Positions 1 to 44,247 of a DNA stretch of 44,247 bases are shown here, in pieces. The translations under genes were made by a program, and so were the position numbers. The notes beneath the pieces were generated by a model. It worked only from the letters and a program-made list of their open reading frames with translations, ran no database searches and was not told where the DNA came from. Position 1 is the stretch's first letter, and each line of letters begins with the position of its first letter. Source of the DNA: Methanoculleus thermophilus. GTDB lineage: Archaea > Halobacteriota > Methanomicrobia > Methanomicrobiales > Methanoculleaceae. The DNA lies in NCBI RefSeq assembly GCF_001571405.1, contig NZ_BCNX01000014.1, positions 1 to 44,247 on the forward strand, given 5' to 3'.

Positions 1-121
1 GCCAGAGCAGAGGGGAAACACCTGGACTCATCCCGAACCCAGCAGTTAAGCCCTCTTACGTATTGTGTGGTACTGAGGTACGCGAGTCCTCGGGAAGCAC
101 GATTCGCTGCTAGTACCTCCC
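1..121 (+). rRNA. rrf: 5S ribosomal RNA, 5' end cut off by the window
   Basis: The conserved 5S core CATCCCGAAC lies near 29-38, followed by the AGTTAAGCC segment near 45-53. The 3' arm TAGTACCTCCC (111-121) should pair with a 5' arm that would lie just before base 1, so roughly a dozen bases are missing. A small hairpin (about 121-133) and a T-rich stretch follow, consistent with the end of an rRNA operon. The 3' end is inferred from the expected helix I. Confidence 0.88.
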
Positions 122-161
122 TTCCATTGGAAGCCTGCTCTTCTTTATTGTTCTGTTACGA

Positions 162-689
162 TTATCCCTCACTGCTTTGATTGGTCTCTTCTGCAGAAGA
201 TGGGCTGCTGTTAAAATTTGCCAGTTCCAGTGTTTTCTCCTGCGTTACGTTTGTTGTATTTGTGATATTCACTACAGCACCCGCCGTCTCTGCCTCAAGG
301 AGGATCTCCGAGGGGATCATCACGGCATCGATGATGTAGATGATGCCGTTTGTTGCCAGGATCTCGCTCCCGACCACTTTTGCCCCGCCCAACCTCACTT
401 CACCGCCGGTCGCTTCCACTGTGATCGGGCTGCCCTGTACGGTTGGTATGGTTTTGGCTGCAGTGATCTCCGATATTGTGTATCTTCCTGGGGCCAGATG
501 ATAGAGCAGAACCTCGGCGAGGTTGCCCTTAGGGTCATTGAAGAGTTCTTCCATCACGGCGTCCGGTAGGTGGGCAAAGACCTCATCCGTGGGTACAAAG
601 ATCGTGCACGGGCCGGGACCGGTGAATGCTCCTTTGAGTCCCGCCCTCTCTATCGCCTCTAAAAAGGTTGAGAAGTTGCCATTCTGCAC
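162..689 (-). CDS. Fasciclin (FAS1) domain protein
   Basis: A single FAS1 domain fills about residues 5-130: the GPGPCTIFVPTDEVF block, the LLYHLAPGRYT block, and the closing ATNGIIYIIDAVMIP block are all recognisable. FAS1 domains usually mediate adhesion or ligand binding. The 45-residue tail is Thr/Asn/Ser-rich with several N-x-S/T sequons. No signal peptide is visible, which is odd for this family. The given start is a GTG, but family-like sequence (LTIEQVLV) continues upstream in frame to 713 with no start codon. It stops at a TGA that overlaps an out-of-frame ATG at 715-717. The true start is therefore uncertain: one extra base near 714, or a non-standard start. It is convergent with the 5S gene. 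Confidence 0.85.
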   Translation of the reverse strand: MQNGNFSTFLEAIERAGLKGAFTGPGPCTIFVPTDEVFAHLPDAVMEELFNDPKGNLAEVLLYHLAPGRYTISEITAAKTIPTVQGSPITVEATGGEVRLGGAKVVGSEILATNGIIYIIDAVMIPSEILLEAETAGAVVNITNTTNVTQEKTLELANFNSSPSSAEETNQSSEG

Positions 690-867
690 AAGTACCTGCT
701 CGATCGTCAGGTTTCATTCTGGATTTGCGTAAATAGGGGTCGATTTGAGCGATTTTAGGTTGCATGCAGGTGAGGTGCATGGCGGACGTCTGATCGCGCG
801 GGCCGGGACCATCACGGCCGGCGGTATTGATGCCTCTTTGGGGCGTTCGCTCAGGTGATCCTACGCG

Positions 868-966
868 ATGCTGACTGCCCTCCGGCTGAACCCAAACGGC
901 GGCAACTACAAACGTATCAAGCGTTCCGTCGCAAAGACAGCCTCACCTCTTTTCCGATGGGTTTAA
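868..966 (+). pseudogene. Remnant of an HNH-endonuclease-like N-terminal DNA-binding region
   Basis: A 32-codon frame reads LRLNPNGGNYKRIKR in its middle. This resembles the helix-turn-helix lead-in (x-LGL-x-P-x-GGNY-x-x-I-x-R) found at the start of some HNH endonucleases. The frame ends at TAA after an unrelated tail, and a TGA lies three codons before the ATG, so only a fragment survives. The rest of 690-1101 contains no gene I can recognise. The similarity is from memory of the motif and is short, so this call is tentative. Confidence 0.3.
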
Positions 967-1101
967 GATAGTCTTTTTTCGGACGAGGGGGCAGGGAAGT
1001 TTTTCGGTTCCGTGCCTCTGCTACCGGGCGCTAATCGTCTTGGATCCTGTGCTTGTGTAGGTGCTAATAGAATCCCTCATCGTCACGCCCATCGGCTGTT
1101 C

Positions 1102-2313
1102 TCAACTCCTCACCAATCCCCATCTCCCGATCGCCGCCCACCCTGCGAGGCACACGGCCCCGACCGCCACGTTGAGCGCGCCAAGGCTCAGGACGAGGTT
1201 CTCTCCGCCAAGGAAGACCAGGATCATCCCGGCGCTGCCGAAGACGAGGCCGGCGCAGTTGATCAGGGCTGATGCGGAGCCGGTATCCTCCTTCTGCTGG
1301 TCGAGCATCAGGAACGCGCCCGGCGGACGCACGGCACTCCCCATCAATGATGCCGGGAAGAGGCCCAGGGCAAAGAAGAGAGGGCCGAGGTTCCCGAAGA
1401 GGCAGACGAGTGCTCCTCCGACAAGCATGACGGCGAAACCTGATGCGACGATCATCCAGCGGCTCGTGTGCCGGGAGAGCCAGAGGTAGAGGAAAGGACC
1501 CACTATCAGGCCTATAGCGTTGAGAGCAAAGTAGAAACTATACCACTGTTCCGAGAGCCCGAACCAATCCTGGTAGATGTACGGTGAGGCGGAGACAAAT
1601 GCCAGGGATGCGGTGCTCACGAGCGAAAAAACGACGAGGAGCGATGTAAAACCCGGGTTCCTGAGCACGGCCCCGAGTCTCTGGATGGATTGCGCCACGG
1701 TGCCGGTATACCGCGAGGGTATGGTCTCTTCGAGGAGGAGGGCGCCTGCCATCGAGACGACTCCGATGAGAGCGAGTGTCAAAAAGAGCCCCCGCCACGA
1801 CGTGTAGGGGAGCATGAACGCGCCGAGGACCGGCGCGATGGCGGGCGAGATGACGACCATCGACTGGACGATCGAGAGCACTGATTCCTGCTTCCTCCCG
1901 TCGTAGACGTCCTTGACCATCGCGGTCGCGACCGCAGAAGCGGCGCTGCCGCCGATGGCCTGGAGGACGCGGAATGCGCTCAGATGCCAGATGCTCCACG
2001 AGAGCGCACACCCGGCGCTTGCTGCGATGTACAGGGCAAGTCCGGCGAGGAGGATTGGACGGCGGCCGTATTTATCGGAAAGTGGGCCCCAGAAGAGCAG
2101 TCCAAGACTGAAGAAGAGAAAGAAGAGGATCAGGGTGAGGTTCGTCAGGTCGGCGGAGACCCCAAAGTAATCTCCCATGCCGGGGAGAGCGGGGAGGTAG
2201 AGATCGGTCGAGAGCGGGACAAAGGCGGAGAGCAGAGCAATCAGGACGACGAGACCCTTGTCGCCGAGATATTTCTGGACTCGCTGGTTTTGGCCGGAAA
2301 GTGATTGATCCAT
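1102..2313 (-). CDS. MFS multidrug exporter, Bcr/CflA type
   Basis: A 403-residue integral membrane protein with about 12 hydrophobic segments. It has the Bcr/CflA hallmark STDLYLPALP in the first segment and MFS motif A (GPLSDKYGRRP) in the loop after the second. Members are proton-driven exporters of drugs or small metabolites; the substrate cannot be told from sequence. The first 15 residues are hydrophilic, and the ATG at 2313 fits the family length (about 390-410). It stands alone, convergent with nothing close and divergent from the tRNA-Glu/DRG region only by orientation. No regulator gene is adjacent. Confidence 0.9.
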   Translation of the reverse strand: MDQSLSGQNQRVQKYLGDKGLVVLIALLSAFVPLSTDLYLPALPGMGDYFGVSADLTNLTLILFFLFFSLGLLFWGPLSDKYGRRPILLAGLALYIAASAGCALSWSIWHLSAFRVLQAIGGSAASAVATAMVKDVYDGRKQESVLSIVQSMVVISPAIAPVLGAFMLPYTSWRGLFLTLALIGVVSMAGALLLEETIPSRYTGTVAQSIQRLGAVLRNPGFTSLLVVFSLVSTASLAFVSASPYIYQDWFGLSEQWYSFYFALNAIGLIVGPFLYLWLSRHTSRWMIVASGFAVMLVGGALVCLFGNLGPLFFALGLFPASLMGSAVRPPGAFLMLDQQKEDTGSASALINCAGLVFGSAGMILVFLGGENLVLSLGALNVAVGAVCLAGWAAIGRWGLVRS

Positions 2314-2351
2314 GGAATCGTCTCGAAGCAGAAGATTCTTTGAAAACAGAA

Positions 2352-2426
2352 TGCTGCTATGGGGATTTGAACCCCAGTCGTAGGAGTGAGAGTCCTACAT
2401 GATTGGCCGGTCTACACTATAGCAGC
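2352..2426 (-). tRNA. tRNA-Glu (anticodon CTC)
   Basis: The minus strand folds as a cloverleaf: acceptor GCTGCTA/TAGCAGC, anticodon stem TAGGA/TCCTA enclosing loop CTCTCAC with anticodon CTC, and a T arm with GGTTCAAATCC. Discriminator A is at 2352. CCA is not encoded. No intron is seen. Confidence 0.95.
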
Positions 2427-2616
2427 GCATTGCACACCATTGTGCTCTACATTGTTTGATGTTAAACTACTTAAACTTATCGCACATGCCCCTCTCCATG
2501 ACCCGGCCTGTAACCTCGTAATCGGAGCCATATCCGGGCCTCGATTCTTCTGCCACACCATGATCTTTACCACAGACACCAATAAGTAGCTGCCCCGCAT
2601 ACCTATACCGGCAGTA

Positions 2617-3732
2617 ATGAGCAGTGTCGAAGAGCAGATACGGGAGATTGAGGACGAACTCAAGAATACCCCGTACAACAAGGCGACTTCCAAGCATATC
2701 GGCCGCCTCAAGGCGAAACTTGCGAAGATTCGCGACGATGCGGTAGCCCGGGCTATGGCCTCCTCCGGCGGGGGAGAGGGCTACTCCGTGAAGAAGTCGG
2801 GAGACGCCACCGTTGTTTTAGTCGGTTTCCCGTCCGTCGGAAAGAGTACGCTGCTCAACAAACTCACCGGCAACGACCTCTCAGAGACTGGGGCATATGC
2901 CTTCACGACCGTCTCTGTCATCCCGGGCTCGATGGAGCACAGGGGCGCAAAGATCCAGATCCTGGATATCCCCGGCCTGATCGCCGGCGCAGCGATGGGC
3001 AAAGGCCGCGGGAAGGAAGTGATCGCCGTCGTCCGGAGCGCCGACCTGATCCTGATCCTTGTTGACGTCTTCAACCAGCAGCACGTCGACGTCCTCCTGC
3101 GCGAACTCTACGATGCGGGAATCCGAATTAACCAGGAAAAACCCGATATTACCATAAAGAAGACCGCAAACGGCGGGATCAGGCTGAACACCGTCGGCAG
3201 CGTTGATCTCGATATCGAGGAGATCCGGTCGATCCTTGCAGAGAACAAGATCGTCAATGCGGATGTCCTGATCCGCAACAACGTAACCCAGGATGATTTC
3301 ATCGATGCGATGATTGGAAACCGGGTCTACGTCCCTGCATTCATCGCGGTCAACAAGGTCGATCTCGTCGACGAGAAGACGAGGACGAATATCGAGAAAG
3401 AGTTGACCAAACGGTTCGGTGAACCACCCATCATGGTCTCGGCGCACAGCGGCTACCGCATCGAAGACTTAAAGGACGCAATATACGAGAATCTCGGATT
3501 CATGCGTATTTACTTAAAACCGGTCGGCGGCCCTGCAGATATGGACGAGCCGCTGATCATCCGGAGCCCCGCGACGGTCGAGGACGTCTGCAACCGGCTT
3601 CACCGCGACTTCGCAGACAAGTTCCGGTATGCAAAAGTCTGGGGTAAATCGGCCAAGCACGACGCGCAGCGCGTCGGCCTCAACCACCAGCTCGCGGACG
3701 GGGACATCCTCACCATCGTCACCCGCCGCTGA
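2617..3732 (+). CDS. DRG/Obg-family GTP-binding protein with TGS domain
   Basis: This is an archaeal DRG-type GTPase, a family associated with ribosomes and translation. A helical N-terminus (1-60) precedes the G domain: P-loop GFPSVGKST (70-78), DIPG (117-120) and NKVD (about 246-249). The C-terminal TGS domain runs from about residue 295 and ends LADGDILTIVTRR. Length (371) is normal for the family. The last 14 bases overlap the 3' end of the convergent trm1 gene. The ATG at 2617 leaves a complete coiled N-terminus and is a confident start. Confidence 0.94.
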   Translation: MSSVEEQIREIEDELKNTPYNKATSKHIGRLKAKLAKIRDDAVARAMASSGGGEGYSVKKSGDATVVLVGFPSVGKSTLLNKLTGNDLSETGAYAFTTVSVIPGSMEHRGAKIQILDIPGLIAGAAMGKGRGKEVIAVVRSADLILILVDVFNQQHVDVLLRELYDAGIRINQEKPDITIKKTANGGIRLNTVGSVDLDIEEIRSILAENKIVNADVLIRNNVTQDDFIDAMIGNRVYVPAFIAVNKVDLVDEKTRTNIEKELTKRFGEPPIMVSAHSGYRIEDLKDAIYENLGFMRIYLKPVGGPADMDEPLIIRSPATVEDVCNRLHRDFADKFRYAKVWGKSAKHDAQRVGLNHQLADGDILTIVTRR

Positions 3733-4834
3733 TCACTTTTTCAAGGACGGAAAGCGGTGCATCGGTTTTTATGGCGGTCCCTGAGTAGTGCGCTCGGCTT
3801 GCCCGGTAGCCGAGCCCCACAAGACGCTCGATGACCGTCTCGATGCTGCCGGGTGAGACCCGGAGTGATTTTGCTATGACGTGGTAGTCGTAGTGGCTCG
3901 ATGTCTCCAGCTCCTGCCGGCAGGTCGAGAGCAGCCGCGCGATCCGTGCCCTGTTCCCGACGTTCACCAAAGGAAGCAGCTCCTCCATCGCGGCGAGCGT
4001 CGGATCGTCGTTGATCCTCCCGGTCCAGAGGGGGCCGACGGGGACGAGGTCCGCCCCGCAGAGGGGGCACTCCTCTGGTTCCGGAAGGAGACCGGTCTGC
4101 TCTGTCCGATAGAGGCAGTCTCTGCATTGCATGATGTAGCCAATCCGCGCAAGCGTCCTGTCGGCCGCAGCCGCCCCGTCCCTGAGACGGAGGTGCAGGC
4201 GGTGGAAGTGCTCGTGTGCGTAGCAGAAGAGGGGCTCTACCCCGCGATCGTACTTGATCACCTCGCGCACAACAAACCCTAGCAGCGTCCGGAGGCCGAC
4301 CTCGGCGTGGTACTCGGTATTCCGGGGGCGGGAGAAGTAACGGCGCATTCCGGCTTTTAAGTGCGCCCCGCAGAGCGGGGCGGTATCGGTCGCGGTGACG
4401 AAGAGGTACCTCCCGGCGCTCCGGGCGGCGGCGTCGACAAACGGCGCAGGCGTCCCGAAGGGATCGAGATCGACGGCATCGAACTTCCGTACACTCATCA
4501 GAGCATTCGCATCGCTGTGGGTGACCTCGGCGGACAATCCGAGCCTCTCCACGTTCTGCCGGGCAAGGTCGACTGCTCTCTGGCTCCAGTCGTTGATCGT
4601 GACCGGGATACCGATTTCATGCGCCACCCGGAGCCCCCGGGCCCCTGACGCTCCCATGGCGTCGAGATAATCCTCCGGCCGCAGGACTGAGAGGAGGAGG
4701 ATTGTAACATCCCGGTTCAGTTCCATGCGTGGATTATAAAAGACCGGTCCGCCTCCCGGCGGGAACTGAAGATGAGGATCTTGCCTCGGCACGAAAAACC
4801 GGGTTCTACCCTCCGTAACCTCAACGATATCCAT
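3719..4834 (-). CDS. trm1: tRNA (guanine26-N2)-dimethyltransferase Trm1
   Basis: Trm1 uses S-adenosylmethionine to dimethylate G26 of tRNAs. The N-terminal half has the FYNPRMELNRDV block and a Rossmann methyltransferase core with the characteristic DLDPFGTPAPFVDAA motif (about residues 117-131). A later Cys-rich segment (CRDCLYRT... CPLCGADL, about 217-241) is the zinc-binding region. The C-terminal helical domain carries a winged-helix-like segment. Length (371) matches archaeal Trm1. Its 3' end overlaps the DRG gene tail by 14 bp. Confidence 0.94.
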   Translation of the reverse strand: MDIVEVTEGRTRFFVPRQDPHLQFPPGGGPVFYNPRMELNRDVTILLLSVLRPEDYLDAMGASGARGLRVAHEIGIPVTINDWSQRAVDLARQNVERLGLSAEVTHSDANALMSVRKFDAVDLDPFGTPAPFVDAAARSAGRYLFVTATDTAPLCGAHLKAGMRRYFSRPRNTEYHAEVGLRTLLGFVVREVIKYDRGVEPLFCYAHEHFHRLHLRLRDGAAAADRTLARIGYIMQCRDCLYRTEQTGLLPEPEECPLCGADLVPVGPLWTGRINDDPTLAAMEELLPLVNVGNRARIARLLSTCRQELETSSHYDYHVIAKSLRVSPGSIETVIERLVGLGYRASRAHYSGTAIKTDAPLSVLEKVISGG

Positions 4835-4903
4835 TGCTTCCGGAAAGGTGGATACTCGATACCCTTATACCTTCTCATGAGTAATACTATTACTCCAGTC
4901 TGT

Positions 4904-4978
4904 GGGCTTGTGGCCTAGCCAGGATATGGCGTCAGCCTCCTAAGCTGAATGCCGGGGGTTCAAATCCCCCCAAGCCCG
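4904..4978 (+). tRNA. tRNA-Arg (anticodon CCT)
   Basis: Acceptor GGGCTTG/CAAGCCC, anticodon stem TCAGC/GCTGA around loop CTCCTAA (anticodon CCT), and T arm GGGGGTTCAAATCCCCC. Discriminator G at 4978; CCA not encoded. It lies between trm1 (divergent) and ubiA. Confidence 0.95.
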
Positions 4979-5053
4979 TCCGTTTTCCCGTGTTCTCTCA
5001 AGAGAAAACCCTCTGGTTATTTATCGATAGCCTGGTAACCTAACTATCCGAAA

Positions 5054-5893
5054 ATGAGCGCAACAGCCTTTATCAGGATAACTCGCCCGCACAACGCCGT
5101 CGTTGCGGGGTTTACCGCGCTCATCGGGTACCTGGTCGCCACGGGTACCCTCACGCCGCCGTCGCTCCTGCTTGCCGTGGTGGTGACGCTCATAACCGCT
5201 GCGGGGAACGTCGTCAACGACGTCTATGACCTCGAGATCGACCGGATCAACCGGCCCGATCGACCCCTCCCGGCAGGACTGATCACTCTTTCCGGTGCGA
5301 AAGCCTACGCGGCAGTTCTCTTCATCGGCGGGCTTGCCGCCGCCGCCCTGACGACAACGCTCTGCTTTGCCATTGCTCTCGTAAACTCAATAATCCTGGT
5401 AGGATATGCCGTCTGGCTGAAGCGGACCCCGGGTATAGGCAACGTCGCGGTCGCCTACCTGACCGCGAGCGTCTTTCTCTTTGGTGGAGCGTTTGAAGGT
5501 ATTGAGGGGCTCATTCAGAACCTCTCGCTTGCAACGATCACGTTCCTTGCGACCATCGCGCGGGAGATTCTCAAAGACGCCGAGGACGTGGACGGAGACG
5601 CTGCCGGAGGGGCACGCACGCTTCCTATGCTCGTCGGCGTCCAATGGACGGGCCGGCTCGCGCTCGCCTGTGCCTGCGGCGCAGTTCTCGTGAGCATTCT
5701 CCCCTTCGGCGACTGGTGGGGTCTCTTTTATCTTATCGCCATCGCGATCGTCGATATCGTCATCCTCTTTGGGGCGGCCCGGGGAGCGAGGTGCACGACG
5801 CCGGCATGTGTCCGCACGTCAAGGGCTACATCGATCTTACGGGCCGGAATGTTTGCTGCACTCGCGGTCTTTGCGGTTGCTGCGATCATCTAA
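5054..5893 (+). CDS. UbiA-family prenyltransferase, likely digeranylgeranylglyceryl phosphate synthase
   Basis: A 279-residue membrane protein with about 8-9 hydrophobic segments. The first prenyl-diphosphate/Mg motif is NDVYDLEIDRINRPDRPLP (about residues 56-74) and the second is DAEDVDGD (about 175-182). In Archaea this UbiA subgroup adds the second geranylgeranyl chain to GGGP in ether-lipid synthesis, at the membrane. The lipid role is inferred from the motif spacing and the archaeal setting; another UbiA substrate is possible. The preceding 75 bp hold the leader after tRNA-Arg. Confidence 0.88.
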   Translation: MSATAFIRITRPHNAVVAGFTALIGYLVATGTLTPPSLLLAVVVTLITAAGNVVNDVYDLEIDRINRPDRPLPAGLITLSGAKAYAAVLFIGGLAAAALTTTLCFAIALVNSIILVGYAVWLKRTPGIGNVAVAYLTASVFLFGGAFEGIEGLIQNLSLATITFLATIAREILKDAEDVDGDAAGGARTLPMLVGVQWTGRLALACACGAVLVSILPFGDWWGLFYLIAIAIVDIVILFGAARGARCTTPACVRTSRATSILRAGMFAALAVFAVAAII

Positions 5894-6104
5894 GTTTCGG
5901 CAGCGCTTTTCCGCTTATCGAGTGGGCGGAGCGGGTGCCGGATATTCAGGTCAGCAGGAATGAATCTCTTGCGGGAGTTTAAGCCCGGGTGTTGTGACCC
6001 TGGCCTTTTGCCTGCGAACGCCCGGATGAACTCTGGCCGATCCGGAAAAATGCACTGATCAATTTATCTGATCCTAAATAGAGTTATTATCGCGGGAGAT
6101 CCTC

Positions 6105-6515
6105 ATGAAAGTTTACCGGCACGGGGACACGTACATCGCACCTAAAGGTTCCTTTTTTGACGGAAACGTGAAGATAGACGGAAATTTCATCGTCCCTCCG
6201 GAGACGCATATCTGGGGCAACGTCGTGGTTGCCGGCCGCTTCGAGCTCGGCCCGTGCTCAACGGTCGGTGGTTCAATCAAAGCCGAGAGTATCGTTGTCG
6301 GCCACGATGCCAAAATAAAAGGGCCGGTTTGTGTTGAGAAAACCGCCACGATCTGCGACAATGCGCGGCTCCATTCAATCCAGGCGGGAGGAAACATCAT
6401 CCTCCGGCCAGGGGTCAACGTCGGGGACGTCAACAGCGGCGAGACAATCTTTGTCTTTGGAAAGGTCGGAAGCGTTCGCTTATTCGGAAGGGCCGTGAAG
6501 GTCTACGGGACCTGA
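6105..6515 (+). CDS. Bactofilin-like / left-handed beta-helix polymer-forming protein
   Basis: A 136-residue protein made almost entirely of short beta-helix repeats: I/V-x-G-x-V and I-x-V-G-x-D-A-x-I-x-G patterns run from about residue 15 to the end. This is typical of polymer-forming cytoskeletal proteins (bactofilin/DUF583) and hexapeptide-repeat acyltransferases. No catalytic His is placed as in acyltransferases, so a structural role is favoured. A TATA-like AATTTATC at 6061-6068 and a GGGAGAT ribosome site just before the ATG support this start. The last 36 bases overlap the convergent DUF116 gene. Confidence 0.75.
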   Translation: MKVYRHGDTYIAPKGSFFDGNVKIDGNFIVPPETHIWGNVVVAGRFELGPCSTVGGSIKAESIVVGHDAKIKGPVCVEKTATICDNARLHSIQAGGNIILRPGVNVGDVNSGETIFVFGKVGSVRLFGRAVKVYGT

Positions 6516-7184
6516 AACGCGCTCAAGGCCAAGCAGGGCGACATCCCTCACCGCCGCCCAGTCCGCTATCGTCTCCACACATCCATCTTTTAGGTTCACG
6601 ACGCCCATAGGGGTGATCCCAATCTTATCGCACATATCGATCCCGTCTTTTACCTCCGTGAGGCAGCCGACGCCGATGATCGCCTGTGGATGATACTTCT
6701 TGACCATCCGCTTTATGAATGTCGAGCCCGGGACGATGAAGACTCTATATCCGAGCCCTTCCAGCCAGGCTGTATTCTCCCCGACTGCACAGCGACCGCA
6801 GTTCCGGCATTTGAGACCTTCTGGTGTCAGGTTTGCCGGACACTGCGCCGATCGCAGGCATTGAGGGAGGAAGACCGCCCGCTGATTCACGGGGGTCTCC
6901 GAGAATGCCTTTGTGTTCATGGTGTTTCGGAGAGTTATGAAGAACGTGACGAGATCCCGATCATCCAGACCGAGGAGTTTGCAGAACGCCTTGACGAGCC
7001 CTTCGAGGAGGACCAGGCCCGGTATCAGGATCTGCGGAAGGTAAGATTTCCCTCTGGTGATCGATGCGGTGACGATGATGGCGAGCGCTATCGCGGCAAG
7101 CAGCATTCCGAGGATGAGGAAGAACGTGATCTCGCCGATGGTGGTCATCAGCTGGATCCAGAGGTTGGATTCAAAGAGTGTCAT
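6480..7184 (-). CDS. DUF116 family membrane-anchored Cys-rich protein
   Basis: Two hydrophobic segments occupy about residues 9-50 and 48-68. They are followed by the DUF116 domain with conserved Cys residues (LPQCLRSAQCPA, then CRNCGRCAVG near 132-141) and a later GVGCLTEV block. The clustered Cys suggest a metal or Fe-S site, but the family's function is unknown to me. Its start codon overlaps the mtnA stop by 4 bp, so it is translated as the last gene of a four-gene operon. The 3' end overlaps the bactofilin-like gene by 36 bp. Confidence 0.85.
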   Translation of the reverse strand: MTLFESNLWIQLMTTIGEITFFLILGMLLAAIALAIIVTASITRGKSYLPQILIPGLVLLEGLVKAFCKLLGLDDRDLVTFFITLRNTMNTKAFSETPVNQRAVFLPQCLRSAQCPANLTPEGLKCRNCGRCAVGENTAWLEGLGYRVFIVPGSTFIKRMVKKYHPQAIIGVGCLTEVKDGIDMCDKIGITPMGVVNLKDGCVETIADWAAVRDVALLGLERVSGPVDLHGPSE

Positions 7185-8239
7185 GATCTGGTTGTCTCTA
7201 TAAACTGGAAGGACTTTGCGTACGGGGGTCGCAGGACCCCGATCTCGGTGATGATGGCATCGACAAGATCGAGGGGCGTGGCGTCGAAGGCGTAGTTGAG
7301 CACCCTGACGTCGTCGGGGACGAGTTGTCGGTCGCCACAGTACGCGAGTTCAGCGCGGTCCCGCTCCTCGACGGTGATCTCACTCTCCACCCGGGCAAGA
7401 TCGAATGTGGAGACCGGTGCTGCGACGTAAAACGGGATTTTATGGTGATGTGCGGCGACGGCGTGCATGTAGGTCCCGATCTTGTTGAAGACTGCATCCT
7501 TTGTGATCCGGTCCGCGCCGACGATGACGAGGTCAATCTTTCCCTTCCGCATCAGGTATGCCGCAGACGAGTCGGGGATGAGGGTTACGTCGATCCCGTC
7601 CCGGGCAAGTTCCCAGCAGGTGAGCCGGGAGCCCTGGTTCAATGGCCGGGTCTCGCAGGCAAACACTCGCACGTTCTTGCCGGCTGCGACGGCCGATCGG
7701 ATCACCCCGAGCGCCGTCCCCCAGCACCGACAGGCGAGCGCCCCTGCGTTGCAGTGGGTGAGGACCGTGCAGTCGTCGGGAAAGAGGTCTTTGCCAAACC
7801 CACCGAGCCTCCGGCAGGTCAACTCGTCCTCTTCTGCAACTGCGTTCGCCTCGGCGACGGCGAGGGCCTTTGCCTCCGCAACCGTTCTGGCCATCGATAC
7901 CTTCGCAAGAACGCGGTCGATTCCCCACGAGAGGTTGACCGCGGTCGGGCGGGTGCTTTTAAGGAAGTCTCCCGCCCGCCGGAGATCGTCGAGGAATCTT
8001 CCGAGATCCCCTTCGGTGCTCCGGACGGCTGCAAGCGCCATGCCCATCGCACCCGCGATGCCGAGGGCCGGGGCGCCCCGGATCTCAAGCCTCCTGATCG
8101 CGCGGGCGAGATCGTCGACGGTGGTGCACCGCATCAGTTCGTACCTGCCGGGAAGGAGGGTTTGATCTATGTATATGATGCACTCGCTCTCAGCATCCCA
8201 CGCGATGGTGTAGGGCTCTCTCCTCTCTGACATGCTCAT
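7181..8239 (-). CDS. mtnA: S-methyl-5-thioribose-1-phosphate isomerase
   Basis: Isomerises methylthioribose-1-phosphate to methylthioribulose-1-phosphate in methylthioadenosine salvage. Seen: RGAPALGIAGAMG (about 53-65), the catalytic Cys in LTHCNAGALA (about 160-169), and the catalytic Asp in VIVGADRITKDAVFNKIGT (about 239-257). Length (352) is standard for MtnA. eIF2B-like paralogues and ribose-1,5-bisphosphate isomerase share the fold but not this exact set of blocks. It overlaps both neighbours by 4 bp (the HdrA-like gene upstream, DUF116 downstream), implying translational coupling. Confidence 0.9.
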   Translation of the reverse strand: MSMSERREPYTIAWDAESECIIYIDQTLLPGRYELMRCTTVDDLARAIRRLEIRGAPALGIAGAMGMALAAVRSTEGDLGRFLDDLRRAGDFLKSTRPTAVNLSWGIDRVLAKVSMARTVAEAKALAVAEANAVAEEDELTCRRLGGFGKDLFPDDCTVLTHCNAGALACRCWGTALGVIRSAVAAGKNVRVFACETRPLNQGSRLTCWELARDGIDVTLIPDSSAAYLMRKGKIDLVIVGADRITKDAVFNKIGTYMHAVAAHHHKIPFYVAAPVSTFDLARVESEITVEERDRAELAYCGDRQLVPDDVRVLNYAFDATPLDLVDAIITEIGVLRPPYAKSFQFIETTRS

Positions 8240-9510
8240 TCTGCCCTGATAACATCAAGATACGCCCGCATTGCAGCTGCTTCTCCCATGGCGACCGAGT
8301 CCGGGATATCCTTTGGTGAGGTGGCGGTTCCCGCCACGTAGATCCCTGGCTTTACCGTGAGCACGGGGCCGAGTTTCTGGTCGGCAACCCCGAAGAACCC
8401 GGACTCATCCATCGGGATGCCGAGCATCCGGGCAATCTCCTCGGCCCCGGAAGCAGGCTCGAGTCCGACCGAGAGGACCACCAGGTCCGGGTGGAACGTC
8501 TCCACTTCGCCGGTCTCGGTGTTCTCCGCGGTCATCATAAGATGATCGCCCTTTTCGAGCACCTCGCCGGGGAACCCGCGGACGAACCGGACCCCAAGCC
8601 TCTTCGCCCGCTCGTAGTACTCCTCGTAACCCTTGCCATACGCCCGGATGTCGTTATAGAAGATCGTGACCTCGATCTCGGGGTTCTTCTCGCGGATGAG
8701 CGTGGCGTTCTTCATCGCGTACATGCAGCAGACCCCCGAGCAGTAGGGGCGGCCGAGGGATAGGTCACGGGAGCCGACGCACTGGACGAACGCCACGCTC
8801 CGGGGAGGCTTGCCGTTCGAGAGCCTCTTGAGCTTGCCGCCCGTCGGACCGCTTGCGTTAATCATCCGTTCTAACTCAAGGCTCGTTATAACGTCGGGGA
8901 TGGCAAGATAACGCAGTTGTGTCTTATTTCGTGCATCAAACGTCGTATACCCGGTGGTGACGATGATGCTTGCCACCTCGATCTCGATCAGCCGTTCCTC
9001 ATCCTCGTGGAGGATTGCTCCCTTGCCGCAGACGTCGTAACAGAGGCCGCACTCGATGCAGTGTGCCTGGTCTTTGATGACGATATCGGGGACCGCCTGT
9101 GGGTGGGGCTTGTAGATTGCTTTCCGCACGCCAATCCCGGCGTCGAACCGGTTATAGACCTCGACCGGGCAGATCGCCGTGCAGTCCCCGCACCCGTTGC
9201 ACTCTTCCTCGATGATGTAGCGGGGATGCTTCCTGACCCTGACCTGAAAGTTCCCAACCTCTCCTTCGACCGACTCGACCTCGGAGCAGGTGTGGATGGT
9301 GACGTTGGGGTGCCGTGCCACCTCGACCATCTTTGGAGAGAGGATACACATTGAGCAGTCGTTTGTGGGAAATGTCTTATCGAGTTGGGCCATATGGCCA
9401 CCAATGGTCGGCTCACGCTCGATGAGATGGACGTGAATGTTGTGACCTGCAAGGTCGAGCGCTGCCTGGATGCCCGCGACCCCGGCCCCGATGACGACGA
9501 CGTCAGTCAT
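8236..9510 (-). CDS. Short HdrA-like FAD/iron-sulfur oxidoreductase
   Basis: Resembles subunit A of CoB-CoM heterodisulfide reductase. It has an FAD-binding GAGVAGIQAALDLA (8-21), an HdrA-type Cys cluster (C52, C55, C75), and two ferredoxin [4Fe-4S] motifs (C104/C107/C110/C114 and C151/C154/C157/C161). The conserved CSGVCCMYAMKNA block lies further on, with a C-terminal FAD part ending near GEAAAMRAYLD. At 424 residues it lacks the C-terminal ferredoxin domain of full HdrA, so it probably serves another redox partner. The ATG at 9510 is chosen because FAD-motif spacing is right; upstream in-frame sequence looks non-coding. It overlaps the carbonic anhydrase gene by 8 bp. Confidence 0.9.
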   Translation of the reverse strand: MTDVVVIGAGVAGIQAALDLAGHNIHVHLIEREPTIGGHMAQLDKTFPTNDCSMCILSPKMVEVARHPNVTIHTCSEVESVEGEVGNFQVRVRKHPRYIIEEECNGCGDCTAICPVEVYNRFDAGIGVRKAIYKPHPQAVPDIVIKDQAHCIECGLCYDVCGKGAILHEDEERLIEIEVASIIVTTGYTTFDARNKTQLRYLAIPDVITSLELERMINASGPTGGKLKRLSNGKPPRSVAFVQCVGSRDLSLGRPYCSGVCCMYAMKNATLIREKNPEIEVTIFYNDIRAYGKGYEEYYERAKRLGVRFVRGFPGEVLEKGDHLMMTAENTETGEVETFHPDLVVLSVGLEPASGAEEIARMLGIPMDESGFFGVADQKLGPVLTVKPGIYVAGTATSPKDIPDSVAMGEAAAMRAYLDVIRAE

Positions 9511-9994
9511 GGCGGTACCTCTCTGCAAGTTTGACGTATTCACGCGCGTTCTGGATGATGCTCTCCTGCTGCTCGGGGGTCGTCTCTCTGACCACTTTCC
9601 CCGGCACGCCGAGGACCAGCGAGTTCGGCGGGATCTCTTTTCCCTCAGTAACCACGGCGCCTGCTCCGATGATGGAGCCCTCGCCGACAACCGCACCGTT
9701 CAGGACGACGGCACCCATCCCGACGAGCACCCGGTCATGGATGGTGCAGCCATGCAGGATGGCGCCGTGGCCGACCGAGACATCTGCCCCTACGGTGACC
9801 GGAAACCCGATCGTGGTGTGGACGACGGCATTATCCTGAATGTTTGATCCCGCTCCTACGCTGATCCGGTCTCTGTCGCCCCGAATCACCGCGCCGAACC
9901 ATACGCTTACGTCGTCGGCGAGCGTCACGTCCCCGATGACTGTTGCGTTCTCCGCGATAAAGACACGTTTCCCCGCAACCGATCCGCTCTCCAT
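9503..9994 (-). CDS. Gamma-class carbonic anhydrase family protein
   Basis: A 163-residue left-handed beta-helix protein. The three zinc-ligand histidines of the gamma class fit H59, H76 and H81 (VVHTT, VGHGAILHG), and RGD (38-40) and QDNAVVH are conserved. These proteins form trimers and may hydrate CO2; many members of this short YrdA-like subgroup have unproven activity. It is the first gene of the operon with the HdrA-like protein, MtnA and DUF116. ATG at 9994 starts shortly before the first helix turn. Confidence 0.9.
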   Translation of the reverse strand: MESGSVAGKRVFIAENATVIGDVTLADDVSVWFGAVIRGDRDRISVGAGSNIQDNAVVHTTIGFPVTVGADVSVGHGAILHGCTIHDRVLVGMGAVVLNGAVVGEGSIIGAGAVVTEGKEIPPNSLVLGVPGKVVRETTPEQQESIIQNAREYVKLAERYRHD

Positions 9995-10147
9995 AGTGCT
10001 GGTACTATTGGTTGCAGCGATACAAAATGGTCTCCCTCGGCGTGGGGTTGGATGGGGTATGGTGGGTAGGGGTGCGAAAGGGCATACCGGAAGAGCATTG
10101 GGGCAGGGTAGAGTTTATGGGGTCATTTGCCGGGGCATGGATGCCTG

Positions 10148-10288
10148 ATGAGCGAGAGGGTCGGGACACTGGATCGTGTGGGGGAGATTTGGGGGCACGT
10201 TCCCATTGAACTTCTCGTCCGCTCAGCCTCCTGCATATCCGGCGGACGTCTGTGCATGGGCATGTATACGGCGTTTGAGCATCGTTGA
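10148..10288 (+). CDS. Possible small protein, unrecognised
   Basis: A 46-codon frame (starting MSERVGTLDRVGEIWGHVP) in the 430-bp space between the carbonic anhydrase gene and coaD. I see no family, no clear ribosome binding site and no TATA box at a proper distance, although the residue mix is not obviously random. It could be chance or the remnant of a gene. The rest of 9995-10425 holds G-rich, low-information sequence on the plus strand and nothing else I can name. Confidence 0.2.
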   Translation: MSERVGTLDRVGEIWGHVPIELLVRSASCISGGRLCMGMYTAFEHR

Positions 10289-10425
10289 GTTTGCCCGCTC
10301 CTGCTTGATCCGCACATCCCTCAACCGGTTGAGCCTGGATGTCCAGCCGGTTGTCTGCTTCCCGAGTTCTTCTCCACACCCTCCCGACCACTACCCATAA
10401 AAGCCCTCGCGGCAAATGCCTCTGG

Positions 10426-10884
10426 ATGAAAGTGATGGTCGGGGGGACGTTCGATCCCCTGCATGCTGGACATCGGAAACTCCTTTCCCGCTCCTTTGAA
10501 CTCGCGGGATCTAGCGGAGAGGTGATCATCGGGTTGACGACCGACGATTTTGCCAGCGCAAAAGTGCACCCCGTCCACCCCTACGACAAAAGGCTCGAAA
10601 ACATCACCTCGTTCATCCGCGAGCAAGGTTATACCGCAACGTGGAAGGTCGAACCGCTCGCCGACCGCTACGGCAGCGCTCTTGATGCGGACTTCGATAT
10701 TCTTGTCGTCTCCGAAGAGACCTTCCCGGTTGCCGTGGAGATCAACGAACTCCGTCGAGAACGCGGAAGAAAAAAAGTGGATCTCTATGAGGTCTCATGT
10801 GTCCTCGCTGAAGACGGCCGGAGAATCTCGAGCACCCGGATCTACCGGGGGGAGATAGACCGTCAGGGCCGTCTGCTTAAATGA
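10426..10884 (+). CDS. coaD: Phosphopantetheine adenylyltransferase, archaeal type
   Basis: Transfers AMP to 4'-phosphopantetheine in coenzyme A synthesis. The nucleotidyltransferase signature is GGTFDPLHAGHRKLL (about residues 5-19), and the closing ISSTRIYRGEID matches the STR motif that binds the triphosphate. Length (152) fits the archaeal family. The ATG at 10426 puts the motif at the correct distance; the in-frame sequence before it has no protein-like character. It ends 8 bp inside the convergent pyrI tail. Confidence 0.92.
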   Translation: MKVMVGGTFDPLHAGHRKLLSRSFELAGSSGEVIIGLTTDDFASAKVHPVHPYDKRLENITSFIREQGYTATWKVEPLADRYGSALDADFDILVVSEETFPVAVEINELRRERGRKKVDLYEVSCVLAEDGRRISSTRIYRGEIDRQGRLLK

Positions 10885-11347
10885 TGTAGTTTGCGATCTC
10901 GCCCTTTTTGATCAGCCAGTCGCAGTAACGGCAGTGCAGCCCTTTATCGAGGACCTCAAATGTGCTCTCCACCGGCTCGTTCGTGTTCGTGATACAGCCG
11001 GGGTTCGGGCACCTGACCACGCCTTTGAGGAGATGCGGGATCTCCACACCTTTCTTCTCCACGACCTGGTAGTCCCGGATGATATTGATCTTTGCCTGCG
11101 GCGCAAGCAGGGCGATCCGGTCGACCTCCTCCTTGCGGAGTTCTCTGTTCTCGATCTTGACGATGTCCTTCCTGCCCATCCGCTTGCTCTCGACGTTCGT
11201 CGCGATACTCAGGCACTCACGCGTCGACCCGGTGATGCCGAGTATGCGCAAAACGTTTAACGCCTCACCGGCCGTGATGTGGTCGATGACGGTGCCGTTC
11301 TTGATCGGGCTGATGATCAGCCCGCCTGACGGGTCCTTCCTGGTCAT
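10877..11347 (-). CDS. pyrI: Aspartate carbamoyltransferase regulatory chain
   Basis: Regulatory subunit of ATCase, binding nucleotide effectors and zinc. The N-terminal allosteric domain has PIKNGTVIDHITAGEAL (about residues 14-30) and the C-terminal zinc domain has four Cys: CPNPGC (114-119 region) and CRYC (about 140-143). Length (156) is typical. It begins 4 bp inside the pyrB stop, forming the classical pyrBI pair, so subunits are made together. Its tail overlaps coaD by 8 bp. Confidence 0.95.
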   Translation of the reverse strand: MTRKDPSGGLIISPIKNGTVIDHITAGEALNVLRILGITGSTRECLSIATNVESKRMGRKDIVKIENRELRKEEVDRIALLAPQAKINIIRDYQVVEKKGVEIPHLLKGVVRCPNPGCITNTNEPVESTFEVLDKGLHCRYCDWLIKKGEIANYII

Positions 11348-12240
11348 TTCATCACCTCGTAGAGGAGCGCCATCCTGACGGGGACACCGTTCCTCGCCTG
11401 CTCAAAGTAGCGCGCATACGGTGTCTGATCGACCGCCGGGTCGATCTCTCCCGCGCGCGGGAGAGGATGGAGGATCATCAGGTGATCCCGGACGCCGCAA
11501 AGGTGATCGGGGGTGATCCGGTAACTGGACGCGACATTATAATACGATCCCGAGTCCGGGAACCGCTCGCGCTGGATCCGTGTGACATAGAGGACATCGA
11601 GGTCCCTGATCACCTCCTCGACGTCCTCATGCTCGATCACCTCCATCCCGCGCTCCCGGAGTTCAAGGGTGATGTTTGCCGGCATCTCGAGCCCTCCTGG
11701 CGCTATCGTGTGCAGTTTGACACCGTAAAGAGAGAGAGCGAGCGCGAGCGAGTGTGCGGTCCTCCCGTAGCGGAGGTCGCCGAGGAGCCCCACGTCAAGC
11801 CCCTCGATAGGCATCGACTGTCTGATGGTGTAGAGATCGAGCAGTGTCTGGCTCGGGTGCTGCCCAGCGCCGTCTCCTGCGTTGATGACAGGGACCGTGG
11901 CGAACTCGCTCGCCAGGCGCGCCGCCCCTTCCTTTGGGTGGCGGAGTACAATTGCGTCTGCGTAGCCGCTCACCACCCGGATGGTGTCGGCCAGCGTCTC
12001 TCCCTTGACGATGGAACTTGCCTCCACAGAGTCCACGCTGATTGACCGTCCACCGAGTCGGGCCATGGCCGTCGCAAACGACATTCGTGTGCGGGTGCTG
12101 GGCTCAAAGAAGAGGAGGGCTGCAAGTTTATCTTCAAGTACCCGGGGATGGTAGTTCCCGGTGTCAAACTCCCGCGCCCGGTCCAGCAGGTAATCAATAT
12201 CTCTTCGTTCGAGATCGCGGATCGATATTATGTGGTACAT
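11344..12240 (-). CDS. pyrB: Aspartate carbamoyltransferase catalytic chain
   Basis: Condenses carbamoyl phosphate and aspartate in pyrimidine synthesis. The carbamoyl-phosphate site FFEPSTRTRMSF is at about residues 44-55. HPSQTLLDLYTI (about 128-139), GDLRYGRTAHSL (about 155-166) and the HPLPR loop (about 255-259) are all present. Length (298) is close to the usual 300-310. ATG at 12240 gives the expected MYHIISIRD start. Transcribed with pyrI; a weak TATA-like GGTATTAG lies about 110 bp upstream. Confidence 0.95.
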   Translation of the reverse strand: MYHIISIRDLERRDIDYLLDRAREFDTGNYHPRVLEDKLAALLFFEPSTRTRMSFATAMARLGGRSISVDSVEASSIVKGETLADTIRVVSGYADAIVLRHPKEGAARLASEFATVPVINAGDGAGQHPSQTLLDLYTIRQSMPIEGLDVGLLGDLRYGRTAHSLALALSLYGVKLHTIAPGGLEMPANITLELRERGMEVIEHEDVEEVIRDLDVLYVTRIQRERFPDSGSYYNVASSYRITPDHLCGVRDHLMILHPLPRAGEIDPAVDQTPYARYFEQARNGVPVRMALLYEVMK

Positions 12241-12425
12241 CGTGTGGCTACCTTCCGGGGCCCATCTCCGACCGCCGTATCCCGGGCCGCCGTCGGGATC
12301 GGGGATTGCCCCTCTTCTCTTAAGAATAACTGTTCACCGCACATCCACTAATACCTTTTTTCCGGCTCCCGTTCACAACAACCTTTCTCATCTTTGCTCC
12401 CTAAAACTAGAGAGGAGGCGAACTC

Positions 12426-12620
12426 GTGTCAGGAGACAAAGAGACATATGCTCCCGAGACCTGCTGCCACTGCGACGGACTCGGATGCACTTACTGCAAC
12501 AATACAGGTGTCGTGATGGTGCTGCAGCCCTCACAGAAGTGCAGGCACTGCGGCGGCGATTGCTGTATATACTGCGGCTACACCGGGTGGGAACACCCGC
12601 TCAAGGAGTATAAGGGGTAG
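12426..12620 (+). CDS. Small Cys-rich protein with duplicated DnaJ-like zinc motif
   Basis: A 64-residue protein with 10 Cys arranged as two copies of a C-x2-C...C-x-Y-C-x2-TG unit: residues 13-28 and 39-54. The spacing recalls the CxxCxGxG repeats of DnaJ zinc fingers, so it probably binds one or two zinc ions. A strong GAGAGGAGG ribosome site precedes the GTG start by about 7 bases. I do not recognise a named family. It is convergent with trmI, only 5 bp apart. Confidence 0.75.
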   Translation: MSGDKETYAPETCCHCDGLGCTYCNNTGVVMVLQPSQKCRHCGGDCCIYCGYTGWEHPLKEYKG

Positions 12621-12625
12621 CCCAC

Positions 12626-13351
12626 CTATTTTCGTGCGATCGTGATGTAGCCGCTGTGGGCGACCCTGGTCGACGGCCGGGTCCCGCGGGCGGAGCGCAT
12701 CAGTTCTCTCTCCATGCACTCGTAGCAGTGGACGTCGCGGAAGAGCGGCGTTGCGGCGTCGAGCGCAGTGAATGTGTGCTCGAGGAACGGCGTGTAGCAG
12801 GCGAGGTATCCGCCGGGCGAGAGGATCGAGTAGGCGTGCTCCACGTGCTCTCGCGAAAGACCGAGATCCAGGTGGACGACGTCAAACTCGCCGGTTGCAT
12901 CAAGCATATCGGCAGCGATCACCTCGACGTTATCGAGACGGGCTTCCCTGATGTTTCGCTCCGCAAGCCGGGCAAACTCAGGGCGCACCTCGTAGGTCTT
13001 CACCTCACGGGCAATCTTTCCGAAGTAGATCGCGGCAACCCCGCTCCCCGTGCCGGCATCAAGAACGCGGTCGTCGCGGTTCATCCCGGTATAGGCGATG
13101 ACCATCCCGATGTCCTTTGGGAGCATGGGGGCTCCGCTCCGTCTTGCGTGAACGAAGAAATCGGTCGGCCGGGGCCGCAGAACGGTGAACGGGACATCGA
13201 GGTGAGTCCGGATCTCATCTCCCGGATTCATGCCCACGAGCGCCAGAAGATCGATCATCCCCCGGTCGGTCGAGAACTGCCCCTCGCCCGCCGTCATGAA
13301 GTACTCACGGTCTTTGCCGACAAGCAGAAGACGTTCGCCGATCTCGATCAT
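12626..13351 (-). CDS. trmI: tRNA (adenine-N1)-methyltransferase TrmI
   Basis: Class I SAM methyltransferase of the TrmI/Gcd14 family, which makes m1A at positions 57/58 of archaeal tRNA. An N-terminal beta domain is followed by the SAM-binding VLDAGTGSGVAAIYF (about residues 98-112) and the motif IV VVHLDLG region. Length (241) is typical. It starts 4 bp inside the stop of the NAC gene, so it is part of the same minus-strand run. Confidence 0.9.
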   Translation of the reverse strand: MIEIGERLLLVGKDREYFMTAGEGQFSTDRGMIDLLALVGMNPGDEIRTHLDVPFTVLRPRPTDFFVHARRSGAPMLPKDIGMVIAYTGMNRDDRVLDAGTGSGVAAIYFGKIAREVKTYEVRPEFARLAERNIREARLDNVEVIAADMLDATGEFDVVHLDLGLSREHVEHAYSILSPGGYLACYTPFLEHTFTALDAATPLFRDVHCYECMERELMRSARGTRPSTRVAHSGYITIARK

Positions 13352-13689
13352 TGCTGCGAGAGTTTCAGGATTGCTTCGGCGATATCGCCGCGGGTCTCGA
13401 TGAGCGCCGCCTTTGCGTCCTCTTTCGTTGCGCCTGTCTGGGATGCGACGAGGGCGACGTCTTCGTCGGGGATCTCCGGGACGGCCTCCTCAAACCGGGC
13501 TTCGCCGCTGAGCTGGTATGTGGTGACCCCCTGCATCGTCGTAGCGATGACCTGGGCATCGTCAAAGACGTAGTTTCCCGAAGACGTGTAGATCACAACC
13601 TTCTCGACGCCTTCGATCTCCTCCATCTCCATGCCCATCTGCCTCATCATCTGCTTCATCTTTTTTGGGTTTATCTTGCCTGGAAACAT
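13348..13689 (-). CDS. nac: Nascent polypeptide-associated complex protein
   Basis: Archaeal homodimeric NAC, a ribosome-exit chaperone. It opens with the ribosome-binding-type MFPGKINPKKMKQMMRQMG, followed by the NAC beta domain (about 25-70, EGVEKVVIYTSSGNYVFDD) and a C-terminal UBA domain (about 75-113, DVALVASQTGATKEDAKAAL). Length (113) is normal. It overlaps the PUA gene upstream by 19 bp and trmI downstream by 4 bp. Confidence 0.94.
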   Translation of the reverse strand: MFPGKINPKKMKQMMRQMGMEMEEIEGVEKVVIYTSSGNYVFDDAQVIATTMQGVTTYQLSGEARFEEAVPEIPDEDVALVASQTGATKEDAKAALIETRGDIAEAILKLSQQ

Positions 13690-14171
13690 TCTGTTCCTCT
13701 CCCCTGTCGTACTTTTACCGCTACACCATAATTAAATGCCAGCATCTCCCGGCCGGAGAGCAGGGCTGTTCCTGTGGCGAGGAGCACGTCGTCGCCGGTC
13801 ACCACCAGCACCTCATCGCCGGCGCGGATACCCTCGTCGGCGGCGACGACGTGCTTTGCCATCGCGTTCTTCCCGTCCGCAATGAACGGGGCTACGTCCT
13901 CCTGCACCGTCACCCGGTAGGCCGGGGGGGCAAGATGGGCGCAAAGACGCGCCGCCCCGGCGAACCCGAGGGTCAGGCGGCCGTCTTGAGCTCTAACGGT
14001 TGCAAGCCTCTCCTTCCCGAGCCGCACCTGACGGATGCGTCCCGTCGTCGAGTACTGGAAGGTGGACTCGTCGGGAAATATCGCAACTCCGGCTCCGGCG
14101 CCAAATTGGAAATCAGCTATCGTCCGGATCCGCCGAAGCGAACTGTCTTTTGAGTATTCGGTTGACACCAT
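13671..14171 (-). CDS. PUA-domain RNA-binding protein
   Basis: A 166-residue protein with a C-terminal PUA domain (about 85-160: VAPFIADGKNAMAKHVVAADEGIRAGDEVLV), the fold that binds modified or structured RNA in tRNA-guanine transglycosylases and pseudouridine synthases. The N-terminal half (IRTIADFQFGAGAG...) matches the stand-alone archaeal PUA family with a pre-PUA region. ATG at 14171 is the only reasonable start and puts the first 59 bp inside the end of the DHH gene, an unusually long overlap. It overlaps nac by 19 bp. Function is probably in RNA modification or translation. Confidence 0.85.
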   Translation of the reverse strand: MVSTEYSKDSSLRRIRTIADFQFGAGAGVAIFPDESTFQYSTTGRIRQVRLGKERLATVRAQDGRLTLGFAGAARLCAHLAPPAYRVTVQEDVAPFIADGKNAMAKHVVAADEGIRAGDEVLVVTGDDVLLATGTALLSGREMLAFNYGVAVKVRQGRGTECFQAR

Positions 14172-15516
14172 CAACAAACTCCTCCTCTGTATCCCGGGGG
14201 ATGAACGCCCCGGCCGCGATCTTGTGCCCGCCACCGGCGCCGCCCACCGCCGCCGACGCCTCGACGAGCGCCTGGGCGAGGTCGACCCCCTGACCGAGCG
14301 CCCATTCGTTCGTCCGCATCGAGACCTTCGTGACCTCCGGTTCGTCCACCATCGCGGCGAGCACCATCATGGGTTTTTTCCAGTTCAGCTTGGAGAGCGC
14401 CATCCCCGCCCCGATCCCGACGATGGTGTCGGGGAACCGGTCGCCGGTATGGATGTACTGGAGGTGCGAGAGTTCAGTCACCCCGTTCTCAAGAATGTAC
14501 TGGAGCAGGTCGCGGATGATCGTCCGGTGGTGGGCGAGCATGTGTTCAGCCTCGCGGTAAGCGTCGCCGCGATCCCCGTGGCAGATGCAGCTCCCGACCC
14601 GGGGCTTTGCCCATCGGCCGCAGGCGTTGAGCAGGGTGGCGTACTCGGAGGCGTTCCGGAGCGGCGTGCGCTCCGGCTCGTCGGGGAAGATGTAGGTCTC
14701 GGCGAGCAGGCGGTCGGTCTCTCTTCCGTGTGCGATGAGCTGCTGGGCAAGGGCGCTGATTATCTTGCGCTTATCCTCGAACGGGAGTTCCTCCCAGACA
14801 AGCCAGCCGCCCCGGGAGTTCTTCAGCGGAATGCCGAGACGATCGAGGAATCGGAGCGCTGCGTTGGTGTTGTTTGTGATCCCGTCGATGTAGGGGTCGT
14901 CACAGTACGCGAGACAGACATGAATGGGGCGGGTGGACGTCCCGTAGCAGTTTAAGTCCCGTTCGTGCACGATGATGTTGCCGTACTCCACGCCGTCCTG
15001 GACGATCTCGCGGGCCGGCCCGACGAGCCCGCAATGCTCTCTCGCCATCATATCCCCGACGTTTCCGATGACGGCGAGTTTTGCAAGATCTGTGCCTGTC
15101 GGGTCGATCGCCTTTGCGACCAGGTAAGCGAGCCCTGCGGTGCTCATCCTGGTGATACCGTGGTCAAGGCAGTTCACCTGGGGGTAGGGCGTCTCGCAGG
15201 GCTGGCTGACGTGGTGGTCGAGGATCAGGACTTCGTCGGCAGAAAGACCGTGCTCCTCAAGGAGGCCTTGCTGCCCTGCCCCAAGATCGGTGAAGAGTTT
15301 CAGGGACCCATCCTTTGGGACGTGGCGCATTGCCATCGGTTCAAGCTGGCGGACGAAGACCGACTCGACCGGCATGCCCTCGCGGGTGAGCACCTGCGAG
15401 AGGATTGCCTCTGTACTGATGCCGTCGGCATCGATGTGGGAGATGATCGTTACGGAGTCCGCATCAGAGATCAGATCCGCCGCTCTCCGCACGTCGCTAT
15501 CGAGGCCCATCTCCAT
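14113..15516 (-). CDS. DHH-family phosphoesterase, archaeal RecJ-like
   Basis: Has the RecJ/DHH motifs in order: SHIDADGIS (about 25-33), DLGAG (about 72-76), the name-giving DHH (about 97-99), and the DHHA1 GGAGGGHKIAAGAF near residue 430. Archaeal relatives are exonucleases, some of which join the replisome (GAN). Length from this start is 467. The ATG at 15516 is preferred because a TATA-like TTTATTG (15537-15543) sits about 24 bp upstream, which suits a leaderless mRNA; sequence upstream in frame looks non-coding. It leads the minus-strand run PUA, NAC, TrmI. Confidence 0.9.
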   Translation of the reverse strand: MEMGLDSDVRRAADLISDADSVTIISHIDADGISTEAILSQVLTREGMPVESVFVRQLEPMAMRHVPKDGSLKLFTDLGAGQQGLLEEHGLSADEVLILDHHVSQPCETPYPQVNCLDHGITRMSTAGLAYLVAKAIDPTGTDLAKLAVIGNVGDMMAREHCGLVGPAREIVQDGVEYGNIIVHERDLNCYGTSTRPIHVCLAYCDDPYIDGITNNTNAALRFLDRLGIPLKNSRGGWLVWEELPFEDKRKIISALAQQLIAHGRETDRLLAETYIFPDEPERTPLRNASEYATLLNACGRWAKPRVGSCICHGDRGDAYREAEHMLAHHRTIIRDLLQYILENGVTELSHLQYIHTGDRFPDTIVGIGAGMALSKLNWKKPMMVLAAMVDEPEVTKVSMRTNEWALGQGVDLAQALVEASAAVGGAGGGHKIAAGAFIPRDTEEEFVDGVNRILKRQFASADPDDS

Positions 15517-15536
15517 AGTAGTGCGTCGTATAAGGT

Positions 15537-15543
15537 CAATAAA
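15537..15543 (-). promoter_or_regulatory. TATA box for the DHH gene (leaderless)
   Basis: TTTATTG on the minus strand is centred 24 bp before the ATG at 15516. There is no ribosome binding site, so transcription probably starts at or near the start codon. Confidence 0.5.
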
Positions 15544-15800
15544 GCATGGGAGTGTGGGGGTTGATGGTGTCAGAGGGGTGGGGTGGGCGGGATTCTGAGG
15601 TGACAGGTGGACGATCCGGCACCGGCCGCGGACTAGAGGGACGGGGAATTCCCTCCGTTCAGCGGGACCCCTTTGTCTGTTTATGGAGCTTGTCAGGGAC
15701 TCGGTGGTGTGGGCAATTGCCAAGGGGTGAAGGACACAGGCCAACACGGTGTAATGCGGGTCGTAATGCAGTGCAACCATAACGATACAAGAACCCGATG

Positions 15801-15901
15801 CACTGGACCGTGGGGGCATCGCATTTCAGGGGGGAGGAGACAGGGGAGGGGGGATGCTCCCCCCTCCCCGTCAGCCCCACCCCCTAGTGCGATGTCCAGT
15901 G
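15801..15901. repeat. Long imperfect inverted repeat with a GC-rich core hairpin
   Basis: Outer arms CACTGGAC (15801-15808) and GTCCAGTG (15894-15901) are exact complements. Next come CATCGCA (15817-15823) with TGCGATG (15888-15894, sharing one base with the outer arm) and AGGGGG (15828-15833) with CCCCCT (15880-15885). A perfect 12-bp stem with a 3-base loop sits at the centre (15843-15869). It lies in the gene-free stretch 15517-16244. It could be a structured RNA, a miniature mobile element or a strong terminator; sequence alone does not decide. Confidence 0.75.
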
Positions 15902-15921
15902 GGAATCCGTGTCAGGTGGGG

Positions 15922-15970
15922 CCACCGGGTATCAGCACGTTTCAGGATGTCCTGAAAGACGGTGGGTTTT
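15922..15970 (+). terminator. Two-layer hairpin followed by TTTT
   Basis: CCACCG (15922-15927) pairs with CGGTGG (15960-15965), enclosing TTTCAGG/CCTGAAA (15940-15957) with a 4-base loop. GGGTTTT follows. This looks like a terminator or the end of a small RNA that includes the inverted repeat just before it. Confidence 0.4.
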
Positions 15971-16174
15971 GAGGCGCGAGCAAAGCGAGCGTGAGAATCT
16001 CGAAGAGTTTCGAGTTGCGACGATTCGTAGGATCGGAGCGTAAGCACCCGAAGGGTGTGAAGCACGATGGTCCTTCGACCAGTCGCTCCTCGCACCTAAC
16101 AGTGCTCCAGCTCCGGTTCTTCAAACCGTCGCTCCTCGCACCTATCGGTGCTCGCACTCCGATTCTTCGAATCA
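15971..16174. repeat. Head-to-head array of hairpin-containing repeats
   Basis: Two direct copies of about 46 bp (roughly 16079-16124 and 16126-16171) share the GTCGCTCCTCGCACCTA...GGTTCTTC pattern. An inverted relative lies at 16022-16070 (GATTCG-AG-ATCGGAG-AGCACC), and a weaker one precedes it (15971-16021, GCGAGCAAAGCGAGCG, then CTCGAAGAGTTTCGAG). Each unit contains small palindromes such as GATTCGAAGAATC. The spacing is irregular and units vary, so this is not a CRISPR array. Confidence 0.65.
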
Positions 16175-16185
16175 TCGCGCTTTCA

Positions 16186-16195
16186 AAAGATATCT
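16186..16195 (+). promoter_or_regulatory. TATA-like box before the NAD(P)H-hydrate repair gene
   Basis: AAAGATATCT lies about 50 bp before the ATG at 16245, which would give a leader of roughly 25-30 bases. It adjoins the end of the repeat array. Confidence 0.35.
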
Positions 16196-16244
16196 ATGAG
16201 AGAAACGCCATAGCACCAATCAGACAACGTTTAGAGGGCCATGC

Positions 16245-17648
16245 ATGACACCGGAGAGTATGCGCGAGTTTCTGGAGACCGGCATCATCGATGCCGGCAG
16301 GATGAAGGCAGTCGAGGGGAATGCCGTTGCGCTCGGGCTGCCGCCGCTTCTGATGATGGAGAGCGCCGGGCGGGCGACTGCGGATGCAGTCCTCTCCTAC
16401 AAACCCTCCCGTGTCCTCGTCCTCTGCGGGAGGGGGAACAACGGCGGCGACGGGATGGTTGCGGCCCGCTACCTCCAGCACCTCGATGCAGTCGATGTCG
16501 TCTATCCCGACTGCGGTTCGATGACCGCCTCGACCACCACCCAACTCTCCCTCCTCCGGCACTGCTCCGTCTCCCTCCATCCTATCAGGTGCGCCGCCGA
16601 TATCGATCGGCTCGCCCCGCTCTTTGACTCGGCCGATCTCATCGTCGATGCAATGCTCGGCACCGGGATATCCGGCGCGGTGCGGGAGCCGTTTGCAACC
16701 CTCGTCGCCCGGGCGAACGCGAGCGGCGCGCCCATCATTGCCGTCGACGTCCCTACCCCCGGGATCAGGGCGGCAAGGATCCTCTCGTTCCACCGGTCAA
16801 AAGTTGAGGGTGCGGACGTCGTGGATATCGGCATCCCGCTCGAGGCCGAGGTCTACACCGGTCCCGGCGATCTCACCTTCCTCCCGGCACGCGCGCCCGG
16901 GGCCCACAAGGGTGCCGGCGGCGAGGTCCTCGTCGTCGGAGGCGGCCCCTATCAGGGGGCGCCCTACATCGCCGCAATGGGAGCGCTCCGTGCCGGGGCG
17001 GATATCGTCCGGATCGCCTCGCCTGCGTATATCCCCATGCCGGACCTGATCTACGAGCGCCTGGAGGGGAGCGTGATCACAGCCGATCACCTGGAGACGA
17101 TCCTCCCCCTCGTCGAGCGGGCCGATGTCGTCGTCTGCGGGATGGGGCTTGGCAAAGCGAGCCACGATGTCGTCCTCGCCATCGCGGAGGCGGCGAAGCG
17201 AGCGGTCTTCGATGCCGATGCGCTCGTCCGTCCCCTTCCGACGGCAAAGGAGACGATCTACACCCCGCATGGGGGCGAGTTCGCCCGGATGACGGGTACG
17301 GACCTCCCGTCGGATCTTATTGCGCGTGGCCGATGCGTGAAGGCCGCCGCGACGACGGGGACCATCCTGCTCAAAGGCCCGGTCGATATCATATCCGACG
17401 GGGTACGGGTCAGGTTCAACCGGACAGGGGCCCCCGCGATGACCGCCGGTGGGACGGGCGACCTGCTTGCCGGCATTACCGGGGCGCTCTTCTGTCAACT
17501 TCCCGCGTTCGAGGCGGCTTCGATTGCAGCCTACGTCTGCGGCAGGGCCGGGATGCGGGCCGCAGAGGAGCGGGGGAACGGACTGATCGCGACCGATATG
17601 CTCGAGTACATCCCGGACGAACTCTTCCGGGAGAGATCGCCAGAGTGA
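16245..17648 (+). CDS. nnr: Bifunctional NAD(P)H-hydrate epimerase / ADP-dependent dehydratase
   Basis: Repairs hydrated NAD(P)H. The N-terminal YjeF epimerase domain (about 1-215) has CGRGNNGGDGMVAARYL (about 60-77) and a DAMLGTG block. The C-terminal ribokinase-like dehydratase (about 225-467) has VVGGGPYQGAPYIAAMGALRAGAD, TPHGGEFARM and the ATP/ADP-site TAGGTGDLLAGITGAL. Both halves look intact, and length (467) is standard for the archaeal fusion. It ends about 55 bp before moaC, so the two may be co-transcribed. Confidence 0.94.
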   Translation: MTPESMREFLETGIIDAGRMKAVEGNAVALGLPPLLMMESAGRATADAVLSYKPSRVLVLCGRGNNGGDGMVAARYLQHLDAVDVVYPDCGSMTASTTTQLSLLRHCSVSLHPIRCAADIDRLAPLFDSADLIVDAMLGTGISGAVREPFATLVARANASGAPIIAVDVPTPGIRAARILSFHRSKVEGADVVDIGIPLEAEVYTGPGDLTFLPARAPGAHKGAGGEVLVVGGGPYQGAPYIAAMGALRAGADIVRIASPAYIPMPDLIYERLEGSVITADHLETILPLVERADVVVCGMGLGKASHDVVLAIAEAAKRAVFDADALVRPLPTAKETIYTPHGGEFARMTGTDLPSDLIARGRCVKAAATTGTILLKGPVDIISDGVRVRFNRTGAPAMTAGGTGDLLAGITGALFCQLPAFEAASIAAYVCGRAGMRAAEERGNGLIATDMLEYIPDELFRERSPE

Positions 17649-17704
17649 CCTTTGATGAGACACCCTCTTTTATCCCCGAAAAAACAGAAGATCTCCTGAT
17701 ACCA

Positions 17705-18199
17705 ATGAACGAGTCCGGCAAACAGAGCGAAAAGCCGATATTCACGCATATCGCGAACGATCGCGCGCAGATGGTGGATATCTCGGGAAAGTCCGAGGTT
17801 CCCCGGGAAGCGATCGCGAGCGGAAGGATTTACCTGCGGAGCGAGACACTCCGGGCCATCCGGGAGGGAACCGTGGTCAAGGGCAACGTGCTTGCGACCG
17901 CACGGGTGGCGGCCACCCTCGCGGTGAAGGATACCCCGCGTATCATCCCCATGTGCCACCCCATACCGCTCGCCGGGATCACCATCGACTTTACGGAGGG
18001 CGACGGTTACATCGAGGCGACCGCCCGCGTTAAGTCCTACGGGAGGACGGGCGTCGAGATGGAGGCCCTCACCGGAGTCTCGGTCGCTCTTCTCACCGTC
18101 TGGGATATGGTCAAATCCGCGGAGAAAGACGAGAACGGGCAGTACCCGGTCACCCGGATCGATGCCATCCGCGTTGTTGAGAAGCGCAAAGGGGTCTAG
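17705..18199 (+). CDS. moaC: Cyclic pyranopterin monophosphate synthase MoaC
   Basis: Second enzyme of molybdenum/tungsten cofactor synthesis. Hallmarks are present: the PMCHPIPL active-site block (about residues 80-87), TARVKSYGRTGVEMEALTGV (about 106-125) and LLTVWDMVKSAEKD (about 130-143). The ATG at 17705 gives 164 residues, the usual length; an in-frame extension further upstream runs through the nnr gene and is not protein-like. In methanogens the cofactor serves formylmethanofuran and formate dehydrogenases. Confidence 0.93.
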   Translation: MNESGKQSEKPIFTHIANDRAQMVDISGKSEVPREAIASGRIYLRSETLRAIREGTVVKGNVLATARVAATLAVKDTPRIIPMCHPIPLAGITIDFTEGDGYIEATARVKSYGRTGVEMEALTGVSVALLTVWDMVKSAEKDENGQYPVTRIDAIRVVEKRKGV

Positions 18200-18233
18200 A
18201 TCTCCCTGCGGGTGGGTGCCGGCGAAGAGAATC

Positions 18234-18319
18234 CTTTATCTATGCTCCCGTCAACCTGTTAAAGACCACGGGATACGTCCCGGAAAGGAATGTGGCGGAA
18301 ACGCTGAACCTGAGGTGAT
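18234..18319 (+). promoter_or_regulatory. Promoter and structured leader of the L15e gene
   Basis: A TATA box CTTTATCTATG (18234-18244) predicts a start near 18265. The leader then has two hairpins: CGGGA-TACG-TCCCG (18269-18282) and GGCG-GAAA-CGCT (18294-18305, a GNRA tetraloop). A strong TGAGGTGAT ribosome site (18311-18319) lies 6 bases before the ATG. Confidence 0.5.
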
Positions 18320-18325
18320 AAAAGA

Positions 18326-18916
18326 ATGGCAAAGTCAATGTATGCCTACGTTCGGGATGCTTGGAAGCAGCCTGATAGGTCCGAAGTGAAAGGCCTCCTC
18401 TGGGAGCGCCTCCAGAGATGGCGGCGCGAGGGGAGCGTCGTGCGCGTGGAGCACCCGACCCGGATCGACCGGGCCCGGTCGCTCGGCTACAAGGCTAAGC
18501 AGGGTGTCATCGTCGTGCGGGTCAAGGTCCGCCGTGGCGGCCGGAGGAAGTCGCGGTACGTCCGCGGTCGCAGGACTGCACGCATGGGTATGCGCCGGAT
18601 GACCCCGGCAAAGAGCCTGCAGCGCATGGCCGAGGAGCGTGCATCCCGCAAGTTCCCGAACATGGAAGTCCTGAACTCCTACTGGGTTGGGCAAGACGGA
18701 CGGGCAAAGTGGTTTGAAGTGATCCTGGTCGACGGTCACCACCCGTCAATCAAGAGCGACCGCAACCTCGCATGGATAGCCGACCCCGTTCACCGCGGAC
18801 GGGCGGAGCGCGGCAAGACCTCTGCCGGCATGAAGGGGCGCGGAATGCGGAAGCGTGGTCGTGGAACCGAGAAGACCCGTCCAAGCATCCGTTCCCACGC
18901 GAACCGCGGGAAATAA
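18326..18916 (+). CDS. rpl15e: 50S ribosomal protein L15e
   Basis: Archaeal/eukaryotic large-subunit protein, 196 residues, strongly basic. The N-terminal [13 protein letters not shown] region, the [23 protein letters not shown] block (about 75-97), and the C-terminal [24 protein letters not shown] are all family-typical. A good ribosome site fixes the start. It heads the ribosome/RNase P/proteasome gene cluster that runs to 23161, and is separated from the next gene by 31 bp. Confidence 0.96.
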
Positions 18917-18947
18917 ATAACCCTTTTTTCTATACGGCCCGCGCACA

Positions 18948-19592
18948 ATGAAGATCACAGACGCCAGTGTATGTCCCTATCCTGCCGGCGACTCGACCAT
19001 CGGCCGCATGGCGCTCGAAGCGGCGGAGCTCGGGTTCGATAGCATCGTTGCCGTCGGGAATGTCAGAGACCGATTCAACGGACTGGAGGTTCTCCGGGGG
19101 GCCGTGATCAATGCCGCCTCTCAAAAAGAGGTTCTCAAGCAGGTCCGTGAGCCCGCTGTCCGGCAGGCAGACGTGGTCTTCGTCAACGCAGGGGAGATCG
19201 CCTTTAACCGGGCCATAGTCTCGGTCAAGGAAGTGAACGTCATCAGAAACATCCACACTACCCGGAAGAACGCCTTCGACCATGTTGCCGCACGGACGGC
19301 AGCAGAGCGGGGTGTTGCGGTGAATATCTCGATTGCTCCCATCATCCAGCTTCGCGGGGCAAAGCGCCAGATGGCGCTGCAGCGGTATGCAGACGTTCTC
19401 CTGCTGCAGCGCCGCTATGGCTTTCCGCTGACGATATCATCCGATGCACACTCGATCCTTGAGCAGCGGTCGGTCCGGGAGATCCGGGGTCTCTGTGCCC
19501 TTTTCGGAATGACCGGGTCGGAAGTGAGCGAGGCCCTCTCCTCCGTCGGCCGGATCATTGAACCGAAAGCGCCCGTGCGGGTGGTTGAATGA
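18948..19592 (+). CDS. rnp3: RNase P protein component 3 (p30/Rpp30)
   Basis: A PHP-like TIM-barrel subunit of archaeal RNase P, which assists the catalytic RNA in removing 5' leaders from pre-tRNA. The end of the barrel carries the family blocks FNRAIVSVKEVNVIRNIHTTRKNAFDHV (about residues 86-113 in parts) and TISSDAHSILEQRSVREI (about 163-180). Length (214) is normal. It overlaps the Pop5 gene start by 4 bp, linking production of the two RNase P partners. Confidence 0.92.
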   Translation: MKITDASVCPYPAGDSTIGRMALEAAELGFDSIVAVGNVRDRFNGLEVLRGAVINAASQKEVLKQVREPAVRQADVVFVNAGEIAFNRAIVSVKEVNVIRNIHTTRKNAFDHVAARTAAERGVAVNISIAPIIQLRGAKRQMALQRYADVLLLQRRYGFPLTISSDAHSILEQRSVREIRGLCALFGMTGSEVSEALSSVGRIIEPKAPVRVVE

Positions 19593-20071
19593 AACCGAGA
19601 CCGCCGGCGATGCGGACGAAGTGGCGTTATATCCTTGCACGGATCGTTCCGTCTCGGGTGGCAGCGGACTCAAAGCAGGTCTACCTCTCGGTCATCGAGG
19701 CGGCGACAACCCTTCTTGGGGACGTAACTGTCGGTCTTGCACAACCGGCGGTGGTCTTCTGTGATGGGGGATACGTTATGATCCGATGCCGGCGGGGAAC
19801 CGAGAGCGATATCGCTACGGCCCTTACAACGGTCACCATGATCGCCGATGAGAGAGTAGCACTCCGCACGGTCGCCACATCCGGGACCATTCGTGCATTG
19901 CGGCGCCGGATAAAACCTATCCAACTCCTCTCGGAGCCCGGGGAAGCAAAGGTCGGGGAAACGTATTTCATGGTATACCGCTACCCCCGTCAAAAGGTTG
20001 ATTTGGTCGAAAAGGGTATTAAACATCAGAAGTCATTGTTTTTCACCGAAGCCGATTTGGAGGAACGATAA
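19589..20071 (+). CDS. rnp2: RNase P protein component 2 (Pop5)
   Basis: Pop5/Rpp14-family subunit of RNase P; it pairs with p30 to form a heterotetramer on the RNA. Seen: KPRPPAMRTKWRYILARI opening (family RYL/I-like start), VIRCRRGTESDIATALTTV-type central strand-helix, and GTIRALRRR (about 100-108). Length (160) is slightly above the family core because of a C-terminal extension (about 130-160). Its TAA shares a base with the psmA ATG. Confidence 0.9.
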   Translation: MKPRPPAMRTKWRYILARIVPSRVAADSKQVYLSVIEAATTLLGDVTVGLAQPAVVFCDGGYVMIRCRRGTESDIATALTTVTMIADERVALRTVATSGTIRALRRRIKPIQLLSEPGEAKVGETYFMVYRYPRQKVDLVEKGIKHQKSLFFTEADLEER

Positions 20072-20793
20072 TGCAACCACAATATCAGATGGGATACGAC
20101 CGGGCGATCACGGTCTTCAGCCCGGACGGAAGGCTCTATCAGGTTGAGTATGCAAGAGAAGCGGTGAAACGGGGCACAACGGCCGTCGGGATCAAGTGCA
20201 GCGAAGGTGTTGTGCTGATCGTCGACAAGAGGGTTACGTCCCGTCTCCTCGAGCCGGTATCCATCGAGAAGATCTTCAAGATCGATGCGCATATCGGCGT
20301 GGCATCCTCCGGCCTCGTCGGTGATGCGCGTTCTCTTGTGGACAGAGCGCGGGTTGAGGCCCAGATCAACCGGGTCTCCTATAACGAGCCGATTGACGTT
20401 GAGATTCTTGCAAAGAAACTCTGCGACCACATGCAGACCTACACCCAGTTTGGCGGTGCACGCCCCTACGGGACTGCTCTCCTGATTGCAGGGATCAGCG
20501 ACGGAGAGGCACGGCTGTTTGAGACCGACCCGAGCGGCACGCTCCTCGAGTACAAGGCGACCGGGATAGGTACGGGCCGCCCGGCGGTCATGAAGGTCTT
20601 TGAGGACGAGTACCAGGAAGATGCGGACTTTGCTGGCGCTATAAAACTTGGTATCAAGGCCCTGCATGCCGCGACAGAAGGCAAACTGGATGTGAGTGCC
20701 ATCGAGATCGGTGTCGTTTCCATCGCGACCCGGATGTTCCGGAGGATGGAGAAGGAAGAGGTAAAGAGATACGTCGACCAGTTTGAAGAGTGA
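20071..20793 (+). CDS. psmA: Proteasome subunit alpha
   Basis: Forms the outer heptameric rings of the 20S proteasome. The alpha signature [19 protein letters not shown] (about residues 8-26) and the following [14 protein letters not shown] are exact. There is no propeptide or N-terminal catalytic Thr, as expected for alpha. Length (240) is standard. The beta subunit gene is not in this window. It overlaps the SBDS gene by 4 bp, the usual order in euryarchaea. Confidence 0.96.
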
Positions 20794-21509
20794 GTGCACC
20801 TTCTATGATACCCCTGGACCAGGCAGTTGTAGCGCGGCTTGAGAGCTACGGTGAGCGATTCGAGGTGCTTGTCGACCCTGACCAGGCCATGCGTATCCGG
20901 CAGGGAGAGAATGTTGATCTGGAGGATGTAATAGCAGCGGACTCCATCTTCTCAAACGCCGCCCATGCTGAACGCGCTTCTGATGAGGCTCTCCAGAAGG
21001 TCTTCAAGACGACCGAGTTTGAGCAGATTGCGCTCCGGATCATTCAGAAAGGCGAGATTCATCTCACCGCCGAGCAGCGCCGTCAACTCATTGCAGATAA
21101 ACGCAACAGGATCATTACGTTCATATCGCGGAACGCCGTCAACCCGCAGACCGGCTACCCCCACCCCCCGCAGCGGATTGAACTTGCCATGGAGGAGGCG
21201 AGGGTGAACATCGACCCCTTCAAAGGGGTTGAAGAGCAGGTCAAGGAAGTGGTCAAGGCACTCCGCCCCATTCTCCCCATCCGATTTGAGGAACTCCGCA
21301 TCGCAGTAAAGATCCCGGCGGATTATGCAGCGAGAGCCTATGGTGAACTCCAGAGTGCAGCGACCATCGAGCAGAACGAGTGGCAGAAGGATGGTTCCTG
21401 GATTGCTGTCGCGAGGATTCCGGCAGGCATTCAGGGGGAGTTCTACGACCTTATAAACAAGATCTCAAAGGGCTGCGCGGAGAGCCGGATTCTCGAGCGC
21501 ATCTCGTGA
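20790..21509 (+). CDS. Ribosome maturation factor SBDS (Sdo1)
   Basis: SBDS-family protein that helps release eIF6/aIF6 from the large ribosomal subunit. The N-terminal FYSH domain (about 5-90) contains [15 protein letters not shown]. The central block [26 protein letters not shown] (in parts, about 110-135) is diagnostic, and a ferredoxin-like C-terminal domain ends after residue 235. Length (239) is typical. The GTG start at 20790 overlaps psmA; a later ATG at 20805 is possible. In many archaea exosome genes follow here, but not in this genome. Confidence 0.94.
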
Positions 21510-21565
21510 GTAACTATATTAATTGACAGCGCAAAAAATTAGAGGACATACAAGAGGTACGCTAA

Positions 21566-21856
21566 ATGGCAAACCGCAAACAGAGTGCCAAGGGCAGGGT
21601 AGTCGGAAGTTCCGGGCGTTTTGGCCCGCGGTATGGCCGGTTTATCCGGAAGAGAGTGACCCAGATCGAGCAGATCTCAAATGCGCGCCACGTCTGTCCC
21701 CGCTGTGACCGGGAAACGGTCCAGCGTGAGGGAACAGGGATCTGGCTGTGCCGCAAGTGCGGGTTTAAGTTTGCCGGCGGCAGTTACGCTCCCGAGACTC
21801 CCGCGATGCGTGTTGCCGCGCGGAGCATTGAGCGTTCGCTGCAGAAGGAGGGCTAA
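21566..21856 (+). CDS. rpl37ae: 50S ribosomal protein L37Ae
   Basis: A 96-residue zinc-ribbon ribosomal protein. The basic N-terminus contains GRFGPRYGRFIRKRV (about 17-31), and the zinc site is CPRC...CRKC (about residues 39-42 and 57-60). An internal TATA-like CTATATTAATTG (about 21514-21525) suggests that it also has its own promoter. GAGGT lies about 7 bases before the ATG. It is followed after 6 bp by rpoP. Confidence 0.95.
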   Translation: MANRKQSAKGRVVGSSGRFGPRYGRFIRKRVTQIEQISNARHVCPRCDRETVQREGTGIWLCRKCGFKFAGGSYAPETPAMRVAARSIERSLQKEG

Positions 21857-21862
21857 TCAGTC

Positions 21863-21994
21863 GTGGCTGCCTATAAGTGCGCTCGATGCAAACAGAAAGT
21901 AGAGATCGATATCAATATTCGCTGTCCCTACTGTGGATACCGTATCCTTTTCAAAGAGCGCGGCGCAGCAATAAAAGATCTGAAGGCTCGATGA
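21863..21994 (+). CDS. rpoP: DNA-directed RNA polymerase subunit P (Rpo12)
   Basis: A 43-residue zinc-ribbon subunit of archaeal RNA polymerase, orthologous to eukaryotic Rpb12. The sequence begins (GTG) [16 protein letters not shown] and continues with [13 protein letters not shown], giving the C-x2-C...C-x2-C zinc site and the conserved YRIL-K/R segment. Its TGA is nested in the ATGA of the Brix gene start, so the two are translationally coupled. Placement after L37Ae is conserved in archaea. Confidence 0.94.
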
Positions 21995-22395
21995 CGATCG
22001 TCACGACGTCACGCAAGCCCCTCCCTGAGGTGCGCACCCTCTCCAGGGATCTGGCGTTCGCGATCGGTGGGGAGTATGTCACCCGTGGCAAGGCGGGTAT
22101 GGGTGACCTCTTCTCCCTTGACGATCGGGTTTTGATCGTCTCTCGATCGGGCCCCCTTTTTATCATCCAGATCTTCTCGAACGAAGAATTGGTCGGAGAG
22201 ATTGCCATCCGGTCATTCACCGTCACGGAGCGGCCGGGTGCGATTGCCCGCGGGCTCTTTGTCTCGAACCGATCCGTGTTCGAGACCCTCAAGGACCACG
22301 TCAACGTTGTATTCGCTGCCGAGGTCCTTCCCGGAAACAGGATTGTCTTTGATGGTACGCAGCGGAAGCGCTACACGCTGGAGGTGGCCTCGTGA
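21991..22395 (+). CDS. Brix-domain rRNA-processing protein (Imp4-like)
   Basis: A 134-residue single Brix domain, related to Imp4/Rpf proteins involved in ribosome assembly. Seen: [19 protein letters not shown] (about 4-22), [15 protein letters not shown] (about 37-51) and the closing [18 protein letters not shown]. The start at 21991 overlaps the rpoP stop by 4 bp; an in-frame extension upstream runs through rpoP and is not used. Archaeal Brix proteins are short like this one. Confidence 0.88.
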
Positions 22396-22640
22396 ACCAT
22401 CATACGGCCGTTTTTGCGTTCACGACCGAGGATGCCCGTGCCCTCTACCTCTCCGTCTGTCAGGAGATGGGCGACGTGGGAGACCGCTCGTCCGTCCACG
22501 TACGGCTTGAGGGCACCGATAGACTCATCCTTGAGGTGACTGCAAGCGATATACCTGCCCTCCGGGCGGCCCTGAATACCTGGCTTCGGCTGATCACTAT
22601 AGCGATCGAGATGAGGGAGATCGTCGCCCCTCAAGAGTGA
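22392..22640 (+). CDS. pcc1: KEOPS complex subunit Pcc1
   Basis: Small (82 residues) dimerising subunit of KEOPS, which makes the t6A modification of tRNA. The fold is seen in FAFTTEDARALYLSVCQEMGD, then a strand with RLEGTDRLILEVTASDIPALRAALNTWLRLI (in parts). The GTG start overlaps the Brix stop by 4 bp (GTGA). The 155 bp after it hold no gene and lead to the prefoldin gene. Confidence 0.88.
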   Translation: MNHHTAVFAFTTEDARALYLSVCQEMGDVGDRSSVHVRLEGTDRLILEVTASDIPALRAALNTWLRLITIAIEMREIVAPQE

Positions 22641-22795
22641 TGACGGTGCCAGAAAACTCCCTTCCCTGAACCCTCACATTTTATGGGCTTCACGCCCCTA
22701 TGATGTAGAGAAAGGGCATCGGGCCGGGGAGGCCTTCCGCCCGCATCCGAAATATTGTTACAGATCGTTATCCCATTCTGGGAGGGTTGATGAAT

Positions 22796-23161
22796 ATGGA
22801 AAATATCCCACCTAAGGTACAGAACCAGCTGGCAATGCTCCAGCAGATGCAGCAGCAGCTGCAGGCTGTGATCTCACAGAAAGCACAGTATGAACTGACG
22901 ATCCGCGAAGCCCGGCGGGCGGTCGAGGATCTTGCCGATGTTCCCGAGGATGCGGCAGTATTTATGAACGTCGGCAGCGTCATGATGCAGAAGAGCCGGG
23001 AGCAGGTGCTCTCCTCCTTGAATGAACGCATCGAGACGCTCGAACTTCGGGTTAAGTCGCTTGAAAAACAGGAGAAGGCTCTTCAGGGCAGGTTTGAGCA
23101 GTTATCCTCACAGATCAGGGGAGCACTCGAAGGGAAGCAGCAGCCTTCCGGTCCTGCCTGA
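22796..23161 (+). CDS. pfdB: Prefoldin subunit beta
   Basis: A 121-residue coiled-coil chaperone subunit that delivers unfolded proteins to the thermosome. Two long heptad helices (about 5-45 with a Gln-rich LQQMQQQLQ stretch, and about 70-115) flank a short beta hairpin (AAVFMNVGSVMM). The ATG at 22796 gives the usual MENIPPKVQ start and lies 9 bases after GGGAGGG; an ATG at 22790 is the alternative. It closes the superoperon and is convergent with the isopropylmalate synthase gene. Confidence 0.94.
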   Translation: MENIPPKVQNQLAMLQQMQQQLQAVISQKAQYELTIREARRAVEDLADVPEDAAVFMNVGSVMMQKSREQVLSSLNERIETLELRVKSLEKQEKALQGRFEQLSSQIRGALEGKQQPSGPA

Positions 23162-23196
23162 ACCTGGAACTTTTGGTAAAATAGGGGAGCGGGTGC

Positions 23197-24771
23197 TCAC
23201 TCCTCCCGCTCACGGTCGTTCTTCCGCGTCCGGCAAACGAGGTTGATCGCGTTGATCATCGCCTCGACCGATGCCAGAATGATGTCGTCGCTTGATGCGC
23301 TGGCATCAAAGACCCGACCCAGTTCATCCTCAACGGTGATGGTGACGTGGCCGAGTGCATCGGTGCCGCCGGAGATTGCCTCGATGTTGAACTCTTTTAG
23401 ATGAACCGGGACAGGAATGATCCCGAGGATCGCCCGCACGGCCGCATCCACCGGCCCGTTGCCGACGCTTGAGAAGACGTGCTCCACCCCATTGACCGTC
23501 GCCTTGACGCTCGCTGTCGGGATGACGTGGTTCCCGGTCATGATAGCGACATCCTGGAGTTCCAGAGTCTTCTCGTTCGGCGCAAGGTGCATGACACTCT
23601 CCGCGATCTCGTAGAGGTCGGCATCCGTCACGCGCTTGCCTTTACCGGCAATCCCCTTCATCCGCAACACAATCTCATCGAGCTGTGCGTCCGTGGGCTC
23701 TATGTGCACCTCGGCGAGCATCTGCTTGACTGCGTGCCTCCCGGCGTGTTTGCCGAGTTTCAGCCTGCGCCGGTGACCGACCATCTCGGGGGTCATGATC
23801 CCGGGCTCGAACGTATCTGACCGGGCGATCACACCGTGGGAGTGGATCCCGCTCTCGTGGGCAAAGGCGTTCTCGCCGACGATCGGCTGCGTGGCGGGAA
23901 TACTCATCCCCGCGTAGCGTGCAACAAGCCTTGAGGTCTCTACAAGGCTTGTTGTCCGGATCCCGGTATCGATCCCATAGATTGATGAGAGGACCATCAC
24001 CGTCTGCGCGAGATCCGCGTTCCCGGCCCGCTCCCCGATGCCGTTCACCGTCACCTGGACCTGGGATGCGCCCGCCTCGACCGCCGCGACGGTGTTTGCC
24101 ACCGCAAGCCCGAAGTCGTTGTGACAGTGGACGTCGATGGGGCAGTCCACCTCCTCTCTGATCCTGGTGATGAGGCGCTTCATGGCCGCCGGCGTGATCA
24201 CGCCGACCGTATCGGGGACGTTGATGACCGTTGCCCCCGCATCCACCGCGACACGGAAGACCTCTATCAGGTAGTCCCAGTCTGTCCTCGTCGCGTCCAT
24301 CGCCGAGAACATGCATTGGTCGAGATGGTCACGGACGTATGAGACGATCTCGCCGGTTGCATCGAGGACCTCCTCACGGGTCTTTTTGATGGTGTACTCG
24401 CGCTGGACGTCGGATGTCGGAATGAAGACATGGACCATATCGACGTCGCAGTCGATGCACGCATCCACATCGGCCCGGAGCGATCGCGCTAGACCGCAGA
24501 TCTGTGACGTGAGCCCGAGTGCCTTGATGGATTTGACGATCTCGCGCTCGGCATCAGACGATGCGGGAAAGCCCGCTTCGATGGCGTGCACTCCGATCTT
24601 CGAGAGTTGCTCTGCAATACCGAGCTTCTCTTCGCGCGTGAATGAGATGCCCGGCGTTTGTTCACCGTCGCGCAGTGTGGTGTCGAAAACAGTGACGTTC
24701 TTTTTCGCACGGCTATCGGTGAAGAAGACAGTACGCTTCAGCGTACCTGGTTGCTTCAGCGTTTGTGGAGT
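23197..24771 (-). CDS. leuA: 2-isopropylmalate synthase family protein (LeuA/CimA); start unresolved
   Basis: Condenses acetyl-CoA with a 2-oxoacid. The catalytic [13 protein letters not shown] block, the [13 protein letters not shown] metal site, the [12 protein letters not shown] block, [10 protein letters not shown], and a C-terminal regulatory domain (from about 390) are all present. The first standard start codon in frame is a GTG at 24591, which would omit the essential TLRDGEQ motif, so it cannot be the true start. The frame is open up to 24771, where it meets a TGA overlapping an out-of-frame ATG (24773-24775). A TATA box 27 bp before that ATG suggests a leaderless mRNA beginning there. 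Removing one A after ATG would give one intact protein of about 525 residues. Citramalate synthase is the main alternative. Confidence 0.88.
24736..24751. repeat. Short palindrome at the 5' end of the isopropylmalate synthase gene
   Basis: On the minus strand GTACGCT-GA-AGCGTAC forms a 7-bp inverted repeat within the first 40 bases of the presumed mRNA. The ACGCTGAAGC half is also repeated about 15 bases upstream. It may be an operator or leader hairpin; nothing proves function. Confidence 0.35.
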
Positions 24772-24797
24772 TCATGATTATATCAGTTATTAGAACT

Positions 24798-24807
24798 AAT
24801 ATATGAA
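24798..24807 (-). promoter_or_regulatory. TATA box for the isopropylmalate synthase gene
   Basis: TCATATATTA on the minus strand is centred about 27 bp before the ATG at 24775, the spacing expected if transcription begins at the ATG itself. Confidence 0.6.
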
Positions 24808-24848
24808 TAATGCTCCTGGTTGTGCAGGACCGGCTGGCAAGTGGGCGA

Positions 24849-24860
24849 AAAATATAATAA
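24849..24860 (+). promoter_or_regulatory. TATA box for the tRNA-Tyr / tRNA-Asp unit
   Basis: AAAATATAATAA is centred about 36 bp before the first base of tRNA-Tyr, predicting a transcript start near 24880. The two tRNAs are 13 bp apart and probably share this promoter. Confidence 0.55.
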
Positions 24861-24890
24861 CTCATCACGACAACATTGTTAGAGCAGGGA

Positions 24891-24997
24891 CCCGCCTTAA
24901 CTCAGACTGGTAGAGTGCGCGGCTGTAGTATAGTTTTCGCTCTCGGGCGAACTGCGCGGCTACCGCGATGTCCCCGGTTCGAATCCGGGAGGCGGGA
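24891..24997 (+). tRNA. tRNA-Tyr (anticodon GTA) with intron
   Basis: Acceptor CCCGCCT/AGGCGGG with the archaeal Tyr C1-G72 pair and discriminator A. The anticodon stem CGCGG/CCGCG is interrupted after G37 by a 33-base intron (24929-24961). T arm CCCCGGTTCGAATCCGGGG-like. Mature length is 74. CCA not encoded. Confidence 0.95.
24929..24961 (+). other. tRNA-Tyr intron with relaxed bulge-helix-bulge
   Basis: The intron sits at 37/38. Predicted structure: 5' bulge AGT (cut AG|T), 4-bp helix CTGT/GCGG with two G-U pairs, and 3' bulge CTA (cut CT|A). The intron's own hairpin (AGTT-TT-CGC with GCGAACT) has a 2-base bulge. This is the expected substrate of the archaeal splicing endonuclease. Confidence 0.8.
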
Positions 24998-25010
24998 TCC
25001 ACCAACAAGT

Positions 25011-25083
25011 GCCCAGGTAGTGTAGTGGCCTATCATGACGGCCTGTCACGCCGTCGACACGGATTCGAATTCCGTCCTGGGCG
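25011..25083 (+). tRNA. tRNA-Asp (anticodon GTC)
   Basis: Acceptor GCCCAGG/CCTGGGC, anticodon stem ACGGC/GCCGT with loop CTGTCAC (anticodon GTC), T arm CGGATTCGAATTCCG. Discriminator G at 25083. CCA is not encoded; 13 bp after tRNA-Tyr. Confidence 0.95.
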
Positions 25084-25190
25084 TCCAATTCTTTTATCTT
25101 CCTTTGCTATTTCGTGGACAGATCTTCAATCCTTATAGCGCATCGCTCTCAATCTCTTATCGCGGGGACCATCCGCGGATGTGACTTGCG

Positions 25191-25682
25191 ATGACACGGA
25201 TTGCGAATGAACAGGATCTGAAGATCCACATCTCCCGGCTCTCCGCTCCGGACAAAGATGTCCGGGCAGAAGCGATGCGCGGGCTCGTTGCGCTCGGGAG
25301 ACCGGCAGTACCTGCCTGTATAGCCCTGCTGCAAGACGGCGACTGGAAGGTGCGCTACCGTGCCGCGGAAGCCCTTGGTCTGATCGGTGACGGTGAAGCG
25401 TATGCGCCTCTCATCGCCGCTCTCGCTGACGAAAAAGATCACGTCCGCTACATGGCGGCGAAAGGACTCGGGCTGCTTGGTGACCCGCGCGCGGTAGTGC
25501 ATCTTGGGGCCATGCTCCGCGACGAGAATGAGTTTGTGCGACGGAGTGCCGCGGGTTCTCTTGGAGCGATCGGCGGCGAGGCGGCGATCGGGCTGCTGCG
25601 CGCGGCGATGAACGATGAGGTTAGCGACGGTGTCCGTGCGGCAATCCTTGCGGCGCTCCGCGATGCGGGACGTTTATCATAA
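25191..25682 (+). CDS. HEAT-repeat (PBS-lyase-type) protein
   Basis: A 163-residue protein made of about five 30-residue HEAT-like repeats, each with the VRxxAAxxLGxxGD pattern: for example KVRYRAAEALGLIGD, HVRYMAAKGLGLLGD and FVRRSAAGSLGAIGG. Such proteins are binding scaffolds; similar ones occur next to phycocyanobilin-lyase-like or regulatory genes, but no partner is visible here. TATA-like CCTTATAGC lies near 25131-25139. The YjbQ gene follows 41 bp later. Confidence 0.85.
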   Translation: MTRIANEQDLKIHISRLSAPDKDVRAEAMRGLVALGRPAVPACIALLQDGDWKVRYRAAEALGLIGDGEAYAPLIAALADEKDHVRYMAAKGLGLLGDPRAVVHLGAMLRDENEFVRRSAAGSLGAIGGEAAIGLLRAAMNDEVSDGVRAAILAALRDAGRLS

Positions 25683-25723
25683 TGGAGGAGACAACCGGAA
25701 TACCGTTGAGGTGATTTTTGGGG

Positions 25724-26137
25724 ATGTTCCAGACTACAATCCAGGTTGAGACGCATGGGGAGGGGGAGATCGTCAACCTCACGCCCCGCGTACAGCAGGC
25801 GGTCGATGAGAGCGGTGTGCGGGAGGGGCTTGCGAACGTCTTCGTCGCAGGCTCGACCGCTGCCGTCACCACCATCGAGTACGAGCCCGGTGTGCTCTCC
25901 GACCTCCGCCGGGCGCTCTCGGTCATCGCCCCGGCTGACATACCATACGCTCACGACGCGGCGTGGGGCGATGGCAATGGGCGATCTCATGTCCGGGCAG
26001 CAATCGTCGGCCCCTCCCTCTCCGTCCCGGTAATCGGTGGCAGGCTTGCCTGCGGCACCTGGCAGCAGATCGTCTTGCTTGAGCTCGATGTGAGACAAAG
26101 CCGCAAACGTTCGGTCTATATCACTGTTCAAGGGTAA
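25724..26137 (+). CDS. YjbQ/UPF0047 family protein (secondary thiamine-phosphate synthase-like)
   Basis: A 137-residue single-domain protein with the family blocks TAAVTTIEYEPGVLSDLRRAL (in parts, about 46-66), HDAAWGDGNGRSHVRAAIVG (about 79-98) and LACGTWQQIVLLELD (about 109-123). The metal-binding His/Asp residues of this fold are retained. Some bacterial members have weak thiamine-phosphate synthase activity, but the physiological role is unclear. GAGGTGA (25708-25714) is 9 bases before the chosen ATG; an in-frame TTG at 25718 is too close. Confidence 0.88.
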   Translation: MFQTTIQVETHGEGEIVNLTPRVQQAVDESGVREGLANVFVAGSTAAVTTIEYEPGVLSDLRRALSVIAPADIPYAHDAAWGDGNGRSHVRAAIVGPSLSVPVIGGRLACGTWQQIVLLELDVRQSRKRSVYITVQG

Positions 26138-26164
26138 CGACCGCAACGATTGGTGATAATTGAG

Positions 26165-26250
26165 GATTCCGGCAAGCAATCGAGGGTGCATACCGGGCAG
26201 GGGTACGGTGCCTGATTAACAACCCCGAATAGCAGCATTTTGCCGGAATC
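26165..26250. repeat. 11-bp perfect inverted repeat between convergent genes
   Basis: GATTCCGGCAA (26165-26175) and TTGCCGGAATC (26240-26250) are exact complements, separated by 64 bases that also contain short complementary pieces. The element lies between the ends of the YjbQ and UPF0147 genes, so a bidirectional terminator or a structured 3' end is most likely. Confidence 0.5.
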
Positions 26251-26269
26251 GTACAAAAGAATACGTAAT

Positions 26270-26533
26270 TTAATCGAGAGGAACTGTTTCGAGCTGCGAT
26301 ACCAGTTCCCAGATCCGGGTTCTGGCGTGAACCGGCATGTTTGGATCGTTGCTGATCTCGTCGATCATGGAGATTGCGGTTGCGGCGCGGAGACCGATAC
26401 TCCGGGACTCATCCTGAAGAACGGATTTTGTCTCATCTGCGACGCGCCGGATATTGCGCGGGATCGTGGAATCCTCGCTGATATTCTGCAGCATCTGGAT
26501 GCAGATCCGTATTGTTTCGTCTGGACTTGCCAT
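26270..26533 (-). CDS. UPF0147 family protein
   Basis: An 87-residue, all-helical, acidic protein conserved in archaea. It matches UPF0147 in the [23 protein letters not shown] block (about 10-32), the [23 protein letters not shown] block (about 45-67) and the closing [12 protein letters not shown]. The function is unknown. It is divergent from the zinc-ribbon gene at 26600, with a TATA-like run TTAATAATAAA (minus strand, 26547-26558) about 20 bp before its ATG. Confidence 0.92.
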
Positions 26534-26569
26534 AAGAATTACCCCTTTATTATTAATGGCATCCAGACA

Positions 26570-26578
26570 TATATAAGT
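26570..26578 (+). promoter_or_regulatory. TATA box for the zinc-ribbon gene (leaderless)
   Basis: ATATATAAG is centred 26 bp before the ATG at 26600, the distance expected for a transcript starting at the start codon. A GGGAG 9 bases before the ATG would then lie outside the mRNA. Confidence 0.55.
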
Positions 26579-26599
26579 TCATTAAGGGAGTTCAACGAA

Positions 26600-26983
26600 A
26601 TGACGGCGGATAAGGCTGACGAAGTCATGGCTGAGTATCTCCTGAAAGGAGGAAAGATGCTCGCAAAATCCTGCAAGGTTTGCGGGTATCCCCTGTTTGA
26701 GTACAAAGGAGAGACGCAGTGTGTGATCTGTCCAGTTCTGGGCTCCAAAGCCCCTTCCACCGAGTCGGAGCCGGTTCGAGAGGTCCCTCCCGAGTTAGTG
26801 CAGGCACCGTCGCCCGCGCCGGCCGCGCCCGCGGCGAAGGACCGTGTCGTCGATGAACTGGAGCAGACGATCATCCATCTCTGCGAGCGAATCCGGGGTG
26901 AGCCGCGGGCCGACGAGTGCCTGACCCTGATGAAGGCGGTTGCGAAGGGTGCGGCGGCCCTCGCTGCGCTCGCTCAGCGGTAA
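26600..26983 (+). CDS. Zinc-ribbon protein, Sjogren/scleroderma autoantigen 1 (SSSCA1) type
   Basis: A 127-residue protein with an N-terminal helix (ADEVMAEYLLKGGKML), then a zinc ribbon CKVCGYPLFEYKGETQCVIC (C at about 25, 28, 42, 45). This order matches the SSSCA1/autoantigen p27 family. A Pro/Ala linker (about 55-80) leads to a C-terminal helical segment (DELEQTIIHLCERIRG...). The cellular role in archaea is not known. The start at 26600 is supported by a TATA box at leaderless spacing. The last 10 bp overlap the convergent hef gene. Confidence 0.85.
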   Translation: MTADKADEVMAEYLLKGGKMLAKSCKVCGYPLFEYKGETQCVICPVLGSKAPSTESEPVREVPPELVQAPSPAPAAPAAKDRVVDELEQTIIHLCERIRGEPRADECLTLMKAVAKGAAALAALAQR

Positions 26984-29235
26984 GGCCTGCGGGCGAGATC
27001 CCATATCTTCTGGGCCGTCTTTTCTCCGATCCCGTGCACCGACGCCAGTTCGTCCGCGTCGGCATCTATGATCGCCTTGAGCGATCCAAAGTGCTCGAGG
27101 AGGAGTCGTGCGCTCCGGATTCCGACATTCGGGAACGCCGCGAGCACATACTCCTGCTCCTCACGGATCGACCGATAGGATTTCTTCGGGTGCACCTTCC
27201 GCTCTCCCCGCTCGCTCCCCTCCCGCTGTGCGAGGACGTAGAGCATCTCAGCGGTGTCGTCTGCATTCTTTGTGCGGAGCAGTGTGACACCCATATCAAC
27301 CGTGATTGCGGCAAGCGTGCCCCGGATCGCGTTCGCGTGGATGTTGCGTACGCTATAGAGGTCATCCTCGCCCTCGATGATCAGGATCGGTCGCGGCACC
27401 GCGTCGGCCATGGCCCGGATCTGCCCGAAGAGATCCCGCTCGATGAGGGTGTCCATGAAGTCCTGTACGGTTTTACGCTCGACAAGAATGCGATCCCCGA
27501 TTGCATAATCGCCGAACTCAAGGCGCTCGAGCGTTATTGATGCCCCAAGCTCATGCAGGTGCTCCGCAACCCGCGATGATGTCTCCCGGTCATCGATGGT
27601 GATTGCGGGGCCCATGGAAGTAAACTCCAGAACACTTGCCTGCTTGGTAACAGCCGGGATGGCTGCAGCCGGAGTGGAGCCGGGCAGAGGGTCCGGTGCG
27701 GCGCTCATGCTCTTGATCCCCTTCACCATCGCCCGCTCCCGGGTCTGGCTCACGTAGCGGAACGTCTCATCAGATGTACCCTTCGTCACCAGGACGATGA
27801 TCGTGCCGCTGCCGCTCCTACCGGTCCGCCCTTTCCGCTGGATGCTCCGGATCTCTGAAGGGACAGCCTCATAAAAGATCACCATGTCCGTCGAGGGGAC
27901 ATCGAGCCCTTCCTCACCTACCGAGGTCGCAACCAGGCATTTGAACTCCCCTTTGCGGAATCTGGCAAGGCTTTCGATCTGCTCCTTCTGTGTGAGACCC
28001 CGCTCGGCATCACGGGAGGCCTGACCGACAAACCGCTCGCAGGCGATCCCTCCTGCGGTGAGTGTATCGACGATGGTCTGGACGGTGTCGCGGTAGGTGG
28101 CAAAGACGATGATCCGGCTCTCGGGATGTGCCTCAAGCTGCGCCCGGACCAGTTCGCGGACGATCGCGACCTTGGGATGGAGTTCCTCCTTCCAGCCACT
28201 CGCGATCTCGACGAGGCGCTGGTAGGCCGGGTCGCCAACGAGGCGTTTGCTTGCCTTGCTCCCCGAACTCGAGGCTCCTTCCGCTCCAAGCCGGGCGAGA
28301 TAGAGTTTGAGCGCCTCGCTGCCTTGCGTCTCGGCAAGCGAGATGGCGTGGCGAAGTTTCATGCACTCCGCGTGCAGGGATGCTGCGATGAACGCCGAGG
28401 GGTCCCGTGTCCGTATGCGCTGCTGGATCTGGGCATTGAGAACATTAAGCGCTTTGATTGAGAGTTTGTCCGGTTTTGGGACCTGGAAGTTGAGGTTTGC
28501 AAGCCGGGTGAGCCGGGACGCCACGAGTTCGCGGAGGGTGACGATCGCCGCCTGCAGTTCCTCAGGCAGGTAGACGTCGATGTACTGGATATCGCGCTCG
28601 TGGATGTAGGGGCGGACGTCCTCATCGGTCTCGACCCTAGTCTCGACCGCCTCGATGTGAAGATTCGTGCAGACCTCCTGCACCTTCGCCTGGTCGCCTC
28701 CGGGGGAAGCGGTCATTGCAAGCAGCAGTGGCTCCCTTGCCGTGGAACAGTAGTGCTCGGCGAGAAAGACGTAGGCGTAGTTTCCCACCGCCCGGTGGCA
28801 CTCATCCACGATCAGCAGTACGACATCGGCAAGACTGTATCGTCCTGCAAGGCAGTCGTTCTTGATCACCTGCGGGGTGGCAAAGCAGACCCGGCAGGCT
28901 TCCCAGGCTCTGGTCCGCTCCTCTGGGGGTGTGTCCCCGGTGAACATGGCGAACTCGGACTCCAGGGGTTCGGAACCATCCTGGGCGAGGAGAAATTGCT
29001 TAAAAAAGCGGAGGTGCTGCTCGACCAGGGGTTTTGTGGGCGCGAGCATCAGCACCTTCCCCCGGTGGGAGTAGAGGCGGGATGCCGCGACGAGGAGCGC
29101 GACGGCCGTCTTCCCTAGACCGGTCGGGAGGACGACCATGGTGTTTGCATCAAGCGCGCGGAGCGCAATTGAGAGTTGGTATCGCCGCTCTTCGATACAA
29201 TCTGGCCGGATCAGAGGGTGGGAGACGTAGTTCAT
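26974..29235 (-). CDS. hef: Hef helicase/nuclease (FANCM/XPF family)
   Basis: Processes stalled replication forks. The N-terminal SF2 helicase has VVLPTGLGKTAVA (about 34-46), a DECH box (VDECHRA, about 147-153), and motif VI QRKGRTGRSG (about 450-459). The C-terminal XPF-type nuclease has the catalytic GD...ERKTVQDF signature (about 590-610) and ends in a helix-hairpin-helix (LASVHGIGEKTAQKIW). All parts are present, and length (753) is typical. It shares 4 bp with the end of glyS and 10 bp with the zinc-ribbon gene. Confidence 0.95.
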   Translation of the reverse strand: MNYVSHPLIRPDCIEERRYQLSIALRALDANTMVVLPTGLGKTAVALLVAASRLYSHRGKVLMLAPTKPLVEQHLRFFKQFLLAQDGSEPLESEFAMFTGDTPPEERTRAWEACRVCFATPQVIKNDCLAGRYSLADVVLLIVDECHRAVGNYAYVFLAEHYCSTAREPLLLAMTASPGGDQAKVQEVCTNLHIEAVETRVETDEDVRPYIHERDIQYIDVYLPEELQAAIVTLRELVASRLTRLANLNFQVPKPDKLSIKALNVLNAQIQQRIRTRDPSAFIAASLHAECMKLRHAISLAETQGSEALKLYLARLGAEGASSSGSKASKRLVGDPAYQRLVEIASGWKEELHPKVAIVRELVRAQLEAHPESRIIVFATYRDTVQTIVDTLTAGGIACERFVGQASRDAERGLTQKEQIESLARFRKGEFKCLVATSVGEEGLDVPSTDMVIFYEAVPSEIRSIQRKGRTGRSGSGTIIVLVTKGTSDETFRYVSQTRERAMVKGIKSMSAAPDPLPGSTPAAAIPAVTKQASVLEFTSMGPAITIDDRETSSRVAEHLHELGASITLERLEFGDYAIGDRILVERKTVQDFMDTLIERDLFGQIRAMADAVPRPILIIEGEDDLYSVRNIHANAIRGTLAAITVDMGVTLLRTKNADDTAEMLYVLAQREGSERGERKVHPKKSYRSIREEQEYVLAAFPNVGIRSARLLLEHFGSLKAIIDADADELASVHGIGEKTAQKIWDLARRPYR

Positions 29236-30962
29236 ACCCTGATTTCACGGAACGTGGTTGCACCGGTGATGAGTCCGGAGAGGATCTCCGGCAGCCGCTC
29301 GATAGGTACCCGGACCTGCTCCATGCTGTCGCGGTCTCTGACGGTCACAGTGTTGTCTTCAAGCGTATCGTAGTCGACGGTGACCGCAAACGGCGTCCCG
29401 ATCTCATCCTGCCTCCGGTAGCGCCTCCCGATGGCTCCGGAATCGTCATACTGCGCAAGGATGCGGCACCGGGTGAGGCGCTCCGTGATCGTCTGCGCGA
29501 TGGTATCGAGGCCGTCCCGGTTCATCAACGGGAGGACGGCGACCTGGACCGGTGCGATCGCCGGCGGGAAACGGAGGACTTTCCTGATCTCGCCCTCGAC
29601 TTCCTCCTCGGCGTAACTGTGCTCCAGCGCAACGTAGATCATCCGGTCGATCCCGTATGACGGTTCAATGACATGAGGCATCACCTCTTCACCGCGGACC
29701 TCGACCTCTTCCTCGCGGACCTGGTAGAGATCGGCCGGGATGAAGAACTCCTCGCCATCGACGGTGACGCGTGCGCCGTCTTCACCCGGCTCAGATGATG
29801 CCAGGGCATCCGCGATTGCTTTTGCCTTACCCCGGTATTTTGGGCCGAGTACGCCCATATCGGCGACAATCCGCCTCTTTGTGACCCGCTTTGGCTCATC
29901 GTAGGGGATGAAGACCGTCATCGGGGTGCCTGAGTGCTTGGCGTGCGAGCGCAGGTCGTAGTTGGTGCGGTCGGCGATACCGACGATCTCCACCCACCCG
30001 AAGCGCTCGGAGTAGACCTCGGCGTCCCAGCAGTCGGTCGCATAGTGCGCTCGTTCGTCGGTCAGGTGCTGGCGGAACCGGAGCTTTGCCGGATCCACGC
30101 CAATGGAGGTGAGGATCTGGTGGGTCAGCGCGATGTAGTAGGCGACGTACTCGTTTGCGACAACTCCTTCGTCTACAGCAGCGCGCATCGTGCTTACGGC
30201 TGGTTCAAGGTTCTCGAGTTGCCGCGCGATGGTAAGGAGAGGCACCTTGTACTCTGCGTAGCGGTGGAAGGCAGGGTGGTTCTTCTCGTCCGGGTGGACG
30301 AAGATCTCGGCCTCCGCCTGGGAGAACTCCCGCAGCCGGAGCATGCCCTGGCGGGGGGAGATCTCGTTGCGGTAGGACTTCCCGATCTGGACGGCGCCGA
30401 AGGGTAGTTTGTCCCGATAGAAGCGCAGAAGTCGGGGGAAGTCGGTGAAGATGCCCTGGGCGGTCTCGGGGCGCAGGTAGCCTTTCCGCTGGGATCCGGG
30501 CCCGATGGTGGTCTCAAACATCAGATTGAATGCAAAGACACCCGCCTCTCCCAGGCGCTCTTTGCATGAGGGGCAGGGCAGTTCATAGATCGCCGCCTGG
30601 AGTGCCTCGGCGGAGAGGGTGCCGGCGTTCTCGATGCCGTTCTCCGCTGCGATGTGATCCGCACGCAGGTACTCGCCACAGTGCGGACACTGCACCATCT
30701 TATCGGCAAACTCTTTCACATGGCCGGATGCGACGAAGATTGCTTCGTTTCCGACGGTGGGGCACTCGATCTCGTAGTAACCTTCCTGGAAGACATAGAA
30801 GGATCGCCAGAGGTTCTCGATGTTCCTCTTTAGCATTGCTCCAAGCGGGCCGTAGTCGATGAAACCGGCGACGGACCCGTATATCTCGGATGACGGCCAG
30901 ACAAAACCGCGTCTCCTGGCCACTTCCATGACTTTTTCGTAAATATCGCTTGTCTCGGCCAT
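29232..30962 (-). CDS. glyS: Glycyl-tRNA synthetase, archaeal/eukaryotic type
   Basis: Class II aminoacyl-tRNA synthetase charging tRNA-Gly. The N-terminal GFVWPSSEIYGSVAGFIDYGPLG (in parts, about 14-36), the QGIFTDFPRLL block, class II motif 2 (YRNEISPRQGMLRLREFSQAE, in parts, about 196-216), and motif 3 near SYGIDRMIY are seen. The C-terminal anticodon domain begins after PPAIAPVQVAVLPL (about 490). The insertion with CPHCGEYL/CPSCKE looks zinc-binding. Length (576) is standard. It shares 4 bp with hef. Confidence 0.96.
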   Translation of the reverse strand: MAETSDIYEKVMEVARRRGFVWPSSEIYGSVAGFIDYGPLGAMLKRNIENLWRSFYVFQEGYYEIECPTVGNEAIFVASGHVKEFADKMVQCPHCGEYLRADHIAAENGIENAGTLSAEALQAAIYELPCPSCKERLGEAGVFAFNLMFETTIGPGSQRKGYLRPETAQGIFTDFPRLLRFYRDKLPFGAVQIGKSYRNEISPRQGMLRLREFSQAEAEIFVHPDEKNHPAFHRYAEYKVPLLTIARQLENLEPAVSTMRAAVDEGVVANEYVAYYIALTHQILTSIGVDPAKLRFRQHLTDERAHYATDCWDAEVYSERFGWVEIVGIADRTNYDLRSHAKHSGTPMTVFIPYDEPKRVTKRRIVADMGVLGPKYRGKAKAIADALASSEPGEDGARVTVDGEEFFIPADLYQVREEEVEVRGEEVMPHVIEPSYGIDRMIYVALEHSYAEEEVEGEIRKVLRFPPAIAPVQVAVLPLMNRDGLDTIAQTITERLTRCRILAQYDDSGAIGRRYRRQDEIGTPFAVTVDYDTLEDNTVTVRDRDSMEQVRVPIERLPEILSGLITGATTFREIRV

Positions 30963-31200
30963 AGTCTTGCAGTATACTTCAGCGCCGGTGCTAATAAAGA
31001 GTCGTTCTCGTCTTTCCGGAGATCACGATTCTTTAAAAAACGGACAGGATAATATGGTATTATTTCCATGGTTGGGAAGATTCCTGGAAAGAGAGTCGCA
31101 TCCTCGAAAATGATCTTTCTCATCCGGGAGACTATATGGTAACCTTTAAATGTTAGCGGTTGTAATGTAGGGAACGTTATCCCCCACACCATGGGGAATA

Positions 31201-31208
31201 TTTATATA
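31201..31208 (+). promoter_or_regulatory. TATA box for the Cmi4-like gene
   Basis: TTTATATA predicts a transcript start near 31230. That excludes an in-frame ATG at 31226 and favours the ATG at 31274. The remaining intergenic DNA (30963-31200) holds the glyS promoter region and nothing else I can name. Confidence 0.5.
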
Positions 31209-31273
31209 CTGTTGGTTGTCAGTGGATGACCTTCAGAACCAGACGGTGGAATACAGAACAGAGAGACACGGAC

Positions 31274-31882
31274 ATGGCAGGAGATACACGCAAGCAGCAG
31301 CTCCTTGAGCTGTTCACGTCCATCACGAACAAGAAGGCGATCGTTGAACCGATGAGGAAGGTTCACGGTACGCTCCGGGATCGCGATGCTGTTGAGCGCG
31401 AGATTGCCCTGATCATGCGGGAGATCCTCGATCAGGGGTACTTCAAGACCAAACTTGCCCCCCGGCAGCTCGCAAGACTCGTGGTTGCATACTACGACGG
31501 CAAGAACGATACGGAGATTGCGAGGGCGCTTGGTGATGAGAAACTGAGCAAGACCGTGGCGCGCGCGCGGGTTCGCCTCAAACTCTTCAGAGAACTCGAC
31601 TTCAAGATGCCGTTTGATCAGAGTATGATGGCCGAACTTCTTGATTCGGGAAAGACCATGAAGGAGATCAGCGAGGAACTCAATGTGAGCCCCTCCACTC
31701 TTCGTGAGTACCGCCACGTCATCGAGCAGCAGAGGGATACAACCCTGGATCCTTACCTGGAACGGATCAGGGATGTGATGGAGGACCGTGACCTCTCTGA
31801 ACAGATGACACGTGGTGTCACCGACGATGGCCTCTCCGAGGCGATCGATATCGCCGAAGCTATAGATATGGGGGAGTTCTAA
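31274..31882 (+). CDS. Conditioned-medium-induced protein 4 (Cmi4)-like regulator
   Basis: A 202-residue soluble, mostly helical protein. Two helix-turn-helix-like segments are visible: KLAPRQLARLVVAYYDGKNDTEIARALGDEKLSKTVARAR (in parts, about 68-105) and SGKTMKEISEELNVSPSTLREYR (about 131-153). This layout matches the Cmi4 family named in haloarchaea, where expression responds to conditioned medium. DNA binding is inferred; no target is known. The start is set by the TATA position and leaves a family-like N-terminus. The acidic tail ends DIAEAIDMGEF. Confidence 0.75.
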   Translation: MAGDTRKQQLLELFTSITNKKAIVEPMRKVHGTLRDRDAVEREIALIMREILDQGYFKTKLAPRQLARLVVAYYDGKNDTEIARALGDEKLSKTVARARVRLKLFRELDFKMPFDQSMMAELLDSGKTMKEISEELNVSPSTLREYRHVIEQQRDTTLDPYLERIRDVMEDRDLSEQMTRGVTDDGLSEAIDIAEAIDMGEF

Positions 31883-31946
31883 ACTCCCACTCCACCCTCT
31901 GTTGTCCCACTGAAGATTTTTAACCGCGTAGATCGATCTCTTCTCC

Positions 31947-32621
31947 ATGAGGTTGACTTGGCTTGGCCACGCGTGTTTCTTGCTTGCCGGATCGCGGACT
32001 ATTCTCATCGATCCCTTCATCCCGGATGGAATTCTCCCCACAAAGCCCGATATCGTTGCCGTGACGCATGCTCACGGGGATCACATGGGCATTGCGGTGC
32101 AACTTCAGAAGAAGACGGTCGCGGTCAACGAGGTCGCGAAGTACCTGGCGTCGAAGGGTGTTCCATCCGAGCCGATGAACATCGGCGGGAGCATCACCGT
32201 CGACGGTGTCCGGTTTACGATGACGCCTGCTCTTCACTCGTCATGGCTCGAGGATGAGGGCATGGGCTTTTACGGCGGCACAGCAGCCGGTTTTGTCATC
32301 ACGATGGACGGTATCAGTGTCTATCATGCCGGCGACACGGCGCTCTTTTCGGATATGCAGCTCATCCGGGATCTCTACCGGCCAGATGTGGCGCTTCTCC
32401 CCGTAGGGGGGCGCTTCACCATGGGGCCTGAAGAGGCGATGATCGCCGCCCGGTACACCGGGGCGCGGCTGGTGATCCCGATGCACTACGATACGTTCCC
32501 CGTCATTCAGCAGGATCTTCAGGGCTTTAAGGAGGCCCTTGAACGGACAACGCCGATCAAGGTCCGGATCCTCAACCCGCGGGAGAGCATCGATCTCGGG
32601 CCGGAGATCTCCGGGGAGTGA
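31947..32621 (+). CDS. UPF0173 metal-dependent hydrolase (metallo-beta-lactamase fold)
   Basis: A 224-residue metallo-beta-lactamase-fold protein. It shows WLGHACF near the start, the metal motif THAHGDHMG (about 44-52), TPALHSSW (about 92-99), HAGDTALF (about 129-136) and the terminal IPMHYDTFP (about 180-188). These match UPF0173, whose substrate is not known. Length is normal. No partner gene is adjacent, and the gene appears to be monocistronic with a hairpin following at 32642-32658. Confidence 0.9.
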   Translation: MRLTWLGHACFLLAGSRTILIDPFIPDGILPTKPDIVAVTHAHGDHMGIAVQLQKKTVAVNEVAKYLASKGVPSEPMNIGGSITVDGVRFTMTPALHSSWLEDEGMGFYGGTAAGFVITMDGISVYHAGDTALFSDMQLIRDLYRPDVALLPVGGRFTMGPEEAMIAARYTGARLVIPMHYDTFPVIQQDLQGFKEALERTTPIKVRILNPRESIDLGPEISGE

Positions 32622-32641
32622 GGGGGAGGCCTCCCTCGCAC

Positions 32642-32658
32642 CCGGCAGTTTCTGCCGG
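32642..32658 (+). terminator. Hairpin after the UPF0173 gene
   Basis: CCGGCAG-TTT-CTGCCGG is a perfect 7-bp stem. It lies about 20 bp after the stop codon. No T tract follows directly, so termination is only suggested. Confidence 0.35.
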
Positions 32659-32825
32659 TACTGCCTACCGCTCCTGGTATTCTCTCCACAAGCGGGGCAA
32701 TCACCCCTCGTTATTTCCCCATTAACCTTCGTTATCTCCGGGCCCCGGTCGCCTGGCTCCGGACTCTGTCCTGTTTCTGTGGCATGCCTCCCCCAAACGC
32801 AACATGCCTCCACTGAGTCCTGCAT

Positions 32826-32881
32826 AAGATATATGTGGTCTCAAACCCGGAGTGTGGCCAGGCTCACCAGGTATCGGTGAG
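32826..32881 (+). promoter_or_regulatory. Promoter and leader hairpin of the rhodanese gene
   Basis: TATA-like AAGATATATG (32826-32835) predicts a start near 32855. The leader holds a perfect hairpin, CTCACC-loop-GGTGAG (32863-32881), ending about 12 bases before the ribosome site GAGGTGAT (32893-32900). Confidence 0.45.
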
Positions 32882-32904
32882 ATTCTCAGTACGAGGTGAT
32901 AGGA

Positions 32905-33867
32905 ATGGATGAGAAGATGTTTACCCCAGGCGGCATGGAACGTATGCAGGCCTTAAGCGACCGGGATAATGTTCCGTATCCCCGGGGAGACGGGATGGTC
33001 AAACTGGTGAACACGGGCTGGCTGGCCGACCACCTCAACGACAGCAACCTGACGATCCTGGATGTCCAGCCGGATGTGCACGACTACATCCAGGAACACA
33101 TCCCCGGTGCAGTTTACCTGACCGAAGGGGTTCTGCGGGTCTCCAACCGTGGCTTCCCAACGACATACAGCCCGAACTCCTGTATCCAGGAAGCGTTCCG
33201 GCGCGCAGGTGTTGAAGCCGACTCTCCGGTAGTTGTTTACACCTCCAAAGGCGCGTTCTCCGGTCGGGGTGACGGGCTTGCGCAGACGATGATGGCCTAT
33301 ACCCTGGCAAAGTATGGGCATAACAAAGTATACCTCCTCGATGGTGGGCTTGATGCCTGGAAGAGCGAGGGTCTGGAACTCTCGCAGGACTACCCCACAG
33401 TTGAACCGTCCAACTTCACCGTTGAGGTCCGCGACGAGTACGCTATCGGATACGAGGAGTTCGTACGGATTAAGGACAACGAGGGTGTGGTTGTGCTCGA
33501 CGCGCGCCCGGCAAAGTTCTATGAAGGACAGGGACCCTGGCGGGTCGCCGGGCATATCCCTGGCGCCATCAACCTGCCCTGGAGAAGCCTGATGACCGAC
33601 GAGAACCCGATGCAGTTCAGATCGAACGCCGAACTCGATATCATTCTCGAAGAGCACGGCGTCGATCGGAACCAGACTGTCATCTGCACGTGCGGGACCG
33701 GCCGGGAGGCTACAAACGAGTTCGTTCTCTTGAAGTGGCTTTACCTCTACCCGAACGTCCGGATCTACGAGGGTTCGTTCACCGAATGGGTTAGCCGTCC
33801 GGGTAGTCCAGTCGTGGAAGGACCGGAATCACGAGAACGTAGAGCAGAGACGGCGCCCGCACGATAA
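32905..33867 (+). CDS. Sulfurtransferase with two rhodanese domains
   Basis: A 320-residue cytoplasmic protein. Rhodanese domain 1 (about 32-160) has Ser/Gly at the active-site loop (VYTSKGAFSGRG) and no Cys, so it is probably inactive. Domain 2 (about 172-305) has the loop CTCGTGREA with the likely persulfide Cys at 263. This inactive/active pair is the usual thiosulfate or mercaptopyruvate sulfurtransferase plan. Unlike the usual plan, a 30-residue N-terminal lead precedes domain 1. ATG at 32905 follows a good ribosome site; GTG at 32896 lies inside that site. Confidence 0.9.
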   Translation: MDEKMFTPGGMERMQALSDRDNVPYPRGDGMVKLVNTGWLADHLNDSNLTILDVQPDVHDYIQEHIPGAVYLTEGVLRVSNRGFPTTYSPNSCIQEAFRRAGVEADSPVVVYTSKGAFSGRGDGLAQTMMAYTLAKYGHNKVYLLDGGLDAWKSEGLELSQDYPTVEPSNFTVEVRDEYAIGYEEFVRIKDNEGVVVLDARPAKFYEGQGPWRVAGHIPGAINLPWRSLMTDENPMQFRSNAELDIILEEHGVDRNQTVICTCGTGREATNEFVLLKWLYLYPNVRIYEGSFTEWVSRPGSPVVEGPESRERRAETAPAR

Positions 33868-34425
33868 TCTGTGAACATCAGGGCAACCGGTCAAAACCAT
33901 TATTTTTTACAATTTACTAATCGAAGAGTATAAATAAATCGAGTTCTCATACACTCTCAGAGAGATTTGGATCCACACTAGACACTTCCCCCCTTGACGT
34001 CGTCTTTTTGTGTATCCTCTTCTCTCTAAACCGCATTTCTTAGCGCTTACTGCTTGACCGATATGTGAACTTCTACAACGCGCTGCACTCATAGGTTCTT
34101 GACGCATCTCGCGCCCCCCTGAATTGTCAGCACTCTCTCTACCGTTCGGTCGTGAAGCCGCTCCCTGTTTTAGATGCCCCGGTAAACGTTGCCATGCAGC
34201 AATTTACCCCGCTCGTACTGCCCTCTACACGGGCCACTCGATCTCTCTCGTGGTGCTGAAGTTGCTGCAAAGCCGTGCCGAATGTATATATCAACGCCTA
34301 TCGACCTCATGAGCAGTCCCTGAAAATATCCGAAGAGCGTCATCAACTATACCGTCAGATAGGGTGATCCTTAATTCCCCCGAGGACGAACTCTTGATCA
34401 GTACACTCTCCTTCGCTGGCACATC
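33868..34425. other. Gene-free stretch with TATA box of the SLC13-type gene
   Basis: No gene is recognised in these 558 bp. The first part (33890-34060) is visibly AT-richer than the flanks. GTATATATC at 34284-34292 is a good TATA box and would give the following gene a leader of about 110 bases, since no other box lies nearer. Weak frames on both strands have no protein-like features. Confidence 0.5.
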
Positions 34426-35679
34426 ATGGGCACCCTCATTCCGCTTATCGTCCTCATTGTCGTCTTCGTCCTGATCGCGGTCCGAAAAGTAGGCAACATC
34501 AACTTTCGCATCTGGCAGGTGATGCTCCTTGGCGCCGCGGCCGTCCTCGTTGCAGGAGCGATAACGCCAAAGGATGCGCTCGCATCCATCAATCTTGACG
34601 TGATGCTCTTCCTCTTCTTTATGTTCGTGATCGGGGAAGCGCTCGCGGCAAGCGGTTACCTCTACCACCTCTCTTATCATCTCTTTGCCCGAGCGGGATC
34701 GGTCCGCCACCTGGTCTTTCTCATCCTCATCGGCGGCGGTCTCCTCTCGGCGCTCCTGATGAACGATACCCTCGCGGTCGTCGGGACCCCCCTGATGCTT
34801 TACTTTGCTCGACGGCACGGGATATCCCCCAAACTTCTCCTGCTTTCGCTCGCGTTTGCGGTCACGACGGGAAGTGTTGCTAGCCCGATAGGAAACCCGC
34901 AGAATCTCCTCATCGCGCTCTCGGGCGGTATCGAGAACCCGTTCATCACGTTCCCGCTCTATCTGGCTCTCCCGACGGTGATCTCCCTTTTGCTTGCTTA
35001 TTGGTTCCTCTGTCGGGCGTTTCCTGATGATCTCAACTCTGCCATCCCGCTCGTGCACCGAAAGGAGGAGATCCTCGACCCCGACCTTGCCTCCCTCGCT
35101 CGACTCTCCCTCATCCTACTCGTTCTCCTGATTGGAGCAAAGATTCTCGCGGCCGTGCTTTTCCCTGCCTTCGATATCGGGTTGACATGGATTGCAGTCA
35201 TCGCAGCGCTTCCGATCCTTCTTGGCAGCAGGAGGCGATTTGAGATAGTCTATCGGATCGATTGGCCGACACTGGCCTTCTTCGCCGGCCTCTTCGTCCT
35301 TATGGCGAGTGTCTGGCAGTCGGGGGTCTTCCAGCCGCTCATCGAGGAGAGTCCTCTTGATATCACCGCTCCCCCGGTCATTCTCGCGATGGGCGTCATC
35401 GTCTCCCAGTTCGTGTCGAACGTTCCCTTCGTCGCCCTATCTCTTCCCGTCCTCTCACATCTAGGGGCATCCACGGCGGGCATGATGGCGCTTGCGGCCG
35501 GCAGCACGATCGCAGGGAACATGCTGATCCTCGGGGCGGCAAGCAACGTCATCATCATTCAGTGCGCGGAGAGAGAGGGTGAGACGCTGACATTCGGCGA
35601 ATTCGCCCGGGTCGGTCTCCCGCTCACCATCGCCCAGGCGGCGGTCTACGCGCTCTTCCTCTCCTTCATTCCGGCATGA
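34426..35679 (+). CDS. SLC13/ArsB-NhaD-type anion or Na+/H+ transporter
   Basis: A 417-residue membrane protein with about 11-12 hydrophobic segments, belonging to the ion transporter superfamily. Two re-entrant-type blocks are visible: LSALLMNDTLAVVGTPLML (about 104-122) with GSVASPIGNPQNLLI (about 146-160), and later SQFVSNVPFVALSLPVL with AGNMLILGAASNVIII. These NDT/NVP and GNP/ASN motifs are typical of SLC13, ArsB and NhaD relatives, so the ion cannot be assigned. Its 3' end overlaps the Clp1-like gene by 34 bp. Confidence 0.86.
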   Translation: MGTLIPLIVLIVVFVLIAVRKVGNINFRIWQVMLLGAAAVLVAGAITPKDALASINLDVMLFLFFMFVIGEALAASGYLYHLSYHLFARAGSVRHLVFLILIGGGLLSALLMNDTLAVVGTPLMLYFARRHGISPKLLLLSLAFAVTTGSVASPIGNPQNLLIALSGGIENPFITFPLYLALPTVISLLLAYWFLCRAFPDDLNSAIPLVHRKEEILDPDLASLARLSLILLVLLIGAKILAAVLFPAFDIGLTWIAVIAALPILLGSRRRFEIVYRIDWPTLAFFAGLFVLMASVWQSGVFQPLIEESPLDITAPPVILAMGVIVSQFVSNVPFVALSLPVLSHLGASTAGMMALAAGSTIAGNMLILGAASNVIIIQCAEREGETLTFGEFARVGLPLTIAQAAVYALFLSFIPA

Positions 35680-36572
35680 GGGTTGGGGTGGGTGGACTCC
35701 ATAGACCCCGGCTCTGCTGCGAGATCCAGGTAGATCGAGCCGAACCTGACCGACGCGACGGCGGCCTGGTCGAAGGGCGGGGCGAAGACCTCGAGCACCT
35801 GCCCTCTACGGTGCACCTTTTCGACAATCGCAAGGGCAAGAACGAAGTTCTCCGGATCGTTGAAGGAGACCAACCGCCCCTTGATCTCGTGCGGGTTCTT
35901 CATGTCGGGGATCCTGCCCTGAAATCCGAGTCCGAGGAGCGAGATCCCCTGTGCCCTCCCTTCGGCAAAGTAGGCCGCGAAACACTCTTCACGGTAGCGT
36001 CGCCTCTCGATTGGACTCCGGGCGACGGCTGCAGGCGCCACGGGGATCCGGTGTATCGCCATTGCGGGGTCCCGGGAAAAGTTCGCAAGAATTCGTTCCA
36101 GTTCCCGTCCATGCTGGAGGGCGACGATGCGGGTCGGGCGGAGAAGGTCGATCATCTGAACCTGGAACTCGATCCCTGCTCCTCCATAGATGAGTCCGGG
36201 GGAGTCGATGATAGTGACATCGGTCGAGAGTTCGGCGGCTTTCTCGACAAGGCGCTTTGCTCCGGTCAGCATCTGAATGAAGTGACCGCCGGGGGAGGTT
36301 GAGCCGACAAACCGAAGATAGGACTGGCATGGTGGTTCCGGCGCGCCGTTGTAGATGACCATCCCTTCGGTCGTCGGGGGGCCTATCCGGGACTGCCCGG
36401 TGTCGCAGTCGACGTATGCTGTCTTCGTATGGATAGCAGCCCTCTCGACGAGGTAGTGGCAGAGAGTCGACTTGCCGCTGTCCGTCGCTCCGATGACATA
36501 TACGCGCTCGGGGGTATCCGCCCGGAGAAGCGCCTCGGTGAGTTCCTCCCATTCTCTCCCGATGCTGATCAT
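35646..36572 (-). CDS. Clp1-like polynucleotide 5'-kinase (P-loop protein)
   Basis: A 308-residue protein with the Walker A motif GATDSGKST (about 27-35), YVDCDTGQSRIGPPT (about 53-67; the Clp1/Grc3 D-x-D-x-GQ motif) and the Walker B-like VTIIDSPGLIYG (about 116-127). Archaeal relatives phosphorylate RNA or DNA 5'-OH ends. The ATG at 36572 is preferred because TTCTATATCT is centred 28 bp upstream, fitting a leaderless mRNA; an in-frame ATG at 36656 lies before that box. Confidence 0.87.
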   Translation of the reverse strand: MISIGREWEELTEALLRADTPERVYVIGATDSGKSTLCHYLVERAAIHTKTAYVDCDTGQSRIGPPTTEGMVIYNGAPEPPCQSYLRFVGSTSPGGHFIQMLTGAKRLVEKAAELSTDVTIIDSPGLIYGGAGIEFQVQMIDLLRPTRIVALQHGRELERILANFSRDPAMAIHRIPVAPAAVARSPIERRRYREECFAAYFAEGRAQGISLLGLGFQGRIPDMKNPHEIKGRLVSFNDPENFVLALAIVEKVHRRGQVLEVFAPPFDQAAVASVRFGSIYLDLAAEPGSMESTHPNPHAGMKERKSA

Positions 36573-36595
36573 AGCAGGAGGATAGTGTGGCCCAT

Positions 36596-36605
36596 AGATA
36601 TAGAA
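36596..36605 (-). promoter_or_regulatory. TATA box for the Clp1-like gene (leaderless)
   Basis: TTCTATATCT on the minus strand is centred 28 bp before the ATG at 36572. No ribosome binding site precedes that ATG. Confidence 0.5.
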
Positions 36606-36618
36606 CGCTCTCGGGACA

Positions 36619-36804
36619 TTATCCCGGTCCCTGCCGGGCCCCACCTCGTGACCCATGGCGTTGCAGGGGCATCGATGACGACCGGCGCATCAGGTGAAGA
36701 TCCGTTGAGGGTAAAGGGAAGAACGTGGGCAGGAGCAGGTTTGTGATAAGAAGCGCGGCGAGGAGAGCGGCGAAGATCCGGCGGGATCTATTATGGTTCC
36801 GCAT
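36619..36804 (-). CDS. Possible small membrane peptide, unrecognised
   Basis: A 61-codon frame starts with a basic stretch, then a hydrophobic segment (IFAALLAALLITNLLLP, about residues 10-26), and ends in an Arg/Gly-rich tail. The first 30 codons look like a signal anchor; the tail does not look like a protein. No ribosome binding site is visible. It overlaps the promoter of the Clp1-like gene. It could equally be a chance frame. Confidence 0.22.
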   Translation of the reverse strand: MRNHNRSRRIFAALLAALLITNLLLPTFFPLPSTDLHLMRRSSSMPLQRHGSRGGARQGPG

Positions 36805-36847
36805 CTGCGGGCAACCCGACGGGCGCCGTTTGCCCTCAAAAATTGGG

Positions 36848-37324
36848 TTAGAGATTCTTTAAGGCGACAATATCGGTCACGCCGGTGAGCTTCCAGATAT
36901 TTGAGCGCTCTTCGGAGGCGATCGACTCGAGCGGTTCTTCGGGCTTATGGCCGAGCGCGGCAAGGATATTCTTTGAGAGGCCATGCTTCTTGATCATATC
37001 TACGAACTTTTCCCTGATGATCTTCTTCTCGATCGCATCCTCAAGCTGCACCAGGTATCCTTGCATGGTTACGAAGGTGTAGCAGGAGAGATCGCTTGAA
37101 TACTTCTCAATCTCCACGGAGACATACGGGTGCTGCTTGAAGAGGTTATTCTTTCTGCCGTACTTGGTCGCAAGGAAGTAGAGAAACTTTCCGTCGAAGA
37201 CATACAGAAACGGGGCGATATAAGGGTATTTGGCACCCTGGAAAGCAATGCGGCTGATAAATCCTTCTTCGATGAGTTTATCGTACTCTTCTTTATCCAT
37301 ATTCGGGATCTTCACAATCTCCAT
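36848..37324 (-). CDS. Pyridoxamine 5'-phosphate oxidase-like flavin-binding protein
   Basis: A 158-residue split-barrel protein with MDKEEYDKLIEEGFISRIAF at the start, then YPYIAPFLYVFDGKFLYFLAT (in parts, about 33-53) and HPYVSVEIEKY (about 65-75), the FMN/F420-barrel pattern. Such proteins bind FMN, heme or F420; this one has no substrate residues I can assign. AGGAGG lies close before the ATG, and an inverted repeat covers the promoter region. The gene stands alone. Confidence 0.86.
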   Translation of the reverse strand: MEIVKIPNMDKEEYDKLIEEGFISRIAFQGAKYPYIAPFLYVFDGKFLYFLATKYGRKNNLFKQHPYVSVEIEKYSSDLSCYTFVTMQGYLVQLEDAIEKKIIREKFVDMIKKHGLSKNILAALGHKPEEPLESIASEERSNIWKLTGVTDIVALKNL

Positions 37325-37345
37325 CGGGCATCCTCCTATTCCGGT

Positions 37346-37369
37346 AACCTATGAGGGTTCATATAGGTT
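37346..37369 (-). promoter_or_regulatory. Inverted repeat in the promoter of the PNPOx-like gene
   Basis: AACCTAT (37346-37352) and ATAGGTT (37363-37369) are exact complements with a 10-base spacer. On the minus strand the first arm contains CCTATATGAAC, a TATA-like sequence about 38 bp before the ATG at 37324. A protein bound here would block that promoter, so it is a candidate operator. The rest of 37370-37600 contains nothing I recognise. Confidence 0.4.
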
Positions 37370-37647
37370 TCCACGGGAGGATTATACTTACCGGGTTGAT
37401 TGAACAGGTGGGAGTTGCGGGCCCGGTCTTTGGTGTTTCCGGTTCCATTGCCTAGAATGCGGATAACCGGATGGTTTGAGCGGCGTTGTCTCGTTAACTG
37501 CCCCGGACTAGGGCAATCCTGATTGGCATGCGTTGATGCTGGATCTGAGATCTCCGGATGGCTGACGACGGCCTATATCGCAAATGATTTTGCGAGAGGG
37601 GTTATTTTTTTCAAAATTAAATATAATAATGTATATATAATCTAATC

Positions 37648-38973
37648 GTGAAAAAAGTGGGCATGAGCAAACACGATGCAAACGCTCTAATCCTCCTTGG
37701 AATTGCCGTATGCACCGGATCCCTCCTCATGGTGCCGGCCATTGCCAGTCCTGTGCAGGGGCTCACGGCGCTGGAATCGGGGGTGTTGCTCCAGTCTCCG
37801 CTCAACAATATTCTATCAGATGAAGCGAAATTGGACTCTCCCGATCTCGAGGGCGAAGGAGATACCCCTGAAACGCTCCAGCCCCCGGCTCTTGCCGAGA
37901 CTCCTGACCCGCTTGATGATACGGAGCAGACGGAGCCTGCCGAACCGGAGTTCACCGGCCAGCCCGTTGATCCGACTCCCGCAACTGATGCGCCCATGAA
38001 CGGCCCTGCGGATGACGAACGTCTGGCAGAGATCATAGACAGCACGAGCATCTCCCTGGTGAGACTCTCAATGAAGCATGCACACGCTCTCTACCTGAAC
38101 GATACGGATGCTGCAGCAGAGGCAGCAGACGAACTGTACGCGCTCTCCAGCAGGGTGCTTGCGGAGGTTCAGATGCTTGAGGTCTCCCCTGACCGTGCGC
38201 CCGTCAGGGATGAGTTCGTCCGGTCACTCCTGGCCTACTCATCTGCGGGCAAGACACTTGCCAATGCAACGGATACCGGGACCGCGGAGTCTGTTCGGGC
38301 AGCCTTCAGGGATCTGGAGATCGCATCGGATGGCCTTGAGGTGGTCAGTCAACAGACCTTCGCTGTGCGGTCGGCGAGCACCGGTCTTTCCACGATGAGA
38401 ACCGCCACCCTGGCAGCAGAGACGCCCGCCGCCTGGACCAGTTCGGCCGATCTGGTATCGGTCACGCCCCCGGAGGAGGTGCTGGCCCTTGGTGAGCGCT
38501 ACACCTACGACGATCCTGCTGGCGAGAATATGATCTCGCTGATCGCGGAGTCCACCCGGGATGCATCGGCGTACGAGGAAGTCTCGGCCAACACGTCTCC
38601 GACGCGAATCGAGGCCGGTGATGGGCGCACGTTCCTCCTTGTTGCCCTAAAGTCAACAAACCTCGGGCATAAAGGCGACTCCGATCTCTATACCATTGAG
38701 ACCCCAGGACGCGACGCGTTCACCCTTGAGGGTCAGGGATTGGCGTTCAAGCCTCTTGAGGTCCCGTCCTTCACATCCCTTGGTGAATCGTTCGACAGAA
38801 AGCTCCTTGAGCGCTACGAATCCCTGAAAGGTTACCTCTACTTCGATGTTCCTGCTGACTTTGACGTCACCAGCGCGACGCTTCGAGTGGATCTCGGGGA
38901 TGCCGGCACTCCTGCTTGGGATCTCGGAAGAGATTTCGCAAAAGAGTCCGGCGGCGATGCGGTTTCTGTGTAA
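37648..38973 (+). CDS. Secreted or lipid-anchored protein of unknown function
   Basis: 441 residues. Starts with a signal peptide (hydrophobic ALILLGIAVCTGSLLMVPAIA, about 13-33), then an acidic Pro/Glu/Asp/Thr-rich linker (about 55-125), a helical region (about 126-225), and a C-terminal beta domain (about 265-425: FLLVALKSTNLGHKGDSDLYTI) resembling the DUF4352 immunoglobulin-like fold. GTG at 37648 is given as the start; ATG at 37663 is equally possible because TATATATAA (37632-37640) is 27 bp before it. An upstream AAATATAATAA suits the GTG. I do not recognise the helical part. Confidence 0.7.
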   Translation: MKKVGMSKHDANALILLGIAVCTGSLLMVPAIASPVQGLTALESGVLLQSPLNNILSDEAKLDSPDLEGEGDTPETLQPPALAETPDPLDDTEQTEPAEPEFTGQPVDPTPATDAPMNGPADDERLAEIIDSTSISLVRLSMKHAHALYLNDTDAAAEAADELYALSSRVLAEVQMLEVSPDRAPVRDEFVRSLLAYSSAGKTLANATDTGTAESVRAAFRDLEIASDGLEVVSQQTFAVRSASTGLSTMRTATLAAETPAAWTSSADLVSVTPPEEVLALGERYTYDDPAGENMISLIAESTRDASAYEEVSANTSPTRIEAGDGRTFLLVALKSTNLGHKGDSDLYTIETPGRDAFTLEGQGLAFKPLEVPSFTSLGESFDRKLLERYESLKGYLYFDVPADFDVTSATLRVDLGDAGTPAWDLGRDFAKESGGDAVSV

Positions 38974-38992
38974 CCGCATCACACTCTTTTTA

Positions 38993-39493
38993 TCATTCAA
39001 GGGAGAGCAGTTCCACGTTCTGTGTTACCGTATCCAGCACTGCGATGGTTGGTCTCCCGGTCAGGTAGCCACAGACCTCCCCGGGGTTGACGACCAGTCT
39101 CCTCCCGAGGCTGCGTGCCCCGGCTTGATGGGTGTGGCCGTGGACCACAACGTCAAAAGCCCCCTGCCCGATAAGTGCCTGCAGGAGTTCTCGTTCATCG
39201 CCGTGCAGCAGCCCTATCGTCAATCCCCCGGCAGTGATCTCAGCAAATCTCCCTCTCAGACAGAGGTGCTCGTGCTCGGCAAACCGGGCGGCGAGGAGGT
39301 GATGGTCACCATCGTTGTTCCCAAGAACCCCGATCAGCGGAGATTGCAGATTCGCGAGCCGGGGGATGACGAATGGAGAAACATAGTCCCCGGCATGGAG
39401 TGTCAGGGATACCTGCTCCTCGTTCAGCCGCTTTACGGCTGCATCCACCATCTGGATGTTGTCGTGGGTGTCAGAGAGAATTCCGATGCGCAT
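38993..39493 (-). CDS. YfcE/MJ0936-type metallophosphoesterase
   Basis: A 166-residue calcineurin-like phosphoesterase. Metal motifs are in the usual order: ILSDTHD (about 5-11), HAGDYV (about 33-38), GVLGNNDGD (about 55-63), LLHGDE (about 95-100) and VVHGHTHQAG (about 116-125). Family members hydrolyse phosphodiesters with broad specificity in vitro; the natural substrate is unknown. The ATG at 39493 follows CCAGGAG by about 8 bases; a GTG at 39502 lies partly inside that site. It ends 20 bp from the convergent secreted-protein gene. Confidence 0.9.
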   Translation of the reverse strand: MRIGILSDTHDNIQMVDAAVKRLNEEQVSLTLHAGDYVSPFVIPRLANLQSPLIGVLGNNDGDHHLLAARFAEHEHLCLRGRFAEITAGGLTIGLLHGDERELLQALIGQGAFDVVVHGHTHQAGARSLGRRLVVNPGEVCGYLTGRPTIAVLDTVTQNVELLSLE

Positions 39494-39785
39494 ATTATGC
39501 ACTCCTGGCTGCAGTCACGATATAACTGACTGTGTGCCCCGCGGATTCCACCTGCCGGACAATCAGAGGTGCGCTCCCACCCTCCTGCCATAGATATTCC
39601 AGCCGTTCTATCCTCTAATTTTCTCGATTCTTGCTGATTATCCGTTTTTCTCACCGTAAAAATTTTATTCAACCATTTTCTGATACTGAAATAGAACTCG
39701 CACTCCCGTGGATGATTCGAATTTTAGGCGCGGATCAGGCCCGATTCACCGGGAGGCGGAGATGATGATTTTGTGGAGTTGCAGT

Positions 39786-39971
39786 ATGTGGGCGTATGTC
39801 AAGCGCTTTGATGGCAAAACAGAAGAGCGAGAGTTCCCTGCAGGGGTAAATATCGAGATCGGTGATATTCTTGAGGACGGCTCGGTCGTCATCGATGTTT
39901 CATACCCGGATGAGGCCGACGACTATACGGATTCATACGATCTCGATCCACTGGAGGCCTATGACGACTGA
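39786..39971 (+). CDS. Small acidic protein, unrecognised
   Basis: A 61-residue protein (MWAYVKRFDGKTEEREFP...) ending in a very acidic stretch rich in Asp, Tyr and Ser (DEADDYTDSYDLDPLEAYDD). It looks like a small beta-strand protein with a flexible acidic tail. GGAG lies 8 bases before this ATG. In-frame ATGs at 39762 and 39765 follow another purine-rich site (GGGAGGCGGAG) and would add 7-8 residues, so the start is open. No family is recognised. It is convergent with the USP-GNAT gene. Confidence 0.65.
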   Translation: MWAYVKRFDGKTEEREFPAGVNIEIGDILEDGSVVIDVSYPDEADDYTDSYDLDPLEAYDD

Positions 39972-40010
39972 GATGGGAGTTCAAGCCCGATAGGGCGGTC
40001 CCCTCCCAAG

Positions 40011-41246
40011 TTATCGTCGAAACGGACCGGCAAAGCGGCGCATCGGTTGAACGTTTGCTCCTTCCATATCTCCAATGGCAAACGCGAACCTGGACCGGAT
40101 GGTCGGAGGAAGGTCGCTTTCTGGTATCGATACAAATCCATATGTTGCGTAAAACTCAACGAGGTTCCGGACCGAGTGCATGTACAGGGTGTCATGCTGG
40201 CACGCCTCGACGAGCGCGTCCATCGCCCTTCGGGCATACCCTCTTCCCCGGAACCGGACCGGGGTGAAGACTCCGTCCACCTCGTAGCCGTCCGGGTGTC
40301 GGCGGCACCTGGCGACGGAGACGAGGGTGCCGTCCGCAAAGACCCCGAATATCCTATCAGTCTCCGGGTTGGCCTTTAACTGGTGGTAATCAATCCAGAT
40401 CTCCTCGGCGAGGGGGAACTCTTCGCTCCGCAGTTCTCTGGTTTCAATCTTTAAGAGGATCGGGATTGCCAGAACCAATATCGGTGACTTTACGCATTCT
40501 ACGACTGCGCTCGTGACGCTCCCGAGCGGTGCGCTTCCTGCTGCATCACGCTTTCCTATGCGCGGAATCACGACTACGGAGGCATCGATCTCGTCCGCTA
40601 CGGCACAGATGATCTGCGCCGGATTTCCGGTCCGAATCATTGGGCGAATTTCATCTCCCGCTGGTGCAAGGTCTCTTCGCAGGAGATCCAGTCTTTCGGC
40701 TGCCTCCTGCTCCGTTTCCTGGCGCCCGGGCTCGATGACATGCAGGAGTACGGCAGTCCCGTCTCCGGCGTGATCTTTTAAGACAGAACGAACCTCCGGT
40801 GCCGTTGGTTCAAGATCAGTCGGCACCAGCAGGCGCCAAAAGAGCGGCGCCGGTCTCTTCCCACCCGATTGCGGCACGATCAGGACGTGTGTCCGTGCTT
40901 TCCTGAGTACGGTGGCTGCGACGTTTCCGGAGAGGAGGTTCCGAAGCAGGCCGGGGTCACGGACCCCCATTGCTATCAGGCCGGCTCCCATCTCATCGGC
41001 TGCCCGGAGTACTCTCTCCGCGACATCCGTTCCGTCGTCCTCTGCGATCGAGATTGCTGCCGTGATGCCCTGCTGCTGCACTCTCTCTTGCATCCGGTAA
41101 AGTTGGTCCTCGTCAGGCTGGGGTCCGTCCGATCGCCGGGCGTGGAGGAGGACGACCTCACGGACGCCCGGGATCTCACCGACCCGCTCCGCCATGAGCA
41201 TCGAGGCGGCGGAGAGGTCTGTTGGGATGAGTACCTTTGTAAACAT
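40011..41246 (-). CDS. Fusion of two universal-stress domains and a GNAT acetyltransferase
   Basis: A 411-residue cytoplasmic protein. USP domain 1 (about 1-126) begins KVLIPTDLSAAS and has an ATP-type loop near GVRDPGLLRNLLSGN (94-108). USP domain 2 (about 135-262) starts RLLVPTDLEPTA and has GKRDAAGSAPLGS (231-243). GNAT domain (about 267-411) has the acetyl-CoA motif VDGVFTPVRFRGRGYA (323-338) and a following YMHSVRNLVEFYATYGF helix. In mycobacteria a separate acetyltransferase modifies a USP protein, which gives precedent for the pairing. The gene lies 10 bp after the sensor gene, so they form one operon. Confidence 0.85.
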   Translation of the reverse strand: MFTKVLIPTDLSAASMLMAERVGEIPGVREVVLLHARRSDGPQPDEDQLYRMQERVQQQGITAAISIAEDDGTDVAERVLRAADEMGAGLIAMGVRDPGLLRNLLSGNVAATVLRKARTHVLIVPQSGGKRPAPLFWRLLVPTDLEPTAPEVRSVLKDHAGDGTAVLLHVIEPGRQETEQEAAERLDLLRRDLAPAGDEIRPMIRTGNPAQIICAVADEIDASVVVIPRIGKRDAAGSAPLGSVTSAVVECVKSPILVLAIPILLKIETRELRSEEFPLAEEIWIDYHQLKANPETDRIFGVFADGTLVSVARCRRHPDGYEVDGVFTPVRFRGRGYARRAMDALVEACQHDTLYMHSVRNLVEFYATYGFVSIPESDLPPTIRSRFAFAIGDMEGANVQPMRRFAGPFRR

Positions 41247-41256
41247 GGCTCATACC

Positions 41257-42561
41257 TCACACAATCCGGTAGCCGTCCGGCGGCACGTGGATCACGAATC
41301 GTGCCCCCTCACCAGGCGTTCCGGTCTCCTGGATTGTCATGCCGGTGATGGCAAGGATCTCCCGGACAAGGAAGAGCCCCAGTCCGCCATCGGTTCCAAA
41401 GCCGTACGCAAATATCTTCTCCTTATCCGCTTCAGGAATTCCCACCCCGTCGTCCTCGATGTAGATAGAGAGACCATCCTCCTGGATCTGGTAGGTGATG
41501 ACGATCTGCGATACGGTCTTGCCGTGGCGGAAGGCATTCTCGATCAGGTTGGAGAAGACCTGATCGAGCTTGGGGTCGGCGAAGATTTCGAGCCGCTCCA
41601 CCCAGGAGCGGACCGAGATCCCGGGAAGGAGCAGGCATGAGACCACCTCCCGGATAACCCTCTGCAGCGGCTGCCACTCCGGCGGCCGGAGACCGAGGTC
41701 CTGGTAGTCGCGGGTGATCTCAGCGCGGCGCTGCACGAGCCGGGCATCCTCTTCCAGGCTGTTTATGTACTGGCGAACGGCGGGGTCGTCGAACTGCCGT
41801 GTTCCCTCGGCTATCCGCGAAAGAAGCCCAAAGACCGCTGCCATTAGATCGTTCCGGGTGAGGCGCCCAAGCATGTTCAGCCTGGCGTTCGCCTCACGAA
41901 GTGCATCCTCGGCGTTCTTCCGGGCGGTGATGTCGATGAGCGTGAGGACAAACCGTCCTCCCGGGAGCCTGCCGCCCGATACAAGCGCCCGAACTGCAGA
42001 CCCGTCGATGCGGCGGAGGGTTGTCTCATACCCGTATGCAGCCCCATCCCTGCGGATCTTTGCTACAAACTCGTCCCAGGTCTCGGGATCGTCGATGAAC
42101 CGGGTGATGGGCTCTCTAATCAGGCCGCGGATCGTGGAGCCGAGGAGGGTTGCTCCCACGTAGTTGACCTCCTCGATGCGCGTTCCGTCGTCCGGCGCGA
42201 TGATGAGTGTTCCTGCCTCTGAGTTGTCGAATATCCCGCGGTAGCGCTCCTCCTGCTCCCGGAGCCGGAATGAGAGGAGTGATACGACGGCACCGATAGC
42301 TACGTAAACTGCGGCTCGCGCAACAACCGAGACGATCTGCTCGGCTCCCCCCTCAAAGATGAGCAGGGCCGTTGCAAGATAACCCAGGCTCAGAGCAATC
42401 GAGAAGACGACGCCGTGTCGGGGATACCAGTATGCGGCAAGCACGATCGGGATATACATCAGGTGCGGGAAGATGGTCGTGATTCCGGCGGAAAGCCCGA
42501 CGATGTTCGCGGCAAAAGCGATGATGGTCGCTATCGCAAGCAGGAGGAGCGGGTATCCCGG
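41257..42561 (-). CDS. Membrane PAS sensor histidine-kinase-like protein; phospho-acceptor His replaced
   Basis: About 435 residues if the whole open frame is used. Four hydrophobic segments (including AIATIIAFAANIVGLSAGI and GVVFSIALSLGYLATALLIF) precede a PAS domain (about 105-215) and a kinase core. The H-box, which in methanogen kinases reads TRHDI, is TRNDL here: the His is Asn (AAC at 41851-41853). The ATPase N-box (NLIENAFRHGK), G1 (DDGVGIP) and G2 (GGLGLFL) look intact. The first standard start in frame is ATG at 42459, which cuts off the first membrane segments. The frame reaches 42561, then meets a TGA overlapping an out-of-frame ATG (42563-42565). The start is unresolved. Confidence 0.88.
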   Translation of the reverse strand, partial: PGYPLLLLAIATIIAFAANIVGLSAGITTIFPHLMYIPIVLAAYWYPRHGVVFSIALSLGYLATALLIFEGGAEQIVSVVARAAVYVAIGAVVSLLSFRLREQEERYRGIFDNSEAGTLIIAPDDGTRIEEVNYVGATLLGSTIRGLIREPITRFIDDPETWDEFVAKIRRDGAAYGYETTLRRIDGSAVRALVSGGRLPGGRFVLTLIDITARKNAEDALREANARLNMLGRLTRNDLMAAVFGLLSRIAEGTRQFDDPAVRQYINSLEEDARLVQRRAEITRDYQDLGLRPPEWQPLQRVIREVVSCLLLPGISVRSWVERLEIFADPKLDQVFSNLIENAFRHGKTVSQIVITYQIQEDGLSIYIEDDGVGIPEADKEKIFAYGFGTDGGLGLFLVREILAITGMTIQETGTPGEGARFVIHVPPDGYRIV

Positions 42562-42846
42562 TCATTCCTCCCCGCGAACTGGCGCAGTTGAATATTCAGG
42601 GTATCCGCCTCCTGTTGTCGATTTGGAGTGTAGGCGGCTTACCAATGGTCAGGAGAGGAGATACTTCTCTATAATACGCTCTCTGCATGATCCCTACTAG
42701 GCGCTTTGGTCTTGGGTGCTTAAAATAACTCTGATCGCAAGATCGGTCCGCCTGGTCCGGCATATCCCGCGTCTCTCTATCCCGCGTGGCACTGGGTTAT
42801 GAAAAGGCATATGCACACCGTTCTGCCATTACTCTTCTGGGAAACC

Positions 42847-44247
42847 ATGAAGATCTCACTCCTCCAGGTGAACACGGTTGTCGGCGATCTGACCGGCAAC
42901 GCCGACCGGATAGCGGCTGGTGTCAGGGAGGCGTCCCGGTACCGGCCTGACCTGATCGTGGCACCGGAGCTCTCTCTGATCGGCTGCCCGCCCCATGACC
43001 TGCTCCTCCAGACCGGATTTGTTAAAAAGAGCCTTGCAGTTCTTGAAGATCTGGCCGCCGATCTTTCAGGCGCGCCACCGGTGCTTCTTGGTTTTGCGGA
43101 GCCAAACCTCTCCGGGACCGGCCGGCCGCTCTTCAATGCCGCAGCCCTCCTTCGGGATGGGGAGGTGAGGGAGACATTTCGAAAGACCCGGCTCTCCCGA
43201 AATATTCCCGATGAGGAGCGATACTTTGAGCCGTGGACCGGTACCCCTCAGGTTCTTCGTATTGGCCGGCGAGCGATCGGCGTCTCAATCGGGGACGAGA
43301 TCTGGCGCGGCGGCCCGATGCCGGAGGTGATCGTGAATCTCTCCGCGTCGCCTTTTGTTGCAGGCGCACAGAGTCTGCGGGAAGAGTCCCTCTCCCGGAT
43401 CGCGAAGAGTCACCGGGTGGTAATCGCCAGAGTTAACCTTGTCGGAGGCAATGACGATCTCGTCTTTGACGGTCGGAGTTCTGCCTTCTCTGCTGATGGT
43501 ACGATGGTTGCCCGCGGTGCAGCCTTTGCTGAGGATCTCGTGAACGTCGACCTTGCTCTCCCCTCCCTGCAGGCAGTCGCTCCCGACGACGTGGAGCCCG
43601 AATCGGAGATCTGGCGGGCACTGGTCCTCGGCACCCGGGATTACGTCCATAAGTGCGGTTTTACATCGGTCCACCTCGGTCTCTCCGGCGGGATTGACTC
43701 GTCGCTCGTAGCAGCAATCGCCGTCGAGGCACTCGGTCCGGAGAACGTCCTCGGGGTGCTCCTCCCCTCCCCCTACACCTCCGCCGAGAGCATCGAAGAC
43801 GCCCGTGAACTTGCAGAGAACCTTGGCATCAGAGTGGAGTGCGTCCCAATCAGCCAGATAATGAAGGCATTTGACGGTGCTCTTTCTGATCTCTTTGCCG
43901 GCATGCGCCGCGACGCCACCGAGGAGAACCTTCAGGCCAGGATCCGGGGGACCGTCCTGATGGCCCTCTCGAACAAGTTCGGCTCCATGCTCCTCTCCAC
44001 CGGGAACAAGTCCGAGGCTGCGGTCGGCTACTGCACCCTCTACGGCGACACGGCGGGAGGTCTCTCTGTGATCGGCGATCTCCCGAAGTGCATGGTCTAC
44101 CGGATCTGCCGGTGGCTGAACCGAAAGCATCCCGTCATCCCCGAACGGGTGCTCGAGAAGCCCCCCTCCGCGGAGCTCAGGCCCGGCCAGACCGATCTTG
44201 AGACCCTCCCTCCATATGACCTCCTCGACGCCATCCTCTACCGCTAC
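42847..44247 (+). CDS. nadE: NAD+ synthetase, glutamine-dependent type, C-terminus beyond the window
   Basis: A two-domain NadE: N-terminal nitrilase-type glutaminase (about 1-255) and C-terminal synthetase with the PP-loop LGLSGGIDSSLVAA (about 280-293). The frame is open to the window end, so the last residues are missing. In the glutaminase triad, Glu41 (APELSL) and Lys113 (FRKTRL) are present. The nucleophile position (usually ICED) reads IGDE, with Gly149. This would remove glutaminase activity and leave ammonia as nitrogen donor. ATG at 42847 gives the usual MKISLLQVN start; ATG at 42799 is in frame but less likely. Confidence 0.92.
   Translation, partial: MKISLLQVNTVVGDLTGNADRIAAGVREASRYRPDLIVAPELSLIGCPPHDLLLQTGFVKKSLAVLEDLAADLSGAPPVLLGFAEPNLSGTGRPLFNAAALLRDGEVRETFRKTRLSRNIPDEERYFEPWTGTPQVLRIGRRAIGVSIGDEIWRGGPMPEVIVNLSASPFVAGAQSLREESLSRIAKSHRVVIARVNLVGGNDDLVFDGRSSAFSADGTMVARGAAFAEDLVNVDLALPSLQAVAPDDVEPESEIWRALVLGTRDYVHKCGFTSVHLGLSGGIDSSLVAAIAVEALGPENVLGVLLPSPYTSAESIEDARELAENLGIRVECVPISQIMKAFDGALSDLFAGMRRDATEENLQARIRGTVLMALSNKFGSMLLSTGNKSEAAVGYCTLYGDTAGGLSVIGDLPKCMVYRICRWLNRKHPVIPERVLEKPPSAELRPGQTDLETLPPYDLLDAILYRY

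Follow-up and report, generated by a model that had tools for sequence, protein, structure and literature searches.

A membrane PAS sensor that has lost its phosphoacceptor histidine is paired with a USP-USP-GNAT protein in Methanoculleus thermophilus: a putative sensor-acetyltransferase module of Methanomicrobiales

Methanomicrobiales is an order of hydrogenotrophic methanogens, and what many archaeal sensor kinases control is, to our knowledge, not known. A gene pair of Methanoculleus thermophilus raises the question of what a sensor built like a histidine kinase might control when its partner is an acetyltransferase. The window analysed here is a stretch of 44,247 nucleotides (contig NZ_BCNX01000014.1) and, as the first-pass annotation described, it contains a membrane PAS sensor gene followed 10 bp downstream by a fusion of two universal stress (USP) domains with a GNAT acetyltransferase, both on the minus strand and with no receiver domain between them. 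No response regulator adjoins the pair among the adjacent genes checked, though a partner encoded elsewhere in the genome is conceivable. The open frame of the sensor (41260..42561, minus strand) comprises a hydrophobic N-terminus, a PAS domain, a dimerisation helix lacking His and an HATPase_c domain; read from the first in-frame ATG it spans 41257-42459 and encodes 400 amino acids. The USP-USP-GNAT gene (40011..41246, minus strand) encodes 411 amino acids, and its GAGGT motif, resembling a ribosome binding site, overlaps the sensor stop codon (GTGTGAGGTATGAGCCATG), an overlap which suggests that the two genes are translationally coupled. A sigma-70 and terminator scan, the model of which excludes archaeal promoters, returned no more than chance.

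The sensor has Pfam matches to HATPase_c (PF02518, 71.4 bits) and PAS (PF13188 and PF13426), the latter preceded by hydrophobic N-terminal segments. The PAS domain (PAS_8/PAS_9; 41923..42249, minus strand) covers residues 71-179 of the ATG-started frame, and the ATP-binding HATPase_c domain (41278..41571, minus strand) has intact N, G1, F and G2 boxes, as in canonical histidine kinases. The phosphoacceptor histidine is missing: the H-box reads LGRLTRNDLM (LGRLTRNDLMAAV) against TRHDL in relatives, with Asn203 (codon AAC, 41851..41853, minus strand) at the His position, and the His is absent from all Methanoculleus orthologues read. The term pseudokinase given to this protein at first pass is apt in one sense, that of the phosphoacceptor site. 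The first approximately 34 codons of the frame (up to 42561) are open without a normal start codon. Orthologues extend upstream in frame, and the window's first transmembrane segment lies open without a regular start. Against the orthologues used for comparison, the window is one base short near 42548 (apparent deletion within 42540..42570, minus strand; CCCGCTCC versus CCCGGCTCC), so that the upstream frame does not join. The missing base would be either a sequencing error or a real lesion, in which case ATG 42459 would be left as the start.

The GNAT domain (ACETYLTRANSFERASE; 40014..40454, minus strand) is identified by Pfam (PF00583, 35.6 bits, above cut-off), by fold and by phylogeny. The first-pass annotation had made its proposal depend on acetyl-CoA-binding residues in a structural model, and these are present. 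Motif A, R333-GR-G336-Y-A338 (40233..40250, minus strand), follows the superfamily pattern (R/Q)xxGx(G/A) as R333xxG336xA338, its R and G being 100% conserved in 105 homologues; Glu322, Asp324, Tyr366, R298, R313, P380, R386, G392, M402 and R404 are 97-100% conserved. Glu322 lies with Asp324 in a conserved EVDGV strand (40269..40283, minus strand) and Tyr366 in an FYxxYGF helix (40134..40154, minus strand); from general knowledge of the GNAT family, we take Glu322 to be the candidate general base and Tyr366 the candidate general acid. The GNAT is also the most constrained part of the protein (dN/dS 0.09). An AlphaFold2 model of USP-USP-GNAT is confident (mean pLDDT 87.7), and in it residues 265-408 adopt a GNAT fold (144 residues aligned to 9cr5_B, Z 15.1, rmsd 2.8; Z 14.7 to human GCN5, with GCN5, PCAF and RimI all near 14). 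The predicted acetyl-CoA site is intact.

The nearest folds span protein acetyltransferases and small-molecule enzymes and do not decide the substrate. An output in which the sensor controls acetylation of small molecules such as osmolytes or amines, rather than of proteins, is conceivable, if unlikely: GNATs are functionally diverse and the nearest folds include serotonin N-acetyltransferase, but GCN5/PCAF and RimI are among the high-ranked ones, and an archaeal GNAT with a USP neighbour, Pat2 of Haloferax volcanii, is the lysine acetyltransferase of glycerol kinase (PMC12607858), though neither point is decisive on the substrate. Pat2 is the closest archaeal enzyme; it has a P-loop and a catalytic Glu, and its gene adjoins a USP gene, the overlapping uspA hvo_1820 (PMC12607858). 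Unlike the window pair, it is single-domain and no kinase-like sensor is reported with it. Archaeal acetyltransferases are described as typically single-domain, and their regulation as an open question (PMC12607858).

Wherever a Methanoculleus locus is assembled with sufficient flanking sequence, the sensor lies directly upstream of USP-USP-GNAT, with 67-80% identity between orthologues of both proteins and the sensor matched over its whole frame. The entire neighbourhood (NadE, sensor, USP-USP-GNAT, an 87 amino acid protein and a phosphoesterase) is syntenic across the genus; conservation within Methanoculleus was therefore rejected as proof of a functional pair, and evidence has to come from other families and from fusions. 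The pair is retained in another family (L060), where the surrounding genes are absent. Within the family, a single strong sensor orthologue (E <= 1e-90) was found in every genome that gave a match, and the genomes lacking it are incomplete assemblies or belong to other genera; nearly every near-complete Methanoculleus genome examined has the sensor. Two further window proteins, of 441 (37648-38973, plus strand) and 87 amino acids (39708-39971, plus strand), are without a Pfam match and are syntenic near the pair in nearly all Methanoculleus.

Searching the whole USP-USP-GNAT protein against 199 genomes of Methanomicrobiales gave two types of match. The first consists of solitary USP-USP-GNATs (approximately 45% identity), which are mostly sensor-free and for which no conserved neighbour was found. 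In the second, only the GNAT domain matches (60-69% identity), as part of frames that are longer or shorter. The longer frames, of approximately 610-650 amino acids, consist of a full-length homologue of the window sensor with the GNAT fused to its C-terminal end, and such fusions occur in many genomes of several genera. The shorter frames, found in further genomes, are GNAT genes of 150-190 amino acids directly downstream of a sensor, usually with a His-containing kinase upstream of the pair. A second unit, of the fused form, is present in the window's own genome (L147:4362-6230 on contig C8, 622 amino acids). The pairing that the first-pass annotation proposed to seek in other Methanomicrobiales is thus conserved in relatives, to the point of fusion, and its reading of sensor and acetyltransferase as one unit is supported by this linkage and by the acetyl-CoA motif of the GNAT. 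Sensor-free USP-USP-GNATs are numerous, and a further paralogue of the GNAT also occurs without a sensor, so the GNAT enzyme can work alone, which counts against a module. Outside the order, no fusion of a histidine kinase with a GNAT was listed at E <= 1e-50 among the three candidates scored per genome in 393 genomes of the phylum, and a GNAT profile run against 391 phylum genomes reached only distant GNATs, with best matches at E ~1e-9 to 1e-10 (best 1.4e-10).

Several other arrangements of these families were observed. At L147:4362-9798 (G000:C8, ~207.4-212.8 kb), three genes stand in a row, encoding a CheA-like protein, a His-containing receiver-kinase and the sensor-GNAT fusion, placing an acetyltransferase within a chemosensory-type cluster. 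A small GNAT of the same family lies beside a membrane protein resembling, by eye, a polysaccharide flippase, with no sensor, at L249:5340-5849 and L250:5348-5827. One genome has several copies or fragments of the family GNAT in tandem within 6 kb (L113; G175:C16). In one genus (f6 genus g10, L187-L190), runs of several sensors form operons ending with a GNAT of 350-390 amino acids, the N-terminal ~200 residues of which have no Pfam match; the H-box of the linked sensor reads RHG instead of RHD.

In a tree of the sensors from which the H-box column had been left out, the 59 non-redundant sensors linked to a GNAT all fall in one clade (SH-aLRT 97), and support for it was 99 in a quick tree after addition of the eight closest unlinked sensors, all of which have the His and lie outside. 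No unlinked member was found inside the clade. In an independent search with the window sensor, its best matches in the 199 genomes (E <= 4e-73) are all GNAT-linked except two, both outside the clade. In the GNAT tree, the sensor-linked domains form three main sub-clades (USP-paired, fused and small-gene), among which six solitary USP-USP-GNATs are placed. Together, the single sensor clade and the GNAT sub-clades indicate that sensor and GNAT have been together since a single origin. The history of the module would then include several fissions or fusions, with the USP part gained or lost.

The phosphoacceptor His is absent from 48 of the 59 linked sensors and from 3 of 55 unlinked ones, the other 52 having it. 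Since linkage arose once, these counts are not independent, and a Fisher value of 1e-17 for linkage against His loss was rejected as independent evidence because it rests on one independent contrast only. Assuming no regain, approximately eight losses occurred inside the linked clade and two outside (p 0.017 in a binomial test by branch length, on a quick tree). In the USP-paired forms, including the Methanoculleus orthologues, the His has given way to N, S, D or R, in the fused clade to D or E, and in the small-gene forms to T, Y, L or N; one further genus that pairs its sensor with USP-USP-GNAT has Q, R or H at this position. Eleven linked sensors, mostly of the three-gene form with a His-containing kinase upstream, retain the His, so that phosphotransfer is still open to those members. 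In the fused clade, 21 of 22 sensors have a His immediately following the lost position. This residue might serve as a displaced acceptor, but the geometry of the helix should point it in another direction. Two Methanoculleus species (L126, G000:C9:84202; L226, G063:C3:55001) have another, distant family of sensors that lacks the phosphoacceptor His (LYLDLLGTDIYNT), with no GNAT in these short loci.

Among the His-less members of the linked clade, the N box is kept in 44 of 48, the G1 Asp in 47 of 48 and the G1 and G2 glycines in all 48, and in Methanoculleus the kinase core is under purifying selection (median dN/dS 0.21). An ATP site fully conserved despite the loss of the His, next to a partner in cis or adjacent, would also suit a HATPase domain that is still a kinase acting on a partner, of the GHKL Ser/Thr type, and that phosphorylates the GNAT, the USP or a third protein directly. 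Kinases of this type, such as RsbW/SpoIIAB and PDK/BCKDK, are established. However, USP-paired forms retain the acidic residue that follows the H-box His, whereas the fused clade has changed it to His, and we regard such a kinase as improbable.

A rather doubtful alternative is that the His-less subunit belongs to an ordinary two-component network, where it dimerises with another kinase or a receiver or is read by one of these, the GNAT merely tuning that kinase or receiver. A His-containing receiver-kinase lies just upstream at L147 and at many other loci, and DivL (PMC4211667) and ChrS (PMC9491836) are precedents, but the window pair and the fused clade have no conserved kinase or receiver neighbour. 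DivL of Caulobacter is the nearest repurposed kinase, likewise a histidine-kinase fold without the phosphoacceptor His (Tyr550 instead) that has PAS domains and signals allosterically (PMC4211667). It binds a receiver, regulates another kinase and binds ATP weakly, whereas the window sensor has an acetyltransferase partner and well conserved ATP boxes. The sensor also shares its PAS and HATPase parts and the TRHD type of H-box with archaeal histidine kinases of the 2018 census of Galperin et al. (PMC5847659), the main text of which is silent on acetyltransferase, GNAT and Usp partners. The 'nonenzymatic' histidine kinase-like proteins of that census keep the His and lack the HATPase, the reverse of the window sensor.

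That the sensor is a drifting relic held in place by operon structure, the acetyltransferase alone mattering, is very unlikely: the varied residue at the His position (N, S, D, R, Q, T, Y, L or E), as after lost constraint, and the apparent one-base lesion near the start of the window copy would fit decay, but the core dN/dS of ~0.2, the near-invariant ATP boxes, the retention of the sensor by almost all near-complete Methanoculleus genomes examined and its in-frame fusion to a GNAT elsewhere do not. As read from these sequences, the pattern is one of selective loss of phosphate transfer with nucleotide binding kept, and not of general decay.

The two Usp domains of the window protein (PF00582, 88.6 bits over both) lie at 40866..41246 (USP1) and 40461..40835 (USP2), both on the minus strand, and residues 1-264 of the model match the tandem USP 3loq_B (Z 25.0, rmsd 2.8, 243 aligned). 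Neither has the G-2x-G-9x-G(S/T) motif of ATP-binding USPs. USP1, canonical in solitary relatives (GARGKG...LGSVS), is eroded to GVRD or GLRD...GN in Methanoculleus, the window having GVRD...GN (GVRDPGLLRNLLSGN); USP2 (PRIG...GS in the window, with LGSV) follows a non-canonical PRxGxxD...LGS pattern conserved in nearly all. The fold is thus common to the tandem USPs 3loq of Archaeoglobus, Rv2623 and UspE, from which the window protein differs by its C-terminal GNAT and, in Methanoculleus, by the altered USP1 motif. The USP part is under weaker constraint than the GNAT (dN/dS 0.33 versus 0.09) and is absent from the sensor-GNAT fusions and the small GNATs, that is, from most architectures of the linked clade. 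These observations do not support the suggestion at first pass that the sensor controls acetylation through nucleotide-binding USP domains. The absence of USPs from fused and small-gene units, with the altered motifs, argues that they are accessory, perhaps an adaptor or a second input.

On balance, we somewhat favour the view that the window pair is a member of a sensor-acetyltransferase module of Methanomicrobiales in which direct domain contact replaces His-Asp phosphotransfer. Either at the membrane or within the PAS domain, a membrane-bound PAS histidine-kinase scaffold would perceive a signal, and most of the sensors would have given up autophosphorylation at the canonical His. Instead, the dimerisation helices together with the ATP-binding domain would form a conformational switch that touches the GNAT, thrown by ATP binding or exchange. 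The GNAT would be reached in three forms: fused behind the sensor, encoded just downstream, or carried on a tandem-USP partner as in the window. Sensor contact may raise or lower the acetyl-CoA-dependent activity of the GNAT, the targets of which are probably proteins. We infer the contact itself, the direction of control, the ATP dependence and the protein substrate from these comparisons; in the structure model of a fusion (pTM 0.55) the relative domain positions are not fixed.

In function, the module most resembles the type III bacterial GNATs (the cAMP-GNATs MsPat and MtPat, and the ACT-GNAT AAPatA), in which a sensory domain allosterically controls a C-terminal GNAT (PMC8556138; PMC6434083). 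The domain order, with a putative N-terminal regulatory domain before the GNAT, fits this type, and allosteric control would be expected. Type III sensors are small, soluble and ligand-binding, whereas the module considered here has a membrane PAS/histidine-kinase scaffold with an ATP-binding domain. None of the five GNAT types in the available text of the review has a histidine-kinase scaffold, and the term 'histidine kinase' is missing from that text (PMC8556138). The remark made at first pass that a mycobacterial GNAT acetylates a USP is correct, MsPat being a cAMP-GNAT that does so according to the same text (PMC8556138), but the arrangement differs from that of the window pair. Our literature search of open-licence papers found no description of a histidine-kinase/GNAT module, and nothing on a Usp-GNAT system or on such a system under the taxon names.

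Whether this family represents a further output mode of histidine kinases, one where a GNAT is driven through direct contact with the dimerisation and ATP-binding domains and where evolution has repeatedly discarded the phosphate relay, seems to us evenly balanced. The natural series of members, with the His kept or lost, the GNAT adjacent or fused and USPs present or absent, is well suited to testing how histidine kinases are repurposed. If the proposal is true, the sensor-GNAT family would tie archaeal sensor output to acetyltransferase regulation through a membrane sensor hard-wired to an acetyltransferase, and would constitute a signal-to-acetylation pathway in methanogenic archaea.
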